Positions 1 through 64,000 of a stretch of 64,000 nt of DNA are shown here, one piece after another. The notes under the pieces were generated by a model that saw only the letters and a list, made by a program, of their open reading frames with translations, ran no database searches and had not been told where the DNA came from. The position numbers and the translations under genes were made by a program. Every line of letters begins with the position of its first letter. Position 1 is the first letter of the stretch. The stretch lies in contig JANLHN010000003.1 of NCBI GenBank assembly GCA_024654505.1, positions 293,037 through 357,036 of the forward strand, given 5' to 3'. This DNA comes from Nanobdellota archaeon (GTDB lineage Archaea > Nanobdellota > Nanobdellia > Pacearchaeales > GW2011-AR1).

Positions 1-1
1 T

Positions 2-346
2 AACAAAGAAAAAGGATTTTATGATGAGAGTGAATGTAAAGATGGATGTAATGATGAATGTCCAGGTGCTTCGAGAACTAATTGTATTAATGATAAATGT
101 GAATGTTATTATGAAAATGATGAACCCCAATATGATGAAGGAGAAGGTCCTTCTGGAGAAATTATTTCTTCCCAACCCGACACAACGCCAGAACCCCAAC
201 AATCTCCTGAAGAACCAGAAGAACGTGAAGAAGAATCTCTCGAACTGGAATCAAATTCTGGGGATAGTGGAAGAGAGGATTCTGGGGGAGATGAAGGTGG
301 GTCTATGATAACAGGAAATGTGTTCTTGGATTATTATTGGGATTAA
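2..346 (+). CDS. C-terminal part of a secreted/membrane protein, Cys-rich then acidic tail, ends SMITGNVFLDYYWD (partial at window start)
   Basis: Open frame from base 2 to TAA 344-346; reads ...ECKDGCNDECPGASRTNCINDKCECYY..., compositionally a real protein, unlike the listed 21..308 ORF in another frame. Confidence 0.6.
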   Translation, partial: NKEKGFYDESECKDGCNDECPGASRTNCINDKCECYYENDEPQYDEGEGPSGEIISSQPDTTPEPQQSPEEPEEREEESLELESNSGDSGREDSGGDEGGSMITGNVFLDYYWD

Positions 347-391
347 TTAAAAAATAAAAAAGTTATATGTCTTTATAATTATATAAAGAGT

Positions 392-550
392 TTATTCAGC
401 CGAATAGTTTCTTACTAATTTGGTTATACCTACAACTAAGAATGCTAGAGCTACTAACCAAGGACCCCATGTTCCTGTGTCCATCCCCAGTAAAGGAAGT
501 ACAAAAAGTACTCCGATTAAAGTAAATAACCAAGCGCTTGTTTTAGCCAT
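392..550 (-). CDS. Small two-TM membrane protein, 52 aa (MAKTSAWLFTLIGVLFVLPLLGMDTGTWGPWLVALAFLVVGITKLVRNYSAE)
   Basis: Below the ORF-track cutoff; strong Shine-Dalgarno GGAGGTGATAA directly before ATG; two hydrophobic segments. Confidence 0.7.
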   Translation of the reverse strand: MAKTSAWLFTLIGVLFVLPLLGMDTGTWGPWLVALAFLVVGITKLVRNYSAE

Positions 551-700
551 TTTATCACCTCCATTCTAGTTATATAGTCTCAGGACCAATAATTTGCCCA
601 AAATAATGACTATTCCTTTAAGGATTTCAACTTTATAAACATAAACCTTTTTATATTAATAATTGGTTAACCTTTTATAATCTCTTGACATTGTCTTGGC

Positions 701-1306
701 ATGAAAAATAGGGGGAATGAAATTTTATTGTTTATTGCTTTGGTTGTTGTGTTTATAGGATTAATTTTATTTTATTCTGATAAGGTTTCTGTGGGAGAAG
801 TTAATAATTTTGTGGATGAAGGTTCTATTGCTCTGAGATTTAATACTTCTGAGCCACATTGGGACCATATGCCTCTAACCTATAACTGGAATGAAGAGTG
901 TGGGGAGTGGAATGGAAATTTTACGAATAAAATTAGGACCGCTCTTCAAGAAATTTCAAATGTTACTGAAGGGGTAATAACTTTTGAGAAATTGTCCTTA
1001 ATTGAGCCCGACATTATGTTTATTTGTGATGCTTCCCAATATTACTCTAAGGGGCTGATTATTGCAGAGGCAGAATCATTTAGTTACGGAAATATTTTTG
1101 CTCCCTCAAAGGTTTATATTTATGGTTCTGGAGAATGTAAGAACAGACCAACCACAATAATTCATGAAGTTTTACATTTGTTTGGAATAGGACATACTGA
1201 GAAGACTGAGGAGAATTTGCAGGATATTATGTTTGAGAAAAAATATGACTGCAAGGCTTATATTTCTAATGAGACTATAGATTATTTGAAAGGAATTTAT
1301 AACTGA
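701..1306 (+). CDS. Membrane-anchored metzincin-type zinc metalloprotease
   Basis: N-terminal TM; HEVLHLFGIGH matches HExxHxxGxxH. Confidence 0.75.
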   Translation: MKNRGNEILLFIALVVVFIGLILFYSDKVSVGEVNNFVDEGSIALRFNTSEPHWDHMPLTYNWNEECGEWNGNFTNKIRTALQEISNVTEGVITFEKLSLIEPDIMFICDASQYYSKGLIIAEAESFSYGNIFAPSKVYIYGSGECKNRPTTIIHEVLHLFGIGHTEKTEENLQDIMFEKKYDCKAYISNETIDYLKGIYN

Positions 1307-1346
1307 TTGGAAAAGCTTTTATACTTCTTGTGATTGGAGGAGTTAT

Positions 1347-2045
1347 ATGAAGGTTAATTTTGACATAAAAAAAAGTGTTATCGTTAAGACTGTTATTCTT
1401 ATTTTGTTAGGATTTACTTTTGGTTTGGTAATTGGGGGGACTCCGGTAGACACTTCAAAACCTTGGCATTTCCTTAATCAAATTGCAGACCCAAATGGAA
1501 ATTCTGTTGACGGAGATAATAATGGGGTTATTGATTTTGCAGAAACAACTCAATGTGTCTCTGCCGATACAGGTTATGTGTCTCCAAATCTTGCTACTGG
1601 CCTGGGGAATGTTGTTTGGGTAGGGGATATGACTATAAATCTTAAAATAGGGACCAAGAATATTTGCCAAGATACTAATGGTTGTTCTTTAAGTGTTATA
1701 GAGTATTTCGCTCCTTTAGTCTTTGTCGCTGGTGGCTCTCAAACGAATTCAGAGGATCCAAACCGAGTTTTTGACTATTTTGTATATCAATCTAATACTC
1801 CCTCTGTCAATCTTGGAGGTGGAGGACCAATTCAACCTTGGGGGGCAGACAATGGTCTTAGAGGATTTAATGGGGATGGAGGGGTTTCTCAAGTAATTCC
1901 AAATATAGGTGGAGGCCCTATCTCGTTTGTTTTAGATGACGATCTTTTTGGAGCAGGAACAACAGTAAACGATCAATCTCCTGACTTTTGGTCACTTAGA
2001 GACTTTTCTCCAACCACAGCCTATAGAGTGATTGTTTGTGATTAG
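1347..2045 (+). CDS. Hypothetical secreted protein
   Basis: N-terminal signal/TM segment, long ORF. Confidence 0.6.
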   Translation: MKVNFDIKKSVIVKTVILILLGFTFGLVIGGTPVDTSKPWHFLNQIADPNGNSVDGDNNGVIDFAETTQCVSADTGYVSPNLATGLGNVVWVGDMTINLKIGTKNICQDTNGCSLSVIEYFAPLVFVAGGSQTNSEDPNRVFDYFVYQSNTPSVNLGGGGPIQPWGADNGLRGFNGDGGVSQVIPNIGGGPISFVLDDDLFGAGTTVNDQSPDFWSLRDFSPTTAYRVIVCD

Positions 2046-2058
2046 TTAAGGATTTTAT

Positions 2059-3837
2059 TTAGAATACGGCCCACTCTTTATTATGTTTTTGTTCTCGGTC
2101 TTTAACACTTCCCCGGCTATTAATTCTAGGCCTGCCTGATTCTTCTTCTTTTCTTAATGTTATGTCGAGAGACTTTAGAAGTTCGCTGACGCCCTCTTCG
2201 AAGCCCCTGATTTCACTCGCTTCGCCTTTAACTGCCGCTTCACCACTGAAGTTGATAATGCTGTCTGCGAGATAAGATATTAGAAGTAGGTCGTGGTCGA
2301 CGACGAATGCTGTCTTTTCTTTCTCAATCATGATGTCTTTTATGGCTTTTGCTACAGAAATTCTCTCTTCTACATCCAGATATGCGCTTGGTTCGTCAAT
2401 AAGGTAGATGTCAGCCTCTTTTGCAAGACATCTTGCAATACTAAATCTTTGGAGTTCTCCCCCAGAGAGTTGGCTAAGTTTCTTCATTTGAATTGTTCCT
2501 AAATTAAATGTACCTGCCATCTTCTTGTTTATCTTTTCTTTAAACATTATCTCCCTAACAACCTCGTTAGATTCTGTGAAGAGATATTGGGGTTTGTATG
2601 AGATATCTAGTTCAAGGTCTAGTTTGCCTTTGCCCGTTGAAGATGGAGATTCCTTGGAATCTCCTTTAGAGGGTATGCCTGTGCGTGTGGTTGTGACTTC
2701 TAGTTCTCCCGCTATTGCTCTGACAAAAGACGTTTTACCCGTTCCATTTCTTCCCAATATTCCTATAACATGATTCTGCCGTATTCCTCCTTTTGGAACA
2801 TGTAGTTTAAAGCCGGATTCAAACTCCAAATTAAATTCTGGCCATTCTGCAATCTTTGCTCCAGTCATTGGAGGATTTTTTGTGAAATTAAAATTTAGTG
2901 CTTTGTCTCTAATTCTAAGATTTTCTTCCTTGAGAAATCCGTGAAGATAAGAATTTACTGCATATTTGGAGGTTTTTACTCCACTAACTATTCCAAATGC
3001 CCCTTGGCTTCCGAAGAAGATATTTATGTGTTCTGTAAGGTAATCTAATATTAGAAGGTCGTGTTCCACTACGACGAGAGTTTTGTGTTTTGATAATTCT
3101 TTTAAGAAGTCAGATACTCTAAGTCTTTCACTTATATCAAGAAAAGCGAGGGGTTCGTCAAAGAAGTAGATGTCTGCGTCGCCAAGACTGGCTGCAATGA
3201 TTGCTACTCTTTGGAGTTCTCCCCCAGAAAGTTTATTCATTTTATTTTCCAAAACGTTGGTGATATTGAGTGTTTTTGCTAACTCTTTTATCTCTTTTTC
3301 TTTTCCCCTTTTTTTTAGAAGGTCGATTACCTTAACATCTACTGCAAGATTTGATAAGTTCTGAGGTTTATATGAAATCTTTTTTTTATTAATGTCTTCG
3401 AAATATCTGAGCATTTCGTTTCCTTTAAAAAATTCTTTGATGTCGTCTTCTGTTGCTTCTTTCCCCAAATTAATTTGCGTTTGTCCTGTGAGAATTTTAA
3501 TTGCGGTGGATTTTCCTATTCCATTCCTTCCAAGAAGTCCTAAAATGCTCCCCTCTTTTGGTGTTGGAATCCCATAAAGGGCGAAGCCGTTACTCCCATA
3601 ACGATAAACCATGTCAGATTCTTTCACACTTGGGAGGTTAATTATATCTATTGCATCAAAAGGACAACGTTTTACACAAATTGCGCAACCTATACAAGTG
3701 TCTTCCTCTATTCTTGCCTTGTCTGAGATGGTTATGCAGGTATCTAATTCCTTTTTCTCAACAGGACAATATTTTTTGCATTCATGCCCGCATGCTGTCG
3801 GCTTACACTTTTCTTTGTGGACTATAGCTAACTTCAT
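2059..3837 (-). CDS. ABCE1/Rli1-type ribosome recycling ATPase
   Basis: N-terminal ferredoxin-like 4Fe-4S motif (CIGCAICVKRCPFDAI), twin ABC domains with LSGGELQR. Confidence 0.95.
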   Translation of the reverse strand: MKLAIVHKEKCKPTACGHECKKYCPVEKKELDTCITISDKARIEEDTCIGCAICVKRCPFDAIDIINLPSVKESDMVYRYGSNGFALYGIPTPKEGSILGLLGRNGIGKSTAIKILTGQTQINLGKEATEDDIKEFFKGNEMLRYFEDINKKKISYKPQNLSNLAVDVKVIDLLKKRGKEKEIKELAKTLNITNVLENKMNKLSGGELQRVAIIAASLGDADIYFFDEPLAFLDISERLRVSDFLKELSKHKTLVVVEHDLLILDYLTEHINIFFGSQGAFGIVSGVKTSKYAVNSYLHGFLKEENLRIRDKALNFNFTKNPPMTGAKIAEWPEFNLEFESGFKLHVPKGGIRQNHVIGILGRNGTGKTSFVRAIAGELEVTTTRTGIPSKGDSKESPSSTGKGKLDLELDISYKPQYLFTESNEVVREIMFKEKINKKMAGTFNLGTIQMKKLSQLSGGELQRFSIARCLAKEADIYLIDEPSAYLDVEERISVAKAIKDIMIEKEKTAFVVDHDLLLISYLADSIINFSGEAAVKGEASEIRGFEEGVSELLKSLDITLRKEEESGRPRINSRGSVKDREQKHNKEWAVF

Positions 3838-3871
3838 GATTTAGAAAGGGGGTTTGGGGTTTTAAAGTTTA

Positions 3872-4264
3872 TCAGTCTTTATGAAATTTTATCTCACCAA
3901 AATAGGGTCCTGCAACACGAATTCCTCTTTGGAGGTGTCCCCGTTCGCAAACGACTGCGACATCTATTTGAGAAACATCATCTTCATTAATCCCCTCTCG
4001 GATATTAACCCCTGGTCCTAAACCCTCCATTCCTTCAAGTCCCCCTTTAGAATTTCTAGTGATATGAGTATGTCCATCGGGAGCTATTCTTGTTTTGCTT
4101 GTTATTGCTGCAAAACTAACACCCTCATAGATTCTTTTGAATGCTCCAATCTCTGAGGTTCCACACCCACTACATTCGTCCGGTTGTTGTCTTTTATTAG
4201 GGGTTGTAACTAGATAATCATCAATCTTTCCGCAATCTCCGCATGAGTACCTATATATTGGCAT
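3872..4264 (-). CDS. FmdB-like zinc-ribbon protein
   Basis: MPIYRYSCGDCG...CSGCG N-terminal zinc ribbon. Confidence 0.55.
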   Translation of the reverse strand: MPIYRYSCGDCGKIDDYLVTTPNKRQQPDECSGCGTSEIGAFKRIYEGVSFAAITSKTRIAPDGHTHITRNSKGGLEGMEGLGPGVNIREGINEDDVSQIDVAVVCERGHLQRGIRVAGPYFGEIKFHKD

Positions 4265-4363
4265 GTTATTGTTTCAGAACTAACGGGTCTGATTCCGACC
4301 ACCACTAAAATATAATTAGTGGAGAGTTTATAAATTTTTGGAAAAGTTAACAAATGTTTAAAT

Positions 4364-5404
4364 ATGTCTATGTTGTTTATAGATAGTTGGTGGTTAATGG
4401 TTGTTAAAAAGAATCATAAAAGAAAACGAGGAAAGATTTGGAACAATACTAACCTTGGTTTATTGGTAGTGCTAATTGTTTTGATTTTATTCTTAGGGGG
4501 TTTTTACTCTGGATGGTTTGGAGATATTAATAATAGGGTTTTAGAAAGTCCTTCTCTTTCTAGAGGGGCACTTATTACTGTGACAGATGGTACTCAATCA
4601 GAATTTGGTGCTCAATCAGAGAATTTTGGAAAAGTTATGGGTGCGGAAGGCTATGTGCATAAAAATGTTGATTCTACCAATTTTAAGAATAAAGATGATT
4701 TTGTAAAAGAAATCATAAAAACCTGTGCAGAGCTTCGAGCCAGTAAGAGGGCTGGGGGTGAGGGGGTTTTTGTGGTAAATACTCATGGCTCGGAGGGTTC
4801 TGTAACTTTTAGGGGTTCTGGTGGAGAAAATTTTGTATTCTCAAGAGAAGAAATGAAAGAAATCGCTGCAAAATGTTTTAAGGACGCAAGTAATACAGTC
4901 TATATTGATGATTCTTGTCAAAGTCAATGTGATGTTTTCTCTGGGTCGAATCCATTCAAGTTGATAATAGTTCCATCGGGTCTTTCGGCTAGTTACTTGT
5001 GGGCTTTAATGTGGGCTGATTGGATAATGTTTGATGAAGCAAATATTGTGACTTGGATTAATAGTGACCCGGCACATCAAGGAACCTCGCAGGAGCTTAA
5101 AGATATTACTGCTGCAATAATAAAGTCTATCATTAATAATCATAAAAAACAAAATCAACAAAACCAAGTAGTGGTACCTACTGCAACATCAGAGGCTATA
5201 GATGTTGCAACACCTTCTGAAGAATCTTCAGAGGACACAACAAACACAGATACTGTAACACTCCCTGAAGAAGATGAAGGAATAGATTGGGATTTAAAGA
5301 TAAAACTTGCAAATTTTATTTATGATTCTATGATAAAGGGAAATCCCCAAGGAGACCCTGCAGAAAATGAGGCAGGTCCTCCAATTTCTGAAAAGGGAAA
5401 TTAA
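4364..5404 (+). CDS. Membrane-anchored candidate clan CD (caspase/legumain-like) cysteine peptidase; start may be Met at 4397
   Basis: TM after N-terminus; hydrophobic-VVNTHGSEG and VYIDDSCQSQC blocks resemble the His-Gly and Cys blocks of clan CD. Confidence 0.45.
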   Translation: MSMLFIDSWWLMVVKKNHKRKRGKIWNNTNLGLLVVLIVLILFLGGFYSGWFGDINNRVLESPSLSRGALITVTDGTQSEFGAQSENFGKVMGAEGYVHKNVDSTNFKNKDDFVKEIIKTCAELRASKRAGGEGVFVVNTHGSEGSVTFRGSGGENFVFSREEMKEIAAKCFKDASNTVYIDDSCQSQCDVFSGSNPFKLIIVPSGLSASYLWALMWADWIMFDEANIVTWINSDPAHQGTSQELKDITAAIIKSIINNHKKQNQQNQVVVPTATSEAIDVATPSEESSEDTTNTDTVTLPEEDEGIDWDLKIKLANFIYDSMIKGNPQGDPAENEAGPPISEKGN

Positions 5405-5449
5405 GGAGCCCATGCAAAACTTTACATATTCTTTATTCTCCCTTTTTGA

Positions 5450-5785
5450 ATGGCAATGAAGTTTTGTAAGGAATGTAATGGTCTTCTGAGGATAGCAAAA
5501 GAAGGGAAGAAGACATTCCTAGGGTGCGAGAAATGTGAAACTTGGGAAGAATGTGGTGATGATTGTGGAATTGTTACTAAGGAACATTTAGATAAAAAAA
5601 TTCTTGGAGAGGGTGTTGCTGAGAAAGAAAGGGGAACTGAAGGTTATGATTTTAAGTGTAAGAAATGTGGGAACAATAAATGTACTGTGCATGATTTAGG
5701 AATGATGTATGGAGATGAAGATTATTTATATTTGTTAACTTGCACAAAATGCGATTATTCTGAGAGAGTTGGAGATTATTGCTAA
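5450..5785 (+). CDS. Two-zinc-ribbon protein resembling RPB9/TFIIS (TFS)
   Basis: CKEC..CEKC and CKKC..CTKC ribbons. Confidence 0.5.
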   Translation: MAMKFCKECNGLLRIAKEGKKTFLGCEKCETWEECGDDCGIVTKEHLDKKILGEGVAEKERGTEGYDFKCKKCGNNKCTVHDLGMMYGDEDYLYLLTCTKCDYSERVGDYC

Positions 5786-5826
5786 TTTATTTTTTAATGA
5801 TTTTAAGAGATTCCACATTTTAATAA

Positions 5827-6590
5827 TTACCAACAGCTTGTAGGGAATTGGTCTTCACCAATATTGGTTAGGGCGATAATCCCTCCAAAAGGTCCATCAG
5901 TTAAGGTGGCTGAATTAGATGCAGATTCTGATGTTTCAGTTCCACCACTTTCTGTAGAGGTATATGTAGTAGTCTTTGTGGTTGTTGCTGTTCTTGTATT
6001 CCCTTCCGCCGTTCTACCATTTAAGTCTTCTTTTACTACTGTGGTAGACCCATCTTCATTAAGATGCCCTAATAATACATCCGCATCTGTTACTTCTACT
6101 TCTTTCCCACATCTTTTTGGAGAGCACATCATAGTATGGGTTTCTGTTATTGTTGTAAATCCATCTGGGTCAGGACAAGAAAAAATTGTCGTCGTTGTAG
6201 TTTCCTTTTGAGTACATTGGGGACTAGAAGGGCTTTCCGTCTCTTCTCCTACAGAAATTATTTCTCTTGTACAGTTTCCAATCTTTTCATTTAAAATAGT
6301 TACTCCCCCAGGGTATTCTCTTATTTTAATCCCAGAATAATATGATTCTTTTGTCTCTCCTTTGGATTTTTCTTCCGTTGGTGGAGGTAGTGGTACAAAT
6401 CCACTTTCTTCTGAATAAGAGGGTTCTTCAAATCCTGGTACCCCAAAACTATTATCTCTTTCGGGACTCATCCTCACTCCTTGCCCAAACCAATTTGTTA
6501 AAGAACCAATAGCAAGAATAATTAGAATAATTGTAATAATCCAAAGAGAAGTTCCATTAAATTGTGACTCTTTATTTTTTTCTTTGCCAT
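5827..6590 (-). pseudogene. Secreted/membrane Thr-rich protein with an apparent -1 frameshift at an A7 tract (or slippage site)
   Basis: ORF 5827..6477 continues upstream in frame through a TM helix (LWIITIILIILAIGSLTNWF) but has no start; ATG at 6588-6590 joins that frame only if the A7 tract at 6575-6581 is A8. Confidence 0.5.
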
Positions 6591-6697
6591 TTGTTAATAC
6601 CCTTAACAGATATTATTATTTAAATGTTTGGAGATTATTGTTAAGCCTTCTCCTCAACCTTAGGTCTGCAAGAATCTTTCTTCTAATTTATTCAGAC

Positions 6698-6916
6698 CTA
6701 AGCTTTCGTCCCACACTCTGGGCAGAATTTTTCTCCACCTTCTAGACCCCAATTACATTTCTGACATCTTCTTATATCGGTTTTTTCTTCTAAAATTGCC
6801 TCATAGTCGTTCCTTCCTGAGAGAATCTTCCCCATAATTTTCTTTATCTTATCTTGCTCTTCCCCTTTTTGTTGAAATCTTGTTAAATCAAATCCTTCCA
6901 TAGTGTTTGCTTGCAA
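6698..6916 (-). CDS. Small zinc-ribbon protein
   Basis: C-terminal CQKCNWGLEGGEKFCPECG. Confidence 0.6.
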   Translation of the reverse strand: MQANTMEGFDLTRFQQKGEEQDKIKKIMGKILSGRNDYEAILEEKTDIRRCQKCNWGLEGGEKFCPECGTKA

Positions 6917-7073
6917 ATTCCTTGCAAATGAAAATTTTTAATTTTTGTTTCCATTGTCTAATGTATTCATTTTATTTTTTAAAGTTATCCCTTTATTTTT
7001 TTATTTTTTTATCGGCTCTTTTTTATTTATGGATTTAGTGTAGAATAAGAGCTTTTATAAAATTAACTAGGCT

Positions 7074-7256
7074 ATGAAATATATGGCAGAAAAATGTGCG
7101 CTTTGTAAGGAAAATATAGGGACTACTTTTTTAGAGAAGTTAGAGGGGACTTTGGTTAGGGTTGGTGAGGGTGAAAATTCAAGGAAGTTTTATGTTTGTT
7201 CTGGTTGTCAGAAGGAGCACAAGGAAAATTTAAAAGAGAAGATTTCTAAGCTGTAA
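7074..7256 (+). CDS. Small zinc-finger protein (CxxC...CxxC)
   Basis: CALC...CSGC, TATA-like upstream sequence. Confidence 0.6.
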   Translation: MKYMAEKCALCKENIGTTFLEKLEGTLVRVGEGENSRKFYVCSGCQKEHKENLKEKISKL

Positions 7257-7262
7257 TAGGAT

Positions 7263-7388
7263 GATGTGCCTCCGTAGCTCAGTTGATAAAGTACGATTAG
7301 AAATCGTTCATGCATCTCCTGAGCTGATGTGCCTCCGTAGCTCAGTTGATAAAGTACGATTAGAAATCGTTCATGCATCTCCTGAGCT
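7263..7388 (+). repeat. Two tandem 63-bp copies of the tRNA-Thr 5' end, each with a long hairpin replacing the D-loop
   Basis: Units at 7263 and 7326, then real tRNA context at 7389; AGCTCAG...CTGAGCT inverted repeat with inner ACGATT aga AATCGT. Confidence 0.9.
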
Positions 7389-7393
7389 GATGT

Positions 7394-7466
7394 GCCTCCG
7401 TAGCTCAGTTGATAGAGCATTTGCTTCGTAAGCAAAGGGTCGTCGGTTTGATCCCGGCCGGAGGCT
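7394..7466 (+). tRNA. tRNA-Thr (anticodon CGT)
   Basis: GCCTCCG/CGGAGGC acceptor stem, anticodon stem TTTGC/GCAAA with loop TTCGTAA, discriminator T. Confidence 0.92.
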
Positions 7467-7521
7467 TGATTAGTCTTTTTAGTATGATAATATTTAATAA
7501 GGCTCTTCTTTCTTTCAATTT

Positions 7522-7935
7522 ATGGGATTTAATGAATTTGATAGGATTGTTTTTAATAGTCTGAGTGTGGGGAGCTCTGTTGCAGGGGGATTCTTTGAAG
7601 GTATTGGGGAGAGAGGAATGGCTATTGGACTCTCAGGAGTTATTGGTTTGCCTGGAGGTAGATATCTTTATTCTAAGAGCCAGGCGACAAGAGATGTTCT
7701 TCCTTATTCTGGTCAAGAAACAAGTTTAGAAATGGGAAGGAATACGCTCTTATTTCTAGGAGGGTATTTTGGTGGTTTAGCTTTTAGAGAATTGATTGGA
7801 AGTCCTGGTGGACAAGAAAGAAATTATGTGAATAATGGGTTATATATATTGGTTGCTTCGGCAATGGGTGTTGGAGCAAAAATATTTAGTAATTTTGCTC
7901 AAGAATCTAAAGAAAAGAAGAGAGATTCTTGTTAA
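7522..7935 (+). CDS. Hypothetical membrane protein
   Basis: ORF with hydrophobic segments. Confidence 0.5.
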   Translation: MGFNEFDRIVFNSLSVGSSVAGGFFEGIGERGMAIGLSGVIGLPGGRYLYSKSQATRDVLPYSGQETSLEMGRNTLLFLGGYFGGLAFRELIGSPGGQERNYVNNGLYILVASAMGVGAKIFSNFAQESKEKKRDSC

Positions 7936-8303
7936 ATATCTTTTACTAGCTCACACCCAGAGAGAGATGCTATTCTTACAAGGGGTTGGGTTCCAGCATA
8001 ATTCTGACCTTTTATTTTCCAAGTAGGGTATCCTTCAACACGATTGATTAAACATTCTTCCCTATTCCTATCACAATCAACATAATTAATTTTGTCAAAT
8101 GATTTCCCAAACATCTCTTTTTGATCTTTGCAGTTATGACACCATTCTGTTCCATACATAATCACTCCCCTTTCAGTTAAACATGTGGCAAAGGTGTCAT
8201 ATTCTCTTAAGCCAGCGGTTTTTGGGATTATTAAATAAATTATCACAACAGCTAAGATTACTGCTAGATAAAACCAGCCACTCTTAAAAATACTTTTTGT
8301 CAT
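7932..8303 (-). CDS. Membrane-anchored thioredoxin-like protein (WCHNC)
   Basis: N-terminal TM, IMYGTEWCHNCKDQKEMF and EGYPTWKI cis-Pro region. Confidence 0.8.
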   Translation of the reverse strand: MTKSIFKSGWFYLAVILAVVIIYLIIPKTAGLREYDTFATCLTERGVIMYGTEWCHNCKDQKEMFGKSFDKINYVDCDRNREECLINRVEGYPTWKIKGQNYAGTQPLVRIASLSGCELVKDI

Positions 8304-8304
8304 A

Positions 8305-10464
8305 TTAATCTATCTTTTTTCTCCTTAAAAGATTTGCGTTTGTGACAACAGATATACTAGATAGGGCCATTGCAATTTCTGCAAATACTGGATTTAATAC
8401 TCCCCCAACAGCTAAAGGTATCATAACTACATTATAAAAAAATGCCCAGAATAAGTTTTGTTTTATTTTTCCAAATGTTGCCTTAGATAATTTGATTGCT
8501 CTGACAACACCCATTAAATCACCTTTGGTTAATACTATGTCTCCTGCTTCGATTGCGATGTCTGTTCCGGTTCCCATTGCAATTCCCACGTTAGATTGTT
8601 TTAATGCAGGAGCATCGTTTATTCCATCTCCAACAAATGCTACAAATCCTTCTTTTTGTAATTCTTCTACTCTTTTCTGTTTGTCTTCTGGCATTACTTT
8701 AGAGATTACTTCTTTTATCCCAACTTGTTTTGCAATTGCTCTAGCAGTTATATCATTGTCTCCTGTTATCATCACAGTTCTATATCCCCCTTTGTTTAGG
8801 GCATCAATTGCTTTTGGTGAATCTTCTTTTATCGCGTCGGCAACACCAATTATCCCTATAATTTCTTTTCCTTCAGCCACAATCATAACTGTTTGTCCTT
8901 TCTTTTCCTGTTCTATTACTTTTTCTGCAAATTTACCTAATTTGATTTTTTCTTCACTTATTAACTCTGGGTTTCCTATTACAACTTTTTTCTTTCCTAT
9001 TACTCCTTCTATTCCTTTTCCTCGAATAATCTTAAATTTAGTCACTTGGGAATATCTTGTTAGTTTTGCTCTTTTTACTATCGCTTTTGCTAAGGGGTGT
9101 TCACTTAATCTTTCTAGGCTTGCTGCTATTTGCCACATCTTCTTTTCATCTTTCGAGATAAAATCTACAACTTCTGGTTCTCCTTTTGTTATCGTTCCAG
9201 TTTTATCGAATACGATTATTTTCACCTCTTTCATGGTTTGTATTGCTTCTCCCTTCCTAATCAGGATTCCTTTTTTTGCTCCCATGCCAGAGCCAACAGT
9301 TAGGGAAATTGGAACTGCTAATCCAAGAGCACATGGGCATGCTATTACTAACACCGCAATTGCTACTCCTACTGCTCTCCCGATTTCTACTCCTATAATA
9401 AAATACCATGAAACAAAAGTGAGTACGGTTAGAATCAAAATTAATGGAACAAAAATATTAGTTATTTTGTCTGCTAGTTTTTGTATTGGAACTTTTGCAC
9501 CAGATGCTTCTTCAACTAATTTTATTATATTTGAAAGGAATGTATCTTTTCCTATCTTTGTTACTTCTATTTGTAATATTCCGTCTTGGTTTATTGTCGC
9601 TCCTATTACCGTCGAGTTTTTCTTTTTTTCCACAGGTAAACTCTCTCCAGTTACCATAGATTCGTCTACTGCACTTTCCCCATTAACAACTACTCCATCT
9701 GTAGGGATTTTTTCTCCAGGTTTAACAAGAATTATATCTCCAACTTTTACATCATTTATGTCTATTTCTATCTCTTCTTTTCCCCTCAGAACTCTTGCCT
9801 TTTTTGCTCCAAGTTCAAGAAGTTTTCTTATTTCTTCTGTTGCCTTCCCCTTTGCTTTTGCCTCGATGTATTTGCCTGTTATGAATATTGTCATAATCAT
9901 CCCAGAAACTCCAGCGAAACTTGTTATTTCCATAAAGAAACTTAGTATTCCAGTAATATAGGCTACAACAGTTCCTAAGGCAATTAGGGAATCCATTGAA
10001 AAATACCATTTTAAAAATCCTCCAAATCCAGATTTAATAGTTTGGTATCCAAAAATGAAAATAATTGGAAAGCTTAAAATGAGAAGAGTAATGTTCATCC
10101 ATTCCATAGGGAGGAGGTTTATTCCGAAGAATTCCGGGAGATACATAACGAGAATTATCATCCCTGTTAGAATCCAAACTCCCCAAAGTTTTGTTCTCCA
10201 GTGCTCGCTTTCATCTTTTTTGTTTGATAAAGAACTTGTGGTACTTTGACCTTTAAGGTCTGTTCCCACTAATTTAAAACCTGCACCTTCAATGGCTTTT
10301 GCTATCTTTCCTTCAGATATGTCGTCGCTGAAATCTGCTGTTGCCTTTCCAGTGATAGCATTTACACTGATATTCTTTGCTCCAATCTTTTCCAGTTCAC
10401 TGGTGGTTATTTTGGAACAAGAAACGCAGTGCATTCCTTCAATGTTTAATTTTACTTTTTTCAT
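8305..10464 (-). CDS. copA: Copper-transporting P1B-type ATPase
   Basis: HMA GMHCVSC, CPC motif ([12 protein letters not shown]), DKTGTIT; start set at [10 protein letters not shown] rather than the listed 10497. Confidence 0.95.
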
Positions 10465-10517
10465 TTTGAATTTATGATAAATGGAAACTCGAAACAATTT
10501 ATTGTTACTTTTTTCAT
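10461..10517 (-). CDS. uORF2, 18 aa ([18 protein letters not shown]), stop overlaps copA ATG
   Basis: ATGA overlap with copA start; part of 53-bp tandem repeat. Confidence 0.4.
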
Positions 10518-10570
10518 TTTGAGTATATGATAAATGGAAACTCGAAACAATTTATTGTTACTTTTTTCAT
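10514..10570 (-). CDS. uORF1, 18 aa ([18 protein letters not shown]), stop overlaps uORF2 ATG
   Basis: ATGA overlap; repeat copy. Confidence 0.4.
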
Positions 10571-10583
10571 TTTGAATTGTTTT

Positions 10584-12026
10584 TTATCCTCCGCAGCCAC
10601 AGCCTCCACCCATACCACAGGTGCCTCCTCCTGTGGTTGCACTTGCTGCCTCAGTTAATTGTGATTCTGTAACGGAACCATCTTCCGTAACTACAAACAC
10701 TCCTGGAATCATCCCCATCCAACAACTCCACCGTACTGTTCCGGCTTCTGTAGGCGTAAACTCTACAATATTCATTCCTTTATTTAACTTTATATCAAGA
10801 TTATACTCTCTAACAATAATTTCATTATTACAATTAGTCAATTCCTTCACATCAATCTCCCACCTTACAGGAATTCCTTTTCTTAAGGTAAATATATCGG
10901 GACTCCAACCAGATCTATACACTTCCATTTTGATTACTTGGTAATTTCCCACCATTGTTGCCGCATTAATAGTAGTGTCTTTTTCAACACCTCCAGCGAT
11001 TGTAGAAGTGATTGCATCAAAAGTAAGTGGACTTCCTAGAACTGTTAATCCCCTATTCAACATAATTAATCCAAGTATCAAAACAATTACGGCAGAGATT
11101 TTTAGGAATTTCTTCATGGTCTCCTTACTGATTGCTGTTGCAAATCCTGCGAAACCTAATAAGACGGGGAGGGTTCCCAAACCAAAGGCTGCTAAGGATA
11201 ACGCCCCGGATACTGGGCTGCCGGTCCCTGCTGCGTATAAATACATTGCTTGTAAAGGTCCACATGCAATAAATAATCCTCCAAGTAAACCAGTTATTAG
11301 TGGGGCCTTATAGGGACCTTTTGAGTCCATAGAGGCTTTTGCGGACCAACGAGATAAGAACTTGGGGTTAAATTGAAATTTCCTAAAGAATTTTAGACCC
11401 ATCATGCTTAATGCGTAGGCAACCATAAATAATCCTGCAAAAATAGCAACCCCTGCCCTAAGACCAACACTGAACGAAACAATTCCCCCAATTAATCCAA
11501 ATAATCCTCCGATGATTATATATGAAACTGTTTTTGCTCCGCCATAAACTAAATGTTGGCTAAAATTTACATGTCCATTTTTAGCGTTACGAGTCATATA
11601 AGATATAATAAACCCCCCACACATAGACACACAATGGAATCCAGTTAGGAGTCCAACCAGAAATAATAGTACTAGGCTTGTTTGTTCACCTACACCAGGG
11701 ATTGTTAAGTTGAGGTTAATTATCCATTTATAGAGAAAATAGGCTAAAGCTATAAGAGAAGCAGCCATAACATAATATCCTATTTTGTCTATTGAGTTAA
11801 CTTTTTCTTCCTTAGTCTCTTTATCTCTTCTTACAGAATATCCTTCTTTTTCAATAATTTCTTCTATTTCTTCTTGAGAAATTTTTTCAATGTCATAATC
11901 AACTTCTACTTCCCCTTTTTGATAGCTGGCAGAAACCGAGTTAGTTCTTCCCTTAAGACTCATCTCAATAACTCTTGTACAAGAGTTGCAAGTCATACCA
12001 TCCACGTCTAAGGTTTTTTTTACCAT
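10584..12026 (-). CDS. HMA domain - SafE/DsbD-like membrane domain - cupredoxin-like domain fusion with Cys-rich tail
   Basis: GMTCNSC HMA; GFHCVSMCGG TM region; SCWMGMIPGVFVV cupredoxin-like end; CGMGGGCGCGG tail. Confidence 0.85.
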   Translation of the reverse strand: MVKKTLDVDGMTCNSCTRVIEMSLKGRTNSVSASYQKGEVEVDYDIEKISQEEIEEIIEKEGYSVRRDKETKEEKVNSIDKIGYYVMAASLIALAYFLYKWIINLNLTIPGVGEQTSLVLLFLVGLLTGFHCVSMCGGFIISYMTRNAKNGHVNFSQHLVYGGAKTVSYIIIGGLFGLIGGIVSFSVGLRAGVAIFAGLFMVAYALSMMGLKFFRKFQFNPKFLSRWSAKASMDSKGPYKAPLITGLLGGLFIACGPLQAMYLYAAGTGSPVSGALSLAAFGLGTLPVLLGFAGFATAISKETMKKFLKISAVIVLILGLIMLNRGLTVLGSPLTFDAITSTIAGGVEKDTTINAATMVGNYQVIKMEVYRSGWSPDIFTLRKGIPVRWEIDVKELTNCNNEIIVREYNLDIKLNKGMNIVEFTPTEAGTVRWSCWMGMIPGVFVVTEDGSVTESQLTEAASATTGGGTCGMGGGCGCGG

Positions 12027-12064
12027 AATAATTTTAGAAAAAAGTTGTATTTAACTCCTTGGAT

Positions 12065-12076
12065 GAAACTGGTTTC
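12065..12076. promoter_or_regulatory. Palindromic operator candidate GAAACTGGTTTC upstream of the TATA box of the HMA-SafE gene
   Basis: Perfect 12-bp palindrome; near-identical site and flanks at 16998. Confidence 0.6.
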
Positions 12077-12114
12077 AAATAGAATGTTATATCGTTCCAC
12101 CTTGTTAATTTAAC

Positions 12115-12189
12115 TTATTTATTATTGGCTGCACAACCAGTACAGGTCATTCCAAAGACCCCTATTTTGATTTTTTTGTTGCCTTTCAT
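12115..12189 (-). CDS. 24-aa microprotein carrying an HMA-type GMTCTGCA motif
   Basis: MKGNKKIKIGVFGMTCTGCAANNK, ATG to TAA. Confidence 0.4.
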   Translation of the reverse strand: MKGNKKIKIGVFGMTCTGCAANNK

Positions 12190-12228
12190 TTTTTAGAATA
12201 TTTATACAATAGTTTATTTATCATCTCC

Positions 12229-12636
12229 TTACCTCACAATAAGTTTTCCTCTCATTAATCCATGACCCTCCCCACAGTAAACATTACAAGAAAATGAAAA
12301 TTCTCCTTTCTTTCCTGCTATAAACTCTACAGTTTTTGTTTCTCCAGATCCGGTTTTTAAACTAACTCCAAGTTCGGGAATATTTATCCCATGTGATACA
12401 TCAATACTATTCAGATTAATTATTATCTTATCTCCTTGATTAACCTCAATTGTATCTGGCTCAAATCTCCAACTTCTTGCAGTAATGTTGAACTCTTTTA
12501 CTTGCCCATTAAATTCTTTTATTTCTGAGGCTGTTTTGGAAAAGGTTGTACTATCTTCTTGGTTGGATGATAAAATAAAATATACTCCAATTAAGATTAT
12601 AATCACTATAAAAATTATCCCTGCTCCTTTCCTCAT
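12229..12636 (-). CDS. Stand-alone membrane-anchored CuA/COX2-like cupredoxin
   Basis: DVSHGINIPELG and CNVYCGEGHGLM = CuA ligand set. Confidence 0.9.
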   Translation of the reverse strand: MRKGAGIIFIVIIILIGVYFILSSNQEDSTTFSKTASEIKEFNGQVKEFNITARSWRFEPDTIEVNQGDKIIINLNSIDVSHGINIPELGVSLKTGSGETKTVEFIAGKKGEFSFSCNVYCGEGHGLMRGKLIVR

Positions 12637-13016
12637 ATTTGATCAATAACCCTCTTTAGTTTATCTTCAACTTCTTTTGCAACTTCTTTTAAAGGAGAAT
12701 TATTTACCATATTCATTGCAATGCTTGGTAGAATCGCTGAAATAAATGTTTTTCCTTTATTAGAATAAACAATAACGTTGCAGGGAAGTAGAAGTCCAAT
12801 ATCTTTCTCGGCTTGTAAGGCTTTGTAAGCAAATGGAGGATTACAAGCACCTAAAATAAGGTAATTCTCATAGTCTATATTTAGCTTTTTCTTCAAGGTC
12901 GCTTTGACGTCTATTTCAGTTAATACGCCAAAACCTTCTTTGGTGAGTTCTTTCCTTGTCCGTTCCACAGCTTCTGTAAAACTTATTTCTAGTTCTTTCT
13001 TATATCCATATTCCAT
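12633..13016 (-). CDS. DUF302 family protein
   Basis: LGACNPPFAYKALQAEKDIGLLLPCNVIVY; start set at MEYGYKK. Confidence 0.8.
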   Translation of the reverse strand: MEYGYKKELEISFTEAVERTRKELTKEGFGVLTEIDVKATLKKKLNIDYENYLILGACNPPFAYKALQAEKDIGLLLPCNVIVYSNKGKTFISAILPSIAMNMVNNSPLKEVAKEVEDKLKRVIDQI

Positions 13017-13017
13017 C

Positions 13018-13218
13018 TTAACCACAACAACTCCCACTGCCCGTACCACAACTCTTTTTATTTTTAACTTCGAGTTCATAACTATCGGCGTGACCTTCGC
13101 AACAAAAGGCTCTCTTTTTTGTCCCGGCATATAAAGGGTCTTTCACATCTCTAAATACTTCTTCGCCTTTCTCAACTTTCTCTTTACAATACTCACATTT
13201 CTTTTTAAATATGTTCAT
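13018..13218 (-). CDS. Small Cys-rich TRASH-like metal-binding protein
   Basis: CEYCKEKV...FCCEGHADSY...CGTGSGSCCG. Confidence 0.6.
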   Translation of the reverse strand: MNIFKKKCEYCKEKVEKGEEVFRDVKDPLYAGTKKRAFCCEGHADSYELEVKNKKSCGTGSGSCCG

Positions 13219-13424
13219 TTCTTTTTCTGTATTTGTTTAATTAACCAAGCAATCACTAACACTAAGATTACAATGAATAATATTTGATAAATAAAGAAGA
13301 GTGGGTTGCCCCAGCTACCGGTCCAACCCATCATTGCATGATGGCTATAATCATCATCTCCTACATGTGCTGAAACAAAACTGAATAAACCCACTAGTAG
13401 AACTAAAAAACTAATTTTTTTCAT
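13215..13424 (-). CDS. Small secreted/membrane His-Met protein (SHHAMMGW)
   Basis: Signal peptide, metal-ligand-rich loop, C-terminal TM. Confidence 0.6.
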   Translation of the reverse strand: MKKISFLVLLVGLFSFVSAHVGDDDYSHHAMMGWTGSWGNPLFFIYQILFIVILVLVIAWLIKQIQKKK

Positions 13425-13942
13425 TTTTTTGTACCTCCATTTAATTTTTTTTGACTAATTTTACACGTAATTAAACTTCTAGAAATTAAATAGACAGATA
13501 AGAGTAATATGATTATTGAGAGTATTGTTAGTTCTGCCCCTCTAAAGGGAAGATACATTAAGGCTAATGGCATTCCTATTAATGAAAAGAGGAAAGCTCC
13601 ACAAGTTGGGCAGCCTGCAGCAAAAGCTCCAATAATTATTCCTATTGTTCCTAAGATTCCTGTTTTTGCTACTGACATTGAAAGTTTTATTTTGAAATAA
13701 ACTAATGCAATGTAGATTCCAAATAATAAAGATATTATTGCTAACATAACAAGATTAAAGAATGTATAATTTGTTCCACTCATCATTATAAAAATTTTGA
13801 GACTTTGGTTAGCTACCGTCGCTAATGTGAATCTATAGAGAACTATGAAGATTATTATACTCGTAATTAAAAAAGTTAAAAAATATCTCCGATTAGATAA
13901 CACGTTTCTTATTTGTGAAAATGATTCTTTTATTTTTCCCAT
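13421..13942 (-). CDS. Multi-TM membrane protein with GCPTCG motif
   Basis: Hydrophobicity, operon context. Confidence 0.6.
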   Translation of the reverse strand: MGKIKESFSQIRNVLSNRRYFLTFLITSIIIFIVLYRFTLATVANQSLKIFIMMSGTNYTFFNLVMLAIISLLFGIYIALVYFKIKLSMSVAKTGILGTIGIIIGAFAAGCPTCGAFLFSLIGMPLALMYLPFRGAELTILSIIILLLSVYLISRSLITCKISQKKLNGGTKK

Positions 13943-13950
13943 ATTCTAAT

Positions 13951-14160
13951 TTAAGTTAAGCATTCTTTATACATGCTTGGGTGATGACTCATGTGTTCAT
14001 TCCACTGTTCTAATGTTTGACCTTCTGGAGGATTACATTTATCCACCCCCGTTTTTCCAGAATCTTTTATTACATAGATTATGTTCGGAAAAAAAGTCAT
14101 TAGAATAACTGCTAAGAGTATAATCCCTAAAAGAACATACAAAATGATATTTTTATTCAT
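13951..14160 (-). CDS. Small membrane-anchored protein with Cys/His/Met loop
   Basis: TM then CNPPEGQTLEQWNEHMSHHPSMYKEC. Confidence 0.6.
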   Translation of the reverse strand: MNKNIILYVLLGIILLAVILMTFFPNIIYVIKDSGKTGVDKCNPPEGQTLEQWNEHMSHHPSMYKECLT

Positions 14161-14593
14161 TGTGACAGGAACCTCCTTTCATTTTATTTTTGTGTCTTAC
14201 CATTAGTGTTATTCCAACAACATTAGATAATATTCCGACGACTAGTAACCATGCTTGATATTTAGTAAGAAAAATTGCTATCCCCGAAGCTCCTGCTATT
14301 GGAATCATTTGTAATAAAAAATGACTACAACAAGCAATCATACTTCCTCCAGAAATTGTCCCTGTTCCTGCGACCATCCCATTAAGTTGCGCTGTGTGTT
14401 TAATTGAGACAAAAAGTCCTATTTGAATTCCAAAACCAATAGCAAGGGGGAAAAGAAGATACCATAAACTTCTAAGGTTCATGAATGCAAAGCTAATTCC
14501 TTGGAAAATGCTAACAACTACTAAATAAAATATTAACAGCCCTAATCCGGCCGATATTCCATACAACTCTGAGTTACTTTTTTCTTTTACCAT
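14153..14593 (-). CDS. Membrane protein with MIACCSHF motif, metal-island associated
   Basis: Multi-TM, CC motif, C-terminal Cys/His. Confidence 0.6.
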   Translation of the reverse strand: MVKEKSNSELYGISAGLGLLIFYLVVVSIFQGISFAFMNLRSLWYLLFPLAIGFGIQIGLFVSIKHTAQLNGMVAGTGTISGGSMIACCSHFLLQMIPIAGASGIAIFLTKYQAWLLVVGILSNVVGITLMVRHKNKMKGGSCHNE

Positions 14594-15024
14594 CCCTTAC
14601 AACAAGCTATTAATTTATTTACGAGGGTGTTGAACCCTTCATGTTCTCTAAAAAGATAAATCACAATAAATATCCCCCATAGAACTAAGATGAAAACCAT
14701 GCTTCCAATATCAAATTTTTGTAAAACAAAATAAACTAGGGCTAATAGTGTCAGAATGAAAGGTAATCGAAATATTTTGAGATTATCTGAAGTCTTGGAT
14801 TCTAATAGATAAAATATCCCAGCAATGCTTTGACCAATTAACAAAGCAATTAAAACTTTATCACTAAAATTTCCTAAAAAGTATAAAATTATTAAAAAAA
14901 TCCAAGTTGTACTTACTGATGCACAAATCACGCAAAATTCTCTCTTTTTGAATATACTTTTTATTATCAAAAATATAAAGAAGAGGCCGGTAATTCCTAG
15001 AAGGATTAAAAATAGACTTTCCAT
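14587..15024 (-). CDS. Multi-TM membrane protein with CVICAS motif
   Basis: Hydrophobicity; CxxC. Confidence 0.55.
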   Translation of the reverse strand: MESLFLILLGITGLFFIFLIIKSIFKKREFCVICASVSTTWIFLIILYFLGNFSDKVLIALLIGQSIAGIFYLLESKTSDNLKIFRLPFILTLLALVYFVLQKFDIGSMVFILVLWGIFIVIYLFREHEGFNTLVNKLIACCKGW

Positions 15025-15025
15025 G

Positions 15026-15553
15026 TTAAATAATGAGTTGGATTATAGTTCCTATAATAACTAGTAGAAGAAGAGTCATTATAACTCCCTGGAAAGAAAC
15101 TGTTTTGCCTTTTCTTAGTTTAGTTATTTTTTTACTAAGCGTTGGAGAAACAAAAACCACTAAACCTCCTAGCAAACTTGTAGCAATTGCGTAATTAACT
15201 GCGTATGTTGTGCCATAGTTTCCTATGAAGGAGATGTATAAAGGCCCTATGGTGTTAAATAATGGGAGCAAAGGTAAAACTGTTGTAAGAAAAACTACTA
15301 ATATAATGACTGTTTTTTGAAAAGGAATTATTCTTTTCTTTTTATCTGCCCAACGGGCAAACCACATTCCCATAGACATTGCAAAGGCACCAATAAATAA
15401 TGCAACAACAACTTTGCTTATACCTAGCCATATTGCGGCCCCTGCTGCGGCTCCAGCGCCAATTGTGCAAAGAGGGCAATGTGCTAAAATCCTTGGGAGA
15501 AAAAAGATAGAAACTACTAAAATTAAAGGGAGACTTTTAGATTTCATAATCAT
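15026..15553 (-). CDS. Multi-TM membrane protein with HCPLCTIGAG motif
   Basis: Hydrophobicity; CxxC. Confidence 0.6.
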   Translation of the reverse strand: MIMKSKSLPLILVVSIFFLPRILAHCPLCTIGAGAAAGAAIWLGISKVVVALFIGAFAMSMGMWFARWADKKKRIIPFQKTVIILVVFLTTVLPLLPLFNTIGPLYISFIGNYGTTYAVNYAIATSLLGGLVVFVSPTLSKKITKLRKGKTVSFQGVIMTLLLLVIIGTIIQLII

Positions 15554-16017
15554 ATCCTCATAAACTCTTGCTGGCTTCCATCGTGATTAACAGCATAAAT
15601 AACCCAATCCCCATTCTTTTGGCCTGGCATTCCAGGGGTTCCAGAAGGCATTCCCGGCATGGCGATTCCTGCGATGTCTGGTTTTTCTTCAATCAATTTA
15701 TTTACTGCTTCTAGGGGGATGTGACCTTCAACAAAATAATCTCCGATTATTATAGTATGGCAGGATCTTAAATTACTTGGGATATTATATTTGTCTTTTA
15801 GTTGATCTACTCCACCTGTTATTACTTTTACATCCAAATCTCCAGACATATAAGTAGAGTAGACACCACAGCAACCACAAGTTGGTTCTTTATATAAATT
15901 AACTTCTCCCTTAAAGTTTTCTAGGGCCGGATAACTATTTGCTCCTGAAAACATTAGTATAACTAGGACTATCATAACCCCGATTCCTGCCCATATGTAT
16001 ATTTTTGTCTTTACCAT
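15550..16017 (-). CDS. DUF411 family metal-binding protein, membrane-anchored
   Basis: KEPTCGCCGVYSTYM, GHIPLEAVNKL, AGIAMPGMPSGTPGM. Confidence 0.85.
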   Translation of the reverse strand: MVKTKIYIWAGIGVMIVLVILMFSGANSYPALENFKGEVNLYKEPTCGCCGVYSTYMSGDLDVKVITGGVDQLKDKYNIPSNLRSCHTIIIGDYFVEGHIPLEAVNKLIEEKPDIAGIAMPGMPSGTPGMPGQKNGDWVIYAVNHDGSQQEFMRI

Positions 16018-16107
16018 TTTCTGTTTGATTCAGTAGAATCACCTACTGGGTGTTTGTGGTCTTTCCCACCGTCAATAAATAAAAATAAAAAATAAATTAA
16101 TTTTTAG

Positions 16108-16278
16108 CTAACAGCCTCCGACCATTCCACTGGAACTGCTTGCAGCAGATGTTGCGGCTTTTGCTGCAGATGGTGCTCCAGAACTTAGTGAGCTAAGAGC
16201 TGATGTTTGCCAGATAACTACTATTAATAGTACTATCAGTGCAATCCATATTATTGTCCAAAAAGTTTTTTTATCCAT
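16108..16278 (-). CDS. Small TM protein ending GMVGGC
   Basis: MDKKTFWTIIWIALIVLLIVVIW...SSGMVGGC; start moved from listed 16320. Confidence 0.55.
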   Translation of the reverse strand: MDKKTFWTIIWIALIVLLIVVIWQTSALSSLSSGAPSAAKAATSAASSSSGMVGGC

Positions 16279-16279
16279 T

Positions 16280-16921
16280 TTAACATCCTCCGACCATTCC
16301 TCCACCACCGGCTTGTGCACCTTGCTCTATTCCTCTATATTGATTACTTGCTAAACTAATATAGTTTATTTCAATCCCTTGAGATTTCATTACAGATGCC
16401 TTTGCTTCATGAATATCTGGGAAGAAAAGAACCTTCCATTTCCCTAGTTCTGCTAGAATCTCTTCATCTGTGAATTCATTAGAATGTTCCGTTATTAGAT
16501 ACTTTGCTAGTCCACGCATAGCATAACTATGTGCACATCCACAGGCGGCCTGACCATCTGGGAATATTATAGAGTCTGCTCCACAGCAATATTCACAACT
16601 TATGGCCCCTGTAACCCTAATGTATCTTTCAAGATCTGCCCCCGATAGTTCCATAGTAATATCAAGTTGTTTTAGCTTAGATATAGCTACATCGGCGCCC
16701 CTAGGATTTGAAGGAGATATATCGTCATAACTAACTCCCAATTCACTTCCATAAACTGCTGGCACTCCTTTAGGAATTATTTCGCTTGCCCCTACTAATG
16801 AAACTCCTGTAGAAACTCCCGAAAGTTTAATCCCATTATACAAAACTAAGAGTAATAATATTGCTCCAATAGTTAATGCAACAGTTTCTGCATTCCCAAT
16901 TTTGAATTTGTCTTCTTTCAT
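16280..16921 (-). CDS. Membrane-anchored Cys-rich protein ending GMVGGC
   Basis: CEYCCGADS...ACGCAHSYAMRGLAKYL; C-terminus GGGGMVGGC. Confidence 0.7.
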   Translation of the reverse strand: MKEDKFKIGNAETVALTIGAILLLLVLYNGIKLSGVSTGVSLVGASEIIPKGVPAVYGSELGVSYDDISPSNPRGADVAISKLKQLDITMELSGADLERYIRVTGAISCEYCCGADSIIFPDGQAACGCAHSYAMRGLAKYLITEHSNEFTDEEILAELGKWKVLFFPDIHEAKASVMKSQGIEINYISLASNQYRGIEQGAQAGGGGMVGGC

Positions 16922-16959
16922 TTAGACCCCCTTTCATGTTCTAATGTTTGTTTTACCAT
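16918..16959 (-). CDS. 13-aa uORF MVKQTLEHERGSK, ATGA-coupled to the 16921 gene
   Basis: First codons resemble MVKKTLDV of the 12026 gene; shares promoter block. Confidence 0.4.
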   Translation of the reverse strand: MVKQTLEHERGSK

Positions 16960-16997
16960 AGAAACCTTAGAAAAAAGTTTTATTTAACCGATTCGAT

Positions 16998-17009
16998 GAA
17001 ACTAGTTAC
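16998..17009. promoter_or_regulatory. Operator candidate GAAACTAGTTAC upstream of the 16921 gene
   Basis: Near-palindrome in a block aligned to 12027-12076. Confidence 0.6.
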
Positions 17010-17019
17010 ATAGGGTTTT

Positions 17020-17496
17020 TTACTTCAGAACTATAATGTTATTCATTCCTCTTCGCTTTCTTTCAACTAATTGTTTTGCTTCAAGCTTGTCCATCATTCT
17101 TGTCATTTTTACCTTACCGACGCCAAGCTCTTCCATTAAACTAATTTGGAAAAATGCCCCACCCTCTCTTTGAAGAATTTCTACTACTTTCTTCTCTGTG
17201 GCATCTAGTCCGGAAAGATTGATAGTTTTCTTGGGAATTTTTTGTTTGACTTTTTGAATAATAATCTTTTCCGATTCTTTTGCGAAAATTAGGAAGAGTC
17301 CTATCGCAAAAACTAATCCCGCAATGGCTAAACTTAAATTTGTTTGGACAGTTATTGTATCATACATTTCACAAGTTGGACCGTGTTCACATGTTTGTCC
17401 CACTATGTCTTTTAGGGCAGAATTAAAGATTAAAATTATTACTACCATTAAGACTGCAATTCCAACAATAAGATATCCAACGTTTCTGTTCTTCAT
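17020..17496 (-). CDS. Two-TM membrane-bound winged-helix transcriptional regulator, candidate metal sensor
   Basis: Two TM segments around TCEHGPTCEMYDT, then wHTH (ISLMEELGVGKVKMTRMMDKLEAKQLVERKRRG). Confidence 0.75.
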   Translation of the reverse strand: MKNRNVGYLIVGIAVLMVVIILIFNSALKDIVGQTCEHGPTCEMYDTITVQTNLSLAIAGLVFAIGLFLIFAKESEKIIIQKVKQKIPKKTINLSGLDATEKKVVEILQREGGAFFQISLMEELGVGKVKMTRMMDKLEAKQLVERKRRGMNNIIVLK

Positions 17497-17550
17497 AGTA
17501 TTTGAAAAATTAGACTCTATAAAAAGGTATCTTTAACAGTGTTTACTTAA

Positions 17551-17642
17551 TGGGAGGAGGATTCTGCTCACAATTCACTCTTGAGAATATTTTATTTAGT
17601 TCAAGAGCAAATTGCTCGACCCCCGTTACGGGGCTTCGCTCA
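17551..17642 (-). repeat. Partial 3'-end copy of tRNA-Leu split by a hairpin element at the T-loop
   Basis: CGGGGGT[CGAGCAATTTGC...GAATTGTGAGCA]GAATCCTCCTCCC on the tRNA strand. Confidence 0.8.
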
Positions 17643-17725
17643 TGAGGGGAGGAGGATTCGAACCCCCGTAGGCAAAAGCCACAGCCGCTTAAAGGCTGCC
17701 CGTTTGGCCGCTCCGGCATCCCCTC
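17643..17725 (-). tRNA. tRNA-Leu (anticodon TAA)
   Basis: GAGGGGA/TCCCCTC acceptor stem, long variable arm, anticodon stem CAGCC/GGCTG. Confidence 0.92.
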
Positions 17726-17821
17726 AGGTAAATTTATGACTTAAGATTGCCTTATAAAATTATCCCTAAGGTATCCAATGATTACAAGAACTTTTAAAAG
17801 AGGTAAATCATCTTTTAGGTT

Positions 17822-18964
17822 ATGGATATCAATGAAGAGTCTTTGGAATTGCATAAAAAGTTGAGGGGAAAAATTGAAGTAAGGTCTAAGGTTTCTATTA
17901 ATAATAAAAAAGATTTGTCTTTGGCTTATACTCCGGGTGTTGCAGAAGTTTGTAGAGTTATTCATTCTAATAAGGAAAAGGTTTATGATTATACCTCAAA
18001 AGGGAATATGGTTGCAGTAATCTCTGATGGTTCTGCAGTCTTGGGACTTGGGAATATTGGGGCGGAAGCTTCTCTCCCAGTTATGGAGGGAAAGGCTATT
18101 TTGTTCAAAGAGTTTGCAGATATTGACGCTTTTCCGATAATTCTTAATAAACAAGATATCCAAGAGACTATTAATACAATTAAGAATATCTCTCCAGGAT
18201 TTGGGGGTATAAACTTGGAAGATTTTAAGGCTCCGGAATGTTTTGAAATTGAGGCTGCACTTCAAGACCTTGGAATTCCTGTAATGCATGATGACCAACA
18301 TGGAACGGCAGTGGTGGTTCTTGCCGGGTTGATTAATGCTCTAAAATTAAAGGGTTCTGATAAAAAAGATGTAGGGATTGTTTTGAATGGAACTGGGGCT
18401 GCAGGAGTTGCAATAACTCGAATACTTTTAGAGTATGGTTTCAAGAATATTATTTTAGTAGATAGTAAGGGAACAATTTATAGGGGAAGAAAAGATTTAA
18501 ACGAAATAAAAAAAGAATTGGCTGAACTGACAAATAAAGAATTGATTAAAGGAGGATTGAGAGATGCTTTGGAAGGAGTTGATATTTTTATTGGAGTTAG
18601 TAAAGGAAATTTATTAACTAAAGATATGATTGGCGTTATGAATGAAAAACCAATTATTTTTGCATTGGCAAATCCAACTCCAGAGATAATGCCTGATTTG
18701 GCCAAAGAGGCGGGGGCCTTTATCATTGCAACTGGAAGAAGTGATTTTCCAAATCAGGTTAATAATGTTCTTGCATTTCCAGGAATATTTAGAGGAGCCT
18801 TAGATATCCGCGCAAAAAGAATTACCAATAAAATGAAAATTGCTGCTGCCGAAGCTCTTGCCTCGTTAGTTGCAGAGCCCTCTGTTGACATGATTATCCC
18901 CCATTCTTTGGATAAAACTGTTGTTCCAAGAGTTGCTGAGGCTGTTAAGAAAGCTTATTTTTAG
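17822..18964 (+). CDS. NAD(P)-dependent malic enzyme
   Basis: YTPGVAEVC, FGGINLEDFKAPECFEIE, HDDQHGTAVV. Confidence 0.93.
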   Translation: MDINEESLELHKKLRGKIEVRSKVSINNKKDLSLAYTPGVAEVCRVIHSNKEKVYDYTSKGNMVAVISDGSAVLGLGNIGAEASLPVMEGKAILFKEFADIDAFPIILNKQDIQETINTIKNISPGFGGINLEDFKAPECFEIEAALQDLGIPVMHDDQHGTAVVVLAGLINALKLKGSDKKDVGIVLNGTGAAGVAITRILLEYGFKNIILVDSKGTIYRGRKDLNEIKKELAELTNKELIKGGLRDALEGVDIFIGVSKGNLLTKDMIGVMNEKPIIFALANPTPEIMPDLAKEAGAFIIATGRSDFPNQVNNVLAFPGIFRGALDIRAKRITNKMKIAAAEALASLVAEPSVDMIIPHSLDKTVVPRVAEAVKKAYF

Positions 18965-18997
18965 AGAAGACTTTAAGAAGAAGCTTTAGATTATCGT

Positions 18998-19255
18998 TTG
19001 ATGCTTTGGGAAGACTTATTTATTATGATTGCCACCATCTTGCTTAGTTATGCCCTCGTTCCGCAAGTAATTTATGGTTTCAAAAAGAAAAAGAAATTTG
19101 TTGTTATACAGACTTCCTTATTGACTACAATTGGTCTTTTGATGCTTACAATTTCTTATATTTCTTTAGAACTTCCTTTAGCCCTTATCTCCAATTCGGT
19201 TGCCGTGATATTGTGGATGTTGATTCTTATTCAAGGAAGTATATATAAAGAATAG
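18998..19255 (+). CDS. SemiSWEET/PQ-loop-like small membrane protein
   Basis: ALVPQVIYGFKKK and three TMs. Confidence 0.6.
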   Translation: MMLWEDLFIMIATILLSYALVPQVIYGFKKKKKFVVIQTSLLTTIGLLMLTISYISLELPLALISNSVAVILWMLILIQGSIYKE

Positions 19256-19356
19256 CGAGAGGTGGATTTGGCTTCGTGTCAAAGACACTCGCTGCACGGA
19301 ATCTTGCTAACGCAAATTCATCCAAACCATGACTGGTTCAAATCTAAAACTATTAA
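19253..19356 (-). repeat. Partial 3'-end copy of tRNA-Met with internal hairpin insert
   Basis: CAAATCCACCTCTCGCTA copy; insert has CGTGTCaaaGACACTCG hairpin (+ strand). Confidence 0.75.
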
Positions 19357-19431
19357 TAGCGAGAGGTGGATTTGAACCACCGACCTCGAGGTTATGGGCC
19401 TCGCGAGCTGACCAGACTGCTCCATCTCGCT
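19357..19431 (-). tRNA. tRNA-Met (anticodon CAT), probably initiator
   Basis: AGCGAGA/TCTCGCT acceptor stem with A1-U72; anticodon stem CGAGG/CCTCG, loop CCCATAA. Confidence 0.85.
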
Positions 19432-19483
19432 ATGATAAAATCTGTCTAAAAAGCATTATAAAGCTTTCTCTGCTCTGATTGTT

Positions 19484-20140
19484 ATGGGATGGATAATTGG
19501 AATTGATGATGCGGGGAGGGGACCTGTTCTTGGCCCTATGGTTCTTGCAGGGGTGTTGATGGATGAGAATGAGGAGGTAGAGGTTAAGGCTCTTGGAGCT
19601 AAAGATTCCAAACTCTTAGACCCTGAAAAAAGAAAGATTATTGGGGACAAGATTACTAAAAGGTTTGAATATCATACTGAGGTGACTACTCCAAAAGAAA
19701 TTGATAACTCTAATAACCTTAATTATCTTGAAGCAATTAAGGCGGCAATGATAATAAACACTTTGGTGGAAAAGGCCGAGGGAAGTGTGAGGGTGATTAT
19801 TGATTGTCCTTCTGTGAATATCCAAAATTGGACACTTGATGTCCAAAAGTTGATTAAGAAGCCAGAAAAGGTAAGCCTTATTTGTGAACATAAGGCAGAT
19901 GTTAATCATGCTGTCGTTTCTGCTGCCTCAATAGTCGCGAAAGAAAAGAGAGAAGAGGAGATTTTTAAGCTAAAGTTTAAATTTGGAGAAGATTTTGGTA
20001 GTGGGTATCCTGCAGACCCAAAAACTAAAGAATTTTTGAAAAATAATTTTGATAATAAGAAGTATAAGGACTTGATTAGGTTCTCTTGGAAAACTGTTAA
20101 AAAATTACAAGACGATGTTGGGCAGGGGAAGTTATTCTAA
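19484..20140 (+). CDS. rnhB: Ribonuclease HII
   Basis: GIDDAGRGPVLGPMV, HKADVNHAVVSAASIVAK. Confidence 0.95.
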   Translation: MGWIIGIDDAGRGPVLGPMVLAGVLMDENEEVEVKALGAKDSKLLDPEKRKIIGDKITKRFEYHTEVTTPKEIDNSNNLNYLEAIKAAMIINTLVEKAEGSVRVIIDCPSVNIQNWTLDVQKLIKKPEKVSLICEHKADVNHAVVSAASIVAKEKREEEIFKLKFKFGEDFGSGYPADPKTKEFLKNNFDNKKYKDLIRFSWKTVKKLQDDVGQGKLF

Positions 20141-20184
20141 TTTCCTCCAATAATCCTTAAAAACTCCGGTTTCTTTCTTTTCTC

Positions 20185-23049
20185 ATGACCTATATAAAAA
20201 GGGTGGTGATGCAGGGGTTTAAGAGTTTTGCTCGGAAGACAGAAATTCCTCTTGAGAATTCTATGAATGTCATAGTGGGACCTAATGGTTCTGGAAAGTC
20301 TAATATCACAGATGCCTTATGTTTTGTTTTGGGGAGGCTTTCTATAAAATCTATCAGAGCGGCCAAGGCGGCTAACCTTTTATTCTCTGGAAATAAAATT
20401 TATAAGGCCTCTCCAGAGGCCTCTATTGAAATGGTTTTTGATAATACAGATAATACTTTTTCAATAGATTCTTCTGAACTGACAATCAAAAGAATTGTTA
20501 GGCGAAACGGACAGTCAATCTATAAAATTAATGATCATGTGAAAACTAGACAAGAGCTATTGGAGTTGCTTGCACAGGCGGGGATAGACCCAAATGGTTT
20601 TAATATTGTTCTTCAAGGTGAAATTCAATCGCTTGTTAAAGCAACCCCAGAAGAAAGAAGAAAAATTATAGAAGAAGTTGCAGGAATTTCAATTTATGAG
20701 ACTCGGAAGCATAAATCCCTTTTAGAGTTAGATAAAACTGATGAAAAGTTAAAGGAAGTTTCTGCTGTTCTTAAGGAGAGAAATTCATATTTAAAAAATT
20801 TAGATAAGGAAAGACAAGAAGCGCTTTCTCATCAAAAGTTGGAGGAGATGATTAAAAGGTGTAAGGCCACATTGCTTTCTAAAGATTTGAAAGAGAAAGA
20901 GAAAGTTCTTTCTGGTGTTGATAAGGTTATAGGGGAGATTGAAAAAGAGGTTGAAAAAAACAAAAAAGAGGTTGTTCGAAAGAATATTGGATTAGAAGAG
21001 TTACAAGAAAAAATATCTACAATTAATAATCGTATACAGTCTTCAACCAGTAACGAGCAAGAAGGACTTCATAAGGAAATAAGTGATTTGAAAGCAGATG
21101 TTGCGGGATTAAGTGTTCGTCAAGAGAATTTTGAAAATAGAATTGTTAGTGGGAGAGATGGAATAAGGAATAATCGGGAAAAGGTTGAAATTTTAGAAAA
21201 TGAGATTAAAAAAATAAGAGTTTCTTCTCCAGAAATAGCTAAACAACAAGAGCAACAAAGATTTCTCCAGAAAAAGGTTGATGATTTGGAACAACAAAGA
21301 AGAAGATTTTATCGAATTAAGTCGGAAGTTTCTACATTAGAAAATCAAAAAATTGAGAAAGAGAAATTTATTATTGAATCTAAAAAAGAAATTTCTTTGA
21401 TTGAGCAGGGGATTGAATCTCTATATAGGGAAATAAAATATGGAAAATCTGTTGAAGCCATAATTAAAATAAAAATGGGTGCTAAGGAGAAAGTTAAGGA
21501 GATTGAAAATCAAATTTCTTTGTTTGAGGCAGAGATATTGAAGTTAGAAAAGGAGAATGCGGTTTATGAAAAGGAAATTGAAGGCGAGGAAAAATTAAGA
21601 GGGAATATTTCTAATTTGAAAGTTTGTTTTATTTGTAAACAAGTGGTTAGTGAAGACCATAAACATAAAATTTCGTCCGACGCTGAGGAGAAGATTATGG
21701 CTGCAAAAGTTGGATTAAGAGAGAACGGGGGGAAAATTGAAGAAAATAGGAGGAAAATTGAAGTTATTGTCAAGAACCATAGAGAACTTCAAACAAAGAT
21801 TAATGAATTAGAGATTGATAGGATGAAAATTGAAAATTCTGAAGAAAAAAAGAATCAGATTATTCGACTTTCTCGGGCCCAAAAAGAGGCTAGTCATGAA
21901 CTTGCTTTGATTAATGAAAGGTTCCATGCTGCTAGAGAAAGTTTTGAGAAACTTAAAGGTGCTGAGGGAGATTATGATGAAACAAGACTTAGACTTCAAG
22001 AACTTTCTTTTGCTGATATGGACGTTGACGCAGAGATTTCAATGAAAAAGAGAGAAGTTAATCGTTTAAATGTGGATATTAAAACCACTACAAGGGATGT
22101 GGAGGATTCTGAAGTTGAATTAAAGAAGATTATCACTCTAGTCAATGGAAAAAAGGCCTTATTGGAGAAGAGGGAAAAGGAGGAGGAGGAACTTTATAAT
22201 AAATTTCAAAAACTTTTTGAGGAGAAGACGGAGTTACAGGACAAACAAAAAGTAATTGAGACAGATATTATGGGGTTTCAACATGTTATTAGAGGATTTG
22301 AGGACAAAGTTAACGAGAATAAAATTAGAAAAGCTCAATTCTCTGCGCAAATGGATGCTTTGAAAACAGAGTTAAATGAATTTGGTTCTTTTGAAGAAAT
22401 TAATATTCCTGTTGACAAGATTAGAGAAAGATTACAAGAGGCACAATTTAGGATATCTAAATTGGGAAATGTTAATATGAGGGCTTTGGAGGCTTTTGAA
22501 AAGGTGGAGGAACAATGTAGGCTAATTTCTGAAAGAGTTAGTATGATTGAGGGTGAGAAAGAAAAAGTTCTTAAAATTATTTTAGAGATTGACAAGAAGA
22601 AGAAGAAATCTTTTTTGACTACCCTTGAAGCTGTTAATGAATATTTTACAAGGAATTTTAGCCAACTTTCTAATAAAGGAACAGTATTCTTAGAATTAGA
22701 AAATAAAAAAGACCCTTTTGCTGGAGGGATTAATATTTTAATTAAGGTTGCACGGGGGAAGTATTTTGATGTTACAAGTTTGAGTGGAGGAGAAAAAACT
22801 CTTGTGGCGCTTTCCCTAATCTTTGCAATTCAAGAGTACAGACCATATTGCTTTTATGTTTTAGATGAGATAGATGCTGCCTTGGACAAACACAACTCTG
22901 AACTATTAGCTGCCTTGATAAAAAAGTATATGACTGCAGGACAGTATATCATTATTACCCATAATGATACATTGATTAGTGAGGCAACAAATTTATATGG
23001 AGTTTCAATGCAAGAAAATATTTCTAAGATTGTTAGTTTGAAGGTTTAG
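20185..23049 (+). CDS. SMC-family ATPase with Rad50-like zinc hook in place of an SMC hinge
   Basis: SMC heads (GPNGSGKSNITDALCFVLG; LSGGEKTLVALSLIFAIQ; YVLDEIDAALD); central CFICKQVVSEDHKHKI near residue 480 of 954. Confidence 0.9.
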   Translation: MTYIKRVVMQGFKSFARKTEIPLENSMNVIVGPNGSGKSNITDALCFVLGRLSIKSIRAAKAANLLFSGNKIYKASPEASIEMVFDNTDNTFSIDSSELTIKRIVRRNGQSIYKINDHVKTRQELLELLAQAGIDPNGFNIVLQGEIQSLVKATPEERRKIIEEVAGISIYETRKHKSLLELDKTDEKLKEVSAVLKERNSYLKNLDKERQEALSHQKLEEMIKRCKATLLSKDLKEKEKVLSGVDKVIGEIEKEVEKNKKEVVRKNIGLEELQEKISTINNRIQSSTSNEQEGLHKEISDLKADVAGLSVRQENFENRIVSGRDGIRNNREKVEILENEIKKIRVSSPEIAKQQEQQRFLQKKVDDLEQQRRRFYRIKSEVSTLENQKIEKEKFIIESKKEISLIEQGIESLYREIKYGKSVEAIIKIKMGAKEKVKEIENQISLFEAEILKLEKENAVYEKEIEGEEKLRGNISNLKVCFICKQVVSEDHKHKISSDAEEKIMAAKVGLRENGGKIEENRRKIEVIVKNHRELQTKINELEIDRMKIENSEEKKNQIIRLSRAQKEASHELALINERFHAARESFEKLKGAEGDYDETRLRLQELSFADMDVDAEISMKKREVNRLNVDIKTTTRDVEDSEVELKKIITLVNGKKALLEKREKEEEELYNKFQKLFEEKTELQDKQKVIETDIMGFQHVIRGFEDKVNENKIRKAQFSAQMDALKTELNEFGSFEEINIPVDKIRERLQEAQFRISKLGNVNMRALEAFEKVEEQCRLISERVSMIEGEKEKVLKIILEIDKKKKKSFLTTLEAVNEYFTRNFSQLSNKGTVFLELENKKDPFAGGINILIKVARGKYFDVTSLSGGEKTLVALSLIFAIQEYRPYCFYVLDEIDAALDKHNSELLAALIKKYMTAGQYIIITHNDTLISEATNLYGVSMQENISKIVSLKV

Positions 23050-23209
23050 ATAATTTTTTAAACCCTTATTTGCTAGGGTGGGTTGTGTGTATAGAGGTAC
23101 CACTCTTGAAGGCCGGCCCAACGTTGTTAATCTTTTTAGATAATTCTGTCTTTATCTCTTTGGGGACCTTTGTCTAAGGGAACTGTTTACACTGGGAACA
23201 AAACGAAAA

Positions 23210-24991
23210 ATGAAAGAAGAAACCAAAAATAGAAAGAATCCGTTGTGGATTTTAGTAAAGACTGAATGGCAAAGTCTGGGAAAGAGAAAACCAATTTTCT
23301 TCCTTTACATGACTTTGTTTGTTATAGCTGGGGCAATATCTTTGCTTAATCCTTTGGTTGTGGGTTTGATATTTAATACTATTCAGAATGAGATAACTAC
23401 AGAGGCTGATTTATGGAGATTGATTGGGTATATTATGCTAATTTTAGTTATTGAAGTAGGGTTCTGGGTTTTTCATAGCATCGCGAGGGTTCTGGAAATA
23501 AGGACCGGATTTTATGTGGGAAAGAATTATACTAATAAAAAAATTCAGAGAATTATAGACTTACCTATCGAGTGGCATAAAGACCACCATTCAGGAGATA
23601 CTATCGATAAGATTAACAAGAGTAGTGGGGCAGTTAAACAATATTCGATGCATACTTCTTTCCAGATACTTAACGCAATTATTAGGCTAGTTGGTTCTGT
23701 GGTAGTTCTTCTATTCTTTGATTTAACTGCGGCCCTTGTGGCCTTAGTATTCACTTTCTTAGTTTTATTCGTAATTACAAGAATTGATAGAATATTGGTC
23801 AAGAAATATAGAGAAAGAAATAAATTAGAGAATAAAGCTGCTGCGGCTATTTATGATTATATTAGTAATATATTTACTGTTGTAACCTTAAGACTAAGAA
23901 AAATTGTTAGGAAAGAAATTGATAATAAATTGGAGGCATCTTACCCCCTACAAAAGGAGATTGCGTCTTTGAGTGAGTTTAAGTGGGCTATTGCAGGAAT
24001 TTCAATACAAATAATGGTAGTTGTGCTTCTTTCGTTGAAGGCCTATAGAGATTTTACAACAACTGGAATAATTCTAATTGGAACCCTATATATTCTGTAT
24101 AGCTACCTTCAGAGAATGGGGGAAACGTTCTACTCTCTTGCATGGTTATATGGAGATATTTTGAAGATGGGGGCCAATGTGGAGAATATAGAACCAATAG
24201 ATATAGAGTACATGAAAATTAAGAATACTTTGGATGGGAACTTAGAGGCAAATTGGAAAAAGATTGACTTGAAGGGAATAGAGTTCACTTATGGAGAAGA
24301 GGGTAAGGAAAAACATATGGATAATATAGACTTCTCTTTTAAACGTGGAGAGAAAATTGCCTTGGTTGGCGAAAGTGGCTCCGGTAAGTCAACCTTATTG
24401 ACATTGCTTAGAGGTCTTTATGACTCTGGGAAGGGAGAAGTATATTGTGATGGGGTTCTCCTAAAAAAGGGTTTCAATAAGATTAGAAAGCATGTAACTC
24501 TTATTCCCCAAGACCCAGAGATTTTCAATAATACTATTGGGTTCAATGTTACTATGGGCCTTTCTTATAGTAATAAAGATGTTCAGGAAGCAATTAAGAT
24601 GGCTAGATTTTCAAAAGTCATTGATAGATTAGAGAAGGGTTTAGAAACAAATGTTATGGAGAAGGGAGTCTCATTATCTGGAGGAGAAAAGCAAAGGCTT
24701 GCCTTAGCTAGAGGACTTTTAGCTGCTTATGATAGTGATATCGTTCTGATGGATGAACCAACCAGTAGTGTAGATAGTTTAAATGAATTAAAGATTCATG
24801 AGGAAGTTTTCAAGGCGTTTAAAGATAAAACAATAATCTCTTCAATCCATAGACTTCATTTACTTGATAAGTTTGATAAAATCTGCTTCCTTGAGAGGGG
24901 GAAGATTCTTGCTAGTGGAACTCTTGATGAAATGAAAAGGTTTCCTAAGTTTAATAGGCTTCTAAAGAAGTATAAAAGTGTGAAGGATTAG
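23210..24991 (+). CDS. ABC exporter (fused permease-ATPase)
   Basis: TM domain, GESGSGKST, LSGGEKQRLALARGLL. Confidence 0.92.
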   Translation: MKEETKNRKNPLWILVKTEWQSLGKRKPIFFLYMTLFVIAGAISLLNPLVVGLIFNTIQNEITTEADLWRLIGYIMLILVIEVGFWVFHSIARVLEIRTGFYVGKNYTNKKIQRIIDLPIEWHKDHHSGDTIDKINKSSGAVKQYSMHTSFQILNAIIRLVGSVVVLLFFDLTAALVALVFTFLVLFVITRIDRILVKKYRERNKLENKAAAAIYDYISNIFTVVTLRLRKIVRKEIDNKLEASYPLQKEIASLSEFKWAIAGISIQIMVVVLLSLKAYRDFTTTGIILIGTLYILYSYLQRMGETFYSLAWLYGDILKMGANVENIEPIDIEYMKIKNTLDGNLEANWKKIDLKGIEFTYGEEGKEKHMDNIDFSFKRGEKIALVGESGSGKSTLLTLLRGLYDSGKGEVYCDGVLLKKGFNKIRKHVTLIPQDPEIFNNTIGFNVTMGLSYSNKDVQEAIKMARFSKVIDRLEKGLETNVMEKGVSLSGGEKQRLALARGLLAAYDSDIVLMDEPTSSVDSLNELKIHEEVFKAFKDKTIISSIHRLHLLDKFDKICFLERGKILASGTLDEMKRFPKFNRLLKKYKSVKD

Positions 24992-25170
24992 TCCTTTTTC
25001 TCTTTTTCTTCAAGATTATCCTCAGATAGATTGTCCAATAGGCGAATATACTCATCTCTGTCTATAGGGCAAGGAAGATTACTTTCGATGGAATATTAAG
25101 GTTAAATTAATATTTATATCTATTTATTGAGAAAAGGGGAAAATTTAAGTTTTATAGGTTCTTTTTGTAA

Positions 25171-25295
25171 AATAAAAAGTAACACCAAAGGTGTTTCATG
25201 TTTATACCCTTTGGCAATAAAAAGTAATGTCAGAGACATTGCATATTTATTTCGCAAGCGAAATAAAAAGAACAGGAATTAAAAATAAAATTCCA
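25171..25295. repeat. Hairpin array: three units headed AATAAAAAG, each with different perfect stems
   Basis: AACACCaaaGGTGTT, AATGTCagaGACATT, ATTTCGCaaGCGAAAT, GGAATT..AATTCC. Confidence 0.8.
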
Positions 25296-25309
25296 AAATA
25301 AAAAAATGT

Positions 25310-26530
25310 TTAGTAGTAGCTAGTTTCTACTTCTTCGATTGGCTTTTCTCGTCTTGTTACAAGAACGATTAATACTGCAAGGAGAACTACGAATACAACT
25401 ACAAGAACTACTGTCCAAGCAACTAAAGATACAGATACGCTTGATCCCGTAACATTAGCACCGAAAACAGTTTGTTCGCCGTTGACATCTACTGAAAATG
25501 TGTATGTTCCAACAGATGCATCGTCAGATGCTGTTACTGTAATCTGGACTGTCTCGCTAGAGTCTGGACCAACTGCAACTGCAGAAGGTACTGACACTTT
25601 TAAAGCATCTCCAGAAACGGCATTAATGTTGAAAACTTTTACATCATTTGCAGAGTTAACTATAACCATTTCATAGGTTACTGTTTCTCCTGCATTAAGG
25701 TCCTTGTTCTTTGAAGTAGCTAATACTGTAGTTGCAGATCCGGAACCATCGACACTTATCAACTTCTTAACAGTAGTTGAAGAGTCATCGTTGTAAACTT
25801 CAATTTCCATTTCGTAAACGCCTCTTTCAGCGTTTGATGGAACCTTCAAGTAAACAGTTCTATAAGATGCGTCTGCGTCGTCTTCGCCATTGTCGTCAAC
25901 TTCTTGAGCAACAACATCTCCCATATATCCTCTGGTTGAAACACCTAAGGAAGGGATTGATGCAATAACATATACGTCATCAGCATCATCGAAACCAACG
26001 TTCTTTGCAACAACTGAGACTGGGAAAACATCTCCTGCGGAAACAGTTGAAGAATAGTCAACAGATAAAATTTCAAGAGTATACGATTCTCTTTGCATGT
26101 TTATTGTATATTCCATTTCTGTTCTGTCGCTTGAGGAGACAATCTCGACATAGAGTGTATACTCTTCTGTTAAGATGTCAGAATCAGATGGCAATCTTAG
26201 AGATAAAAGCTTAGTATACCGGCTATCCTGAACAATATCAAACCTCGAAGTTGAGGCTGAAACATCATCTCGGTGTCCTTCCATACTAATCTTAACTCTT
26301 ACGTCATCCATGTCCATATCTGCGGTAAATGTAACTCTAACAGGAACAACATCTCCAACCATACCAGCTACTGCTGTTGCAGTGGGTGCTGAATATAATG
26401 TTAAATCATTGAACCTTGTTTCTACGCTACCAGGCACTGCAAGCTCGGCTGCAGCTGCAAAACTAACGAAGAATAGAGCAATAGCCACAAAAAAGGGAAC
26501 TAAAAGCAAGTTTCTTTTCATGTTTTTCAT
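25310..26530 (-). CDS. Secreted S-layer/CARDB-like protein with C-terminal TM
   Basis: Signal peptide, repeated beta-rich domains, C-terminal TM then basic tail; start set at MKNMKRN. Confidence 0.7.
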   Translation of the reverse strand: MKNMKRNLLLVPFFVAIALFFVSFAAAAELAVPGSVETRFNDLTLYSAPTATAVAGMVGDVVPVRVTFTADMDMDDVRVKISMEGHRDDVSASTSRFDIVQDSRYTKLLSLRLPSDSDILTEEYTLYVEIVSSSDRTEMEYTINMQRESYTLEILSVDYSSTVSAGDVFPVSVVAKNVGFDDADDVYVIASIPSLGVSTRGYMGDVVAQEVDDNGEDDADASYRTVYLKVPSNAERGVYEMEIEVYNDDSSTTVKKLISVDGSGSATTVLATSKNKDLNAGETVTYEMVIVNSANDVKVFNINAVSGDALKVSVPSAVAVGPDSSETVQITVTASDDASVGTYTFSVDVNGEQTVFGANVTGSSVSVSLVAWTVVLVVVFVVLLAVLIVLVTRREKPIEEVETSYY

Positions 26531-26616
26531 TTTGAATTTAGTTAATATTGTGACATCTAGAGGGTATTTAAACCTTAGCATTTGTTGTAATTATTAAATG
26601 ACAAAAAAACTTAAAA

Positions 26617-26634
26617 AGTATACTTTCGTATACT
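26617..26634. promoter_or_regulatory. Inverted repeat AGTATACtttcGTATACT between TATA and start of the 26648 gene
   Basis: 7-bp perfect arms. Confidence 0.55.
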
Positions 26635-26647
26635 ATTTAGTGTAAAT

Positions 26648-26929
26648 ATGAGTAACAAAAAGAAAATTCGAAAGAATTCCGATATGGGGAAGATAACGAC
26701 GTTGAAACTCTTAGAGGAAACTAAAACTAGGATTGAGAAGTTAAGAGAACATAAAAGAGAATCTTATGATGATATTTTAAGAAAAGTACTCTATATCCTT
26801 AATATTGTTAGGGATGACCCCGAAAAGTCGAAAAGAATCTTAGAGAGAATTGATGATTTAAGGAAACGTATGTTTGAAGAGGAAAAGCAGCAGAAAGAAG
26901 ATTTGAAGAAAGAGATGAAAGAAAATTAA
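26648..26929 (+). CDS. Ribbon-helix-helix-like DNA-binding protein (orphan antitoxin-like)
   Basis: ITTLKLLEETKTRIEKLREHKRESYDDILRKVL. Confidence 0.6.
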   Translation: MSNKKKIRKNSDMGKITTLKLLEETKTRIEKLREHKRESYDDILRKVLYILNIVRDDPEKSKRILERIDDLRKRMFEEEKQQKEDLKKEMKEN

Positions 26930-27396
26930 ATCTTAGGAATGTCTAGAAGTTCAAGGTTTATTCTTCCAACATTCTGAACTAAGTATGTATGAAGTTTCTG
27001 TATAATCAAATCTTGGAGTCCTTCTTTCAATAGCCCATGACAGTTTCCTATATCACTCTCTGGATTCATTATTACACCTAATGGAAGACTGCATTGCATT
27101 TCTTTTCCCTCTAGTTTTATAGAATTCTGATTGTTTAACTCTCCTTGAAGAAGTTTTACGTTCACGTTGCAACGCTCATTAGAGTCTCCAGTTATAATAT
27201 ACTCATAAATCATATCCGTTCCACCGATAAACTTTGTTCTTATACAAGACTCTAGGTTTGCGTTAAAACAATCCTTGTCTTCGCAATCAACATACCCTAA
27301 TAAAAAGAACCAACCGACATAAGCTACGATTGCTACGATTAGAACTACAATAACAACTTTCCAAATAGTTTTTGGCTCACTCTCCTCTTTGACCAT
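26926..27396 (-). CDS. Hypothetical membrane-anchored protein
   Basis: N-terminal TM, Cys-containing ectodomain. Confidence 0.55.
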   Translation of the reverse strand: MVKEESEPKTIWKVVIVVLIVAIVAYVGWFFLLGYVDCEDKDCFNANLESCIRTKFIGGTDMIYEYIITGDSNERCNVNVKLLQGELNNQNSIKLEGKEMQCSLPLGVIMNPESDIGNCHGLLKEGLQDLIIQKLHTYLVQNVGRINLELLDIPKI

Positions 27397-27477
27397 TACT
27401 TAATAAAAGGTTGAGTGGTATATAAAAGTTATTAAAAAATAAGGGCCCCTTTTTCAAGGGGCACTCTCTAAAGAGTT

Positions 27478-28653
27478 TTATATTGAAATCATTTCTATGT
27501 TGGTTTCTGGAATCTTGTTGAATGTTTGCGCTGCGACTGCTCTTGAACCAAGACTCTCTGCTGCTTGGATTATAGATGTTGTTGCATTGGAAACCATTAA
27601 CACAAATGCTTCTTTCTCATTAATTGAGTTAAGCCTAGAAGAGGGGACATTCCCAACAATTTCTAAATTGTCGTTTAGAATTATTACATTCTTTCCTTTA
27701 ATCTCATTTGAGAGTTCTCTCAATTTTGAGATATCTGCGTTTGTTAGTTTTCTTCTTTCAACATCCTTTGGTTCTTCTCTAGAGTCTTGTCTTTCTGGTT
27801 TTTCAAAAGACTTCCTAAAGGGGGTGTTGGATTTCCTTAAGAATTCTGTTGCAGGAACTTTTTTTCTAAGTGCTTGCATTAATTCTTTCCCGGTAAGCTC
27901 TTCGACTTCTTTTCCATCAGGCGCTTGGGTTATGTAAGTAACTTTCGCATTATCATAAACATTCTGTGCGATTAAGTTTCCACCCCTATCACCATCTACA
28001 AAAAGGGTAATTTCTTTTGTTTCTCCTAAGGTGGTAATTGTTTTTGGAAACTTTGTTCCTTGCATTCCGATAACATTCTTAATCCCATATTTTAACATAT
28101 TCATAACGTCGGCTCTTCCTTCGACTACAATTATCTCTTTTGAGGACTCCACATCAGGACCTGCAGCTAAACCTTCTGGACCATATTCAATTGCTTTTGA
28201 AACTCTTGAAGACTCTCTGAGTTCTGTTCCCATTTCACTTGAATCCATTCCTTCATTTTTGATTCCAGCAAGAAGCGCTTTTGCCCTTTCCATGATGTAA
28301 TCTCTCTTTGATCCTCTAACATCTGAAATTTCCCTAATAGAAATTTTTGCATCTGTTGGACCAATCTTATCAATAGTTTCTAAGGCTGCTGCGATTATTG
28401 TTGTTTCTGTTTTATCTAAGGCAGTGGGTATTGTAATCTCTCCAGTGGTCTTTCCACCTTCGGTTTTTAAGTCAACCTCTATACGGCCAATTTTTCCTTC
28501 CTTTTGAAGTTCTCTTAATTCCATATCACTTCCAAGTAGACCTTCTGTTTGTCCAAATAATGCCCCAATAACATCTGGTTTTTGGAATGGACCATCCGCT
28601 ACGAAATCAGCTATAATCGAGTATTTAATCGACGTTGGACTAATTTTTGCCAT
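27478..28653 (-). CDS. dnaG: Archaeal DnaG-type primase
   Basis: TOPRIM: IIVVEGRADVMNMLKYGIKNVIGMQGT, LFVDGDRGGN. Confidence 0.93.
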   Translation of the reverse strand: MAKISPTSIKYSIIADFVADGPFQKPDVIGALFGQTEGLLGSDMELRELQKEGKIGRIEVDLKTEGGKTTGEITIPTALDKTETTIIAAALETIDKIGPTDAKISIREISDVRGSKRDYIMERAKALLAGIKNEGMDSSEMGTELRESSRVSKAIEYGPEGLAAGPDVESSKEIIVVEGRADVMNMLKYGIKNVIGMQGTKFPKTITTLGETKEITLFVDGDRGGNLIAQNVYDNAKVTYITQAPDGKEVEELTGKELMQALRKKVPATEFLRKSNTPFRKSFEKPERQDSREEPKDVERRKLTNADISKLRELSNEIKGKNVIILNDNLEIVGNVPSSRLNSINEKEAFVLMVSNATTSIIQAAESLGSRAVAAQTFNKIPETNIEMISI

Positions 28654-28915
28654 TTTTTTTCTCCATTTAATTTATTTATTGTTAGAAATAGACCTCTCGC
28701 TCCCTTGAGCCTTTACTGAATATAAGTGTGATATTAATAATAATAACTACTGGTTATTCTAACATAATATGAATCTATTTAGGGTTTTTAAAGTTTCCGC
28801 AGGAGGGAGGGGACAAAATTTTTAGAGTCAGTATTTGAAATCTTCTCCTCGGAAATCACACAAATATTTAAATACCTCATAGGTCAATGAAAAGTAAATA
28901 AAGAGGCTACTAAAG

Positions 28916-29011
28916 ATGGACTACGAAGACAAAGACGACATCGAAAACGAGGAAGAAGAAAAAGAGGAAGAAAAAGAAGACGATGAAGTTGAGTTTGGGG
29001 AAGAAGAATAG
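28916..29011 (+). CDS. 31-aa highly acidic microprotein
   Basis: MDYEDKDDIENEEEEKEEEKEDDEVEFGEEE; TATA-like ATTTAAATACC upstream. Confidence 0.5.
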   Translation: MDYEDKDDIENEEEEKEEEKEDDEVEFGEEE

Positions 29012-29025
29012 CCTAAAAAAACAAA

Positions 29026-29103
29026 ATGTCTGAACTTGAAGAGGAATACGACCAATGCGATTTCGACTTCACCGAGGGTGTTGAGGAATCTGAAATAAAT
29101 TAA
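29026..29103 (+). CDS. 25-aa acidic microprotein
   Basis: MSELEEEYDQCDFDFTEGVEESEIN, 14 nt after the previous ORF. Confidence 0.45.
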   Translation: MSELEEEYDQCDFDFTEGVEESEIN

Positions 29104-29151
29104 AAAATTTTTGTTTTTATTTCTAAAACCTTATAGGGGTTACTAGCCATT

Positions 29152-29715
29152 TTATAGTCCCTCAATCAATTTTGCTTCTCTAAACATCCCAAGAGCCTTG
29201 TAGGTAAGAATTAATTTTGTTTTTATTTCCTCTTTTTCAATGCCTTCTAAATTCATTTTTATTACTCTCTCATAAAACTTCGCCGCAGTGGCTCTTTTGC
29301 CTTTCTTTTCTAATTCTCTTGCCATAGTCATATAGATATTCTTTTGTGTAAGTTTTATTCTGGCTTTTTGTTCTATGTTCGCATCTCTCCCTGCCCTAGT
29401 AAACATTTCATCAGCATCTTCTACCCTTCCAGCCCGAGCATATAGTTCTGCGGCAGAGAGGTGACTTTCAACCTTATGAGTATAAATTATTTCTATTCCA
29501 GCTTTGTTTGACATTGCTTTAGCTGCTCGCTCAAACATTTTTCTTTCCTCGTAGAGTTCTGAAAGAGTTTTCCATAAAAACCTCTTTGTTTCAAAATCAA
29601 ATCCAGAGATTTTTAATGCAGATTCGAGATAGTTAATTTTGTTTAGAGGAGTCTGCATCTGTTTTAACCGTTCCTTAATGTCTTCAATATCTTCTTCACG
29701 TACGTTTATTGCCAT
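29152..29715 (-). CDS. Alpha-helical TPR-like protein
   Basis: Repeated AAELYARAGRVEDADEMF-type helices. Confidence 0.55.
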   Translation of the reverse strand: MAINVREEDIEDIKERLKQMQTPLNKINYLESALKISGFDFETKRFLWKTLSELYEERKMFERAAKAMSNKAGIEIIYTHKVESHLSAAELYARAGRVEDADEMFTRAGRDANIEQKARIKLTQKNIYMTMARELEKKGKRATAAKFYERVIKMNLEGIEKEEIKTKLILTYKALGMFREAKLIEGL

Positions 29716-29823
29716 ATCTTGGGAAGTTTGTTAGAGTTTTTAAGAATTTATGTGGTGAATTACAAAATAATAAAAAAATCCTTAAAAAATAAAAAGGATG
29801 AAATAAAATTGGTCTTTTCGACC

Positions 29824-31122
29824 TTATTTCTTTGCTTCGATTTTCTTTTCTACAAGAGATTTGCAAACACCTGCTGCAACTGTTATTCCTGCGTCTCGGA
29901 TAGCAAATCTTGACATATGTGGATTCTTATCTGCAGATTCCAATACAAGATTTCCGATCGGCTTAATCCTAACAATAGCAACATCCCCATTCTTCAAAAA
30001 GTCAGGGTTTTCTTGAGCAACCTGTCCTGTCGCTGGGTCCAATCGAGCCTTTAATTCCACAAATTGACATGGAACTTGGGCTGTATGAACGTGGAAGACT
30101 GGAGTATATCCTTTAGCAATTACTGTTGGATGGTTAATCACAGCAATCTGTGCTTCAAATTCCTCAACTATCTTTGCTGGATCTGCAGCATCACAAATAA
30201 CGTCGCCTCGAGCCATGTCCTTCTTACCAACACCTCTGATGTTGATACCGACATTGTCTCCGGCTTCTCCTTGCTGTAGCTGTTCGTGGTGAGCTTCGAT
30301 AGATCTAACTTCACCTGTTATTCCAGTTCCGGATCGACCTGGTAAAATGATGACCTTTTGGCCAATTTTCATGATACCTGTTTCAATCTTTCCTACAGGA
30401 ACAGTACCAATTCCATTAATCTCATAGACATCTTGGATTGGCATTCTCATTGGTAAATTTGTTGGTTTCTCTGGTGCAGGGAATTTGTCCATCTGTTCAA
30501 GAACAGTTGGCCCTTTGTACCATGGCATCTTGTCTGTTTTCTTAGCCATATTATCTCCCATTAATGCAGAACCTGCAATAAATGCAGTTTCATCGGGTTT
30601 ATATCCTGCTTGTTTGATAACAGCTTTTACATCCTCAACAGCCTTGTTAAACTTAGCTTCGTCGTACTTTACAACATCCATCTTGTTGATTAAAACTGCT
30701 AGGTTTTTTACACCCATAGTTCTAAGCAACCAAACGTGTTCTTTTGTCTGAGGTTGTACACCATCTTCACATCCAACAACTAAAAAGGCAGCATCTGCTT
30801 GTGAGGCTCCAGTGATCATGTTTTTAACAAAATCTTTGTGACCGGGCGCATCAATAATTGTAACTTCATAATTCTGAGTTATAAGCTTCTTGTAAGACAA
30901 GTTAATAGTAACTCCTCTTTCTCGCTCTTCTTTCAGATTATCCATTACATAAGCAAATTCAAACCCTGCTTTACCATGTTTTGCTGCTTCGTCTTTAAGT
31001 TTCTTCAAATCTTGTTCAGAAACTGCTCCGCCTTCATAGAAAATTCTACCAACTGCGGTAGACTTTCCTTGGTCGACGTGTCCAACGAAGACAACGTTCA
31101 TTCCTGGTTTTGTTTTAGCCAT
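29824..31122 (-). CDS. tef1: Elongation factor 1-alpha
   Basis: GHVDQGKST, DAPGHKDFVKNMITGASQADAA, NKMD. Confidence 0.97.
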   Translation of the reverse strand: MAKTKPGMNVVFVGHVDQGKSTAVGRIFYEGGAVSEQDLKKLKDEAAKHGKAGFEFAYVMDNLKEERERGVTINLSYKKLITQNYEVTIIDAPGHKDFVKNMITGASQADAAFLVVGCEDGVQPQTKEHVWLLRTMGVKNLAVLINKMDVVKYDEAKFNKAVEDVKAVIKQAGYKPDETAFIAGSALMGDNMAKKTDKMPWYKGPTVLEQMDKFPAPEKPTNLPMRMPIQDVYEINGIGTVPVGKIETGIMKIGQKVIILPGRSGTGITGEVRSIEAHHEQLQQGEAGDNVGINIRGVGKKDMARGDVICDAADPAKIVEEFEAQIAVINHPTVIAKGYTPVFHVHTAQVPCQFVELKARLDPATGQVAQENPDFLKNGDVAIVRIKPIGNLVLESADKNPHMSRFAIRDAGITVAAGVCKSLVEKKIEAKK

Positions 31123-31226
31123 TTTTATTTCTGTTTTTATTTAGTTAATTTAATATACCAAACACGAAGAGAGGTATAATTAAATGTGTAAGAAGTGGTT
31201 TTTAAAGGTTGTGGGTTAATGGTTTT

Positions 31227-31640
31227 CTAGAGTTTTTTATACATAAAGGTCCAATCAGAAGTTTTTTCATAATCTTGTTTCTCATACCATTCCCTTAATG
31301 AGTCATTTTTAGGGCCTATAAAAAGAGATGCCTCTTTGATGCCTCTTTTCTTTATTATCTCCTCTGCTTTTTTCATCAATAAAATTCCGACCCCCTTTCT
31401 TCTCCAATTTTTATCTACAGATAGCCTCCATATAAACCCATTCCATCCATCCTCTACAATAAACACGCAGCCAATTATCTTCTCCCCCTCCTTAGCTACT
31501 AAAATTGATTCTGGATCTCTATTTATCTTTCTCTTCAAATTTTCTTCTGCTTCCCAGGTTTTATCATAAAGATTACTTTCTTGAAGAATATTTTTTACAC
31601 ACTTATAGTCTCCTTCCTTGTAAAAAGTAATCTTTGACAT
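31227..31640 (-). CDS. GNAT-family N-acetyltransferase
   Basis: WRLSVDKNWRRKGVGILLMKKAEE. Confidence 0.9.
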   Translation of the reverse strand: MSKITFYKEGDYKCVKNILQESNLYDKTWEAEENLKRKINRDPESILVAKEGEKIIGCVFIVEDGWNGFIWRLSVDKNWRRKGVGILLMKKAEEIIKKRGIKEASLFIGPKNDSLREWYEKQDYEKTSDWTFMYKKL

Positions 31641-31685
31641 ATTAAAATTAGTTTTTTGAATTATAAAAAGTTATACTTTCCAAAA

Positions 31686-33857
31686 CTACTGATTCTCAGC
31701 AAGACCTTTTCTATCCCTAATTTGTCGAATAACTTTTGCTTGTAAATCTGTTGGAAGCTTTTTGAAAGTCTGGTTTACTAAACTAGATACTCCCCGGCCC
31801 TCTGTAGTAGACCTTAGGTCTGATGTCCATCCAATCATTTCAGATACTGGAAGTTCCCCTTTGATTGTTATCATCGCGGCTTCTTGTTCAACATCTATTA
31901 AATTTCCCCTCTTCTGAGAAACTAGGGAGGTTACTGCACCCATAAACTCTGTAGGGGCTTCAATTTGGTGAATTTGAACTGGTTCAAAAATTGCTGGAGA
32001 GGCTTTAGCAAAGGCTGCCCTAATAGACTCTCTTATTGCTGGATAAACTTGTGCTGGTCCTCGGTGAATTGCGTCTTCGTGAAGTTTTAAGTCCATAAGA
32101 GAAACTTTTAATTTTAAACAAGGTTCTCTTGCCATGGGTCCTGCTTTCATAACTTCTTCAAAGGAATCTAATACTAATTCTATGACTTCTCCTATATGGA
32201 CTTCTCCTTTTGTTTTGTCTAAGAAAACATTGCCTTGGAAAATATCTCTGTATTGTTGGGCTTCTTCCCTTGCAATTCCTAAGTTTACTATTGTCTGGTC
32301 AAGAGTTTTATCTTTTTTCTTCATTCTTCCAGTGGGGAGTACTCCATCGACTATTGCTTGTGAAATCTTTTCTTCTAAAGGTTCTACTTTGATAAAGAAA
32401 CTGTTGTGTTTGTTTGGAGATCTTCCTTCTGCTGGTTCACTTGCTTTGGCGACAGATTCTCTATAAACAATAATTGGTGGACCCATCTCTATCTCTAAAT
32501 GTTTTTCGGATTTTATTCTATTTTCAATAATCTCTAAATGTAATTCTCCCATTCCTGAAATAAGAGATTCTCCCGTTTCTTCATTAATTTCGATTCTAAG
32601 GCTCGGGTCTTCTTTTCCAACCTGCCTTAGTATCTCAATTAATTTTGGGAGGTCTGCTGTTCTTTTTGCAGTAATTGATTTTGTAACAACTGGCTCAAAT
32701 AAATGATTTATTGCATCAAATGGTTCCATTGGTTCGATAGAAATAGTTTCGCCGACGACAACATCTTTGAGTCCTACAATTCCTACAATATTCCCTGCAA
32801 CAACCTCATCTAATTGAACTCTTTTTGCTCCCTTATAGATAGAAACTTGCTGAGCCCTAACTTTTTTCTTAGTAATATTCATATAGAGCTCATCTCCTTG
32901 TTTGATTTTCCCAGAAAATAATCTTCCTGCTGCCACTTCTCCTGCATGAGGATCAATAACAATTTTAATTGGAACAAAGGCCACCTTGCCATCTACATTA
33001 CAAGATTTTAGGTCTTTTCCCATTTCACTGTCTGGATCTCCATGCCAGATTCTTGGAATTCTATACTCTTGAGCAACTTTTGGATTTGGATGATTTCTAA
33101 CAACCATATTTAAAATCACTTCGTGTATAGGTGCTTTTTTTGCAAGAACTTTATAGTTTTCCCCGCCAGCCTCATAAGCATCAATAATCTCTTTGAAAGA
33201 AATTCCTTTTTTCTTCATATAGGGAATAGACAATGCCCAATTATGAAATGCTGAGCCAAATGCTACGGAACCCTCATTTACAGAAACCTGCCATTTGTCT
33301 TTGTATCCTTCTTCTGCGATTTGAGAAATTAATCTGTTTACATCATTAATGATTTTAATAAATTTCTTTTGCATTTCCTCAGGAGTTAACTTAACTTCTC
33401 GAATTAAACGATCAACTTTATTGATGAACAAGATTGGCTTTACTCTTTCTTTTAGTGCTTGTCGAAGAACTGTTTCTGTTTGGGGCATAATCCCTTCCGA
33501 TGCACAGGTCAAAACGATTGCTCCATCAACAGCCCTCATTGCCCTTGTTACGTCTCCTCCAAAATCTACGTGGCCCGGAGTATCAATCAAATTAATGAGA
33601 TAGTCTTGACCATCTAAATTATGAACCATAGAAACGGATGCCGAATCGATAGTAATTCCTCTTTCAGCCTCGTCTTCATGGAAATCAAGCACACAGGCCT
33701 TTCCGGCAAGATTTTCGCTCATCATTCCCGCCCCAGCTAACAAATTGTCTGAAAAAGTTGTTTTTCCATGATCAATGTGTGCACAGATGGCAATGTTTCT
33801 AATCTGTTCTGGATTCCTTTGTAATTCCCTAATCTTTATTGTATCTTCTGTTGCCAT
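31686..33857 (-). CDS. fusA: Elongation factor 2
   Basis: AHIDHGKTTFSDNLL, DTPGHVDFGGDVTRAMR, LHEDAIHRGPAQV. Confidence 0.97.
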   Translation of the reverse strand: MATEDTIKIRELQRNPEQIRNIAICAHIDHGKTTFSDNLLAGAGMMSENLAGKACVLDFHEDEAERGITIDSASVSMVHNLDGQDYLINLIDTPGHVDFGGDVTRAMRAVDGAIVLTCASEGIMPQTETVLRQALKERVKPILFINKVDRLIREVKLTPEEMQKKFIKIINDVNRLISQIAEEGYKDKWQVSVNEGSVAFGSAFHNWALSIPYMKKKGISFKEIIDAYEAGGENYKVLAKKAPIHEVILNMVVRNHPNPKVAQEYRIPRIWHGDPDSEMGKDLKSCNVDGKVAFVPIKIVIDPHAGEVAAGRLFSGKIKQGDELYMNITKKKVRAQQVSIYKGAKRVQLDEVVAGNIVGIVGLKDVVVGETISIEPMEPFDAINHLFEPVVTKSITAKRTADLPKLIEILRQVGKEDPSLRIEINEETGESLISGMGELHLEIIENRIKSEKHLEIEMGPPIIVYRESVAKASEPAEGRSPNKHNSFFIKVEPLEEKISQAIVDGVLPTGRMKKKDKTLDQTIVNLGIAREEAQQYRDIFQGNVFLDKTKGEVHIGEVIELVLDSFEEVMKAGPMAREPCLKLKVSLMDLKLHEDAIHRGPAQVYPAIRESIRAAFAKASPAIFEPVQIHQIEAPTEFMGAVTSLVSQKRGNLIDVEQEAAMITIKGELPVSEMIGWTSDLRSTTEGRGVSSLVNQTFKKLPTDLQAKVIRQIRDRKGLAENQ

Positions 33858-33859
33858 GT

Positions 33860-34474
33860 TTACCTGGCAGCATCGGCCTGCTTCTCGGCGTCATTCTTTT
33901 TAGAAATTGCGTAACTTTCATTGGAATTTTCTGCTGCCTTCATTACTTCATTGGCTAAAGCTTCTACAATTGTTGCCTTTTTATTAAATGCCTTATCATA
34001 AGCCCCATTAGAAATATATCTCAAGACCAAATTTAGTCTTCTTCGAGGACTAACATCAACTGCTTGAGGATATCTAGCGCCGCCATATTCTATAGCTGTT
34101 ACTTCATCCCTTGGTGCTCCGTTTTCTATTGCTTTTACAAAAATCTTTAGAGGGTTTTCACCTGTTTTCTCTTGGATAATCTTGAATGCATCTATAACAA
34201 TCTTTGTACATTTTGCCTGTTTTCCAGTAATCCATCCGGTGATTATCCTATGTTTTTTTCCTCTTGAGCCTGGAACTTGTAGAAGATTTATCAATCTTTC
34301 AACAACATTAATTTTAGATTTTGTGGGGTCCCATTTTATTCTTCCATGAGATTTAAGCATAAGCTTTGAACTAAGATTCACCACCTTCTTTAATCCTGGG
34401 TCTTCAACCCTCACCTCTGTGGGGTCGAATAAACCAAAAACTTTCATTTGCATTTTATCTTCTACCTTTTTCAA
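33860..34474 (-). CDS. rpsG: Ribosomal protein uS7
   Basis: uS7 motifs and operon position. Confidence 0.93.
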   Translation of the reverse strand: MKKVEDKMQMKVFGLFDPTEVRVEDPGLKKVVNLSSKLMLKSHGRIKWDPTKSKINVVERLINLLQVPGSRGKKHRIITGWITGKQAKCTKIVIDAFKIIQEKTGENPLKIFVKAIENGAPRDEVTAIEYGGARYPQAVDVSPRRRLNLVLRYISNGAYDKAFNKKATIVEALANEVMKAAENSNESYAISKKNDAEKQADAAR

Positions 34475-34877
34475 TCTGGCCGGTCCAAAGTCTGGCTAAT
34501 GGCTGATCATTTACTTTAATTACTTGAAATCGAACACCAGACAAATCCCCTTTTGTTCGGCCTTGCTTTCCACCAATTCTTTCAATAACTACTTCGTCAT
34601 GTTCATCTACAAATTTTTGTGCTAGGTTTCCTGGAATAAATGCTGTAACTTCTTTTCCATTCTTAATTAGTTGCACCCTACAGCACTTCCTCATTGCAGA
34701 GTTTGGTTGTTTTGCTTCCTTCTGAATCTTCTTGACAACAATCCCCTTTGCTTGTGCAGCCCTTCCAATTGGATCAAATTTTAACCCAATTCCCAGTCTC
34801 TTCTTTTTATAGGGCAACCTATTATCTCTAAACTTCTTTCTTGTTTTCTTTAATTTTCTTGCATTCATCAATCCCAT
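34455..34877 (-). CDS. rpsL: Ribosomal protein uS12
   Basis: EAKQPNSAMRKCCRVQLIKNGKEVTAFIPG. Confidence 0.96.
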   Translation of the reverse strand: MGLMNARKLKKTRKKFRDNRLPYKKKRLGIGLKFDPIGRAAQAKGIVVKKIQKEAKQPNSAMRKCCRVQLIKNGKEVTAFIPGNLAQKFVDEHDEVVIERIGGKQGRTKGDLSGVRFQVIKVNDQPLARLWTGQIEKGRR

Positions 34878-34944
34878 TGTATCATAAGTGAAATTTTGAT
34901 TTAAAAACCTTCTGTAAGGAGCCTTATTACATAAAAAGGTTTAA

Positions 34945-35370
34945 TTAAGCGATTCTTAATTTTGAGATGTGAAAGAAATTTTTCATGATGTCTGAAAGTT
35001 CTTTTTCTCTTGCCCTATTTCTCCCAATCAAAGATGCCTTGCTTTGACGACCAGCATTGATGGTTATGGAGTTTTCTTTTATTTCAATTTTGTTAAATTC
35101 TATAGGGTTTATAACAGCCTCAACGAACTTCCCAATTTCTTCTCTGCTCTCTCCCTCAGGCATAACAATTACTCTAATCTTCCTCCCCAACACACTCCTT
35201 ATTTTTCGAATATTCTCTGCTCCTGGTCCAATTGCTCTTGAAACTTTTGATCTGGGTACAGCAAATATAATTTGCCGGTTATAAACAAAACATTTGGTCG
35301 TCGAGACACCAGAAATTTTTGAAAATAAATTTATATACCTCATTAATTGCATATCTATTGTTTCTACCAT
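34945..35370 (-). CDS. nusA: Archaeal NusA-like KH protein
   Basis: AIGPGAENIRKIRSVLGRKIRVI; start set at MVETIDMQ. Confidence 0.9.
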   Translation of the reverse strand: MVETIDMQLMRYINLFSKISGVSTTKCFVYNRQIIFAVPRSKVSRAIGPGAENIRKIRSVLGRKIRVIVMPEGESREEIGKFVEAVINPIEFNKIEIKENSITINAGRQSKASLIGRNRAREKELSDIMKNFFHISKLRIA

Positions 35371-35371
35371 T

Positions 35372-35653
35372 CTACTTTGCCTTTTTTGTTGTCGATTTTT
35401 TTGTTTTTGCCTTTGATTTAGCAATAGAAAAGACTTCACATTCAAAATCAAGATTTAATTCCTTGGCAATATCTGATTTCGGTTTTAAGACTATAAATTC
35501 AATATTCGCTGCCCCCAACTTTTCTACTGTTTCTTCCCTCGTGTCTCTAGCTATAAAAGTCGTTTTAATTTGATTAGAGTTCTTTATTGTTTGGCGAATT
35601 CCAAAATAAACCTCTCCCTTTTCAATTGCTTCCTTAATTTCTTTTATACTCAT
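35372..35653 (-). CDS. rpl30e: Ribosomal protein eL30
   Basis: L7Ae/L30e-like fold sequence and operon position. Confidence 0.85.
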   Translation of the reverse strand: MSIKEIKEAIEKGEVYFGIRQTIKNSNQIKTTFIARDTREETVEKLGAANIEFIVLKPKSDIAKELNLDFECEVFSIAKSKAKTKKSTTKKAK

Positions 35654-35689
35654 AGTAATAATTCAAAGAATCTTTATTTAAACTTTGTT

Positions 35690-38600
35690 CTATTTTACTG
35701 TTACTTTTTTTGACTTTGGTTCTGCTAAAGAACCTGTTACTTTTACTAATAATCCTGGTAGTCCTGTTCCTACAGGAATTGGTTGGTTGATTATTATATT
35801 TTCAATTACAGATGCTAATTTGTCTTTCTTGCCTGTTTTTGTTGCTTGAACAAATTGTGGAACTGGTGTTTCGAATGATGCTCTTGCAAGGATAGAACTC
35901 TTATCAGAGATTATTCCCATTCTTGTAATTCCTTTTACTGCCCCATAACTTGTCATTGTATCGGCGACGAGCATGGAGTGTTTGCTATCAATATCCAGGC
36001 CTTGAGATACAATAACTTTTTGGATTTCGTGAATAATTGCTTGTCTTGCTGCCTCAATACCTAAGATTTCAGAGATTTCGTGGATGTCATTAGATATTGT
36101 TTTTGTGGAATCCACCCCTTTGAATTCTAATATCTCTTTTAAATTTGAACCTGCTGTCAAAATTACGAAATTTCTATCCCTTTTAACTACTAGAACTTGT
36201 GAGATATTTTTTATCCCAGTTAGTATTACTTCTTTTATTTTTTCTTTAGTTTTATAAATCTCTTTGAAATCTGAAGTGGCCATATCTAAAACAATTCCAT
36301 CTGAAGATTTTTTTGTTTTGAACCCTTTTTCATTGAGAACCTCTACTGCCTTGTCTAATGAAATGTGGGCTGCCTTTAATGCTTTGGAGTCTATGTCTAT
36401 TTTAATTTTCTTTGAACCAAAGTCTATAGAGATTTCCGAGATTACCTCTTTTAATTTTGCTTCTCTTATTTTTTCAGCTATTAATCTTGCATTTTTTTCG
36501 TCATTGAATTCTTTTTCAAGGTATATTTCCATTGCGGGAGTCTTTGGTAGTTTTCTTGCATCAAAAATTTCTATGATTCTAGGTAGACCTTGAGTAACTT
36601 GCACTTCTGCAACACCTGCTGCGTGGAATACATTTAAGACCATTTGTGTTGACGCTTCTCCGAATGATTGTGCTGTTACAATCCCTATTGATTCTCCGGG
36701 AGAAACTTTTTTATTTAAGTGTTTGGCAGAAACATCTACACCATCGATACCATAAACAAACTGAATCACATTGTTAGATGCGTCCCTTACAGTGCCATCA
36801 TAGGCCATAACTAAATCTTGTAAGGCATTTGCTAACCTTCGGTAGAGGTATCCAGATTTTGGGGTTCTAAGTGCTGTATCCATCAGACCGTCTCGTCCAG
36901 TCATTGCTCCGAAGAAAAACTCTTGAGGTTTTAATCCATTTACAAATGAATTATAAATAAATCCTCCAGCACCAGGAGAGAGGTCTCCTTTCTTAAAGAA
37001 TGGAAGTGTTCTTCCAGTATAACCAAAGTCTATTCTTCTTCCATTTAATACTTGTTGACCTACTGAACAAGCAATTTGGGTTATATGAAGCATACTTCCT
37101 CCAGCACCAGAACTGATCATTTTATTTGCCAAGTTATCTTTTGGGAATCCTGCCTTTACTATATCTCCTATCTCTGTTCTTGTTTCATTTAAGGTCGTTA
37201 AAATTTGAATTTCTCTTGTCTCTTCAAGAGTTTTTCCCGGAAGTGATTCCAAACTTTGATTATAATAGCTTTCAATTATTTTTTGTGTTTTAATCTCTGC
37301 GTCTTCTATAACTTTCTCTGTCTTTTTCTTAACTTCTACTGGCACGTCTAAATCACTAACTGCAAGAGTAAATCCAGTTCTTGATAAAAATATTGTTCCT
37401 ATGGAAAATACTGCTCTTAATAACTCCATTGCCTCTTTTCTTCCAAGCTCTTTATCAATTTGTCTCAGTGCATTACCTTTCTCGCTTTTGAAGTCCATAA
37501 AAGTTGTTTTTTTAGAAATCTCGTTGGGCATTATCTTAGAGAAGATATCACTCCCTTGATTCATTTTATTTAGTGTTGGGATTGGTGCTCCAGCTTCATA
37601 TAATAGTTGGATAGAATCTTCTTTAGACAGCTCACTTTCTCCAAACATATAATTTCCACTAACTGCGTCTTTTACACAACCCATTAAATTCATGTTATTT
37701 TTTGGAGAAAATAGGTTTTCATCAACATTCAAAAGAATCTTTGCCTCTGATCTTCCTTCTTCTGTTTGTGGTGCGTGAATGTTCATCTCATCTCCATCAA
37801 AATCTGCGTTATAGGGTTTACATGTTGCTGGATGTAACCTGAATGTTTTTCCCGGAAGTACTTTCACAAAGTGTGCCATTAAAGAAGCCCTATGAAGTGA
37901 TGGATGTCTATTAAAAAGTACAATATCTCCATCGACAAGATGCCTTTGAACAACATAACCAGGTTCAATCTCTTCAACAAGCTCATCGATTAACTCATCA
38001 GTGATTCTTTTTTTCTTCCCATCATGTCTAACAATATAATTTGCTGCAGGGTAACTCTTCTTTTTTATTAAATCTTTTAATCTGTTAATATTCACGGAGG
38101 TTACTTTTTCTGCTACTGTTAATATCTTTGCTACTTCAAAAGGAATACCTACCTCATTTAGTCTTAGGCTTGGGTCTGGGGAAATAACTGTACGTGCTGA
38201 AAAGTTAACCCTTTTACCTGCAAGATTCTTCCTTATTCTTCCTTCTTTTCCTTTTATTCTTTCTGTAATTGTTTTTAATGGTTGTCCACTTCTATGTCTT
38301 GCAGGAGGAATCTTTGCTATAGAGTTGTCAAAAAAAGTTGTTACATGATATTGGAGTAAATCCCAAAGATCTTCAATGATAACTTCTGGTGCTCCTGCAT
38401 TAAGGTTTTCCCAAAGCCTCTGATTAGATCTTATGATATCTGAAAGTTTATGTGTCAAGTCATCTTCAGATCTTTCTCCAGACTCCAAGGTAATTGAGGG
38501 TCTTACTGTAACTGCAGGAACCATCAACAAAGTTAGAATTGCCCATTCAGGTCTTAATGTAGGTCCATTAATTCCAAGAATCTTTAAATCTGCATCAGAA

Positions 38601-39103
38601 ACTTTTACTAATCTTTCACGAATTTCTGATGGAAATAATCTTCTTCTTCCACTTCTGAATGTTGTTGGTTTTTCTAATCTAACTCTCTCTTGAATAATAC
38701 TACAATGAGGACATTTCTTTCCATCTCTGGCTTTTTTTATCCTTTCCAAAAGAGGTTTTTTCAAATCCTTTTCTTCCTTTATTAAAACTTTCCCACATGC
38801 CTCACAAGTTGATCTTAAAACTAAATCTATAATTGGAAGATATTTTACATGAATTAGTGGTCTTGCTAGTTCAATCATACCTGTGTGTCCAAGGCATTCT
38901 TTTAGTCTTCCTCCACAAGTTCTACACCTTACACCAGGGTCCACGGCTCCAAGTCTTAAATCCATTAATCCTCCGTCGACAGGATAACCATCCACATCAT
39001 ATAATTCAGGTGTAACAATTTTTGCGACAGAGAGTTTTTTTATTTGTTCTGGGCTAAGTAAGGAAAAATTTAGGCCACTAATCTGTTTTTTTATAGGGAT
39101 CAT
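35690..39103 (-). CDS. rpoA: RNA polymerase largest subunit, A' and A'' fused
   Basis: NADFDGDEMNIHAPQ plus SPGESIGIVTAQSFGEASTQM in one ORF. Confidence 0.95.
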   Translation of the reverse strand: MIPIKKQISGLNFSLLSPEQIKKLSVAKIVTPELYDVDGYPVDGGLMDLRLGAVDPGVRCRTCGGRLKECLGHTGMIELARPLIHVKYLPIIDLVLRSTCEACGKVLIKEEKDLKKPLLERIKKARDGKKCPHCSIIQERVRLEKPTTFRSGRRRLFPSEIRERLVKVSDADLKILGINGPTLRPEWAILTLLMVPAVTVRPSITLESGERSEDDLTHKLSDIIRSNQRLWENLNAGAPEVIIEDLWDLLQYHVTTFFDNSIAKIPPARHRSGQPLKTITERIKGKEGRIRKNLAGKRVNFSARTVISPDPSLRLNEVGIPFEVAKILTVAEKVTSVNINRLKDLIKKKSYPAANYIVRHDGKKKRITDELIDELVEEIEPGYVVQRHLVDGDIVLFNRHPSLHRASLMAHFVKVLPGKTFRLHPATCKPYNADFDGDEMNIHAPQTEEGRSEAKILLNVDENLFSPKNNMNLMGCVKDAVSGNYMFGESELSKEDSIQLLYEAGAPIPTLNKMNQGSDIFSKIMPNEISKKTTFMDFKSEKGNALRQIDKELGRKEAMELLRAVFSIGTIFLSRTGFTLAVSDLDVPVEVKKKTEKVIEDAEIKTQKIIESYYNQSLESLPGKTLEETREIQILTTLNETRTEIGDIVKAGFPKDNLANKMISSGAGGSMLHITQIACSVGQQVLNGRRIDFGYTGRTLPFFKKGDLSPGAGGFIYNSFVNGLKPQEFFFGAMTGRDGLMDTALRTPKSGYLYRRLANALQDLVMAYDGTVRDASNNVIQFVYGIDGVDVSAKHLNKKVSPGESIGIVTAQSFGEASTQMVLNVFHAAGVAEVQVTQGLPRIIEIFDARKLPKTPAMEIYLEKEFNDEKNARLIAEKIREAKLKEVISEISIDFGSKKIKIDIDSKALKAAHISLDKAVEVLNEKGFKTKKSSDGIVLDMATSDFKEIYKTKEKIKEVILTGIKNISQVLVVKRDRNFVILTAGSNLKEILEFKGVDSTKTISNDIHEISEILGIEAARQAIIHEIQKVIVSQGLDIDSKHSMLVADTMTSYGAVKGITRMGIISDKSSILARASFETPVPQFVQATKTGKKDKLASVIENIIINQPIPVGTGLPGLLVKVTGSLAEPKSKKVTVK

Positions 39104-42100
39104 TGTTCGTATTTGTTCTTTAATTCAAATTTAGTTAATAAGTGTAGGCCTTGTAATTCTTCAATCAAAAGTTTGAAAGCATATGAAACTTCTATTGGCT
39201 CTACTTGGTTTGAATGACATAGGCTACAAACCTTTTTGTTGTGGATTTGGTCATCAATAACTAATGTACCACATTTTGAGCAAATATGAACTACAACTTT
39301 GTCAGAATCGTATCTCTCTTTTAGTAAAAGTGATGCCCCATGACCCACTAGTGCCTGTTGTTCCATCTCTCCAAGTCTTAGCGCTCCACCCCTTGACCTT
39401 CCTTCAATAGGTTGTCTTGTTAAAAGAGCAATCTTACCAGATGCTCTTGCGTGAAGTCTGTCTGCAACCATATATTTTAATTTGAGATAAAACATATTAC
39501 CAATGAATATTTTTACTGGCATTCTTTTACCAGTGATACCATTATACATTGTCTCTTTTCCATTTTCTCTAAAGCCAAGTTTTTTTAAATTTTCTTCTAA
39601 ACTATCTATTGTTTCTCCAGAAAATGCCGAGGCATCAACAATTCTTCCTGAAAGGGCTGCTACTTTTCCACCAAGGACATCCATTAAATATCCAACAGTC
39701 ATACGAGAGGGAATTCCATGAGGATTAAATAATATATCTGGTTTTATCCCACTAACTGTGAATGGGATGTCTTCTTCTGGAGCAACCGCCCCCACAACAC
39801 CTTTTTGTCCATGGGGAACAGAAAATTTATCTCCTACTTCAGGAATTCTCAGTTCTCTTGTCCTTACTTGAACAATTTTATTCCCCTCCTTATCTAATGT
39901 TACAAAAACAGCATCAATAGTTCCTTCTTCTTCTTGTTTTATTGCTGAAGAATTTTCTTTTTTAGTTTGAATAGAAATGTCTCTTGCTTCACTTAAGAAT
40001 TTTGGTGGGCTTGTCTTTCCAATTGCTACCTCCCCCTCTACTAATTCTGCTTCTACATAGGCAATTCCGTCATCTTCTAAAAATCTATAACTCTCTTCAG
40101 TCCTATAACCAGAAACATCTTTATCTGGGATAGTGATCTCGTCCTTAAGGCCTCCAGCATAGTTTAACTCTATAGACTTATAGGGTCTCAACCTTGAACT
40201 TCTCCCAAGTCCTCTATCTACAGAGCCACCGTTTAAGACTGTGGAATCTTCCATATTGTATCCTTCATAAGGCATCACCGCGAGAACTACATTTTGTCCA
40301 ACTGGATGAACATCTAAAGTATCATAAATAAATGTTCTAACTAGGGGTTTTTGGGGGTAGTGAAGTAAGGAAACATCTGTATCAATCCTAACGGGGAAAT
40401 TTCCTGCGTAAATTCCAAGTCCTTGTCTAAATGCTCTAGAACCTCCCTTTACCATACGTGCTGGAGGGTCATGATTTCCAAAAGGAATTAGGGAAACACT
40501 AACTCCAAAAATATCTATTTTGTCTATTTCAAGATGAGTATGCTCGTTTGTTAGGTCTTTTTCTTCCATAGAAATGTAACAATCATCTTCTTCTGCAGCA
40601 TCAAGATATTCAATTATTCCTTTGTCAAATAAGTCTTTCCATTTTAAACTTCCATTTTTTATTAATTCTAAATGTTCTTCTTTCAATCTTGGGACACCAT
40701 TATCTACAATGATTAAAGGTCGAATTACTCTCCCAACTTCTGATGTTAAAAACACTGTATCAAGGGTTTCGTCAAATCTAACAGACATTTCAATAGGGAG
40801 TTTTCTTTCTCTTCTTGCTTCTTTTACTTCTTTTACAAATTGTTCTTTGTTGGCAGCAACGCCAATGAATCTCCCATTATAGAAAACATCTGTCTTTCCA
40901 TCAGATTCACTCATCCCGGCCTCTTCCAAAACGACCAAAATATCTTTTGGGTCCCTAGGAGTTCTAGTAGATATTCTTGCTAAAATAGCTAGGTTTTTTC
41001 TGAGACCAATTTCTGTTCCTTCTGGTGTTTCAATTGGGCAGAATCTTCCATAATGTGTGGGATGAACTGTTCTTGCTGCAAAATTTTCTTGTTCTCCTGG
41101 AAGTGTGGATGTTACCCTTTGTAATTGAGACATAATCGCAAAGGAATTGTTTTTGTCCATGTTTTGTGTAACTCCTCTTCTTTCTCCAATCCATGAACCG
41201 GTTGCTATTGCACTTTCAATTCTATGTGTAAAAAGTGTTGATTTTGCGATTGTCTTAATTGAGAAAAATTTTCTTCTTTTTACAATTTTTTGTAGTGTGT
41301 GTTGAACTTCTCGAAGGAGAATATTCATGTTTACTCTAAATAAATCTGCAAGTAAGTTTCCTGAAAGCCTCACCCTTTTATTTGCATAATGATCTTTGTC
41401 GGTCATTGATTCTTTAGGGTTCTCTTTTGCAATATAGAATTGTTTAATAAACTTACAAAGTGTCTTTGCTTTTTCTAGACGAGAAGGTTTGTCCAAACCT
41501 ATATGGGGTAAAAAATAAGAGTCTATTCTTTGTTTGACCCTATCAAGCATTTCTTTATTTGTTCCTTGTAATGAACTTTTTTCTGCAATCCACATTAGGG
41601 CATCGTTGACGTTGGATATACTTGTGAATTCATATAAATTTACTATTAAGCTATCTGTTCTCTTTCCAACAAGCGTTGCGATTTCAGAGTCACTTGATAA
41701 ACCAAGGGCTTTTAGAAGAACAATTGCGGGGATATCTCTAAATCTTGAAAAGGAGGTTTCTAAAATCCCCTCGGCATTCTCTGTTAATGAAAAGGGAATT
41801 TTGTAGGCTCCCCTCTGGGAAAAAAGTCTTAACATTAACCTTTTCCTTGTTTTTTGGAATTCAATGAATGTTTGGTTACTTGCCAAATCTTCTGCCATAA
41901 CCATAACCCTCTCATTACCATTAATCAAGAAGTACCCTCCATGGTCTTTTGGGTCAATATAATTTTTTACTAATTCTTCCTCGCTTAATTCATGAAGATT
42001 ACATGCATCACTTTTTATCATTATAGGAATTCTACCTAGCTGTACTTCTTCTGTTTCTATTTGTCCGGCATAGTTAATTGTCATTTCCATCCAGACTGGT

Positions 42101-42357
42101 GCGGAATAGGTTAGAGTTCTTAGTCTTGCTTCAGAAGGCATAATTGGTCTTGAAGATCCATCAGACTCTACATTATCTGGTTTTCCAACACGGATTTTCC
42201 CCAACTTAATCTCAAAATCTTCGTTAGGAAGGGAATCTGAAAGCTCTGTTACAATTTCTTGCATTCTATTATAAATAAAGTCGTTGAAAGATTTAATGTT
42301 TGACTCGACGAGCGAATGGTTCCTTAGAAATTCTTTGACTAATACATGTTCAGCCAT
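39100..42357 (-). CDS. rpoB: RNA polymerase subunit B
   Basis: GYNMEDS, FSVPHGQKGVVG, RSRGGALRLGEMEQ. Confidence 0.97.
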   Translation of the reverse strand: MAEHVLVKEFLRNHSLVESNIKSFNDFIYNRMQEIVTELSDSLPNEDFEIKLGKIRVGKPDNVESDGSSRPIMPSEARLRTLTYSAPVWMEMTINYAGQIETEEVQLGRIPIMIKSDACNLHELSEEELVKNYIDPKDHGGYFLINGNERVMVMAEDLASNQTFIEFQKTRKRLMLRLFSQRGAYKIPFSLTENAEGILETSFSRFRDIPAIVLLKALGLSSDSEIATLVGKRTDSLIVNLYEFTSISNVNDALMWIAEKSSLQGTNKEMLDRVKQRIDSYFLPHIGLDKPSRLEKAKTLCKFIKQFYIAKENPKESMTDKDHYANKRVRLSGNLLADLFRVNMNILLREVQHTLQKIVKRRKFFSIKTIAKSTLFTHRIESAIATGSWIGERRGVTQNMDKNNSFAIMSQLQRVTSTLPGEQENFAARTVHPTHYGRFCPIETPEGTEIGLRKNLAILARISTRTPRDPKDILVVLEEAGMSESDGKTDVFYNGRFIGVAANKEQFVKEVKEARRERKLPIEMSVRFDETLDTVFLTSEVGRVIRPLIIVDNGVPRLKEEHLELIKNGSLKWKDLFDKGIIEYLDAAEEDDCYISMEEKDLTNEHTHLEIDKIDIFGVSVSLIPFGNHDPPARMVKGGSRAFRQGLGIYAGNFPVRIDTDVSLLHYPQKPLVRTFIYDTLDVHPVGQNVVLAVMPYEGYNMEDSTVLNGGSVDRGLGRSSRLRPYKSIELNYAGGLKDEITIPDKDVSGYRTEESYRFLEDDGIAYVEAELVEGEVAIGKTSPPKFLSEARDISIQTKKENSSAIKQEEEGTIDAVFVTLDKEGNKIVQVRTRELRIPEVGDKFSVPHGQKGVVGAVAPEEDIPFTVSGIKPDILFNPHGIPSRMTVGYLMDVLGGKVAALSGRIVDASAFSGETIDSLEENLKKLGFRENGKETMYNGITGKRMPVKIFIGNMFYLKLKYMVADRLHARASGKIALLTRQPIEGRSRGGALRLGEMEQQALVGHGASLLLKERYDSDKVVVHICSKCGTLVIDDQIHNKKVCSLCHSNQVEPIEVSYAFKLLIEELQGLHLLTKFELKNKYEQ

Positions 42358-42560
42358 TAGATTACTACCCTATAATATATCTCTGCAACTTCTCCTTGGC
42401 GGTCGATTTTTACTACATCGCCGGTTTCGCATCCCTCTGGAAGTGCTGGATCTTTTTTAGATATCTTGGGAAATTGTGATAAAGCCATATTAAACTTGTT
42501 AAGAATCTTCTCTTTCTCGTCGGAGTTCAGTTTTGTGTGTTTTGGCTGGAAGGTGTGCAT
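42357..42560 (-). CDS. rpoH: RNA polymerase subunit H
   Basis: FPKISKKDPALPEGCETGDVVKIDR. Confidence 0.9.
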   Translation of the reverse strand: MHTFQPKHTKLNSDEKEKILNKFNMALSQFPKISKKDPALPEGCETGDVVKIDRQGEVAEIYYRVVI

Positions 42561-42679
42561 TTTCTCCTTTAGAATTTTTCTCTTTAGATAAGGAAAATAC
42601 CAAAAATGGCTTTAAAAATGTTTCTACTTTTGTTATTTTAAAGTAGTTCGTGGAAAAATTGGGGAATTTTGATTTAATT

Positions 42680-42737
42680 AAAAAAGGTCGGGGATGACCT
42701 CACTGGAGGTCCTTAATAGGTCACTTCACCAGAAGTG
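42680..42737 (-). ncRNA. Candidate structured trailer/ncRNA: two 26-bp-spaced hairpins then terminator-like hairpin + T6
   Basis: CACTTCacca/GAAGTG, GACCTCactg/GAGGTC, alternative GGTC..GACC then TTTTTT on minus. Confidence 0.45.
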
Positions 42738-42771
42738 CCTACAGGGCGAACCATGTGTTTTAAATCTAAAA

Positions 42772-42883
42772 TGGCCCCGAGGGGATTTGAACTATTCGCA
42801 ATTTGCATTGTCAATTATATTTTAATTTGTTGAAAAAGCGAATTGCTCACCCCGACAGTCGTGTGTTCAAATCCTAAAAAATA
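42772..42883 (-). repeat. Partial 3'-end copy of tRNA-Lys split by hairpin element at the T-arm
   Basis: GTCGGGG[TGAGCAATTCGC...GCAAATTGCGAATA]GTTCAAATCCCCTCGGGGCCA. Confidence 0.9.
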
Positions 42884-42957
42884 TGGCCCCGAGGGGATTT
42901 GAACCCCCGACACCTGGATTAAAAGTCCAGTGCTCTACCAGGCTGAGCTACGGAGCC
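42884..42957 (-). tRNA. tRNA-Lys (anticodon TTT)
   Basis: Full 74-nt cloverleaf, CTGGA CTTTTAA TCCAG anticodon arm. Confidence 0.95.
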
Positions 42958-43014
42958 ATAGGCATCCTCTACTCTGACACTCGGTCGAAGAACCTCGCGT
43001 AGAGCTACGGAGCC
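42958..43014 (-). repeat. Partial 5'-end copy of tRNA-Lys with hairpin replacing the D-loop
   Basis: GGCTCCGTAGCTCTAC...GTAGAGG upstream of the real gene. Confidence 0.85.
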
Positions 43015-43062
43015 ATAATTACTTTGAGAATAAATGATTTAAAAAACTATTTGTTAGGTTCT

Positions 43063-43251
43063 TTACTCCCTATAGAAGGTTATCTTATCACCATTTTCAA
43101 CCAAACAAAGAAAATTTTTATCCCTTTCCAAATAATAAACTCCTGTCCCTTCTGTTCGAAGAGTTCCTGTAAAACTCTGATTAGAAAAAGTTATTGAAGC
43201 TTCGAGACCAACCATTTCCTTTAATTTCATTTGTGTGAATATTTTCTCCAT
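43063..43251 (-). CDS. Hypothetical small protein
   Basis: ORF adjacent to the dCMP deaminase fusion. Confidence 0.5.
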   Translation of the reverse strand: MEKIFTQMKLKEMVGLEASITFSNQSFTGTLRTEGTGVYYLERDKNFLCLVENGDKITFYRE

Positions 43252-43253
43252 GT

Positions 43254-44291
43254 TTACTGTCCTTCGTAATTTTCTATTTCGTGGTTAAGGACTTCTAATT
43301 GTATTCCTGCTTGTTGAAATAACTTCCCCGTTTCTCCACCAGCATGATAAATCTTTTCACAAACAACCCTCTTTATTCCAGTGTTAACTATCATCTTTGC
43401 GCAAACCTGACATGGGACCATTTTACAATAAATCGTCGCTCCTTCAATGGGAATGCCTAATTTTGCTGCCTGACAAATTGCATTCTGCTCGGCATGGGTT
43501 GTTCTAACACAATGCATCCTTTTTATTCCATCGGAGTGAATCCATTCTTCCATTTGGTGCCCAACTTCGTCACAATGAGGAAGACCTTTTGGACTTCCAA
43601 CATACCCTGTTACTAATATCTGCTTGTTTTTAGCAATTACACAGCCACTTCTTCCCCTATCGCAGGTTGCTCTTTTTGCAACTGTTTCCGCGATGTCCAT
43701 AAAATACTCATCCCATGTAGGTCTTGTGAATTTTTCCGAACCATTTCCTATGTTTCCTAAAACACTTGCAACCTTTTTTTGTAGTTCTTCAACAGTCCAC
43801 TCATTCTTGAATAAATGGTCAGCCATTTCAATACATTTAGAGATATTTTGTTTATTGGGGTCTAAATTTGTCATCTCTTTTCTTTCCTGTTCTAAAAATT
43901 CTTCATAAGAAACCTTGTCTGTTTGACTTGCTCTTTCTGCTATTCGAAGGTATCTTATTTCTGGGTCTGCGTCTACAGCAAATAAAACAAAGGTTCCTTT
44001 TTTCCTAAGTGCTTCAACCTCTCCCGGACAGCGAATACTTTCTATAATAGAATTATTCCCTTCTTGAATCGCTTTAGAATATAGTTGTTCAACAATATAA
44101 CTTGGACCATTTCTAGCTCTTAAATCATTTCCAACAAAAACCATGCTATTCCTATCAATAGGCATCCCTCTTTTGCGAATCTCTTCAGTTAAGAAGTCTC
44201 TCACAGAGTAGTGTTTGAACCCTTTTTCTTTGAGAAAATCTGCAATTGTTCCTTTCCCTGCAGCGAGGGTACCTGTTATTCCAACAATCAT
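43254..44291 (-). CDS. P-loop kinase (dephospho-CoA kinase-like) fused to dCMP deaminase
   Basis: GITGTLAAGKGTIADFL; TTHAEQNAICQAA...CKMVPCQVCAK. Confidence 0.88.
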   Translation of the reverse strand: MIVGITGTLAAGKGTIADFLKEKGFKHYSVRDFLTEEIRKRGMPIDRNSMVFVGNDLRARNGPSYIVEQLYSKAIQEGNNSIIESIRCPGEVEALRKKGTFVLFAVDADPEIRYLRIAERASQTDKVSYEEFLEQERKEMTNLDPNKQNISKCIEMADHLFKNEWTVEELQKKVASVLGNIGNGSEKFTRPTWDEYFMDIAETVAKRATCDRGRSGCVIAKNKQILVTGYVGSPKGLPHCDEVGHQMEEWIHSDGIKRMHCVRTTHAEQNAICQAAKLGIPIEGATIYCKMVPCQVCAKMIVNTGIKRVVCEKIYHAGGETGKLFQQAGIQLEVLNHEIENYEGQ

Positions 44292-44342
44292 TTCTTAAAA
44301 AAACTCTTATAGTTTATAAAAACATATATACTATATCATATA

Positions 44343-44768
44343 TCATCTAATTCCCGTGCTCCCAAATCCACCTTCTCCTCTTTTTGTTTCGCTTAGTTCA
44401 TCAACTTCTTCTATTTCTGCAGACTCAATCTTTTGTATTAAAACTTGGGCAATTTTGTCTCCTATCCTCACCTCAAAATTATCATCTGAAGTATTAAAAA
44501 GAATTATCTTGTACTCTCCACGATAATGTGCATCGATTACTCCTCCAAGGATAGTTATCCCTTGTTTTGCCGCAATGCCACTCTTGTCCCATACAAGAGC
44601 AACATAGCCAGATGGAATCTCGATAGAGATTCCTGTGGAAATCATTTTCCGTTTACCAGGTAAAATAATTGAATTCTCAACAGAATAAACATCCATCCCA
44701 GCATCACCTTCATGAGCATAACTAGGAAGGACCGCGTTTTCTTTTAGTTTTTTTACTTTTATCTTCAT
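44343..44768 (-). CDS. dut: dUTP diphosphatase
   Basis: EGDAGMDVYS, DKSGIAAKQGI, GVIDAHYRGEYK, RGEGGFGSTG; start set at MKIKVKK. Confidence 0.95.
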   Translation of the reverse strand: MKIKVKKLKENAVLPSYAHEGDAGMDVYSVENSIILPGKRKMISTGISIEIPSGYVALVWDKSGIAAKQGITILGGVIDAHYRGEYKIILFNTSDDNFEVRIGDKIAQVLIQKIESAEIEEVDELSETKRGEGGFGSTGIR

Positions 44769-44772
44769 TATA

Positions 44773-47187
44773 TTATCCACTGCACATTTCGCATGATTCA
44801 GGTTCGTCAGGATTGCATGTTTTGTAAATAGCATCCTGTGAATCTTTGGGGGAGCTGGGCCCTATAATCTCTCCTTTTTTTTCTAGTTCTTTTATCTCTT
44901 TTGGAAATGTTGTTTTTGTTTTATCTATTGTAAACTTAATTGCCTGTGTAGCTGGTTTTGTTCTTAAATAATACATCCCTGTTTTTAATCCATTTCTCCA
45001 TCCATAAAAATGCATACTTGTTATTTTTGATGGATCTGGGCTTTCCATCCATACATTTAAACTCTGACTTTGGTCTATAAATGGACTCCTCTCTACTGCC
45101 ATATCTAATAAGTCTTTTTGTTTCATTTCCCATACAGTCTTGTATAATTCTTTTAGGTCATTAGGTATCTCTTCAATATGTTGGATACTTCCATTTCCTA
45201 AGATAATTTTGTCTTTTAATTCTTCATTCCACATTCCAAGTTTTATTAAATCTTGTACTAAATATTTATTTATTACTACAAACTCTCCACTTAAGGTCCT
45301 TCTCAAGTATAGATTACTCGTGAATGGTTCAAAACACTCATTATTCCCTAATATTTGTGATGTTGATGCTGTTGGCATTGGAGCTACTAATAGACTATTT
45401 CTTATCCCATGAATTTTAATCTCTTCTTTTAGTTTCTTCCAATCATGTCTTTGACTAGGTTCTACACCCCACATATCAAACTGTAATATTCCTTTTGATA
45501 CAGGGCTTCCTTCATAAGACTCGTAAGTTCCTTTTTCCTTTGCTATATCTTTGCTTGCGGTTAGTGCCGAAAAGTATATTGTTTCAAAAATATTTTTATT
45601 TAGTTCCTTTGCTTTTGCACTTGTAAAAGGAATTCTCAATAAAGCAAAAGTATCTGCTAGTCCTTGTACTCCAAGTCCTATTGGTCTATGTTTTAGATTA
45701 GATTTTCTTGCCTCTAATATAGGGTAGTAGTTAATATCTATTATCCTATCTAGGTTTTTAGTCATTTGATATATTACATCACTCAACCCATCATAATTGT
45801 AAGTTCCGTCTTCATTTACAAATTTCTTTAATGAAACACTTGCAAGATTACATACTGCAGTTTCATCTTTATTTGTGTATTCCATTATTTCAGTACATAA
45901 ATTTGAGCTCTTGATTGTGCCAAGATTCTGGTGATTTGTTTTATTATTTATATTATCTTTATATAACATGTAAGGTGTTCCTGTTTCTATTTGACTTTCT
46001 ATTATTTTATTCCATAGTTCTCTAGCTTTTACTCTCTTCTTTGATTTCCCTTCATTTTCATATTTAATATATATTCTCTCAAACTCCTCCCCATACACAT
46101 CACTAAGTCCAGGACATTCGTTGGGGCACATCAGGCTCCAATCTCCATCCCCTTCAACTCTCTTCATAAATAAATCAGGAATCCATAGTCCATAAAACAT
46201 ATCTCTCGCCCTCATTTCTTCATTCCCAGTATTCTTCTTTAAATCTAAAAATTCAAATATATCTGCATGCCAAGGTTCTAAATATATTGCAAATGCTCCT
46301 TTCCTTTTTCCCCCACCCTGGTCTACATATCTAGCTGTAGAGTTATAGACTCTTAACATAGGAACTAATCCATTACTCACTCCAGCACTTCCTCTAATAT
46401 AGGAACCACTTGCCCTAATATTATGAACATGAATTCCTATTCCTCCTGCATTTTTAGATATCATCGATATATTTTTCAGAGTATCATAAATCCCCTCAAT
46501 GCTATCTTCTTTCATAGCTATTAAAAAACAACTAGACAATTGTGATTTTGGAGTTCCTGAATTAAATAATGTTGGTGTTGCGTGTGTGAAGTAGCCCCTA
46601 CTAAGCAAGTCATAAGTTTTTATGGCATTCTCTATATCCTCACCCCAAATTCCAACTGATACTCTCATTAACATGTGTTGTGGTCTTTCAATAGTTTTTC
46701 CATTTATTTGTTGAAGATACCCCCTCTGCAGAGTTTTAAATCCAAAGAAATCATAATTAAAATCCCTTGCATAATCAATTACTTCCTCTAATCTTTCTTT
46801 ATTATTAATTATAGTTTTATAGGTGTCTTCACTGATTAGGCTTGCTGGTTTTCCTGTCCGAGGATTGTAATAATTATGCAATAAAGTCATTGCCTCTGTG
46901 AATGTATATTTTGTTTGCCTATGTAAATTATCTACAGACACTAATGCCGCTAATTTCATGTAATCTGGATGTATCGTCCCCAGGCCTGTACAAGTTTCTG
47001 CTGTTAGTTCATCTAATTCTACTGTTGTTACCCCATCATATAAACCTTCAATTACTTTTTTTGCTACCTCTGTGGGATCTACATATTCTTTGTCCAATCC
47101 TTCTGATAATCTTTTTATCTTTTCTAAAATTTGGTCAAATCTTACTTCTTCCTTACTTCCATCTCGTTTTATTACATGCATAATCAT
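44773..47187 (-). CDS. nrdA: Class I ribonucleotide reductase large subunit
   Basis: ATP-cone, [47 protein letters not shown]-terminal CEMC. Confidence 0.96.
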
Positions 47188-47190
47188 TTT

Positions 47191-48219
47191 CTAAAATTCC
47201 TCATTTGTGCTGAAGGAAGAGTTACTTGTTTCTTTCCCTCCAACTACTCCTGCCTTTTGATATTCAGATACCCTCTTTTCAAAGAAATTTGTTTTTCCCT
47301 CCAAACTAATTAATTCCATCCAAGGAAAAGGATTTCTTGTTTTGTAAAATTTGGCACACCCCAAGGCCACCAACAATCTATCTGCCACAAATTCAATATA
47401 ATTCGCCATCATTTCATTATTCATACCAATCAAGTTTACAGGAAGTGCTCCTGTTATGAATTCTTTTTCTATTTCTACTGCTTCAGTTATTATTTGTGAT
47501 ACCATCTCTTTGCTTGCAGGCCTTTCTAGCATCTCATGAATTAAGCAGGCGAAATCAGTGTGTAACCCTTCATCTCGACTTATTAGTTCATTACTAAAAC
47601 ATAGCCCTGGCATTAATCCTCTTTTTTTAAGCCAAAATATTGCGCAGAAGCTTCCTGAAAAAAATATCCCTTCTATTGCTGCAAAGGCTATCATTCTTTC
47701 CGCAAAGGTGGTGTTCTTTTTGTTTAGCCATTTTAATGCCCACTCCCCTTTTTTTTCTACAGCAGGAACTGTCTCTAATCCATTAAATAATAAATCTTTT
47801 TCTTTTTGATCTTTTATGTAAGTGTCTATCAATAGGGAATATGTTTCGCTGTGTATGTTTTCTATTGCTATTTGAAAACCATAAAAACATCTTGCTTCAG
47901 GATTTGTTATTTCTTTCATAAAATTTGTTGCTAAATTTTCATTTACTATTCCATCACTTGCTGCGAAAAAGGCCAGAACATATTTTATAAAATGTTTCTC
48001 TTGTTCACTTAATTTTTCCCAATCGGTTAAGTCTTGTTGAAGATCTATCTCCTCGGCAGTCCAAAAACTTGCTTCGGCCTTTTTATAAAATTCCCATATC
48101 TTTTGATGTTTTATAGGGAATAATACATATCGGTTTTTTTCTGTTTTTTGTAAATCCTCTACAAATCCATCCTCATAGGCATTCTTTTGTATAGGGAGAT
48201 TAATAGATTCTTGAGCCAT
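47191..48219 (-). CDS. nrdB: Class I ribonucleotide reductase small subunit
   Basis: [11 protein letters not shown]-x6-H ligand regions, [14 protein letters not shown]. Confidence 0.95.
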
Positions 48220-48295
48220 CTCTTTTGATTATTATTTCATTTATTTTAAAAAATATCATTTTACTTTTGTTATCCTCTTTTTGTAATTTTGTAGT

Positions 48296-48395
48296 AAGCA
48301 CAAGATATAGGGTTTTAATCCCATCCACCCTACCACGTATTGTATTTGCAAGGTTGTAGGAAACCTTAGAGTATTTAAATATTGTTGTGCTTATA
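48296..48395. promoter_or_regulatory. nrdB promoter region with inverted AAGCACAA sites flanking leader; candidate NrdR sites
   Basis: AAGCACAAGATATAG and GAGTATTTAAATATTGTTGTGCTT; same arrangement upstream of nrdR. Confidence 0.5.
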
Positions 48396-48451
48396 CTCTA
48401 TAATAGTTCGCTCCGTTAACATATCTCGCAAGGAATGATAGATGTGAGAGT

Positions 48452-49153
48452 TTAGACCCTTATCTCTACTTCTTTGAAAAATTCTTGAATATTTTCTTTT
48501 AGTCCCTCGAGAATCTTCTCGGTTACATTTCTTTCTTTAAGAAAACCTTTATCTAAAAGATTTTCTTGCTTTTTGAATCCTTGAAGAAAATATTTTCTTG
48601 GTTTTTCCCCACAAAGTTTTTTTAACCATTGTCCAATTGCTTTAACTTCTTCAGCATCGTGAAATCTATTAACAATTGTTGTTCTAAATTCATAATTGTT
48701 AAAATTATGAATAAGTTTAATTGATTCCTCAATTTTTTTGAGGTCTATTGGAATTCCGGCAACTTTAGAGTAATTCTTGGGGGAAGCTTTGATATCCATA
48801 GCAATATTGTCTACAAGTTTCTCATCGATTAATTTTTTTAATTTGTCGGGGAAATGGCCGTTTGTGTCAATTTTAATTAGATATCCTAAATCTTTTATTT
48901 TTTTTAAAAAGTTAAAATCGAGGTTTATTAGTGGCTCGCCGCCAGTAATGCACACAGCGTCTAATTTTCCTTTGCGTTTTTTTAAAAATTCTAATACTTT
49001 CTCTTCAGAGTAATTACCTTTTATTTTTCCTGTTACTAACTCGGGATTATGACAAAATCCACAACGGAAATTGCAGCCAAATAAAAAAAGTGCACAAGCT
49101 ACCTTCCCAGGGTAGTCTATTAATGTTGTTTTCTGTAGTCCTGCTATCTTCAT
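48452..49153 (-). CDS. nrdG: Anaerobic RNR activase, radical SAM
   Basis: FLFGCNFRCGFCHNPEL; start set at MKIAGLQ. Confidence 0.9.
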   Translation of the reverse strand: MKIAGLQKTTLIDYPGKVACALFLFGCNFRCGFCHNPELVTGKIKGNYSEEKVLEFLKKRKGKLDAVCITGGEPLINLDFNFLKKIKDLGYLIKIDTNGHFPDKLKKLIDEKLVDNIAMDIKASPKNYSKVAGIPIDLKKIEESIKLIHNFNNYEFRTTIVNRFHDAEEVKAIGQWLKKLCGEKPRKYFLQGFKKQENLLDKGFLKERNVTEKILEGLKENIQEFFKEVEIRV

Positions 49154-49243
49154 AGATTCTCCAAGCAAAATGGTCTAAACCATTTACTAGTTTAACATTC
49201 AACAACGAATAAAGATCTGTCGCCGAATTCCGCTAACTTCCCT

Positions 49244-51397
49244 TCATTCCATTGGGCTGTTGGGCGTAGGTATCCTACGACTCTGCTCCAAACCTCGCAT
49301 TTGGTCCGTCCCATCTGTATCACCTCTTTCATTTAGTTGAGAATTTGGTCTTTTTGCGTCAATAACTTCTGTAACCGACCCCACAAGGGCTTTGTTGGTT
49401 TCTATCTCCTCATCACATCTTGGACAATATTCGTGTTCCCCAGAGAGATATCCATGAATTGGGCAAATTGAAAATGTAGGGGTTATTGTGAAATAAGGGA
49501 GATGGTAATTACTTGAGATTTTGTGAACTAAGGCTTTGACTGCTTCTTTAGTCATTTTCTCCCCAACGAAGGTATGAAAGACGGTCCCCCCAGTATATCT
49601 ACATTGAAGCTCATCTTGTAAGTCTAATGCTTCAAATACATCTTCAGTATAGCCCACAGGTAATTGAGATGAATTTGTGTAATATGGTTTCGCCCCATTT
49701 TGGACCGCTTTTTCATTAGCAACTAGAATTTTACCAAACCTCTTTTTGTCCATTCTTGCAAAACGGTATGTTGTTCCTTCTCCCGGTGTCGCTTCCAGAT
49801 TGTAAATATTTTGTGTTTCTCCTTGGAACTCTTCTAGTTTTTTCCTCATAAAGTCTAGAACTTTTATAGAAAATGCCTTTCCTTTCTCAGTAGTGATATC
49901 TTCTCCAGGCATGAAGTTGGTAATTGCTTCATTCATCCCTAGGAGCCCAATTGTTGAAAAGTGATTTTTCCAGTATTCTCCAAATCTTTGGTGAATTTGT
50001 CGAAGATAAAATTTTGTATAGGGATAAAGACCAACCTTTGTGAAATTTTCTATTGCCTTTCTTTTGATTTCTAAACTTTCCTTTGCTAGTTCCATTAGTC
50101 TGTCAAGTCTTCCGATAAAGTCGTCTGCATTTGTTGAAACATGACCTAGTCGGGGCATGTTTATAGTAACTACGCCGATTGAACCTGTTTGAGGATTAGC
50201 CCCAAAAAGCCCTCCTCCCCTTTTTCTCAATTCTTTTTGGTCTAATCTTAGCCTACAACACATACTTCTTGCATCCTCTGGTTTCATATCAGAGTTTACA
50301 AAATTAGAGAAATAAGGAATCCCATATTTGGCTGTCATTTCCCATATTCCATCATAACTAGAATCGTTCCAATCAAAATCTTTAGTGATATTATAAGTTG
50401 GAATTGGGAAAGTGAATACTTGTCCTGCCGCATCCCCCTCCAACATCACCTCTACAAAAGCCTGATTAATCATTCCCATTTCTTTTTTAAATTCTTTGTA
50501 AGTTTCTTTCTTTAATTCTCCTCCAATCATCACATTTTCGTCTTTCATATAATCTGGAACGATTAAATCCATAGTAATGTTTGTAAATGGTGTTTGGAAT
50601 CCTACTCTCGTCGGTACGGCCATATTAAAAACAAACTCTTGCATTGTTTGTTTAACTTGGGAATAATCTAACTTATCATATCTAACAAATGGGGCAAGAA
50701 GGGTGTCAAAGTTTGAAAAGGCCTGTGCTCCTGCCGTTTCTCCTTGAAGAGTATAAAAAAAGTTTACCATTTGACCCAGGGCAGTTCTAAGGTGCTTTGG
50801 TGGTTTGCTTTCTACCTTCCCCTTTACTCCCTTAAATCCCACTGTTAAAAGATCTTTTAAATCCCATCCAACACAATATGCTCCAAGAGTTCCCAAATCA
50901 TGAATGTGTAAATCACCTGCTTCGTGAGCTTTTCTTATGGCCTCGGGGTAAATTCTTCTTACCCAATAGTTTGAGATGATTTTAGTTGCAACATAATTAT
51001 TGAGACCCTGTAATGAGAAGCCCATGTTGGAGTTTTCCTTTACCATCCAGTCATTTAAACCAATATAGTCTTCTACTGCCTCTATTGTATCAAAAAGTCC
51101 TTTTACATTTCTTAGTTCATCATGACTTCTTCGGTATAAGATATAGGCTTTTGAAACTTTTGCGTGACCTTCTTCAATTAGAATCTTCTCAACAAGGTCT
51201 TGAACTTCTTCGACATCTGGAATTCCATAGTCTCCATGGATTTTATCAAGTTTTTCTATGACCATTCCGGCTAATACTTTGGAACGCTCCCTATCTCTTC
51301 CCCCAACGGCCCGGGCAGCATTCCAAATTGCATCTGCAATCTTATCTTCTTGAAATAAAACAACACTTCCATCTCTTTTCCTTATTTTGGTTACCAT
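49244..51397 (-). CDS. nrdD: Class III anaerobic ribonucleotide reductase
   Basis: ATP-cone; C-terminal CPIHGYLSGEHEYCPRC; start set at MVTKIRKRDG. Confidence 0.94.
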   Translation of the reverse strand: MVTKIRKRDGSVVLFQEDKIADAIWNAARAVGGRDRERSKVLAGMVIEKLDKIHGDYGIPDVEEVQDLVEKILIEEGHAKVSKAYILYRRSHDELRNVKGLFDTIEAVEDYIGLNDWMVKENSNMGFSLQGLNNYVATKIISNYWVRRIYPEAIRKAHEAGDLHIHDLGTLGAYCVGWDLKDLLTVGFKGVKGKVESKPPKHLRTALGQMVNFFYTLQGETAGAQAFSNFDTLLAPFVRYDKLDYSQVKQTMQEFVFNMAVPTRVGFQTPFTNITMDLIVPDYMKDENVMIGGELKKETYKEFKKEMGMINQAFVEVMLEGDAAGQVFTFPIPTYNITKDFDWNDSSYDGIWEMTAKYGIPYFSNFVNSDMKPEDARSMCCRLRLDQKELRKRGGGLFGANPQTGSIGVVTINMPRLGHVSTNADDFIGRLDRLMELAKESLEIKRKAIENFTKVGLYPYTKFYLRQIHQRFGEYWKNHFSTIGLLGMNEAITNFMPGEDITTEKGKAFSIKVLDFMRKKLEEFQGETQNIYNLEATPGEGTTYRFARMDKKRFGKILVANEKAVQNGAKPYYTNSSQLPVGYTEDVFEALDLQDELQCRYTGGTVFHTFVGEKMTKEAVKALVHKISSNYHLPYFTITPTFSICPIHGYLSGEHEYCPRCDEEIETNKALVGSVTEVIDAKRPNSQLNERGDTDGTDQMRGLEQSRRIPTPNSPME

Positions 51398-51457
51398 TTT
51401 TCGTTTTTTGTTGTTTCCATCATAAAATGGAAACATGGGGCTTCTTTGAAGCCACTT

Positions 51458-51898
51458 TTATTTCAATTTCCTTAGTTCTTCTTTGAACTCATCAATGTCT
51501 GCAAATTCTCTATAAACAGATGCGAACCTTATGTAGGCCACCTTGTCTATTTTTTTTAAGTTGTTCATGACTATTTCTCCTATTTTTGAACTTTTGATGT
51601 CTTTGTCTTTTGCAACACGATAAATATTGGCTTGTATTTCATTTACCACCTCATCTATCTGTTCGCTTGTGAAAGGTCTCTTTTCTAGGTTTTTTGCGAC
51701 ACCCCTTAAGAGCTTTTCTCTGCTGAATTTTTCCCTTCTACCATCCTTTTTGATGACATTTAGGTCCAATTCAATCCTTTCATAGGTTGTGAAACGCTTA
51801 CCACACTTGAGGCATTCTCTTCTTCTTCTTGCTACTGAACCCGAACTACGTTTATCGGTAACTTTTGTATCAGTGTTTATACAGTATGGACATTGCAT
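51458..51898 (-). CDS. nrdR: NrdR transcriptional repressor
   Basis: MQCPYCINTDTKVTDKR, RRRRECLKCGKRFTTYER, ATP-cone. Confidence 0.95.
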   Translation of the reverse strand: MQCPYCINTDTKVTDKRSSGSVARRRRECLKCGKRFTTYERIELDLNVIKKDGRREKFSREKLLRGVAKNLEKRPFTSEQIDEVVNEIQANIYRVAKDKDIKSSKIGEIVMNNLKKIDKVAYIRFASVYREFADIDEFKEELRKLK

Positions 51899-51918
51899 TT
51901 GTTATTTTTGAGTGAATA

Positions 51919-52012
51919 CAAGATATAGTATCTTGCACCCCTTTTTCCTACAATTCCTTGTAGGAGTAAGGTAGTATAGAAAAATGGAGTATTTAAAGAT
52001 TATTGTGTTTTG
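51919..52012. promoter_or_regulatory. nrdR-nrdD promoter with CAAGATAtagTATCTTG palindrome and TATA block shared with nrdB
   Basis: Perfect 7-bp arms at 51919-51935; GGAGTATTTAAAGATTATTGTGTTT. Confidence 0.55.
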
Positions 52013-52093
52013 AAAGATGTTTGGTTAACAATGACTAACTTTTTGTAATTCCCACCACTATTTTTGGGGGACTACTAAGGTTTAAAAAGAGAA

Positions 52094-52711
52094 TTAAGAA
52101 TTTTTTACTTCTTTCCAGACCTCTTCGATGGGACGATTACCATCAATTATAACTAGGCTAGAGTCTCCAATTAATCCGGGCAAAACTCTTGGTAGTTCCA
52201 GATAATTTTGTCTTACTTGTTCTAAAAAGGCTACATCTCTATCAAATTTTCTTGTTTGACCACTATCTCTTTCTTGTAATCGTTTTGTAGCAACCTCTGC
52301 TGGAACATCTATCAGAAGAGTGAGGTCTGGGACCCTAGAACCTCTGTTTGCAATAGCAATGTCCTCATAAGGAATTCCTTGTGCGTGTTGGAATGCAAAA
52401 TTAGAATGCCAATATCTGTCTGATAAAACAGTTACTCCCCAGTCTAATAGGGGATTAAATATTTGATTGTGTGTTGTTCTATTTCTTGCAAAATATCTAA
52501 CTGCCTCTACATTATTTGAATAGGGATCTCCATCTGCACCCAATATTCGGCGAGCCATTCTCCCATTCTCATCGAAGTCGTTTGGCTCTCCTGTAGAAAA
52601 AATTGGAACAGCCTTCCCCGAATCTAAAATGTGTTTGTGAAGTTTAACAAATTGTGTCCCCTTTCCACAACCATTGATTCCTTCAAGAACAATGAATTTT
52701 CCTTGAGGCAT
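52094..52711 (-). CDS. tmk: Thymidylate kinase
   Basis: FIVLEGINGCGKGTQ, DRYWHSNFAFQ. Confidence 0.92.
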   Translation of the reverse strand: MPQGKFIVLEGINGCGKGTQFVKLHKHILDSGKAVPIFSTGEPNDFDENGRMARRILGADGDPYSNNVEAVRYFARNRTTHNQIFNPLLDWGVTVLSDRYWHSNFAFQHAQGIPYEDIAIANRGSRVPDLTLLIDVPAEVATKRLQERDSGQTRKFDRDVAFLEQVRQNYLELPRVLPGLIGDSSLVIIDGNRPIEEVWKEVKNS

Positions 52712-53868
52712 TAGATTATCCTCTCTAAAGATTTTTTACCTGTAGTACAAGTTCCCCTACTACAAGGTGCAGAAGAACAGGGGGTTTGGGCAACAAGTTC
52801 AACTCCTGGAACTTCTCTTTGATATTTTTTAACTAAAGCCCGGGTTCCCCTCATAATTTCTAGTTGCGCATGTCCGCAAAGTCTTTCGTCTGCTTTTGCA
52901 GCTAAATGTTCTGTGTTTCCTCTTTCTGCGACCATTAACATTTGTCCTTGAGGGAAATCATAGGCGGCGACTTCTGCTAGGTCTGCAAGCCATTCGTCTG
53001 TTAGGCCTATATGTTCTACAATCGGTGGAACAAAAAATCCTTGAACGCCTAAACTTGGATTTCCTCCTTGTTGTAACCCATCGGAAATGTGATTGTGTAT
53101 TGTTCTATGCCTATGTGTCTGGGCTAAACAAGCAAAACTCATTGGATGATTTGTTGCGTAAACATCTGGACTAAATGTTTCTTCAACAGCATCGCCAAAA
53201 AGGAGGACGCCTTCATCCATTTTGTGTTTGATGTCTGGAGCCCTAAATCTCTGAACCACTTCCGATTCTAAAAATGGGACCATCCCTTCTTCGGCTAGTC
53301 GAAGCATAAAGGGGTCTCCGCTTCTTCTTGCTTCTTCAATAAAGTCCTCAAACTTATGAGCTAATTCATTTTGATGCCTAAGAGAGTGAGTATAATTCAT
53401 ACTCGTCGGAGTAAATACACTAGTCATATATCTTGCATTTTCTTGTGCTAATTTCATAGCCCTTACATCTCTATCGTTTGGTCCTGCTAAGACTTTTTCA
53501 ATTTCTGGAGCCAAGATTCCCATCCATTTATCATAGATTGCTTTTTGTCGAGAGTCCATTCCCTTCATTTTAGTATATCTTGCAGATTTTTCAGACGTAG
53601 TATACGGAGGTTCGTTATTTAGGACCATCGCCATCGCTTTTGGAATTCCTCCAAAATTAGTTGTTATGTTAAAATGATCAAAGACACTTAGGTGTCCTCC
53701 CTTGAGAATTCTTCCCTCTGTTAGTTTGGCGTCGTAGGGTTCTGCCATAACTTCTAAGGGGTCTTTTCCAGAATAACATTGGCGAGCCATATCCTGGCCC
53801 ATCTTTAATGCACCTTCCAAAGTGGTAATCCCATTTGGAGTATAAAGTAGTTTCACTTCCATTCCCAT
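52711..53868 (-). CDS. thyX: Flavin-dependent thymidylate synthase, divergent, Cys-rich C-terminus
   Basis: RHRTIHNHIS ThyX-like motif; GHLSVFDHFNITTNFGGIP. Confidence 0.8.
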   Translation of the reverse strand: MGMEVKLLYTPNGITTLEGALKMGQDMARQCYSGKDPLEVMAEPYDAKLTEGRILKGGHLSVFDHFNITTNFGGIPKAMAMVLNNEPPYTTSEKSARYTKMKGMDSRQKAIYDKWMGILAPEIEKVLAGPNDRDVRAMKLAQENARYMTSVFTPTSMNYTHSLRHQNELAHKFEDFIEEARRSGDPFMLRLAEEGMVPFLESEVVQRFRAPDIKHKMDEGVLLFGDAVEETFSPDVYATNHPMSFACLAQTHRHRTIHNHISDGLQQGGNPSLGVQGFFVPPIVEHIGLTDEWLADLAEVAAYDFPQGQMLMVAERGNTEHLAAKADERLCGHAQLEIMRGTRALVKKYQREVPGVELVAQTPCSSAPCSRGTCTTGKKSLERII

Positions 53869-53969
53869 TAAAACAAATCATCTCAAGAGTTATTAATAAA
53901 GAATTATCTCCTTGGATATATATTATAGAGTTTGAAATATTTTTTAAAGAGGGTAACGGATGAGTGACA

Positions 53970-54788
53970 TTATCTTCTAATATGGACAAAGATTTTGCAA
54001 GCATTGCAAATTGTGCTTCTTGATGGTTCTTTGCAAACGGTGCATTCCATTATCTTTTTTTGATTATCCCTTCGAAGGCTAGGGACTCTCTTTTGAAAAT
54101 TAGTTACAATATCTTTCTTTTCTTTTTCTGAGATACTATCCATCCAATCCCTTGTTTCAACCCTGTATGTTCCAAATGCACAAGGGCATTTATCAAAAAG
54201 GATTTTGAACTTTTTATTCTTAGCATATTTTAATATTTCTGATTCTGGTGTGAAGAAAAAAGGTTTTACTCTTTGGGCGAAGCCTTTAACTTCTTTTCCT
54301 CCCGTCGCTGGTGAAGAATTAACTCCCAAAAGAACATTTCCTTTTAAAAAATTCATTAAAACATTCTGAGCTTCGTCATCTAGGTTGTGTCCTGTTACTA
54401 ATTTATCTGCCCCAAGTTTTTTTGCCCATTTATTTAGGACCCATCTCTTAGTAATACCACAGACAGTACATCCTGTGAGGTTTTTTTGTTTCTTCAAAAC
54501 AGATTTAATAAAACAAATCCCTTGACCTAACTCTTTTTTCAAATCAACTATTGTTAATGGAACTCCCAGCCCCTTACAGAATTGTTTCATGTTCTCATTA
54601 TGGATTTTTGACCAATTTCCGAGGTACAAATCAATCATTAATCCTTGAACTTTATATCCTAGTTTGTGGAGTATATATAAGATTGATGTAGAATCTTTTC
54701 CTCCAGAGAGCGCTACAACCACATTGTCTGTTTTTTTAATTAAATTATATTTTTGGATTGTTTCCTTAACTTGCTTCTCGATATCCAT
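53970..54788 (-). CDS. TtcA/NcsA-family tRNA 2-thiolation protein
   Basis: ALSGGKDSTSILYIL, CTVCG, C-terminal zinc site. Confidence 0.88.
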   Translation of the reverse strand: MDIEKQVKETIQKYNLIKKTDNVVVALSGGKDSTSILYILHKLGYKVQGLMIDLYLGNWSKIHNENMKQFCKGLGVPLTIVDLKKELGQGICFIKSVLKKQKNLTGCTVCGITKRWVLNKWAKKLGADKLVTGHNLDDEAQNVLMNFLKGNVLLGVNSSPATGGKEVKGFAQRVKPFFFTPESEILKYAKNKKFKILFDKCPCAFGTYRVETRDWMDSISEKEKKDIVTNFQKRVPSLRRDNQKKIMECTVCKEPSRSTICNACKIFVHIRR

Positions 54789-54873
54789 AATATTTTTATG
54801 GAATTTGAGTTTTTAAGCATAAGGTTAACACTCTTTCGCAAACATTTATAAATAATAATTTTCATAGCCTCTT

Positions 54874-55863
54874 ATGGTTGATAAAAAAAGGAGTGATTCC
54901 ATGAAAAATCCTTGGTTCATTTCAACAATTATTTTAGGAGTTTTGGTTATTGTGATAATCGCTATGGGTGGGTTTAGTAGTTCTGGTATTGGTGAAAATG
55001 CTGCAGGTCAGAAAGTTTTAGATTTTGCAATCAGACAGGGAGCTAGTGCCTCTTTAGTTTCGGTTAGTGATAATGGGGCACTTTATGAAGTTGTACTCTC
55101 AATTGAAGGGGAAAATGTTCCAGTTTATGTTACAAAAGATGGAAATAATTTAATTCCTAGTTTAATTCCTTTAAGTGATGATGGTTCTGGAGGGGCAACA
55201 GAGAATGCTCAAAGACCTTCTCCTTCATCTAATGCTCCAAAATCTGACAAGCCTGTGGTTGAGCTTTTTGTAATGTCTCACTGCCCATATGGAACTCAGA
55301 CTGAAAAGGGAATTCTACCTGTAGCTTCTCTCCTAGGTGATAAAATTGATTTTAAGGTTAAGTTTGTTTATTATGCAATGCATGGAGAGGTTGAAGTTTA
55401 TGAACAACTTAACCAATATTGTATCCAAGAAGAACAGAATAATAAATATCTTAATTATTTAACTTGCTTTTTAGAAGATGGGAATAGCGAAAGATGTTTG
55501 GGTGCTGTGGGGATTAATAGGGCTGCTTTAAGTTCATGTACTGCAGCGGCAGATACTAAGTTTGATGTCACAAAGAATTTTGAGGATAAATCTTCTTACT
55601 TAAGTGGAAGGTACGTACTATTTGATATTTTCAAAGCAGATAATGAGAAATATGATGTTGGAGGAAGTCCAACATTGATAATTAATGGTGCTGAGTCCCA
55701 ATCTGGCAGAGATTCTGCTTCTCTCCTTGGAACTATCTGTGCGGCATTTAATGATGCTCCAGAAGAATGTAACACACAATTCCAAGCTGGTTCACCATCG
55801 CCTGGATTTGGATATGGAACTTCTGAGACGGCAAATAATGCTGCGGCTAATTGTGGGTATTAA
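54874..55863 (+). CDS. DsbA/thioredoxin-fold secreted protein
   Basis: N-terminal TM; VVELFVMSHCPYGTQTEKGI; VGGSPTLIING. Confidence 0.85.
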   Translation: MVDKKRSDSMKNPWFISTIILGVLVIVIIAMGGFSSSGIGENAAGQKVLDFAIRQGASASLVSVSDNGALYEVVLSIEGENVPVYVTKDGNNLIPSLIPLSDDGSGGATENAQRPSPSSNAPKSDKPVVELFVMSHCPYGTQTEKGILPVASLLGDKIDFKVKFVYYAMHGEVEVYEQLNQYCIQEEQNNKYLNYLTCFLEDGNSERCLGAVGINRAALSSCTAAADTKFDVTKNFEDKSSYLSGRYVLFDIFKADNEKYDVGGSPTLIINGAESQSGRDSASLLGTICAAFNDAPEECNTQFQAGSPSPGFGYGTSETANNAAANCGY

Positions 55864-55885
55864 TTTTTTTAGATAGGTTTTTATA

Positions 55886-56401
55886 ATGGTTTTTCTTTAT
55901 GTATACCTGATGGGTGACTGTCAGGAATCAAAACGACCTTCTTGGAGGGAGTTTGTTTCTTCTTCTATTCTTGAAATGAAACTTGATAGTGGAAAGGTTT
56001 TATTTGATGTTGAAAAAGGCTGTTGGGATGTTTCTCCTGAAGTCTTAGATTTTTATTGTAGAAACTTGTACAGGCTTATTGATGCTAAATTTAAGGAAAA
56101 TTATGAATCTAAAAGGTATTCTCTCGTTTCATGGGCAATATATGGCAAGGGACTATCATCTAAAAAAAATTTGGCTGCGAGCGTTGGTGGGGGGTTTCCA
56201 CTTTTAAGTCCTTTAACTCCTCTCCCTGTTGAGTGGGCTATTTGGGATTTAATGAAAGGTCATGAAGAATTAGTTGAGCCTGTTTATTTTAGACTTTTTA
56301 TTAAAGGTTATGGAGATAAGACTGGTGATCCAGATTATACTCCTTTTGTTGATGTTCCTCTAGAGGCAAGAAATTCTCTAGAGAAGTTAGTTTTAGTTTG
56401 A
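55886..56401 (+). CDS. Hypothetical protein (stop is TGA)
   Basis: ORF with TATA-like sequence upstream. Confidence 0.55.
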   Translation: MVFLYVYLMGDCQESKRPSWREFVSSSILEMKLDSGKVLFDVEKGCWDVSPEVLDFYCRNLYRLIDAKFKENYESKRYSLVSWAIYGKGLSSKKNLAASVGGGFPLLSPLTPLPVEWAIWDLMKGHEELVEPVYFRLFIKGYGDKTGDPDYTPFVDVPLEARNSLEKLVLV

Positions 56402-56407
56402 TTAGTC

Positions 56408-57610
56408 CTAAGAAATAATAGGTTTGTCTAAATAAGCAATTTCTTCTTCATTTAGCTTTAACATTTTACGTAAGTTATTTTCTTGTAAAATTATTTTTAA
56501 TAAGAGGAAGTCTTTCATCGCCGTCTTTGTTGAGATGTGTGTGTGCTTTGCATATTTAATGCAAATAGATTTCTTTTTTGCAGACCTTTGATTCTGTAGC
56601 CAAATCTTTAGTATTCGTGATGGCTTCCTATAGCTTGTCCATCCAGTTCTATTGTAATCTTTAACAGATGCGATTGCAGGTCCAAGTAAAAAATATTCGT
56701 AAACCATAAATCTCCAATGTCTCTGTCTTCTTATTCTTCCCCTAAAAACATCTGCCATAGAGAGGGCATTAAATGCTTTTGCCAATTCTGTCCCCTTGTA
56801 TTCTAATGGGATGTTTTCTTCTATCCAAAGAAAAATTTCATCTATAGGCATGTTGGTTTCATCAAATATTTTTAACATTTTTGTGTCTATTTGGGCATTT
56901 TTAAAGACATATTGGAGGGAAGTGAAAATTGATTGTTCTTTATTTCTTTCTCCGGCCTCTATTAGCAGTTCTGGAGAGTCCATTTTAGAGAGAAGTTGTA
57001 AGTCGTTTAATGCAGCCCTGATATCTCCTCGCGATTTTATTGCTATAGAGGTTATAATCTCTCCAGACACTGCATGATTTTCCTTTTCACAAACCTGGTT
57101 AAGTATATCTTTAATGACTTTGTATTCTACTTCTTTTAAGGAGATTATTTCTGCTTTTTTTCTAAGGAGGTTAAATTTCTTTTGCCATATATCGTTCGCA
57201 GTAATAATCACTGGGAAAGAAGACCTTTCCAAGATAAATAATAATTCTCCTATCCCTCCCCGATCTTTTATTGTAGAGATTCCATCTACCTCATCTACAA
57301 GGATTATCTTACTTTTTTTAAATAAACTTCTTTGTTGTGTTGCTGGTCCGATGATTTGGGAAATTTTATCTTTGTTTCTTAAATCACTTGCATTTAACTC
57401 TAGAATTTCTGAATCATTTTCGTAAGCTATTGCGTAGGCTAAACTTGTCTTCCCCGTTCCAGGAGGCCCATGTAGAATAACCGCCTTCTTCTGGGGGAAG
57501 GTTCTAAGAAACATTTTTACTTTATCAATTGCAAGTTCTTGCCCTTTGATGTCCTCTATTTTCTTCGCACGATACTTCTCACACCAAGGAATGTTATTAA
57601 TGTCTATCAT
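56408..57610 (-). CDS. rfcL: Replication factor C large subunit
   Basis: WCEKYRAKKIEDIKGQ, HGPPGTGKTSLAYAIA, DEVDGI. Confidence 0.94.
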   Translation of the reverse strand: MIDINNIPWCEKYRAKKIEDIKGQELAIDKVKMFLRTFPQKKAVILHGPPGTGKTSLAYAIAYENDSEILELNASDLRNKDKISQIIGPATQQRSLFKKSKIILVDEVDGISTIKDRGGIGELLFILERSSFPVIITANDIWQKKFNLLRKKAEIISLKEVEYKVIKDILNQVCEKENHAVSGEIITSIAIKSRGDIRAALNDLQLLSKMDSPELLIEAGERNKEQSIFTSLQYVFKNAQIDTKMLKIFDETNMPIDEIFLWIEENIPLEYKGTELAKAFNALSMADVFRGRIRRQRHWRFMVYEYFLLGPAIASVKDYNRTGWTSYRKPSRILKIWLQNQRSAKKKSICIKYAKHTHISTKTAMKDFLLLKIILQENNLRKMLKLNEEEIAYLDKPIIS

Positions 57611-57611
57611 T

Positions 57612-57989
57612 TTATAATTCCCTCCTAAACTTCTCTAAATCATCTTCAAATTCGACTTTCTCTTTTGAAATCTCTAAAATTTGTTTTGATTTTATTATCT
57701 TAAAGTACCTCACAGGTTTTCCTTCTTTTTTTGCTAAACGTATCTCTTCTAAAACTCCATCGGCTATTGGTCCAAATACCCATATCTCGTCGGCTTTCCT
57801 CACAATATTATTATTTGCATTTCTTATAGTGTCCCTATCCACGGTGTCTAACATAAAATATTCAAAAATCATAAATGGATTAAGAGGGACACAATTTCTT
57901 TCTAAAAGAAACTTGGAAATATGTTGCCTGAAATAAAAAAAATGTTTTGAATGTGCTGGATAAACCAATTTCATAGGTTTGAATTCCAT
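57612..57989 (-). CDS. Hypothetical protein, possibly nucleoside deoxyribosyltransferase-like
   Basis: MKLVYPAHSKHF..., ADEIWVFGPIADGVLEEI. Confidence 0.45.
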   Translation of the reverse strand: MEFKPMKLVYPAHSKHFFYFRQHISKFLLERNCVPLNPFMIFEYFMLDTVDRDTIRNANNNIVRKADEIWVFGPIADGVLEEIRLAKKEGKPVRYFKIIKSKQILEISKEKVEFEDDLEKFRREL

Positions 57990-58963
57990 TACTCACCTCC
58001 TTGGCCTGCCAAGATAAAACTCGCAAGTAAGGCCTCTAATTGAATAAACTCATCGCTACCCTCCACTAACCTAAATTCAGCTTCCCCTGTTTTTTCGGTT
58101 AACCTTACTTTTAATTTGTTATCAATTGGTAAATTCCAAACTTCTTTTTGGATTGCTTTTATGACATCTTGTCCAGAAATGGATTCTTTTAACATTATAT
58201 CTAAAAGTTTTTCTCGTGCATTAATAAAATCGCCAGATAATGCATAATCTAAAACTATTTTTATGTCGGAAGGTTTTGCTTTTGAAACAATTGTGTTAAC
58301 TAGGTCTGGAGTTATGTTGGGGGATATTGAAGCAGTTGCCTGTAACAAATTAATAACTCTTCGACAATCTCCCTCGCTAGATTCATACAAAACATCAAAA
58401 GCATCAGGAGTAATGCTTAGTCCCTCATTCTTGGAAATAATATCTATCCTTTTCTTAATATCTTTCTTTTCTAAAAGTTGGAATCTAAATACTACTGCTC
58501 TGGACTGAATGGGGTCTAAAATTTTAGAAGAATAATTACAGGAAAGAATAAACCTACAAGTAGAGGTATAATTCTCCATAGTTCTTCTTAGGGCCTGTTG
58601 GGCTTCTCTTGTTAAAGCATCTGCTTCATCTAAAAAAATGATTTTAAAGGGGACATCTCCAATTGCTTTCGTTCTTGCAAAATCTTTAACTTTTTGTCTA
58701 ACAACATCAATTCCTCGTTCATCAGAGGCATTTAGCTCCAAATAATTTTCTCTCCAGGATTCTCCGAATAATTCCTTGACAATTATTAAAGCAATTGTAG
58801 ATTTTCCTGTTCCAGCTGGGCCAGCCAATAATAAGTGGGGAATGTTCATAGAGTTAGTTAATGCTTTTACCCTCTTGATTATCTCTTCTTGACCTACCAT
58901 ATCTTCAAATTTCTTTGGTCGATATTTTTCTGTCCATACGTCATGATTATAACTTTCGGCCAT
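57989..58963 (-). CDS. rfcS: Replication factor C small subunit
   Basis: WTEKYRPKKFEDMVGQ, GPAGTGKST, LDEADALT. Confidence 0.96.
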   Translation of the reverse strand: MAESYNHDVWTEKYRPKKFEDMVGQEEIIKRVKALTNSMNIPHLLLAGPAGTGKSTIALIIVKELFGESWRENYLELNASDERGIDVVRQKVKDFARTKAIGDVPFKIIFLDEADALTREAQQALRRTMENYTSTCRFILSCNYSSKILDPIQSRAVVFRFQLLEKKDIKKRIDIISKNEGLSITPDAFDVLYESSEGDCRRVINLLQATASISPNITPDLVNTIVSKAKPSDIKIVLDYALSGDFINAREKLLDIMLKESISGQDVIKAIQKEVWNLPIDNKLKVRLTEKTGEAEFRLVEGSDEFIQLEALLASFILAGQGGE

Positions 58964-58993
58964 ATGTTGAGTAGATAACTTCCGTTTATAAAC

Positions 58994-59017
58994 AATGTTG
59001 TAGTTAACTACAACATT
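58994..59017. promoter_or_regulatory. Perfect 24-bp palindrome AATGTTGTAGTTAACTACAACATT directly upstream of the rfc TATA box
   Basis: Arms AATGTTGTAGTT/AACTACAACATT; GTTTATAAAC next to it. Confidence 0.75.
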
Positions 59018-59080
59018 AATAAAAGTACGTTCTCGCTTCGCTCACTTTCGCACTTTAGGATTATTGTACTGATTTTAGAA

Positions 59081-59191
59081 TTACTTATTTCTCTTCAGTT
59101 TTCTCTTTCGCTTCTCTTTCTTAAGCCTTTTACGTTGCCACTTCCAACGCATTTGGCCTTTCTTCTTCCATCTTCTAGAACTTCGCTTCAT
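59081..59191 (-). CDS. rpl41e: Ribosomal protein eL41 (36 aa)
   Basis: MRWKWQRKRLKKEKRKRKLKRNK matches the eL41 pattern; TATA upstream (TTTATAAATC). Confidence 0.75.
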   Translation of the reverse strand: MKRSSRRWKKKGQMRWKWQRKRLKKEKRKRKLKRNK

Positions 59192-59243
59192 AGTGTAGTT
59201 ACTGACAAAATTTGATTTATAAAGTTTTAGATAGCTCTTTTTA

Positions 59244-59597
59244 TAGCCCTGCCAGTGCTCGCAATTTGCATTTGCAGGATTTTTATCATTTTGTGCAAAA
59301 GCGAATTGTTCGTCGAACCTCCAGGTTCTCATCCTGATAGCCCCGCCGGCTCACGTTCAGGTCTGCGATTATCTGTTTTATTTGTCCTTGCTCGCGATTT
59401 GCATTTGCTCAAGATAATGGGATTAAATCCGCAAAAGCGAATCGTTCGACCTAAACGTTCGGGATTCGATTTCGAATTCTGGAAATAGCCCCGCCAGTGC
59501 TCGCAATTTGCATCTCGCAATCAGAGGTCTACTTATTGGATTTCTATTAGATTGCTCAAAGCGAATTGTTCGTCGAACCTCCAGGTTCTCATCCTGA
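59244..59597 (-). repeat. Three successive partial 3'-end copies of tRNA-Gln, each with a hairpin element at the T-loop
   Basis: TAGCCC(C/T)GCC at 59244, 59338, 59486; inserts CGAACAATTCGC...GCAAATTGCGAGCA. Confidence 0.9.
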
Positions 59598-59670
59598 TAG
59601 CCCCGCCAGGATTCGAACCTGGGTCGCAGCCTCCAGAGGGCCGCATCCTTGACCACTAGACTACGGGGCT
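59598..59670 (-). tRNA. tRNA-Gln (anticodon CTG)
   Basis: AGCCCCG/CGGGGCT acceptor stem, CGGCC CTCTGGA GGCTG anticodon arm, CCAGGTTCGAATCCTGG T-arm. Confidence 0.92.
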
Positions 59671-59730
59671 AGTGTTTTTGCCACGTTGTCTTCTTGGAAC
59701 AGCTATGCTGTTACCTTAGACTACGGGGCT
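59671..59730 (-). repeat. Partial 5'-end copy of tRNA-Gln with nested hairpin replacing the D-loop
   Basis: AGCCCCGTAGTCTAAGGTAACAGCataGCTGTTCCAAGAAGAC. Confidence 0.85.
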
Positions 59731-59797
59731 ATGCTGTATTTCTTCTAAAATCTCCCTCTTTAAAAAACTTTATAACACTCCTTTCCCTCTTATTTTT

Positions 59798-60304
59798 ATG
59801 AACATTAAGGCGACATTAATTTCGGAGAAGGTTAGTTCTAACTCTGTTGAGGCACGAAATCTTTTTGCTAGTCAGATGTTTGGAGAAGAGGTTGGAGAGA
59901 AGATTTTTTATTCTTTAGTTGAGGCTTTTTATTTAGTTGAAAAAGGTCAAATGGAGCTCCTTGATTTTAGAGATAAAAAGTTGTCTTCTTCTGAGATTTC
60001 AAGACGTTTTGAAAGTATTGATAAAAAGTTTAAAGTAAAATATATTGTCTTTAAGGATCTTCGAAAGAGAGGATATATTGTAAAGACTGCCTTAAAATTT
60101 GGAGCGGAGTTTAGGGTTTACGAAAAGAATTCAAAACATTCTAAATGGATTCTTTTCCCCGTATCGGAGAATAATCAAATGACTTGGCAGGATTTCTCGG
60201 CAAAAAATAGGGTTGCACATTCTACAAAGAAAAATCTCTTAATTGCAGTTGTTGATGAAGAATGTGACGTTTCTTATTATGAGGTCAAATGGACTCAACC
60301 ATAG
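59798..60304 (+). CDS. endA: tRNA-splicing endonuclease
   Basis: YIVFKDLRKRGYIVKTALKFGAEFRVY, HSKWILFPV, RVAHSTKK. Confidence 0.93.
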   Translation: MNIKATLISEKVSSNSVEARNLFASQMFGEEVGEKIFYSLVEAFYLVEKGQMELLDFRDKKLSSSEISRRFESIDKKFKVKYIVFKDLRKRGYIVKTALKFGAEFRVYEKNSKHSKWILFPVSENNQMTWQDFSAKNRVAHSTKKNLLIAVVDEECDVSYYEVKWTQP

Positions 60305-60423
60305 CATGCCCCAACCTAACCTTGAATGTATTGGTGAGGGTATAGCATGCCCCAACCTAACCTTGAATGTATCAGTGAGGGTATAGCATGCCCCAACCTA
60401 ACTTAGAATATATCTGTGAGGGT
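60301..60423. repeat. Three tandem 41-bp repeats (ATAGCATGCCCCAACCTAACCTTGAATGTATTGGTGAGGGT)
   Basis: Units at 60301, 60342, 60383. Confidence 0.95.
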
Positions 60424-60461
60424 ATAAAAATGTTTATAACTCTTCCTTTAATCTTATTTAG

Positions 60462-61355
60462 ATGATTAATATTATGGAAAAAAAGGAGGAGATGGTTTCT
60501 TTTATTAGGAGAAATGGTCCTTCTCTCCCTGTCCAAATTGCGAAGGCAGTTGGGATGGAGCCTGTTTTGGCTTCGGCGGTCCTCTCTGAAGTTTTAGGAG
60601 AAAAAAGAGTTAAAATGAGTAATCTCCGTGTAGGGTCTTCTTTTTTATATCTTCTTGAAGGACAGGAAGAAAGACTTGAAGAAAAAGTAGACTATCTAAA
60701 GTCTGTAGAGAAAGCAGCTTTTTTGAAGATAAAAAAGAACAAGGTTTTGAAAGATTCCCAAGAAGAGCCTGCTACAAGGGTTGCTCTTAGGAATATTCGA
60801 GATTTTGCAATTCCATTTAAGTTTAATGATGAAATCTTTTGGAGGTACGCATTTACTCCTCAGGAAGAAATAAGAGAAATGTTCTCACCAAAGAGGGTTG
60901 CAGAGGTGCCTGTGGTTAGGGTTGTAGAAAGACCTGTAGAGATAGAGGTTGTAGAAGAGCCTGTTGAGGAACGTAAATCCCCTTCACCAAAAACAGCTAG
61001 GGTGAAGAAACCAGTTGAAGATGTTTTTAGTAGTGGAAATGAAGAACCAAAACCCGAATTCTTTGGAGAGGTTATGAATTATCTCAAGAAAAAGGGGTTT
61101 GAATTTCTTGAAGAAATGCAAACTGAAAAGAAAGAAGTGGTGGGGAAGGTCCGTGTTTCTTCAGACCTTGGAAAAATTGATTTTCTTTTGATTGCCAAGA
61201 ATAAGAAATCTGTATCTAAAGATGAACTAACTGCCGCAATCCAGATGGCAACGTACAATAAGATGCCTTGTTTATTTGTCTTGAAGAAAAGCCCTAGCAA
61301 GGCTGTTATTAAGTTCGTTGAAGGGAATAATTTAATCAAAATTGGTGTTCTTTAG
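60462..61355 (+). CDS. wHTH N-terminal domain plus nuclease-like C-terminal domain, archaeal hypothetical
   Basis: LPVQIAKAVGMEPVLASAVLSEVLGEKRVKMSNLRVG; C-terminal region with VSSDLGKIDFLLIAKNKK. Confidence 0.5.
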   Translation: MINIMEKKEEMVSFIRRNGPSLPVQIAKAVGMEPVLASAVLSEVLGEKRVKMSNLRVGSSFLYLLEGQEERLEEKVDYLKSVEKAAFLKIKKNKVLKDSQEEPATRVALRNIRDFAIPFKFNDEIFWRYAFTPQEEIREMFSPKRVAEVPVVRVVERPVEIEVVEEPVEERKSPSPKTARVKKPVEDVFSSGNEEPKPEFFGEVMNYLKKKGFEFLEEMQTEKKEVVGKVRVSSDLGKIDFLLIAKNKKSVSKDELTAAIQMATYNKMPCLFVLKKSPSKAVIKFVEGNNLIKIGVL

Positions 61356-61395
61356 GGACCATAATACTTTTAAACCCATGGCGGCATGATAAAAT

Positions 61396-61599
61396 ATGGG
61401 AAGGATAAAATCAACATTGATTAAGAGAACATCTAGAAAACTTATAGAGAACTCTACGGAATCTTTTGGAAAAACTTTTGAGCAAAACAAAAAATCTTTA
61501 GGAAGTATATTGCCTTCAAAGAAAGTGAGGAATAAGATTGCAGGTTATATCGCTCGAATAAAGAGAAATACTAAGACGATAATAAGCGACAACGAGTAA
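61396..61599 (+). CDS. rps17e: Ribosomal protein eS17
   Basis: MGRIKSTLIKRTSRKLIE...SKKVRNKIAGYIARI. Confidence 0.92.
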   Translation: MGRIKSTLIKRTSRKLIENSTESFGKTFEQNKKSLGSILPSKKVRNKIAGYIARIKRNTKTIISDNE

Positions 61600-61600
61600 A

Positions 61601-61921
61601 ATGGCAAAAGAAATGACGGAGACGGCTAGGGCGGCAAAGTCCGCAGAAAATTCTATATTTATTGGTGGTAAGCCTTTTATGAATTATGTTACTGGAGTGG
61701 TGATGCAGTTTAATATTAATAAAGCTAAAGAAGTTACAATTAAGTCTCGAGGAAAATTTATATCTAAGGCTGTCGATGTTGCAGAAGTGTCTCGAAGAAA
61801 ATTCTTAACAGATATAAAAGTTTCTGTGAAAAAGGTTAGTATAGGGAGTGAGGAGTTTGAGAACAAAGAAGGAAAGTTAGTTAATGTGTCGGTTTTAGAG
61901 ATTGTTTTGAGAAGGGATTAA
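61601..61921 (+). CDS. albA: Alba DNA/RNA-binding protein
   Basis: IFIGGKPFMNYVTGVVMQF, KSRGKFISKAVDVAE. Confidence 0.94.
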   Translation: MAKEMTETARAAKSAENSIFIGGKPFMNYVTGVVMQFNINKAKEVTIKSRGKFISKAVDVAEVSRRKFLTDIKVSVKKVSIGSEEFENKEGKLVNVSVLEIVLRRD

Positions 61922-62176
61922 TTATCTTTTATGTTTTTCTTTAGAGTCTATCTTCAGTCTTTTTAATATTAAGTCTACTTTCCTTTCAATTCTTTTTATT
62001 CCCTTGTATCTCCTGTAGTTTATAATCCCGTTGATTATTAAGTATAAAACATAAATAAGAAATAAAACTCCTGCCGCCTTTAAAATAAAAACGAGTTTGT
62101 CAAGGTTTTGTGTAATCCCTCCAGGTAAAAATGTTACTACATCACTTAAATTAGGGATATCCTCTACAAACACCAT
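61922..62176 (-). CDS. Small membrane protein
   Basis: One TM, basic tail. Confidence 0.5.
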   Translation of the reverse strand: MVFVEDIPNLSDVVTFLPGGITQNLDKLVFILKAAGVLFLIYVLYLIINGIINYRRYKGIKRIERKVDLILKRLKIDSKEKHKR

Positions 62177-62249
62177 ATGGAGGTGTAGTAAAAATAGTTT
62201 ATAACTCTTTTGAGAAAGATAATTTCTATTTGTTAAGAAGATTTTTATA

Positions 62250-63257
62250 ATGGGGAGTGGTTATTTTTTGATGAAAGATGCTCTGAAACTACTCGAAAAA
62301 ATGAATTATGCAATTGTAGGAAATCATTCTGCAGTCCAGATTTGTCGTTGGACTAAAAATTCCCTTCGAGGAGATGATGGTTGTTGGAAAGAAAAGTTTT
62401 ATGGGATAAGTAGTGCAGGATGCTGTCAAATGACCCCTGCAGCTCTGTGGTGCGAACATCAGTGCCTTCATTGTTGAAGACCTATGGAAATTAGTCTTGG
62501 AACTGATATTGGAAAGGTTATGGCACCAAAAGAGATTCTTGATGGAATTGTGGATGCAAGAAAAAAATTGCTTTATGGTTTTAAGGGGAGAAAGGGGATG
62601 AATCTGAAAAAGTTCGAAGAGGCACTTGAGCCAAAACTCTATACAATGTCTTTGTCTGGAGAACCAACACTTTATCCTTATCTTGGGGAGATGTTTAGAG
62701 AAATTAGGAGGAGAGGGGCGGTTTCTTTTTTGGTTACTAATGGGATGAATCCAGATATTATTAATAATTTTAAAAAAGATGAGATGCCTACACAGATTGC
62801 TCTTTCAACTAACGCACCAAATGAAAAATTGTTTAGGGTGTGGCATAGGTCGTCTAAAAAAGATGCTTGGAAGACGTTTAATGAAACTCTCAATGTTTTA
62901 AAGAAATTAAAAGGGAAGGTTAGAAGGGCGATTAGATTAACATTAGTGAATGAAAAGAATGGTGAAGGGATTTTTGGGAAGATGACTAATATGAAAGATG
63001 AACATGTTAGCCAATATGCTAATTTGATTAAAAAAGCGGAACCAGATTTTATTCATGTTAAAGGGTTCAAGTCTGTAGGATATGCTAGAAAAAGAATGGG
63101 CTATAATAAACAACCGTGGCATGATAAAATAAAAGTCTTCGCTAAAAAATTAGAGAGGGAATTGGGTGGAGATTATAAGATTAAGGCCGAATACGAAAGA
63201 AGTTGTGTTGTTATGTTGGCAAAGAAAGGTGCTAAGTTGAAGATTGAGAAGATTTAG
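62250..63257 (+). CDS. taw1: TYW1/Taw1 radical SAM wybutosine synthase interrupted by in-frame TGA (62475-62477)
   Basis: Reads HSAVQICRWTKNSLRG...CEHQCLHC[TGA]RPMEISLGTDI...; downstream ORF continues in the same frame. Confidence 0.85.
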
Positions 63258-63607
63258 AGCATCACCACACCATCTTTGGTTAATGCGGTAAATCTTATTC
63301 CTGCAGGCAAAGAGAGAATCGCTGATTGAAGTGCCATATGTTCTTTGCCATTTCCAGAGGCAATTGAAAGAGCTACTTCCAAGCCATTGAATCTTCCAGC
63401 AAGTTTTTTTTCAAACTCTTTCTTTAATGAGACTAGGGATTTGGTTTGGTCAAATTCAATGAAATCAAATGGAACATTTGCTACCTTGAAATCTCTTGCA
63501 AAAGAGGGACCAACAACTATTATCTTTTCCCATTCTCCCTTCTGCATCAGTCCAGAAACCTGCCCCCAACTTCCTTTCCCAGTAGATAATAATGCTATAA
63601 GTTCCAT
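63254..63607 (-). CDS. Hypothetical protein, alpha/beta
   Basis: ORF, converges on taw1 with overlap. Confidence 0.55.
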   Translation of the reverse strand: MELIALLSTGKGSWGQVSGLMQKGEWEKIIVVGPSFARDFKVANVPFDFIEFDQTKSLVSLKKEFEKKLAGRFNGLEVALSIASGNGKEHMALQSAILSLPAGIRFTALTKDGVVML

Positions 63608-63694
63608 ATAGAGGAATATTGAGGTATTGATATTTAAGCATTTATATAGTAGATAGTAAGTTTTATAAACCGTTTTCTCGCTTGATTAATACTA

Positions 63695-63735
63695 CAGAAG
63701 TGTAGGAGGCTCACGCCGACACATAAATACTTCTG
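63695..63735 (+). promoter_or_regulatory. Extended hairpin in uL1 5' leader, candidate L1 autoregulatory site
   Basis: CAGAAGTGT...ACACataaatACTTCTG with inner GGCtcacGCC. Confidence 0.45.
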
Positions 63736-63746
63736 TTAGGAATATC

Positions 63747-64000
63747 ATGGAAATAAAAGATGCACTAGTTGAATTAAGAAAGGAAAAGGCCAGAAAATTT
63801 GACCAAACACTTGACTTAATTGTTAATCTAAAGAATTTTGATGTTCGTAAGGAGGCCCTTAATACTTTTGTGAGTATTCCCCATTCTAGTGGGAAGAAGG
63901 TTGGTGCTTTTTTAACTAAGCGTTCTAAACTTGTTGATTCGATTACTGAAGAAGATTTTGTAAAGTATAAAGAGTTGAAAGATATGAAGAAACTCGCTAG
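63747..64000 (+). CDS. rplA: Ribosomal protein uL1 (partial, runs off window)
   Basis: KFDQTLDLIVNLKNFDVRKEALNTFVSIPHSSGKK; missing from the ORF track. Confidence 0.88.
   Translation, partial: MEIKDALVELRKEKARKFDQTLDLIVNLKNFDVRKEALNTFVSIPHSSGKKVGAFLTKRSKLVDSITEEDFVKYKELKDMKKLA

Follow-up and report, generated by a model that had tools for sequence, protein, structure and literature searches.

What are the partial tRNA copies and hairpins that surround the tRNA-Gln(CTG) gene of this Nanobdellota archaeon, and how did they get there? The initial annotation of the window, by which we mean the whole 64,000-nucleotide stretch of DNA analyzed here, had described the gene as bracketed by four partial self-copies, each carrying a hairpin insert at the T-loop or D-loop. 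These copies and inserts are real, consisting of a 14-nt 5' copy with a D-loop hairpin and of three 3' copies. We detected the hairpins with two covariance models, R1 for the T-loop family (S3) and R2 for the D-loop family (S5), for which a noisy regular-expression scan for YGAR stems was dropped. We chose the R1 and R2 alignments from the units and structured them ourselves, so E-values are not independent for the sequences used in training. The features of the locus (59244-59730), from the outer 5' copy to the outermost 3' copy, are as follows.

59717..59730, minus strand: tRNA-Gln nt 1-14 as an outer copy, which is the original gene start (exact repeat)
59692..59716, minus strand: S5 hairpin in the D-loop of the 5' copy (R2 match, 46 bits, E 1.7e-9)
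59680..59691, minus strand: imperfect antisense of the tRNA-Gln 5' arm, nt 13-2 (predicted pairing with the 5' copy, z -4.97)
59598..59670, minus strand: intact tRNA-Gln(CTG) (ARAGORN; Rfam RF00005, 61.3 bits)
59581..59588, minus strand: antisense of the T-arm, GAACCTGG, directly past tRNA-Gln (sequence and group statistics)
59573..59580, minus strand: sense copy of the 5' side of the tRNA-Gln T-arm, AGGTTCGA (sequence and group statistics)
59500..59572, minus strand: S3 hairpin of 3' unit 1, enclosing a further hairpin (covariance model R1, 48 bits, E 6e-7)
59486..59497, minus strand: 3'-end copy 1, CTGGCGGGGCTA (sequence)
59350..59461, minus strand: outer hairpin of 3' unit 2, CGAACGTTTAGGTC...GACCTGAACGTGAG (aligned with the uninterrupted form at tRNA-Gln(TTG))
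59391..59448, minus strand: nested S3 hairpin of 3' unit 2, inside the outer one (R1, 43.4 bits)
59338..59349, minus strand: 3'-end copy 2, CCGGCGGGGCTA (sequence)
59258..59312, minus strand: S3 hairpin of 3' unit 3 (R1, 50.3 bits, E 1.9e-7)
59244..59255, minus strand: 3'-end copy 3, the outermost, CTGGCAGGGCTA (sequence)

As a chance control, we examined 210 random 500-bp places, of which 2 contained a 14-nt 3'-end copy with at most three mismatches. Upon DNA folding, the 5' unit is far more stable than its shuffles (z -4.97), while the three T-loop inserts are individually unexceptional (z -0.36 to -1.70), so that the evidence for hairpins at the latter is covariation across copies. Copies 1 and 3 are close relatives, as had been proposed, but the second, previously taken for a diverged version, consists of two hairpins, one nested in the other. 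This nested S3 is missing, in an alignment, from the homologous uninterrupted site at tRNA-Gln(TTG) in the same genome. The antisense tRNA piece found in each unit was absent from the initial annotation. Some 630 bp upstream of tRNA-Gln(CTG), a 41-bp unit, ATAGCATGCCCCAACCTAACCTTGAATGTATTGGTGAGGGT, is tandemly repeated (window 60301-60410; C2:353337-353446).

The tRNA-Lys, tRNA-Leu, tRNA-Met, and tRNA-Thr loci of the window carry units built on the same plan.

7268..7393, plus strand: a pair of identical 5' units ahead of tRNA-Thr(CGT), each 63 bp long and consisting of nt 1-21, an S5, and a complement of the D-stem (R2 at 7285-7318 and 7348-7381)
17551..17564, minus strand: decayed tRNA-Leu 3'-end copy, GAATCCTCCTCCCA (sequence)
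17567..17618, minus strand: S3 hairpin after tRNA-Leu(TAA) (model R1, 54.3 bits)
19253..19270, minus strand: tRNA-Met(CAT) 3'-end copy, behind a hairpin of another class (sequence)
42772..42792, minus strand: tRNA-Lys 3'-end copy (sequence)
42795..42849, minus strand: S3 hairpin of the tRNA-Lys 3' unit (model R1, 46.1 bits)
43002..43014, minus strand: tRNA-Lys(TTT) 5' copy, followed by a hairpin (sequence)

The inserts beside tRNA-Lys, tRNA-Leu, and tRNA-Gln, whose common ends had been noticed before, do form one covariance family, and the list of affected sites has grown, with units also at tRNA-Met, tRNA-Thr, and the 5' side of tRNA-Lys. The tRNA-Leu insert is, as folded DNA, much stabler than its shuffles (z -3.72). 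When the window was scanned with Rfam 15, only four tRNAs reached the cut-off, and the units matched no known RNA family. Hairpins of both families also occur in the window away from tRNAs. Two tandem S5 lie at the start codon of a small protein gene (window 10482-10567; C2:303518-303603) whose protein start resembles a metal-binding domain and whose start region, TCAAAATGAAAAAAGTAA, is present three times. Two consecutive S5-like hairpins are intergenic, with no tRNA nearby (window 25173-25252; C2:318209-318288). On the minus strand, an S3 overlaps the stop codon of a protein gene, GGGACGAAAGCTTAGGTC... (window 6653-6708; C2:299689-299744), and is the sole strong S3 match of the genome away from tRNAs.

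How widespread are these units? We surveyed nearly the whole genome, here called G000 (620,782 bases, 13 contigs, 42 tRNAs), looking for self-copies with 12-nt seeds and at most one mismatch at the 40 tRNAs whose flanks were complete. Of these, 30 have one or more partial self-copies, with a 5' copy at 20 and a 3' copy at 20, and a control in which flanks were swapped between isotypes gave 7 matches in 788 trials (~1%). Four further genomes of the genus have self-copies at 13/22, 11/24, 10/37, and 18/36 tRNAs, the swapped flanks of the genus genomes giving 28 matches in 3161 trials (5' and 3' summed). Within the same family, the counts are 8/18 in G043, 4/17 in G070, and 2/18 in G107; G022, which belongs to another family of the order, has self-copies at 0/15 tRNAs. 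Of the 95 close direct repeats in G000, 49 are located less than 250 bp from a tRNA. At the level of the order, S3 (E 0.001) is present in 25 of 207 genomes, which include 15 of the 16 of this genus, and is also abundant in G070, G071, and G107, while S5 (E 0.0001) is present in 12 of 207, all from this genus. The named S3-bearing records are labeled Candidatus Pacearchaeota, Nanoarchaeota archaeon, or uncultured archaeon. Scanning the genome and its relatives with the covariance models, as had been suggested, thus reveals similar elements beside many other tRNAs. As a separate observation, tRNA-Glu(CTC) of G000 (C2:57472-57669) is 198 nt long with a predicted 125-nt intron, and its 5' copy (nt 1-29) contains an S3 in inverted orientation.

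The two hairpin families are well defined. In an alignment of 41 sequences, S3 displays YGAR on both sides of the stem base; G2, A3, and the A on the 3' side never vary and the G on that side is kept in 39 of 41, which gives a tandem G-A mismatch. A kink-turn at this position was rejected since its geometry failed by hand, and the tandem G-A mismatch fits. All 12 stem pairs of S3 show changes on both sides, with a covariation score reached by no shuffle. S5 is organized as AAAGTAAC-stem-GTTTCATGA, and 9 of its 10 pairs covary (two-sided changes in 52 cells, one-sided changes in 4). G.T and A.C mismatches number 16 vs 10 in S3 outside the internal loop and 4 vs 3 in S5, and such similar numbers may hint, weakly, at a DNA palindrome rather than an RNA stem.

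Which copy is the original gene end? Among 136 tRNAs that lack a 5' unit, 86 have a TATA-like box 28-45 nt ahead of the gene. Of the 32 with such a unit, 23 carry a box at this distance ahead of the first 5' copy, and only 2 ahead of the intact tRNA. This spacing fits the outer 5' copy, not the intact tRNA, and the outer 5' copy is therefore the old gene start. At the 3' end, tRNA-Trp is empty in G000 and has inserts of ~100 bp, with three different hairpins, in G001, G002, and G015. In an unguided alignment, the G000 T-arm matches the distal copy of the three other genomes, after which come the shared downstream promoter and start codon. Consequently, the old gene end survives as the outer 3' copy, and it is the intact tRNA that bears a re-made end. 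Offsets at other tRNAs look similar. With the outer copies original on both sides, the unit was inserted in a tRNA loop and the lost end supplied again, and one intact tRNA is left at each site.

The hairpins are found at other kinds of sites as well. In G000, S3 has 29 matches (E<0.01), of which 28 are within 300 bp of a tRNA, two of these being inverted; this agrees with the earlier view of an element family at tRNA loops and not random pseudogenes. S5 has 26 matches (E<0.01), 15 in tRNA 5' copies, 1 nested in a 3' unit, and 10 elsewhere, most of these last at the TATA box or start codon of a protein gene, and several of them are flanked by copies of the gene's own start (for instance, 27-bp repeats at C2:230502, 25-bp repeats at C3:7891, and start-codon copies at C2:303488-303594). 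In other genera, S3 copies are intergenic, inverted in T-loop copies (L245 and L249), or in tandem (L254 and L256). In G070 (L248:1310-1380), an in-frame S3 adds 21 residues near the N terminus of an IleRS-like protein. Strict targeting of tRNA loops, as originally envisaged, is thus not supported. Some S3 insertions outside tRNAs show no obvious duplication. Occurrence at varied sites, in both orientations, nested, in tandem, and in coding DNA is, by the usual comparative criteria, the signature of a mobile palindromic element, and it is therefore well supported, as far as sequence comparison goes, that the hairpins are dispersed elements of this kind. Viral contigs searched with exact S3 and S5 patterns gave no match, and none contained relatives of the S3-interrupted IleRS.

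One of these sites bears on a different interpretation. In G107 (L255:1120-1262, minus strand), S3 fills the anticodon loop of tRNA-Leu(CAA), the usual place of archaeal tRNA introns, as would be expected if the hairpins were bulge-helix-bulge (BHB) introns that had reached other tRNA positions. We consider this very unlikely because it is a single case, the standard BHB motif, with its two 3-nt bulges flanking a 4-bp helix where exon and intron join, could not be fitted by hand, the stem base is a tandem G-A mismatch and not two 3-nt bulges, and splicing of S3 would make the re-made tRNA ends needless.

The 5' units sit between promoter and tRNA and are thus probably transcribed as a leader. 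Together with the covarying stems and the orientation of most copies, which is that of the tRNA, this would suit functional RNAs, namely structured pre-tRNA leaders or trailers that are under selection for processing or regulation. Such a role strikes us as improbable, and RNA function as the main explanation was discarded in view of the mismatch ratio, the high turnover (from 10/37 to 30/40 tRNAs inside one genus), and the inverted copies in T-loops. Moreover, the elements are found also away from tRNAs, and in the predicted fold of the Gln transcript the real 5' arm is taken up by the antisense piece, a pairing that would impair the tRNA. The latter pairing also made us reject the antisense piece as a guard against tRNA misfolding. 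As for the units being terminators, T-runs are alike after tRNAs with units (12/64) and without (20/101), and this idea was abandoned.

The anatomy of the units is constant. They measure 55-110 bp and are gene-free, the 5' copies stopping at nt 14-16, in the D-loop, and the 3' copies beginning at about nt 57, in the T-loop. A 5' unit reads sense nt 1-15, D-loop hairpin, antisense nt 13-1, short linker, and intact tRNA. In a 3' unit, the intact tRNA is followed by a short trailer, then by roughly nt 56-44 in antisense, roughly nt 44-53 in sense, the T-loop hairpin, and finally sense nt 57-73. To quantify the antisense pieces, we compared the match to the unit's own tRNA with that to other isotypes. 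The own-tRNA antisense exceeds the 95th percentile of other isotypes in 22/32 of the 5' units (control segments 2/32) and in 11/64 of the 3' units (control segments 4/64), in which the sense T-stem does so in 29/64. By these percentiles, own-tRNA antisense is firmly shown in 5' units and only partly in 3' units. Several unrelated hairpin classes occupy the same tRNA sites with one architecture, those at tRNA-Met and tRNA-Phe being further examples besides S3 and S5. In G043, tRNA-Cys and tRNA-Gly(GCC) (L301 and L313) have a common T-loop insert of a different class, with three hairpins in a row.

This anatomy invites comparison with known insertion enzymes. An integrase or transposase could, in the manner of Cas1 or a casposase, duplicate a long stretch of target on inserting the hairpin and so restore the gene end, the antisense piece arising later or by hairpin repair. 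The repeat-insert-repeat order, with repeats of ~13-36 bp at tRNAs, TATA boxes, and start codons, is in line with this, and the tRNA 3' end is a known target of casposase-type enzymes. We nevertheless regard it as unlikely. The duplication length at unit sites varies, from ~13 to 36 bp, and is not constant as for Cas1-made duplications. A plain target duplication yields no antisense target copy, yet most 5' units have one, and there are nested and tandem S3 without a duplication of such length.

Integration of larger elements is the usual origin of archaeal partial tRNA copies (PMC9897764), and the units could in principle be scars of a phage or plasmid, or else an assembly artefact. Like these units, tRNA-integrated phages, plasmids, and islands are flanked by a partial copy and, at the opposite border, by a complete gene whose end has been resupplied (PMC9897764), and such restoration is seen here in the tRNA-Trp alignment and the promoter positions. 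However, integrated elements in Thermococcaceae measure ~9-23 kb (PMC9897764) versus 55-110 bp, and large elements have an attachment site for one tRNA (PMC9897764), whereas here ~30 tRNAs are each matched by their own end; an integrase of their own and a single tRNA-specific attachment site are both absent from the units. Random deletion remnants cannot explain hairpins that are conserved and covary, nor an architecture that stays constant at tens of tRNAs, 5' ends included, and the same structure recurs in independently deposited assemblies, which speaks against the artefact that had earlier been named as a concern. We therefore hold either origin to be extremely unlikely.

The reading that we prefer, at roughly even confidence, is that palindromic DNA mini-elements of the tiny, uncultured Pacearchaeota enter the D- and T-loops of tRNA genes and that in the surviving insertions the gene end has been re-made by fold-back. 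A hairpin mini-element would land in the D-loop or T-loop and break the tRNA gene; alternatively, the process would start with a break in the loop, repaired by fold-back synthesis that rebuilds the gene end. The short lost end (nt 1-15 or nt 57-73) would be made anew across the element, along with a short antisense stretch copied from the adjoining arm. Fold-back, that is, hairpin-primed, synthesis with two template switches could produce the sense-antisense-sense order. The intact tRNA would then combine old sequence with the re-made end, the outer copy and hairpin would represent the interrupted original end, and selection would retain loci with one intact tRNA. Short insertions templated by fold-back are known at DNA breaks in yeast, mostly as local inverted duplications of 5-34 bp that arise via microhomology (PMC11724301). 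It is this precedent, together with the sense-antisense-sense order, that makes us favor insertion or breakage in a loop with fold-back rebuilding, although the yeast insertions are repair at induced breaks, with neither a conserved hairpin nor a link to tRNA ends (PMC11724301). At each site, the re-made end and the antisense piece match the very tRNA that was hit; they must therefore be copied from the target and cannot travel with the element.

We infer that the hairpins move as DNA, that a fold-back step and enzymes performing it would be involved, and that insertion and fold-back synthesis would be one coupled event. The choice between a miniature mobile element and a structure-driven duplication, left undecided in the initial annotation, seems to dissolve, both being apparently needed together rather than either alone. 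A bolder version is that a target-templated fold-back insertion itself rebuilds the gene end, sense and antisense, allowing entry to tRNAs, TATA boxes, and start codons, which we put forward as a tentative possibility. Some S3 outside tRNAs lack an obvious duplication, so re-copying may be a selected accompaniment and not part of the mechanism. It also counts against the preferred explanation that one element alone does not account for several unrelated classes sharing an architecture, that the antisense signal of 3' units is weak (11/64), and that the incomplete G000 has no match to Y1_Tnp or RVT_1.

As for the enzymes, Y1_Tnp (PF01797), the HUH transposase that would mobilize REP or MITE elements of the IS200/IS605 type, has no match in the element-bearing G000, G002, G003, G005, G015, and G107, all incomplete, and is present in others, while RVT_1 has no match in the incomplete G000 and several element-bearing relatives; in assemblies that are incomplete, an enzyme gene may have been missed. 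Phage_integrase is found in nearly all genomes tested. None of the three tracks element abundance, and they were set aside as the linked enzyme. A tyrosine recombinase domain, in a 417-residue frame, is encoded in G000 (C2:104040-104525) ~550 bp downstream of tRNA-Glu(TTC), which has no unit.

Short, gene-free palindromes in several families are known from small genomes, as Rickettsia palindromic elements (RPE) and CGTC/GTAG palindromes (PMC3733652, in the part drawn on here), which likewise lie between genes and in frame in protein genes. The dispersed family of short palindromes without a gene is shared (29 R1 and 26 R2 matches, E<0.01), and the in-frame coding insertion has one clear case in a relative, the IleRS-like protein at L248. 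In contrast, the units differ in sequence, are archaeal and in this genus mostly at tRNAs, and have a re-copied tRNA end and antisense piece, which the same part of PMC3733652 does not describe for RPE. The constant CGTC/GTAG end tag is absent, S3 ending in GAGTA, GAGCA, or similar, and S5 differing in sequence. Hairpin elements of sponge mitochondrial DNA are also repetitive, scattered, and of divergent families, some being in frame in coding genes, but lie mainly in long intergenic regions, and gene-end restoration is not described in the portion of PMC2800124 used here. Archaeal group I introns, present in Pacearchaeota rRNA genes, are a different thing (PMC6125680). The open-licence full-text literature yielded no description of this arrangement, an absence that is no proof of novelty.

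It has long been asked how gene-free palindromes of 50-100 bp move. The sequence of a tRNA is fully known and many junctions are preserved here, so the chemistry of insertion can be read from the junctions. Many tRNA fragments in these genomes are accounted for by the units, with no need to invoke phage integration, and the units appear to represent a hitherto undescribed means by which a mini-element lodges in essential genes and leaves them functional. Target-templated fold-back insertion, if true, would be a new mode of DNA insertion, one in which the cell survives entry into its essential genes, and the loci illustrate how very small genomes can break, and then rebuild, such genes.
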